Assembly: GCA_013140465.1 (NCBI GenBank)
Contig: JABFST010000055.1
Span: forward strand, 1-10,542
Length of the DNA stretch: 10,542 bases
DNA from: Methylococcaceae bacterium
GTDB taxonomy: Bacteria > Pseudomonadota > Gammaproteobacteria > Methylococcales > Methylomonadaceae
Direction of reading: 5' to 3'
Numbering within the stretch: position 1 is the stretch's first letter; each line of letters begins with the position of its first letter. A program made the translations under genes and the position numbers. Positions 1-10,542 of this stretch are shown here, piece after piece. A model generated the notes under the pieces. The model made no database searches and was not told the DNA's origin. It saw only the letters and a program-made list of their open reading frames with translations.

Positions 1-126
1 GGATTATGGGTTCCATCAGATTTTGTGACAACATAAAGTCACCGGGTTCAACCGCCGGATGCGGAAAACCGCATGTCCGGTGGTGTGGCAGAGGTGACGG
101 GCGCAATCCCGTCACCCCGAGCCGAT
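1..126 (+). mobile_element. 3' end of a group II intron (domains V and VI), class C-like
   Basis: Group II introns are self-splicing, retrotransposing ribozymes. Domain V is recognisable at 52-83: an 8-bp lower helix (52-59 with 76-83, including one G-U pair), a 2-nt bulge (TG, 74-75) and a 5-bp upper helix capped by an AAAA loop (65-68). The catalytic triad position reads CGC (53-55), as in bacterial class C introns, rather than the AGC of most other classes. Domain VI follows as a 9-bp hairpin (93-101 with 108-116). The 3' splice site is placed at about 126 because the sequence ends in a plausible AY dinucleotide; this end is approximate. The body of the intron and any reverse transcriptase gene lie outside the window. 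The intron runs opposite to the neighbouring genes and stops about 4 nt from the stop codon of the toxin gene. Confidence 0.75.
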
Positions 127-130
127 CGCG

Positions 131-400
131 CTATAATTTTTGTAGTATTTTTTCATATTCTCTATGAGAACCAATCCAAAACCACAAGATTTCAGCGCCA
201 TCAACAATGCCTACCGCTCTATAGTCGATGTTGATGCGCACCGCATAAACGGGTTTGCTGGAATGAACCCGCTTGAACTGCAAACTTGGGTGATATCGAT
301 TATTTTTAAATTGGGTATAAGCAATTTTTGCTTGCTTCCGAATATCCACGGGCAAAACAGAATACAACTTCCAAAATTTTTCTGTCGTGTACGAAATCAC
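131..400 (-). CDS. RelE/ParE-superfamily toxin of a type II toxin-antitoxin pair
   Basis: An 89-aa protein with the compact fold pattern of RelE/ParE toxins: an N-terminal helical part rich in basic residues (FWKLYSVLPVDIRKQAK), a central HPSLQFKRVH segment, the VYAVRINIDYRAVGI strand pair and a C-terminal WFWIGSHREYEKIL motif. Members of this superfamily either cleave mRNA at the ribosome or poison gyrase; which applies here cannot be read from sequence. It starts with GTG at 400, overlapping the antitoxin stop by 4 nt (GTGA), so the two genes are translationally coupled. It ends only about 4 nt from the presumed group II intron end. All visible accessory genes to its right share its orientation. 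The family assignment is firm, the biochemical target is not. Confidence 0.82.
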   Translation of the reverse strand: MISYTTEKFWKLYSVLPVDIRKQAKIAYTQFKNNRYHPSLQFKRVHSSKPVYAVRINIDYRAVGIVDGAEILWFWIGSHREYEKILQKL

Positions 401-615
401 AGCGTGTCTACGTCTAAAAGCTTGGTCTTACCTGCGCGATGTTCGCTTAAAGCCTCATCGGCGAGACTTGCTAAAAAATCTTCAGATTCGGCAAATAACG
501 AATCCCATTTTTTTTCTACCAATAATTCATCCAGCAACCATTTTGCAATTATATTCTGTTGCATGTCAGGAAGTTTGGATGCCTCTTGAAATGCTTGGTT
601 GAGTAACTGTGTCAT
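397..615 (-). CDS. Antitoxin partner of the RelE/ParE-type toxin
   Basis: A 72-aa acidic, largely helical protein that precedes and overlaps the toxin gene, the usual antitoxin-first order. The pattern (SKLPDMQQNIIAKWLLDEL, then LADEALSEHRAGKTKLLDVD) matches a common family of small antitoxins found next to RelE/ParE toxins: an N-terminal helix rich in Leu/Trp and a C-terminal EHRAGKT-x-LD tail. No classical ribbon-helix-helix or HTH DNA-binding signature is obvious. The ATG at 615 is preceded by a CAGGA Shine-Dalgarno at a suitable distance. An 8-bp inverted repeat lies just upstream (641-665) and could be its operator. The product should neutralise the adjacent toxin. Confidence 0.75.
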   Translation of the reverse strand: MTQLLNQAFQEASKLPDMQQNIIAKWLLDELLVEKKWDSLFAESEDFLASLADEALSEHRAGKTKLLDVDTL

Positions 616-640
616 ATAATTTTCCTGAGAACGTTCAATT

Positions 641-665
641 GACGGTTTGCTAACGCGAAACCGTC
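641..665. promoter_or_regulatory. Inverted repeat upstream of the antitoxin gene, possible operator
   Basis: GACGGTTT (641-648) and AAACCGTC (658-665) form a perfect 8-bp inverted repeat with a 9-nt spacer, 25 nt upstream of the antitoxin start. Type II antitoxins or TA complexes often bind palindromes at this position to autoregulate. The role is inferred from position only. It was also checked as an attC site and does not fit. Confidence 0.35.
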
Positions 666-747
666 TTACGGGTTATTCTTAAACGATAAATTAAACAATT
701 GGCATGTGATGTTCGGCTTCCCGTTTAAGCTGGGACAGTTTGGGTGT

Positions 748-807
748 CGTTCGCTGAGCGGAGTCGAAGCGAATCCCGCCGCCGGCTTCGACTCCGCTCA
801 GCCAACG
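748..807. repeat. Palindromic intergenic repeat (23-bp arms)
   Basis: The left arm at 748-770 and right arm at 785-807 are inverted copies of 23 bp with one mismatch, separated by 14 nt. The core GCTGAGCGGAGTCGAAGC is a very common dispersed intergenic palindrome in bacterial genomes. An imperfect outer inverted repeat (about 724-738 with 814-827) extends the hairpin into the last codons of the minus-strand gene at 813-1025. It could act as a bidirectional transcription end, but has no U tract of its own. No gene is seen between 616 and 812. Confidence 0.8.
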
Positions 808-812
808 GCTCC

Positions 813-1025
813 TCAGTCCCGCTTTAAGTGAGTAGCCTGATGTTCTTCGGCAAACTTGCGTAAAGCTCGATTGACTGATTCAGAATCAGGGAAGATTTTG
901 TGTAAGTCAGGTTCAACCAAAACGATATTTGTACCTTCCCGATAACATTTGGCATATTTTCCGCGCACACCCGACTTAATTAAGTCGGCAGGATATTCAG
1001 GTCTAAGTGTATCTTCATTGGTCAT
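813..1025 (-). CDS. Small partner protein (putative antitoxin) of the BrnT-type toxin
   Basis: A 70-aa protein beginning TNEDTLRPEYPADLIKSGVRGKYAKCYREGTNIVLVEPDLHKIFPD. This LRPEYD-x(n)-GVRGKY-x(n)-GTN-V-L-PD-FPD pattern belongs to a widespread small family usually found directly downstream of toxin genes, and is not a canonical ribbon-helix-helix BrnA. The ATG at 1025 lies inside the end of the toxin gene (11-nt overlap) and has a GAGGAG Shine-Dalgarno within the toxin coding sequence, so expression is coupled. The last codons overlap the outer arm of a palindromic repeat, which may have moved the stop codon. An antitoxin role is inferred from pairing with a BrnT-like gene. Confidence 0.65.
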   Translation of the reverse strand: MTNEDTLRPEYPADLIKSGVRGKYAKCYREGTNIVLVEPDLHKIFPDSESVNRALRKFAEEHQATHLKRD

Positions 1026-1284
1026 AAGCGTTACGCTCCTCGTGGGTCATTTGCCGCGCAGAAATAATTCTAATTGTCTCTAAACTTTCAGTAAACGACA
1101 CTACAAGATAATTCCCTTTAAGAGATACTCCAAAAAGCAAGTATCTTGCTTCCTTATACGAATGGTCGGGGTCAGGAACACACGAAGAGTATTCATCAGA
1201 AAACACTTCGGTTGCTTCAAGAAAAGAAATCTTATGTTTTCGTTGATTAGTGCTTGCTTTTACTTCATCCCATTCAAAGTCCAT
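1015..1284 (-). CDS. brnT: BrnT family toxin
   Basis: An 89-aa protein with the full BrnT pattern: an N-terminal FEWDEVKASTNQRKHKISFLEATEVFSDE, a central PDHSYKEARYLLFG segment and the C-terminal VVSFTE...TIRIISARQMTHEERNAYDQ. BrnT toxins are RelE-fold ribonucleases that arrest translation and are neutralised by a downstream partner. The gene lies before its partner, the toxin-first order typical of brnTA. The Shine-Dalgarno before the ATG at 1284 is weak (AGTGG). Its C-terminal half can be aligned by eye with the truncated brnT at 9430-9606, but the partner genes of the two loci are unrelated. Confidence 0.82.
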   Translation of the reverse strand: MDFEWDEVKASTNQRKHKISFLEATEVFSDEYSSCVPDPDHSYKEARYLLFGVSLKGNYLVVSFTESLETIRIISARQMTHEERNAYDQ

Positions 1285-1380
1285 TATAAAACCACTTTAA
1301 AATCTAAGTTACTGAGTGGATATTAACACTCCGTTGGCTTTGGATTGGGCATTTATTTAACAATTAAGGGCAGTAGGGCC

Positions 1381-1449
1381 GTAGGATGCGGTGAACGAAG
1401 GAACCGCATCGTTCGCGATTGATGCGGTTCGTACCTCACCACATCCTAC
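1381..1449. repeat. 69-bp palindromic intergenic repeat
   Basis: Outer arms 1381-1394 and 1436-1449 are inverted repeats of 14 bp with one mismatch (GTAGGATGCGGTGA type). A nested perfect 10-bp repeat lies at 1401-1410 and 1421-1430. This GTAGGATGCGGT...ACCGCATCCTAC type is a common dispersed extragenic palindrome in proteobacteria. It lies between the attC site at 1488-1548 and the brnT start, a gene-free stretch of about 200 nt, and probably inserted there after the array formed. Confidence 0.8.
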
Positions 1450-1487
1450 GCGCTATTTCATAAAGTGCGAAATCATTGATTTGTGAT

Positions 1488-1548
1488 GCCCAACGCAAAG
1501 TTCAGCGGGCGAGCGATAGCGAAGCTCCGCTGGAACGTTGAGTTAGAC
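1488..1548 (-). other. Integron attC recombination site (attC1)
   Basis: Read on the minus strand the site has canonical attC order: R'' GTCTAAC (1548-1542), 5-nt spacer, L'' GTTCCAGCGG, a variable hairpin loop, L' CCGCTGAAC, 5-nt spacer, R' GTTGGGC (1494-1488). R'' and R' pair over 7 bp (two G-T pairs). L'' and L' pair over 9 bp with one unpaired C after the third base of L'', which is an extrahelical G on the opposite strand, as integron integrases require. The 61-nt site overlaps the last 15 or so codons of the SLOG gene, a common arrangement in gene cassettes. Confidence 0.8.
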
Positions 1549-2143
1549 TCGGTTGTTTAATCTGAGTATCGGCTTCAATAGGCTGAATATCGAATAAGTC
1601 ATGTTGGATAGACTTTATAGATTGAATTTTTTTGAATAAACCAATTTTAATATCTGCCTTTTTAAGCGATGTCTCGCTCATAAACTTGATTAGCTTTTCG
1701 ATGTCTTGAACGGTTTTTATATTAAGAAACTGTTTGGCTTTGCTTACATATACAACGGCAACTTTATTCTTTTCGACAAGTTCAATTGCATTGCTCAAGG
1801 TGCCCGTGCTACTACCATCCCAAATCATAAAGCCATAATCACAGTCCGTAGCCATTGCCTTGTCTTTAACTGTAAAAAACTGTCTAGTTCCAGGCTTGTA
1901 AGAAGTCTCAACCATTTTTGTATTCCAATGCCCTAGATTGTTTCTAGGCTTATCTCCTGAGCAATACACGACAACAGAACGAACTTCATTTGATTTTAAA
2001 TATTCTTGAATAGAACTATCAACACCACTTGCATCACCAACAATTACGCCTAGGTTTGAAGAGATAATGTTTTTTAGTCGCTCAATAACCTTAGAATCAA
2101 GTTTTTTTATATTAATTGATCCAGATACAAAAACATTTTTCAT
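1502..2143 (-). CDS. SLOG-superfamily (Rossmann-like) nucleotide-binding protein
   Basis: A 213-aa protein. The N-terminal about 150 residues look like the SLOG fold (relatives of LOG, DprA/Smf and YspA-like proteins): a first strand VFVSGS (4-9), a glycine-rich VIVGDASGVDSSIQEYL (33-49), VVVYCSGDKPRNN (57-69), then CDYGFMIWDGSSTGTLSNAIELV (about 101-123), the loop expected to hold a nucleotide or sugar-phosphate ligand. SLOG proteins are proposed to bind, hydrolyse or sense nucleotide derivatives in stress and defence; this gene's ligand is unknown. The C-terminal tail (from about residue 165) is low-complexity, and the final 15 or so residues are encoded within the attC1 site. The ATG overlaps the upstream phosphoribosyltransferase stop by 4 nt (ATGA), so the pair is a coupled operon. 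No membrane segment is seen. Confidence 0.72.
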   Translation of the reverse strand: MKNVFVSGSINIKKLDSKVIERLKNIISSNLGVIVGDASGVDSSIQEYLKSNEVRSVVVYCSGDKPRNNLGHWNTKMVETSYKPGTRQFFTVKDKAMATDCDYGFMIWDGSSTGTLSNAIELVEKNKVAVVYVSKAKQFLNIKTVQDIEKLIKFMSETSLKKADIKIGLFKKIQSIKSIQHDLFDIQPIEADTQIKQPSLTQRSSGASLSLAR

Positions 2144-2721
2144 CGTTTTGTCCTCGTTATTGTTGCTACAAAAATTTTATTGATTTTTGCGTACTGTTTT
2201 AACATCACTGTAGCTGCTTCAAGTGATGACCCTGTATCATATAAGTCATCCACAATTAGCACGTTATATTGACCATCAGCCAACACGTCATTTACCTTAA
2301 AAGCTGAACATAGCACTTTAATTCGTTCTTCTGAAGGGATATTTTTCATTTGATCTGTGCTGGATGCTTTTACCAGCAAATTCTCATTATAGGGAACGTT
2401 CATTAGCTCGGCGACCTGCTTTGCAATTTCTTTTACAGGCTGAAAAAATCTTTGCTTAGAAGGTGGCATTGGAATGATAACTGATGCGCTTTGAAAAGGG
2501 TTACCAAGTGAATCCACTATCTGTTTTGCAAGCATGGCAACTTTACTGCGATCAGATTTGTATTTTAATTGATATAAAGCTTCGCCTACTTCTGTTCGTG
2601 TTGTGTCATATTGCATGTATCCAAAGTCGTTGGATCCAATAGGAACACTGCTAATGGTTTGTTTATCGAGTGAGTAGCCAATATCCCATTTGCCAAAAAT
2701 TTTTTGCACGTTCACTTGCAT
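2140..2721 (-). CDS. ComF-like phosphoribosyltransferase
   Basis: A 193-aa protein with a type I phosphoribosyltransferase core. The PRPP-binding loop is VLIVDDLYDTGSS (154-166), with the two acidic residues and the TGSS phosphate clamp intact. Upstream, SASVIIPMPPSKQRFFQPVKEIAKQVAEL (78-106) matches the ComF family, as does the N-terminal KWDIGYSLDKQT segment. Enzymes of this fold transfer or remove ribose-5-phosphate on nucleobases; some relatives are regulatory. The reading frame is open to 2796, but that extension lies inside the attC site at 2749-2838. The ATG at 2721 follows R' by 27 nt, has a GAGA-type ribosome site and gives the family's usual N-terminus. The gene overlaps the SLOG gene by 4 nt. 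No competence DNA-uptake genes are nearby, so the module is probably not the classic competence ComF. Confidence 0.78.
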   Translation of the reverse strand: MQVNVQKIFGKWDIGYSLDKQTISSVPIGSNDFGYMQYDTTRTEVGEALYQLKYKSDRSKVAMLAKQIVDSLGNPFQSASVIIPMPPSKQRFFQPVKEIAKQVAELMNVPYNENLLVKASSTDQMKNIPSEERIKVLCSAFKVNDVLADGQYNVLIVDDLYDTGSSLEAATVMLKQYAKINKIFVATITRTKR

Positions 2722-2748
2722 AAGTTTCTCGTTCGTTTTGGTGACAAA

Positions 2749-2838
2749 GCCTAACGTAGAGCTAACCGGGCGCGGCACGGAAAGCTGAATAAACAAAACT
2801 GCATTATAACCGCGCTCCGGTTGAGCGCCATGTTAGTT
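2749..2838 (-). other. Integron attC recombination site (attC2)
   Basis: On the minus strand: R'' AACTAAC (2838-2832), 5-nt spacer ATGGC, L'' GCTCAACCGG, a variable central region of about 45 nt, L' CCGGTTAGC, 5-nt spacer TCTAC, R' GTTAGGC (2755-2749). L'' and L' pair over 9 bp with one unpaired C after the third base of L'', exactly the geometry of attC1. R'' and R' pair at 5 of 7 positions, as expected when R' was exchanged by recombination. The site begins 6 nt after the stop of the zinc-ribbon gene and ends 27 nt before the phosphoribosyltransferase ATG, where a cassette boundary should be. An alternative short hairpin (2812-2828) lies within it. Confidence 0.72.
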
Positions 2839-2844
2839 TGCGTT

Positions 2845-3354
2845 TCATAGCTGCTGGATTTCAGAGCGTTTTTTACGCGAATTGGCAGCAAGAAATGACT
2901 CCAGATATGACTTGCTTGCAAAAACGAACGTATGAAATGTTCCGTGCCACTCTATGTATTGGACAGCAGAAGTTGGGCTGCAGCAACTGGATAACATGAG
3001 CGATCGCGCTTGTTTTTGCGCTTTGCTACAAGGCCAGAAACCAAGTAGTGCCACAACCATGCCTACGAAAAAACCGACTGAGCCGCTGCTAGCTTTCGCG
3101 ACGAAAAACCATGCAATTAACCCCAATACAAAGCTAGCCACAAGCCAAATTGATGCTGACTCATAGGCTTCTTCGTGGCGTACGCATTGGGAGCAGTATG
3201 GAACTTTCCACGAAGATGTTGTGGTGTGCCGCACGCGCTTTCCTGTGGTACGAGAAGCCGAAGCATGAAGTTTGGTGTCAGCATTTCCGCCGCAACAAGC
3301 ACATGAATTTGGCCAAGAGAGAAGATTTGCCGAAATTTGAAAGCGCAAAGCCAT
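2845..3354 (-). CDS. Zinc-ribbon two-TM membrane protein, uncharacterised (integron cassette gene)
   Basis: A 169-aa protein not assigned to a named family. Cys18, Cys20, Cys21 and the pair C54-x-x-C57 could form an N-terminal zinc ribbon. Two hydrophobic segments follow, about 69-86 (WLVASFVLGLIAWFFVA) and 91-107 (GSVGFFVGMVVALLGFW), with a short turn between them. The cytosolic C-terminal part carries YIEWHGTFHTFVFASKSYLESFLAAN, which looks like a conserved block. The frame is open to 3402, but the ATG at 3354 is preferred: it has GGAG 8 nt upstream, while the longer form would run through the R' box at 3369-3375. The stop is 6 nt before attC2. It is presumably an integron cassette of unknown function. 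Confidence 0.68.
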   Translation of the reverse strand: MALRFQISANLLSWPNSCACCGGNADTKLHASASRTTGKRVRHTTTSSWKVPYCSQCVRHEEAYESASIWLVASFVLGLIAWFFVAKASSGSVGFFVGMVVALLGFWPCSKAQKQARSLMLSSCCSPTSAVQYIEWHGTFHTFVFASKSYLESFLAANSRKKRSEIQQL

Positions 3355-3368
3355 TAAGGGTTCTCCAT

Positions 3369-3439
3369 ACCTAACTATAATTAGACATCCTATATGACGC
3401 AAAACATTACGTCATCTTGATGCCTAAACCATTTAAAAA
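3369..3439 (-). other. Degenerate attC or attI-like site (attC3 candidate)
   Basis: On the minus strand an R' box GTTAGGT (3375-3369) matches the GTTRRRY consensus. It is preceded by a 5-nt spacer, an L'-like 9-mer (3389-3381) that pairs with 3427-3419 over 9 positions (one G-T pair), and an inner 6-bp hairpin (3394-3399 with 3410-3415). The L'-spacer-R' distances equal those in attC1 and attC2. The expected R'' box near 3433-3439 is not recognisable (A/T-rich), and no extrahelical base is seen. It lies 15 nt upstream of the zinc-ribbon gene start, where a cassette boundary is expected. Confidence 0.4.
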
Positions 3440-3564
3440 AATTTAAATTATTTTTAAATACATATACATAGCTTAATTTAGCACAGCCTAAAAAAAACAC
3501 CTAACCTATCAAAAACCAACCTCATCACAACGCATGTCTGGAACGTGGCCAAAATCAGAAAAGG

Positions 3565-3744
3565 CTAATCAAGCGGGCTAAACGTTAAAACAAATTGCCT
3601 TAGCTCTTTCAAGTCTAGTAGAAGGCTGGAAAAAATACTAGCCAAGCAAGCCAAAATAAGCAACGGATAAGGCGTATCAATGTACCGCGTGGGGCGTTCG
3701 CCAATAGCCAAACCGCCCTGCCCAATACAGCGCCAACGCTCCAT
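3565..3744 (-). CDS. Possible small protein, 59 aa, uncertain
   Basis: An open frame of 59 codons with an ATG at 3744 and an in-frame stop three codons upstream. It starts MERWRCIGQGGLAIGERPTR and has a hydrophobic stretch at about residues 27-44 (YPLLILACLASIFSSLLL), which could be a membrane segment. There is no clear Shine-Dalgarno upstream, and the protein is not recognised. It may be the remnant of a longer gene or a chance frame. It is the only frame in this gene-poor stretch whose composition looks at all protein-like. Confidence 0.22.
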   Translation of the reverse strand: MERWRCIGQGGLAIGERPTRYIDTPYPLLILACLASIFSSLLLDLKELRQFVLTFSPLD

Positions 3745-3767
3745 TGTGAGTTATAGGCAATAGCGGC

Positions 3768-3800
3768 AGACCTGCGAGGTTTTATAAACCTCGCAGGTCT
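3768..3800. repeat. Perfect 15-bp palindrome (hairpin)
   Basis: AGACCTGCGAGGTTT (3768-3782) is followed by a 3-nt loop and its exact reverse complement (3786-3800). Palindromes of the AACCTCGCAGGT type are frequent dispersed intergenic repeats in several bacterial groups. The arm is followed by TTTATG, too short a U tract for a confident terminator. Confidence 0.75.
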
Positions 3801-3856
3801 TTATGCTGCCACTCATGAGAAGTTGCTGTCAGGGGCGCTGGTCATCAGGCCATTAC

Positions 3857-3872
3857 AAGCCGCTCCCACGAA
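3857..3872 (-). repeat. REP-type half-site, inverted copy
   Basis: AAGCCGCTCCCACGAA is the exact reverse complement of TTCGTGGGAGCGGCTT at 4042-4057. The GTGGGAGCGGC core is a well-known extragenic palindromic motif of Pseudomonas-like REP sequences. The two inverted copies flank the hrcA promoter and CIRCE. This copy lacks the inner hairpin. Confidence 0.65.
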
Positions 3873-3955
3873 GGCTAAAATATTTTTGCCCCACTACTTA
3901 ATACTTTTACAAAGGCGGGTGCTTTACGCTTGTGCCTTGAAAAATCTAGGTTTTA

Positions 3956-3984
3956 TTGACAAGTTGTGGGTGAGCTGATATTTT
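3956..3984 (+). promoter_or_regulatory. Sigma-70-type promoter of the hrcA operon
   Basis: A perfect -35 TTGACA (3956-3961) and a -10-like TATTTT (3979-3984) are separated by 17 nt. Transcription would start near 3991, at the first base of the CIRCE operator, so bound HrcA should block initiation. This leaves an untranslated leader of about 160 nt before hrcA. Confidence 0.65.
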
Positions 3985-3990
3985 TTCGCT

Positions 3991-4017
3991 TTGGCACTCG
4001 TTCTTTGGGAGTGCTAA
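3991..4017 (+). promoter_or_regulatory. CIRCE operator (HrcA binding site)
   Basis: TTGGCACTC (3991-3999), a 9-nt spacer and GAGTGCTAA (4009-4017) match the CIRCE consensus TTAGCACTC-N9-GAGTGCTAA with one difference in the left arm. HrcA dimers bind this inverted repeat and repress chaperone operons until heat or unfolded protein titrates them off. It overlaps the presumed transcription start of hrcA, giving autoregulation. Confidence 0.93.
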
Positions 4018-4041
4018 TTGTGGTTTATCAGTAAGTGTCCT

Positions 4042-4064
4042 TTCGTGGGAGCGGCTTTTGCCGC
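4042..4064 (+). repeat. REP-type hairpin in the hrcA leader
   Basis: TTCGTGGGAGCGGC is followed by TTTT and GCCGC, giving a 5-bp GC hairpin (4051-4055 with 4060-4064) of the Pseudomonas-type REP family. It sits in the transcribed leader between CIRCE and hrcA and has an inverted partner half-site at 3857-3872. Confidence 0.65.
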
Positions 4065-4151
4065 GACTGTCACGGCTACAGCAGTTCCCAAGGTTAATAG
4101 CCATCCTTAATTAACGCTAAACAACGTATATCGGGTTACTTAGAGGTCTAT

Positions 4152-5204
4152 GTGAATAGTTCGAGAGATTTAAATGAACGGTCTTTGCAGCTCTTAAAAA
4201 CGCTGGTTGAGCGTTATATCAGCGATGGTCAGCCTGTGGGTTCTAGGGTGCTTTCTAAAGACTCTAGCCTCAATCTAAGCCCGGCGACTATCCGCAATGT
4301 GATGGCGGATTTGGAAGATTTGGGGCTGGTGCATTCACCCCATACCTCGGCGGGACGTGTGCCTACGGTCAGCGGCTACCGTTTGTTTGTTGATAGCTTG
4401 TTGACTGTCAAACCCTTGAACGCCAATGAGCTGACCCGCTTGCACCAAGGGCTATTAGGCACTGATGATGCTAATAATATGATAGGTGTGGCCTCGCGGT
4501 TGTTATCCGACCTTACCCAAATGGCTGGGGTGGTGACCTTGCCTAAGCGCGAACTCGTGTGTTTGCGGCACATCGAATTTTTGCCTTTATCGCATGGGCG
4601 GGTGCTGGTTATTTTTGTCACCAACGAGCAGGAAGTCCACAACAAAGTCATCCATACCGCGAAGGTGTTCAGCCCTGCCGAATTGCAACAGGCCGCAAAT
4701 TACCTCAATTCCGTGTATAGCGGGCGCAACCTTGAAGCGGTGCGGGTAGCGGTGTTAAAAGAATTGCAGGACGACCAAGAGCGTATGAACCAAGCCATGC
4801 TGGATGCGGTAAAAATGGCGCAACTGGCGTTTGCATCAGAAGTGGATGCCGATGATTATGTGCTGACTGGGGAAACCAATTTAATGGATTTTTCCGAATT
4901 GTCCGACCGCGAACATCTCAAAAAACTTTTTGAAGCGTTTAGCCAAAAACAAGATGTGATCCATCTATTAGACCAATCCATGAAAGCCGATGGCGTGCAG
5001 ATTTTTATCGGCGAAGAATCGGGTTATCAAGCCTTTGACCAATGCAGCTTGGTCACTTCCGCGTATTCGGTCAATGACCAAATCGTTGGCGTGTTAGGGG
5101 TTATCGGCCCCACGCGCATGGCCTATCAAAAAATCATTCCGTTTGTCGATGTGACAGCAAAATTATTGGGTGCAGCCTTGAATCCAAAAACCCCGACCCC
5201 ATGA
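4152..5204 (+). CDS. hrcA: Heat-inducible transcription repressor HrcA
   Basis: HrcA binds CIRCE as a dimer and represses the groE and dnaK operons; its activity depends on GroEL, so unfolded protein relieves repression. The 350 aa are the usual length. The N-terminal winged helix (about 5-75) includes LLKTLVERYISDGQPVGSRVLSK and the recognition region LSPATIRNVMADLEDLGLVHSPHTSAGRVPT. The rest is the GAF-like/dimerisation part, ending VIGPTRMAYQKIIPFVDVTAKLLG. It starts with GTG at 4152 with an AGAGG site 5 nt upstream; the nearby ATG at 4150 is out of frame and stops immediately. A CIRCE site lies 135 nt upstream, so the gene is self-regulated. It is followed by grpE after 61 nt in the same direction. 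Confidence 0.96.
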   Translation: MNSSRDLNERSLQLLKTLVERYISDGQPVGSRVLSKDSSLNLSPATIRNVMADLEDLGLVHSPHTSAGRVPTVSGYRLFVDSLLTVKPLNANELTRLHQGLLGTDDANNMIGVASRLLSDLTQMAGVVTLPKRELVCLRHIEFLPLSHGRVLVIFVTNEQEVHNKVIHTAKVFSPAELQQAANYLNSVYSGRNLEAVRVAVLKELQDDQERMNQAMLDAVKMAQLAFASEVDADDYVLTGETNLMDFSELSDREHLKKLFEAFSQKQDVIHLLDQSMKADGVQIFIGEESGYQAFDQCSLVTSAYSVNDQIVGVLGVIGPTRMAYQKIIPFVDVTAKLLGAALNPKTPTP

Positions 5205-5265
5205 TAAGTGGAGATTGTTGTTTTTGTGCGTTTAGGCGCGTTTAGTAATTTTGAGGAAGATAAAA

Positions 5266-5871
5266 ATGAGTATCGATCAGGAAACACCTGAATCACAGCT
5301 TGACGCTGATGAAAACGAAACGGTAAGTGAAGAGGCTGCGCATACCGAAGTTGGTGAGCATGAGTACACTATTGACGAATTAAAACAAGAGCTTGCAGAA
5401 GCCAAACAACAAGCCCACGATAACTGGGACAAAGCCGTGCGGGTGCAAGCGGAAATGGAAAACCTGAGGCGGCGCACCCAAAAAGATTTGGAAGATGCCC
5501 ATAAATTTGCCCTCACCAGTTTTGCCAAAGCCTTGTTGCCTGTTTATGACAGCATGGTGTTGGGGCTGCAAGCCGCGACAGGCGATAGTGAAGAGGTGCA
5601 AAAATTCCGTGAAGGCAGCGATTTGACCATCAAACAATTTGAAGCCTTATTCCCAAAATTCAATATTGTCGCGATTGATCCGCTGGGGCAGCCGTTTAAC
5701 GCCGCCGAACACCAAGCGGTACTGATGCAGGAAGTGGAAGGCGCCGAACCTAACAGCGTCGTCAACGTGTTCCAAAAAGGCTACACCTTAAACGGACGCT
5801 TGTTAAGACCCGCGATGGTCGTGGTGGCTAAAGCACCAGAAAAATCATCAGATGATAATGCAAAGGCTTGA
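5266..5871 (+). CDS. grpE: GrpE, nucleotide exchange factor of DnaK
   Basis: GrpE opens the DnaK nucleotide-binding domain to release ADP and also acts as a heat sensor. The 201-aa protein has an acidic disordered N-terminus (1-35), a long coiled coil (about 36-80, with WDKAVRVQAEMENLRRRTQKD), the four-helix part (LLPVYDSMVLGL) and the C-terminal beta-wing motif VFQKGYTLNGRLLRPAMVVVAK (168-189). The ATG at 5266 is chosen because GAGGAA lies 7 nt upstream; a TTG five codons earlier overlaps that site and is unlikely. It lies between hrcA and dnaK, and its stop codon is inside the -35 element of the dnaK sigma-32 promoter. Confidence 0.95.
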   Translation: MSIDQETPESQLDADENETVSEEAAHTEVGEHEYTIDELKQELAEAKQQAHDNWDKAVRVQAEMENLRRRTQKDLEDAHKFALTSFAKALLPVYDSMVLGLQAATGDSEEVQKFREGSDLTIKQFEALFPKFNIVAIDPLGQPFNAAEHQAVLMQEVEGAEPNSVVNVFQKGYTLNGRLLRPAMVVVAKAPEKSSDDNAKA

Positions 5872-5894
5872 AGCCGTTAAAAAAGCCCCCATAT
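5867..5894 (+). promoter_or_regulatory. Sigma-32 (RpoH) heat-shock promoter of dnaK
   Basis: A -35 CTTGAAG (5867-5873) and a -10 CCCCATAT (5887-5894), separated by 13 nt, match the sigma-32 consensus CTTGAAA/CCCCATNT almost exactly. The -35 overlaps the grpE TGA stop (5869-5871). Transcription should begin near 5901, giving a leader of about 43 nt to dnaK. Confidence 0.8.
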
Positions 5895-5921
5895 CAACAC
5901 TAACGTTTTACTTTTTATAAT
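5894..5921 (+). promoter_or_regulatory. Possible second (sigma-70-like) promoter before dnaK
   Basis: A perfect -10 hexamer TATAAT (5916-5921) lies 16 nt after TCAACA (5894-5899), a four-of-six match to the -35. It could give basal dnaK expression beside the sigma-32 promoter. The stretch is A/T-rich, so the match could be chance. Confidence 0.4.
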
Positions 5922-5943
5922 AAATTCAAGTTCGGAGCAGACA

Positions 5944-7860
5944 ATGGCTAAAATAATTGGCATAGATTTAGGCACTACCAACTCGTGTGTGGCAGTGCTG
6001 GAAAACGGCGTGGCAAAAGTGATTGAAAACAGCGAAGGTGCGCGTACTACGCCTTCCATCATCGCGTTTAGCAACGACGACGAAGTGTTGGTCGGGCAAT
6101 CGGCAAAACGCCAAGCCGTCACCAACCCCAAAAACACCTTATTCGCGATCAAACGTTTGATTGGTCGCCGCTTTAAAGATGATGTCGTGCAAAAAGACAT
6201 CAAAATGGTGCCTTACAACATCGTCGAAGCCGAAAACGGCGACGCATGGGTGGAAGTGCATGGCAAAAAAATGGCTTCACCCGAAATTTCAGCGCGTATT
6301 TTAATGAAGCTGAAAAAAGACGCGGAAGCCTATTTGGGCGAAGAAGTGACCGAAGCGGTCATCACGGTGCCTGCGTATTTTAACGACTCACAACGTCAAG
6401 CCACCAAAGACGCGGGCCGTATTGCCGGTTTGGAAGTGCGCCGTATCATCAACGAACCGACTGCTTCGGCGTTGGCGTTCGGTATGGACAAACCCAAAGG
6501 CGACACCAAAATTGCCGTATACGATTTGGGCGGTGGTACATTCGACATTTCTATCATTGAAATTGCCGAAATCGACGGCGAACACCAATTTGAAGTGTTG
6601 TCCACCAACGGCGACACCTTCTTGGGTGGTGAAGATTTTGACTCACGCGTGATCGAATACTTGGCGGCTGAATTTAAAAAAGACACCGGTGTTGATGTCC
6701 ACAACGACCCATTAGCGTTGCAACGCTTAAAAGAAGCGGCGGAAAAAGCCAAGATCGAGTTGTCATCTAGCCAACAAACCGATGTCAACTTGCCGTACAT
6801 CACTGCTGACGCGTCTGGCCCTAAGCATTTAAACGTCAAACTGACCCGCGCCAAATTGGAATCTTTGGTTGAAGAACTGATTAACCGCACCAAAGGCCCT
6901 TGCGAAATGGCCCTGAAAGACGCGGGCGTTAAAGCCTCTGAAATCAACGACGTGATTTTGGTTGGTGGACAAACACGGATGCCGAAAGTACAAGAAATGG
7001 TTAAAACCATTTTTGGTCAAGAACCACGCAAAGATGTCAACCCAGACGAAGCCGTGGCTTTAGGCGCAGCCATCCAAGCGGGTGTATTGGCGGGCGACGT
7101 GAAAGACGTGTTGTTGCTGGACGTTATCCCCTTGTCTTTGGGTATCGAGACGATGGGCGGCATTATGACCAAGTTGATTGAAAAGAACACCACGATCCCA
7201 ACAAACGCATCACAAGTGTTCTCAACCGCCGACGACAACCAAACTGCCGTGACTATCCATGTGTTACAAGGCGAACGCGAAAAAGCCGCCGCCAACAAAT
7301 CCTTGGGACGTTTCGATTTGGCGGACATCCCACCTGCATCGCGTGGTATCCCACAAATTGAAGTGTCTTTTGACATTGATGCCAACGGTATTTTAAACGT
7401 ATCGGCTAAAGACAAAGCCACGGGCAAAAAACAATCCATCGTGATTAAAGCCTCTAGCGGTTTGTCGGATGACGAAGTTGAACGCATGATTAAAGATGCC
7501 GAAGCCCACGCCGACGAAGACCGTAAACTGACCGAACTGGTACACGCGCGTAACCATGCCGATGGCATGATCCACGCCACCGAAAAATCGCTGAAAGAAC
7601 TGGGCGACCAAGTCGGCGCCGACGAAAAAGCCAGCATCGAGCAAGCCGTAGAAGCGTTGAAAGAAGCGGTTAAAGGCGATGATAAAGAAGCCATTGAAGC
7701 TAAAACCAATGACTTGACCGAATTGTCTGGTAAACTCGCCGAACGTGTTTATGCCCAAAAAGGCGGCGCGGAAGGCGACGCACAACAAGGCGGTTCTTCG
7801 GCACATCATGACGACGGCGTTGTTGATGCCGAGTTTGAGGAAGTGAAGGACGATAAATAA
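5944..7860 (+). CDS. dnaK: Molecular chaperone DnaK (Hsp70)
   Basis: DnaK is the ATP-driven Hsp70 that binds exposed hydrophobic peptides, with DnaJ delivering substrate and stimulating ATPase and GrpE exchanging nucleotide. The 638 aa are full length. Seen in order: phosphate loop 1 [13 protein letters not shown] (6-18), phosphate loop 2 [11 protein letters not shown] (194-204), the adenosine motif VGGQTRMP, the interdomain linker DVLLLD (388-393), the beta-sandwich substrate domain, the helical lid and the conserved acidic tail ending [13 protein letters not shown] 5944 has GGAG 6 nt upstream. It is 72 nt after grpE, under a sigma-32-type promoter as well as read-through from the CIRCE-controlled hrcA promoter. 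A strong terminator follows. dnaJ, the usual next gene, is displaced to 10087. Confidence 0.98.
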
Positions 7861-7876
7861 GTAATCTGTGGTAATT

Positions 7877-7950
7877 CATTCCCGTCTTGATAAAAGGCGG
7901 GAATGGCCGATTATTCTGTAAGGCGCATATATTGCGCCTTTTGGGTTTTT
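7877..7950 (+). terminator. Rho-independent terminator after dnaK
   Basis: Two hairpins follow the stop. CATTCCCG (7877-7884) pairs with CGGGAATG (7898-7905). AAGGCGCA (7920-7927) pairs with TGCGCCTT (7933-7940) and is followed by TTGGGTTTTT. The second hairpin plus T tract is a standard intrinsic terminator and makes read-through into the downstream accessory genes and dnaJ unlikely. Confidence 0.85.
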
Positions 7951-8145
7951 AAATCCTGCGTCTAGTTTGGGAGCCAAAGAGGGTATATAGGAGCGGGTGG
8001 CATGGCGAAACTAATCAACCTGTGTTTATTAACATAAATATAGTAGTAAATGAAAGTCAACATGCGGGCGGTTCAACTCCGCCCTATGGAGCAACAAAAC
8101 AGAAGCATAAATCAACAAAAAATTCACATAAGAGGGGTAAGCCAT

Positions 8146-8277
8146 ATGGCAAAAAGTGTCAATAAAGTTTGGCTGAAAGTAAAAAAGTGGGTTGTTGGTG
8201 TAGCCGTTGCCTCATTGCTGGAAGTGTGTGGTGTACTTCTCACCCATTCCTATGTATCTTCAAGTAATTGTTTCTAA
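8146..8277 (+). CDS. Predicted small membrane peptide, 43 aa
   Basis: A 43-aa peptide, MAKSVNKVWLKVKKWVVGVA followed by a hydrophobic run (about 16-33) and a polar tail with HSYVSSSNCF. The basic N-terminus (five Lys) before one membrane helix suggests an inner-membrane peptide with its N-terminus inside. ATG 8146 is preceded by AGAGGGG, a strong ribosome site. The frame is open back to 8050, but that part has no ribosome site and is unlike protein. The stop sits 1 nt before a 131-bp palindromic repeat, so the gene could be truncated by the repeat's insertion. It is not recognised; single-helix toxic peptides look like this, but that is speculation. Confidence 0.45.
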   Translation: MAKSVNKVWLKVKKWVVGVAVASLLEVCGVLLTHSYVSSSNCF

Positions 8278-8278
8278 G

Positions 8279-8409
8279 CCTGTAGGCCGGAATAAGCTGC
8301 TTTGAGCGTAAGCGAAAAGCGGCGTTTCCGGCAAATCGTGGGCGCGGTGTTGCCGGAAACGGCAGTTTTCACTTGCGTTCAAACTGCCTTATTCCGGCCT
8401 ACGAGGCTA
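8279..8409. repeat. 131-bp REP/MITE-like palindromic repeat, copy A1
   Basis: A long imperfect hairpin. The outer 15-bp arms are perfect (8282-8296 with 8388-8402, GTAGGCCGGAATAAG type). A middle 18-bp pairing (TTTGAGCG... with ...CGTTCAAA) has two G-U pairs and one mismatch. Inner 11-bp arms GTTTCCGGCAA and TTGCCGGAAAC close on a loop of about 15 nt. The ends resemble E. coli-type REP sequences (GCCGGATAAGGC...GCCTTATCCGGCCTAC). It is identical to copy A2 at 8758-8888 except for one base (T8336 versus A8815). No internal gene. Confidence 0.88.
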
Positions 8410-8458
8410 AATCCTATCAAGAAAAACAAGTGCAACAAGCTTTAGGCTAGGTGAATTT

Positions 8459-8680
8459 ATGAAGCAAAGCGATTTGTACCATAAATGGGTGGAATGGAGT
8501 GAACAAGATCAAGTTTATATTGGGAAATGCCCAGATTTGATTTCTGGAATACATGGTGATGACCCTGTGCGATTGTATAGCGAATTATGTGAAGTTATTG
8601 ATGATGTACTTCAGTATTTTGAAAAAGAAGGCCGCGCTTTTCCTCACCCACGAATTCGCCCTATGCAGGATGTGGCTTAA
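8459..8680 (+). CDS. Orphan HicB-like antitoxin domain protein
   Basis: A 73-aa protein, MKQSDLYHKWVEWSEQDQVY..., with the HicB-type core: EWSEQDQVYIGKCPDLISGIHGDDP then LYSELCEVIDDVLQYFEKEGR. HicB proteins neutralise HicA mRNA interferases by occlusion and often bind DNA through a C-terminal HTH or RHH; none is present here and no hicA gene is adjacent. It ends PHPRIRPMQDVA, typical of a family of solo HicB-like proteins. AGGTGA lies 7 nt before the ATG. The gene sits in a segment bounded by a 12-bp direct repeat (8398-8409 and 8686-8697) between the A and B repeat halves, which suggests it was inserted there. Confidence 0.7.
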   Translation: MKQSDLYHKWVEWSEQDQVYIGKCPDLISGIHGDDPVRLYSELCEVIDDVLQYFEKEGRAFPHPRIRPMQDVA

Positions 8681-8684
8681 CAAC

Positions 8685-8756
8685 GCCTACGAGGCTATAA
8701 GATGGGGATAAAATCGTCGGTTAAGCTAGATTGTTAAAATTCAAAATAGTCCACAG
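8685..8756. repeat. Direct repeat B, copy 1
   Basis: The 72-nt stretch at 8685-8756 recurs at 8876-8947. The first 56 nt are identical (starting GCCTACGAGGCTATAAGATG) and the last 16 match at 13. The offset is 191 nt. It adjoins repeat A2 and shares the GCCTACGAGGCTA edge with the A elements. Confidence 0.85.
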
Positions 8757-8757
8757 C

Positions 8758-8888
8758 CCTGTAGGCCGGAATAAGCTGCTTTGAGCGTAAGCGAAAAGCG
8801 GCGTTTCCGGCAAAACGTGGGCGCGGTGTTGCCGGAAACGGCAGTTTTCACTTGCGTTCAAACTGCCTTATTCCGGCCTACGAGGCTA
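8758..8888. repeat. 131-bp REP/MITE-like palindromic repeat, copy A2
   Basis: Matches A1 at 130 of 131 positions with the same nested palindrome. It is directly flanked by the two B copies, so the order is A1, hicB-like gene, B1, A2, B2. The near-identity implies a recent duplication. Confidence 0.88.
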
Positions 8889-8947
8889 TAAGATGGGGAT
8901 AAAATCGTCGGTTAAGCTAGATTGTTAAAATCCATAATAGGCCACAG
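8876..8947. repeat. Direct repeat B, copy 2
   Basis: Second copy of repeat B, overlapping the last 13 nt of A2. It ends about 52 nt before the DUF29 gene. Outside the repeats, 8948-8999 shows only the ribosome site of that gene. Confidence 0.85.
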
Positions 8948-8999
8948 TTCCCTATTTTCGTGTAGTAATGCCCAATCTCAAGCCGACAGGGGGTGAATA

Positions 9000-9431
9000 A
9001 TGAATGTCAAAACGCTCTACGAACATGATTTTTATTCATGGATACAACACCATGTCGCCTTGCTGAAAGATTCGCGTTTTGATGAAATGGATGTCAATAA
9101 TCTGATTGAAGAGCTGGAAGGCATGGCAAAAAAAGATGAGCGCGAACTCGTTAGCCGCTTGATTATCTTGATAGCCCATTTATTAAAATGGCAATATCAG
9201 CCTAATATGCAAAGCAATAGTTGGCAAAGCTCAATTATTGAACAACGCGCGCAAATTTTATTTTTGTTGGAAGATGTGCCGAGTTTAAGCAATAAAATAT
9301 CCGCTGCATTATTAAGGGCGTATCCCAAAGCACGCGAAATCGCGGTTAAAGAAACCGGATTAGTTGATTTGCCAAAACAATGCCCTTATAACGAAAAACA
9401 AATGCTTGATGACGATTTTTATCCTTATTGA
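9000..9431 (+). CDS. DUF29 family protein
   Basis: A 143-aa soluble helical protein with the DUF29 pattern: LYEHDFYSWIQHHVALLKDSRFDEMDVNNLIEELEGMAKKDERELVSRLIILIAHLLKWQYQP, then a C-terminal CPYNEKQMLDDDFYP. The family is common in cyanobacteria and some proteobacteria, often in several copies per genome, and has no established function. The start is well supported by AGGGGGTG 5 nt before the ATG. The length is normal. The stop is directly abutted by a truncated brnT (from about 9430), suggesting a recombination joint exactly at the gene's end. Confidence 0.85.
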   Translation: MNVKTLYEHDFYSWIQHHVALLKDSRFDEMDVNNLIEELEGMAKKDERELVSRLIILIAHLLKWQYQPNMQSNSWQSSIIEQRAQILFLLEDVPSLSNKISAALLRAYPKAREIAVKETGLVDLPKQCPYNEKQMLDDDFYPY

Positions 9432-9606
9432 AACGCATGACCAGTCGCACGATTATGGTGAAGACCGTTGGGCAACTATGGGTATGGTCAATCATGCCGT
9501 ACTCTATGTTGTGTATACGGTTCGTGATGGGGATACCATCAGATTAATTTCAGCGAGAAAAGCCAATGAAAAAGAGCGCAAGCAATACGACCAAGCTCAC
9601 GCTTAG
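9430..9606 (+). pseudogene. Truncated brnT toxin gene (C-terminal part)
   Basis: The reading frame encodes ETHDQSHDYGEDRWATMG, then VVYTVRDGDTIRLISARKANEKERKQYDQ, which matches the C-terminal half of BrnT toxins and aligns with residues 40-89 of the intact BrnT at 1015-1284. The N-terminal part with the WDxxK...N...KH motif is missing, replaced by the end of the DUF29 gene read in another frame. There is no ribosome site or plausible start at the junction, so no working toxin is expected. Its 3' end overlaps brnA by 41 nt, the native arrangement. Confidence 0.75.
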
Positions 9607-9880
9607 TGCCAACCAGTTACCGCCCTTAACGGCGCAACAACGTGCGGAACTGGACGCTATCGCCGCCATGCCTGATGAGGCTATCGACTATAGCGACGCG
9701 CCTATGCTGACGGATGCCTTTTGGCAAGCTGTTAGCTTGCCAGCCACGGAACAAAAAACCCAAATTACCTTGCGGATTGATTCGGATGTCCTTGATTTTT
9801 TTAGGCATACAGGAAAACGCTATCAAACCAAAATAAACGCCGTCCTACGCGCTTATGTAGACGCGCACAAAAACGCGTAA
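9566..9880 (+). CDS. brnA: BrnA family antitoxin, toxin partner lost
   Basis: A 104-aa BrnA-type antitoxin. The start MKKSASNT, the middle EAIDYSDAPMLTDAFWQ and the ribbon-helix-helix region ITLRIDSDVLDFFRHTGKRYQTKINAVLRAYVDAHK (about 67-102) follow the family pattern. BrnA binds BrnT and represses the brnTA promoter. Here brnT is truncated, so BrnA may act only as a regulator or as a decoy against related toxins such as the complete BrnT at 1015-1284; the latter is inference. The start overlaps the brnT remnant by 41 nt. A PIN-domain remnant follows directly. Confidence 0.82.
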   Translation: MKKSASNTTKLTLSANQLPPLTAQQRAELDAIAAMPDEAIDYSDAPMLTDAFWQAVSLPATEQKTQITLRIDSDVLDFFRHTGKRYQTKINAVLRAYVDAHKNA

Positions 9881-9996
9881 GGGAACTGGATGGCTTACTC
9901 TGGACGGGCGACACAAAACGTCGTGCTGGCCTAAATGCTAAAGGCTTTACCCATTTTTTCGATGAACACAGCCACATTGATTTAAATAATAGATAA
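9880..9996 (+). pseudogene. C-terminal remnant of a probable PIN-domain toxin
   Basis: An open frame right after brnA encodes RELDGLLWTGDTKRRAGLNA, then KGFTHFFDEHSHIDLNNR and a stop. The LLWTGDxKxxxGLxAKGF pattern is the C-terminal block of many PIN-domain nucleases (VapC-like), including an Asp of the acidic active site. No start codon, ribosome site or N-terminal PIN part is present, and the first codons overlap the end of brnA, so only a broken 3' end is left. The assignment rests on a short motif. Confidence 0.5.
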
Positions 9997-10086
9997 CCAA
10001 AACCCACCCTGCGCCCCGTGCGCGGCTTTTCACCACCTTGCAGCAATGCTTAATCTCCTGAACAACCTACAGGAGCGGATTGGAAC

Positions 10087-10542
10087 ATGGCAACCAAAGA
10101 AGACTTTTACAAACTGCTTAACGTTGATAGAAACGCCAGCGATGCAGAAATTAAAAAAAGCTATCGCAGCTTGGCAATGAAATTTCACCCCGACAGAAAC
10201 GCAGACAACCCCGAAGCGGCTGAAGCTAAATTCAAGCAAGTGAAGGAAGCCTACGAAATCCTGTCAGACCCAAAAAAGCGTGCAGCGTATGACCAGTTCG
10301 GGCACGCTGGAGTGGATCCGTCTATGGGCGGCAGACCGGGCGGCTTTGGCGGTGCGGGTGCCGAAGGCTTTAGCGATATTTTTGGTGACGTGTTTGGCGA
10401 CATTTTTGGCGGTGGTAGACAGCGCGGCAATGTGCAACGCGGCTCGGATTTACGTTACAACTTGGAGCTGACCTTAGAAGAAGCTGTAGCGGGTACTGAA
10501 ACCAAAATCCGCATTCCGGTATTGGTCACTTGCGAAGTGTGT
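10087..10542 (+). CDS. dnaJ: DnaJ co-chaperone (Hsp40), 5' part, runs off the window
   Basis: DnaJ delivers substrates to DnaK and stimulates its ATPase through the J domain. The visible 152 residues hold a J domain (1-70) with the HPD motif at 34-36 (KFHPDRN), the Gly/Phe-rich linker (about 74-112, [15 protein letters not shown]...DIFGGG), the start of C-terminal domain I ([20 protein letters not shown]) and the first CxxC-type zinc cysteines (CEVC) at the window edge. AGGAG lies 11 nt before the ATG. The N-terminus reads [10 protein letters not shown], slightly unlike the common DYYEVLGV. It lies 2.2 kb from dnaK, behind a terminator, so it needs its own promoter; none of sigma-32 consensus was found. 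Confidence 0.96.

Follow-up and report, generated by a model that had tools for sequence, protein, structure and literature searches.

An integron platform without an intact integrase gene in a Methylococcaceae genome, probably one of many scattered attI sites loaded in trans

The window, i.e. the whole stretch of DNA that was analysed (10,542 bases, the entire contig C255 of the genome's own assembly, G000, which comprises 3.6 Mb in 507 contigs and is 83% complete), carries an integron platform made up of an attI site and two cassettes bounded by attC sites, beside an integrase gene (intI) that has decayed to its start, and this platform is probably one of many scattered attI sites that are likely loaded in trans. 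The anatomy of the platform, with its attI, two attC, cassette boundaries and decayed intI start, is secure, and its features are as follows.

813 to 1284, minus strand: BrnT-type toxin gene and partner, possibly one more cassette, with no attC recognised (Pfam BrnT_toxin, 3.5e-25)
1488 to 1548, minus strand: attC of cassette 1 (site 1; 60.2 bits, E 2.9e-14)
1494 to 2754, minus strand: cassette 1, with two genes, between the two attC cores
1502 to 2143, minus strand: 213-aa partner, putatively SLOG (DprA/ShosA-like), whose tail is encoded within the attC
2140 to 2721, minus strand: ShosT-like phosphoribosyltransferase, 193 aa (PADLOC PsyrT 2.1e-13, ShosT 8.1e-13)
2749 to 2838, minus strand: attC of cassette 2 (site 2; 52.0 bits, E 3.8e-12)
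2755 to 3374, minus strand: cassette 2, between the attI core and the attC core
2845 to 3354, minus strand: cassette 2 gene, 169 aa, a cysteine-motif protein with a hydrophobic middle
3369 to 3375, minus strand: attI core GTTAGGT, with the expected crossover point between G3375 and T3374; the anchor GATGTCTAATTATAGTTA is common to the aligned copies
3369 to 3522, minus strand: attI and intI-promoter element, member of a dispersed family
3374 to 3402, minus strand: possible cassette promoter TTGCGT-17-TATAGT, read by eye, its second hexamer overlapping the attI core
3497 to 3522, plus strand: decayed intI start, ATG changed to ACA, from alignment to the intI remnant on contig C392
3520 to 3665, no strand assigned: non-intI extension common to five intI-less copies (window, G000:C245, G000:C492, G002:C27 and G002:C63)

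The first-pass annotation of the window had proposed two minus-strand attC sites with a shared fine geometry that chance would not give, and both points were borne out by a structural scan, in which each site reached the maximum score of 9, a score found twice in the window versus none of 300 first-order Markov resamplings. The layouts are GTCTAAC-5-L''(10)-loop-L'(9)-5-GTTGGGC at site 1 and AACTAAC-5-L''(10)-loop-L'(9)-5-GTTAGGC at site 2, each with R boxes of seven bases, spacers of five, and an L stem of nine pairs without interruption and a single extrahelical base following pair 3; in site 2 a single base of R'' mismatches (position 2, A instead of Y), and 5/7 R pairs are formed. The covariance-model search that the annotation had proposed as a check likewise matched both sites at the E-values listed above, with a model built from 14 attC training sites on other contigs and in other genomes and no window sequence included, although these sites were picked by our own structural scan for the same geometry and the model and pair counts therefore lean towards it. 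On the plus strand the two sites scored 18.8 and 8.2 bits, indicating a minus-strand preference, and the R'', L'', L' and R' boxes, the extrahelical base and the folding-strand preference were thereby found at both sites. There do not appear to be any further convincing attC in the window, the next-best covariance-model match having an E-value of 0.29. Single-strand folding energy departed only mildly from expectation (z -1.3 to -2.6) and was dropped as proof of attC by itself, and Rfam at gathering thresholds gave no match in the window, leaving the attC question undecided by that route. The described placement at the 3' ends of minus-strand genes was also correct, site 1 overlapping the 3' end of its gene and site 2 lying directly past the stop of the cassette 2 gene. 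Relatives of site 1 occur in the same assembly on contigs C42 (two), C454, C199, C204, C179 and partly C70, and site 2 has a near-copy both in genome G012 and in Methylomicrobium sp. wino1, an isolate.

The element bordering cassette 2 on the other side, at 3370-3522, aligned at 76% identity to C392:7194-7345, where it continues into an open stretch matching positions 1-58 of the integron integrase model; in the window the intI homology ends approximately 26 bases in and the start codon has been lost. Further copies adjoin longer integrase genes, namely a full-length intI broken by a stop after 227 codons in the sister genome G002 (contig C61), and a near-full intI split over two frames and 82% identical to the C61 piece in a low-coverage assembly (L128). 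The attI sites beside the intact intI of G035, G039, G066 and G038, which belong to other genera, have a similar core, with 6 to 8 differences per 25 bases. Since the element abuts intI or intI remnants and its core is like the attI of intact integrons, the element at 3369-3522 is, on these sequence comparisons, an attI that retains a degraded vestige of the intI 5' end. Of the components of a complete integron, attI is therefore present in the window and an intact intI is absent, with only the decayed start of about 26 bp in its place. The newest cassette would be expressed from a promoter inside the attI; the candidate TTGCGT-17-TATAGT was not called by a sigma-70 promoter scan.

The element was present in 10 of the 61 genomes searched, including the own genome, in which eight strong element matches contained seven attI cores (the match on C492 lacks a core and that on C245 has an altered one), and the sister genome G002 had at least 15 attI cores, 11 found at first and then those on C36, C84, C48 and C38. 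An exact 21-base pattern recovered 20 stretches in GTDB species genomes, with four in the complete wino1 chromosome, one in Methylotuvimicrobium buryatense 5G, and others in some Thiomicrospira, Thiomicrorhabdus and Piscirickettsiaceae records. In total 44 attI copies were assembled, with the G012:C120 plus-strand row, a reverse-strand match overlapping the true site, excluded from the intI and ORF counts. An intact intI stood beside none of the 44 within the flank examined, and a broken or remnant intI beside 12 (6/30 + 5/8 + 1/6), these counts being approximate because left flanks were short (less than the intended 1.7 kb in 7/30 copies, the shortest of these having 240 bases, with 206 bases in L126) and because the weakest remnant matches had E-values of 0.005 and 4e-4. 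Across the 44 copies the last 20 bases carried approximately 1.5-2.0 bits each (0.9 for the final base) and the bases 40-60 upstream mostly 0.1-1.2 bits, a contrast that is partly built in since the copies were gathered by core match.

Of the 39 copies whose right flank ran to 400 bases or more, 35 were followed within 100 bp, often at about 20 bp, by the start of an ORF of 50 aa or longer, versus 48% of 3,000 random positions, and 6 of 10 first genes behind attI had no Pfam match at 1e-3. An attC (E<1e-3) in array orientation lay within 2.5 kb downstream of 12/39 copies (10/33 + 2/6, the latter L125 and L126) and was not found within that distance in the remaining 27, several of which had shorter flanks. 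Five copies have an identical-type, intI-less 290-base form, implying duplication after the loss of intI. An element end beginning with AACTAAACCGCTGACGCGG was located at 12 G002 contig ends (L203-L214), each time directly after GTTG, and as an attI core precedes it in 7/12 (C104, C38, C36, C25, C88, C84 and C16), the pattern suggests a mobile element targeting attI.

That no intact integrase lies nearby had been stated correctly in the earlier annotation, and no intI above the TIGR02249 cut-off was present anywhere in the 83%-complete own assembly; an integrase-family match on C343 was rejected as intI, the gene being presumably of XerC/D type as judged from its sequence. There was likewise no intact integrase in G002, only the stop-broken C61 copy. 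Other genomes combine solo attI with intact integrases at a distance: G035 carries a solo attI (C76) and, on another contig (C5), an intact integrase that is 70% identical to the C61 piece, and in G066, a Methylobacter assembly, a solo attI without intI in the 2.7 kb to its left (L125) is followed by six attC in array orientation, with two intact integrases located elsewhere in the genome. The intact integrases of wino1 and 5G share only 41-43% identity with the C61-type piece, and beside them no attI resembling the family was recognised, both of which count against loading in trans in these two strains. Integrase remnants in wino1 (G061), 5G (G062) and G063 (L154-L168) are mostly N-terminal and often approximately 45-80 residues long; several of the N-terminal remnants adjoin attI and C-terminal remnants are rare. 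Selection for a promoter kept inside early intI could explain this N-terminal bias.

Comparison of wino1 and 5G at one shared attI locus revealed different contents behind the same site. The left flank aligns over 973 columns at 92% identity up to the attI core and takes in the region of the integrase remnant, which was identified as a remnant in 5G alone; beyond the core, 361 and 500 bases without similarity are followed by homology resuming from GTTAGCC (GCTAGCC in wino1), so that the exchange boundary falls exactly at the attI core. The end of the swapped segment was read by eye, an attC being called there by neither the structural scan nor the covariance model. Since the left flank aligns unbroken, truncation of the integrase likely preceded the divergence of the two lineages, and the cassette swap therefore likely occurred at an attI without an integrase of its own. 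At a second wino1/5G locus (1813/4373) a GTTATGC core marks the right boundary and a deletion in 5G obscures the left one, with any attC again read by eye only and not called by scan or model; a third (1354/3603) was set aside as uninformative, the attI being missing in 5G. A further solo attI lies downstream of a gene pair that we take, from reading, to be sdhB-sdhE in four genomes of the window genus (G000, G002, G031 and G028), where the left flanks are 79-95% identical over the sdhB part and approximately 75% nearer the site in more distant pairs, the right sides all differ, and homology ends within 6 bases of the core. This case is weaker, since what forms the right side in G002, where the contig ends, is one end of a repeated mobile element, and attC was recognised at none of the four loci. 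Homologous recombination between strains may be the source of the wino1/5G swap or of the sdhB-sdhE differences.

The likely explanation for these observations is that an IntI encoded elsewhere recombines attI with the folded bottom strand of attC, so that cassettes would enter in trans, and we infer that such loading is the best reading of the wino1/5G swap and of the arrangements in G066 and G035. Against this reading, neither the incomplete own assembly nor G002 has an intact integrase that could act as the trans supplier there. That absence, together with intI remnants of varied length beside 12/44 copies, would be expected if the sites were inert fossils of separate integrons acquired at various loci, each of which lost its intI independently. 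Such an origin appears unlikely, though it carries real weight: the solo attI contents of wino1 and 5G differ while the left flank, including the truncated intI, is unbroken, placing the change likely after the loss of intI, and in G066 a solo attI leads six attC with intact integrases elsewhere. A more general arrangement, a distributed integron made up of many intI-free attI stations, each holding one or a few cassettes behind a promoter and all served by one integrase in trans, would replace the single long array and let many cassettes occupy the expressed first place simultaneously; it is proposed tentatively, with the chances a little short of even.

The two remaining alternatives concern the nature of the site itself. 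The annotation had proposed a cluster of attC sites lacking an integrase (CALIN) or a segment of a chromosomal integron, and the part that stood is the presence of attC without an intact intI; the proposal was incomplete, as it did not include the attI and decayed intI trace at 3369-3522. By the definition used in PMC12444791, as far as the available part of that source goes, two attC without a nearby integrase gene do fit a CALIN (at least two attC, no nearby integrase gene), and the window also satisfies that description. A plain CALIN, with cassettes at a genomic site that is not an attI and an irrelevant upstream similarity, is nevertheless very improbable given that an attI core, backed by decayed intI sequence, directly adjoins the first cassette. 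The proximity of gene starts to 35/39 copies, often at about 20 bp, could also be expected of a promoter or repeat family that merely precedes genes and has no attachment function, but the adjacency to intI, the core like that of intact-integron attI, the downstream attC and the exchange boundary exactly at the core leave this the least probable of the readings considered.

The usual picture of an integron is of one attI and one linear array, of which the first cassettes are best expressed. If loading in trans holds, a cell with many solo attI would have several simultaneous first positions, and the storage of cassettes would no longer be tied to the integrase gene. The window resembles a CALIN in having two attC and no intact intI nearby, and differs in having an attI and a decayed intI start and in belonging to a platform repeated through the genome; attC arrays without an integrase are described, in the available part of the source, as mobilisable in trans by a functional IntI (PMC12444791). 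Methylococcales attC are a known taxon class (PMC8352920, available part). As in sedentary chromosomal integrons, the location is chromosomal and cassette functions are varied and often unknown, whereas here there are many attI in place of one long array, the arrays recognised behind them mostly hold between one and three cassettes (G066 has six attC), and there is no integrase in cis. Separate attC sites and arrays are reported for the integrons of Methylococcus Mc7 and M. geothermalis, of the same order as the present host, and dispersed attI are not described in the available text of that report (PMC8527097). In delta-attI gene cassettes, attI-type sites at atypical locations recombine with IntI1 (PMC12901181); from the available text, those attI-type sites lie within unusual cassettes of mobile integrons, whereas the present attI platforms are complete and occur by themselves in chromosomes. 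A literature search, whose coverage largely excluded subscription journals, did not find solo, dispersed or multiple attI sites described. Sites of this kind beyond the best-studied integron classes are easily missed when no intI is nearby, and their presence in the cultured methanotrophs Methylomicrobium sp. wino1 and Methylotuvimicrobium buryatense 5G makes the idea testable.

The cassette 1 pair gave fold matches to ShosT and ShosA (8zvd/8zvb/8zvc and 8zva). For the phosphoribosyltransferase, all 35 members of its alignment match both PADLOC ShosT and PsyrT, and the predicted model (pLDDT 93.4) matched 8zvd in Foldseek at E 5.9e-6, rank 3 behind ComF and PurR; the profiles and the 8zvd match together indicate a ShosT-type phosphoribosyltransferase, although ComF ranks higher. 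The SLOG partner had no ShosA profile match, and Pfam named no family for either this partner or the cassette 2 protein. The latter has 27 homologues, of which 20 of the 24 aligned begin at the same methionine. ShosTA systems act in phage defence, with a phosphoribosyltransferase toxin and a SLOG-protein antidote, and the cassette 1 pair is predicted to be a toxin-antitoxin defence of this type, in which the phosphoribosyltransferase would be the toxin and the SLOG protein the antidote. The likeness to ShosTA and PsyrTA lies in the adjacency of a phosphoribosyltransferase and a putative SLOG/DprA-like partner and in the fold matches, whereas the cassette 1 proteins are shorter, the partner lacks that profile match and the pair is borne on an integron cassette. 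Similar pairs are flanked by attC in other genomes as well. The pair is an addition to the candidates for cassette-borne defence.

The platform adjoins the heat-shock genes of the window, which we take from their translations to be hrcA, grpE, dnaK and dnaJ. When the regions upstream of hrcA, on the hrcA strand, were compared for 19 genus relatives (256 to 1,497 bases each, four below 1,000 bases), none matched the window cassettes or attI at E<1; 13 aligned solely at the promoter stretch 3944-4028 and the remaining six nowhere. This absence indicates that the platform is a lineage-specific insertion, the outer ends of which were not located by the comparison. The first-pass annotation had held that relatives without the palindromes would speak against the sites, and such relatives do literally exist, in a manner that reflects this insertion and does not run counter to the attC.

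Homologues of the BrnT and partner pair terminate beside attC sites, all of one type, in four further loci (L018 4147-5473, L154 606-1123, L112 2895-3411 and L019 2217-2733), and this repeated ending at attC suggests that the module is probably a common cassette. REP-like palindromes lie at 743-812 and 1380-1454 of the window and recur on other contigs; that at 1380-1454 adjoins attC in the window, as does its repeat in contig C204. Short repeats of the AACTGGGGTCAGAGTAAATTTAAATAACTGGGG type are strewn around cassette-like genes in the same assembly (L015 1-380 and L035 1-3300), and one repeat of this type interrupts a copy of the attI element. Between dnaK and dnaJ there are two 131-base copies at 8279-8409 and 8758-8888 with 99% identity and a long inverted repeat in each, and the same interval contains a DUF29 gene at 9000-9431 (Pfam 8e-49).
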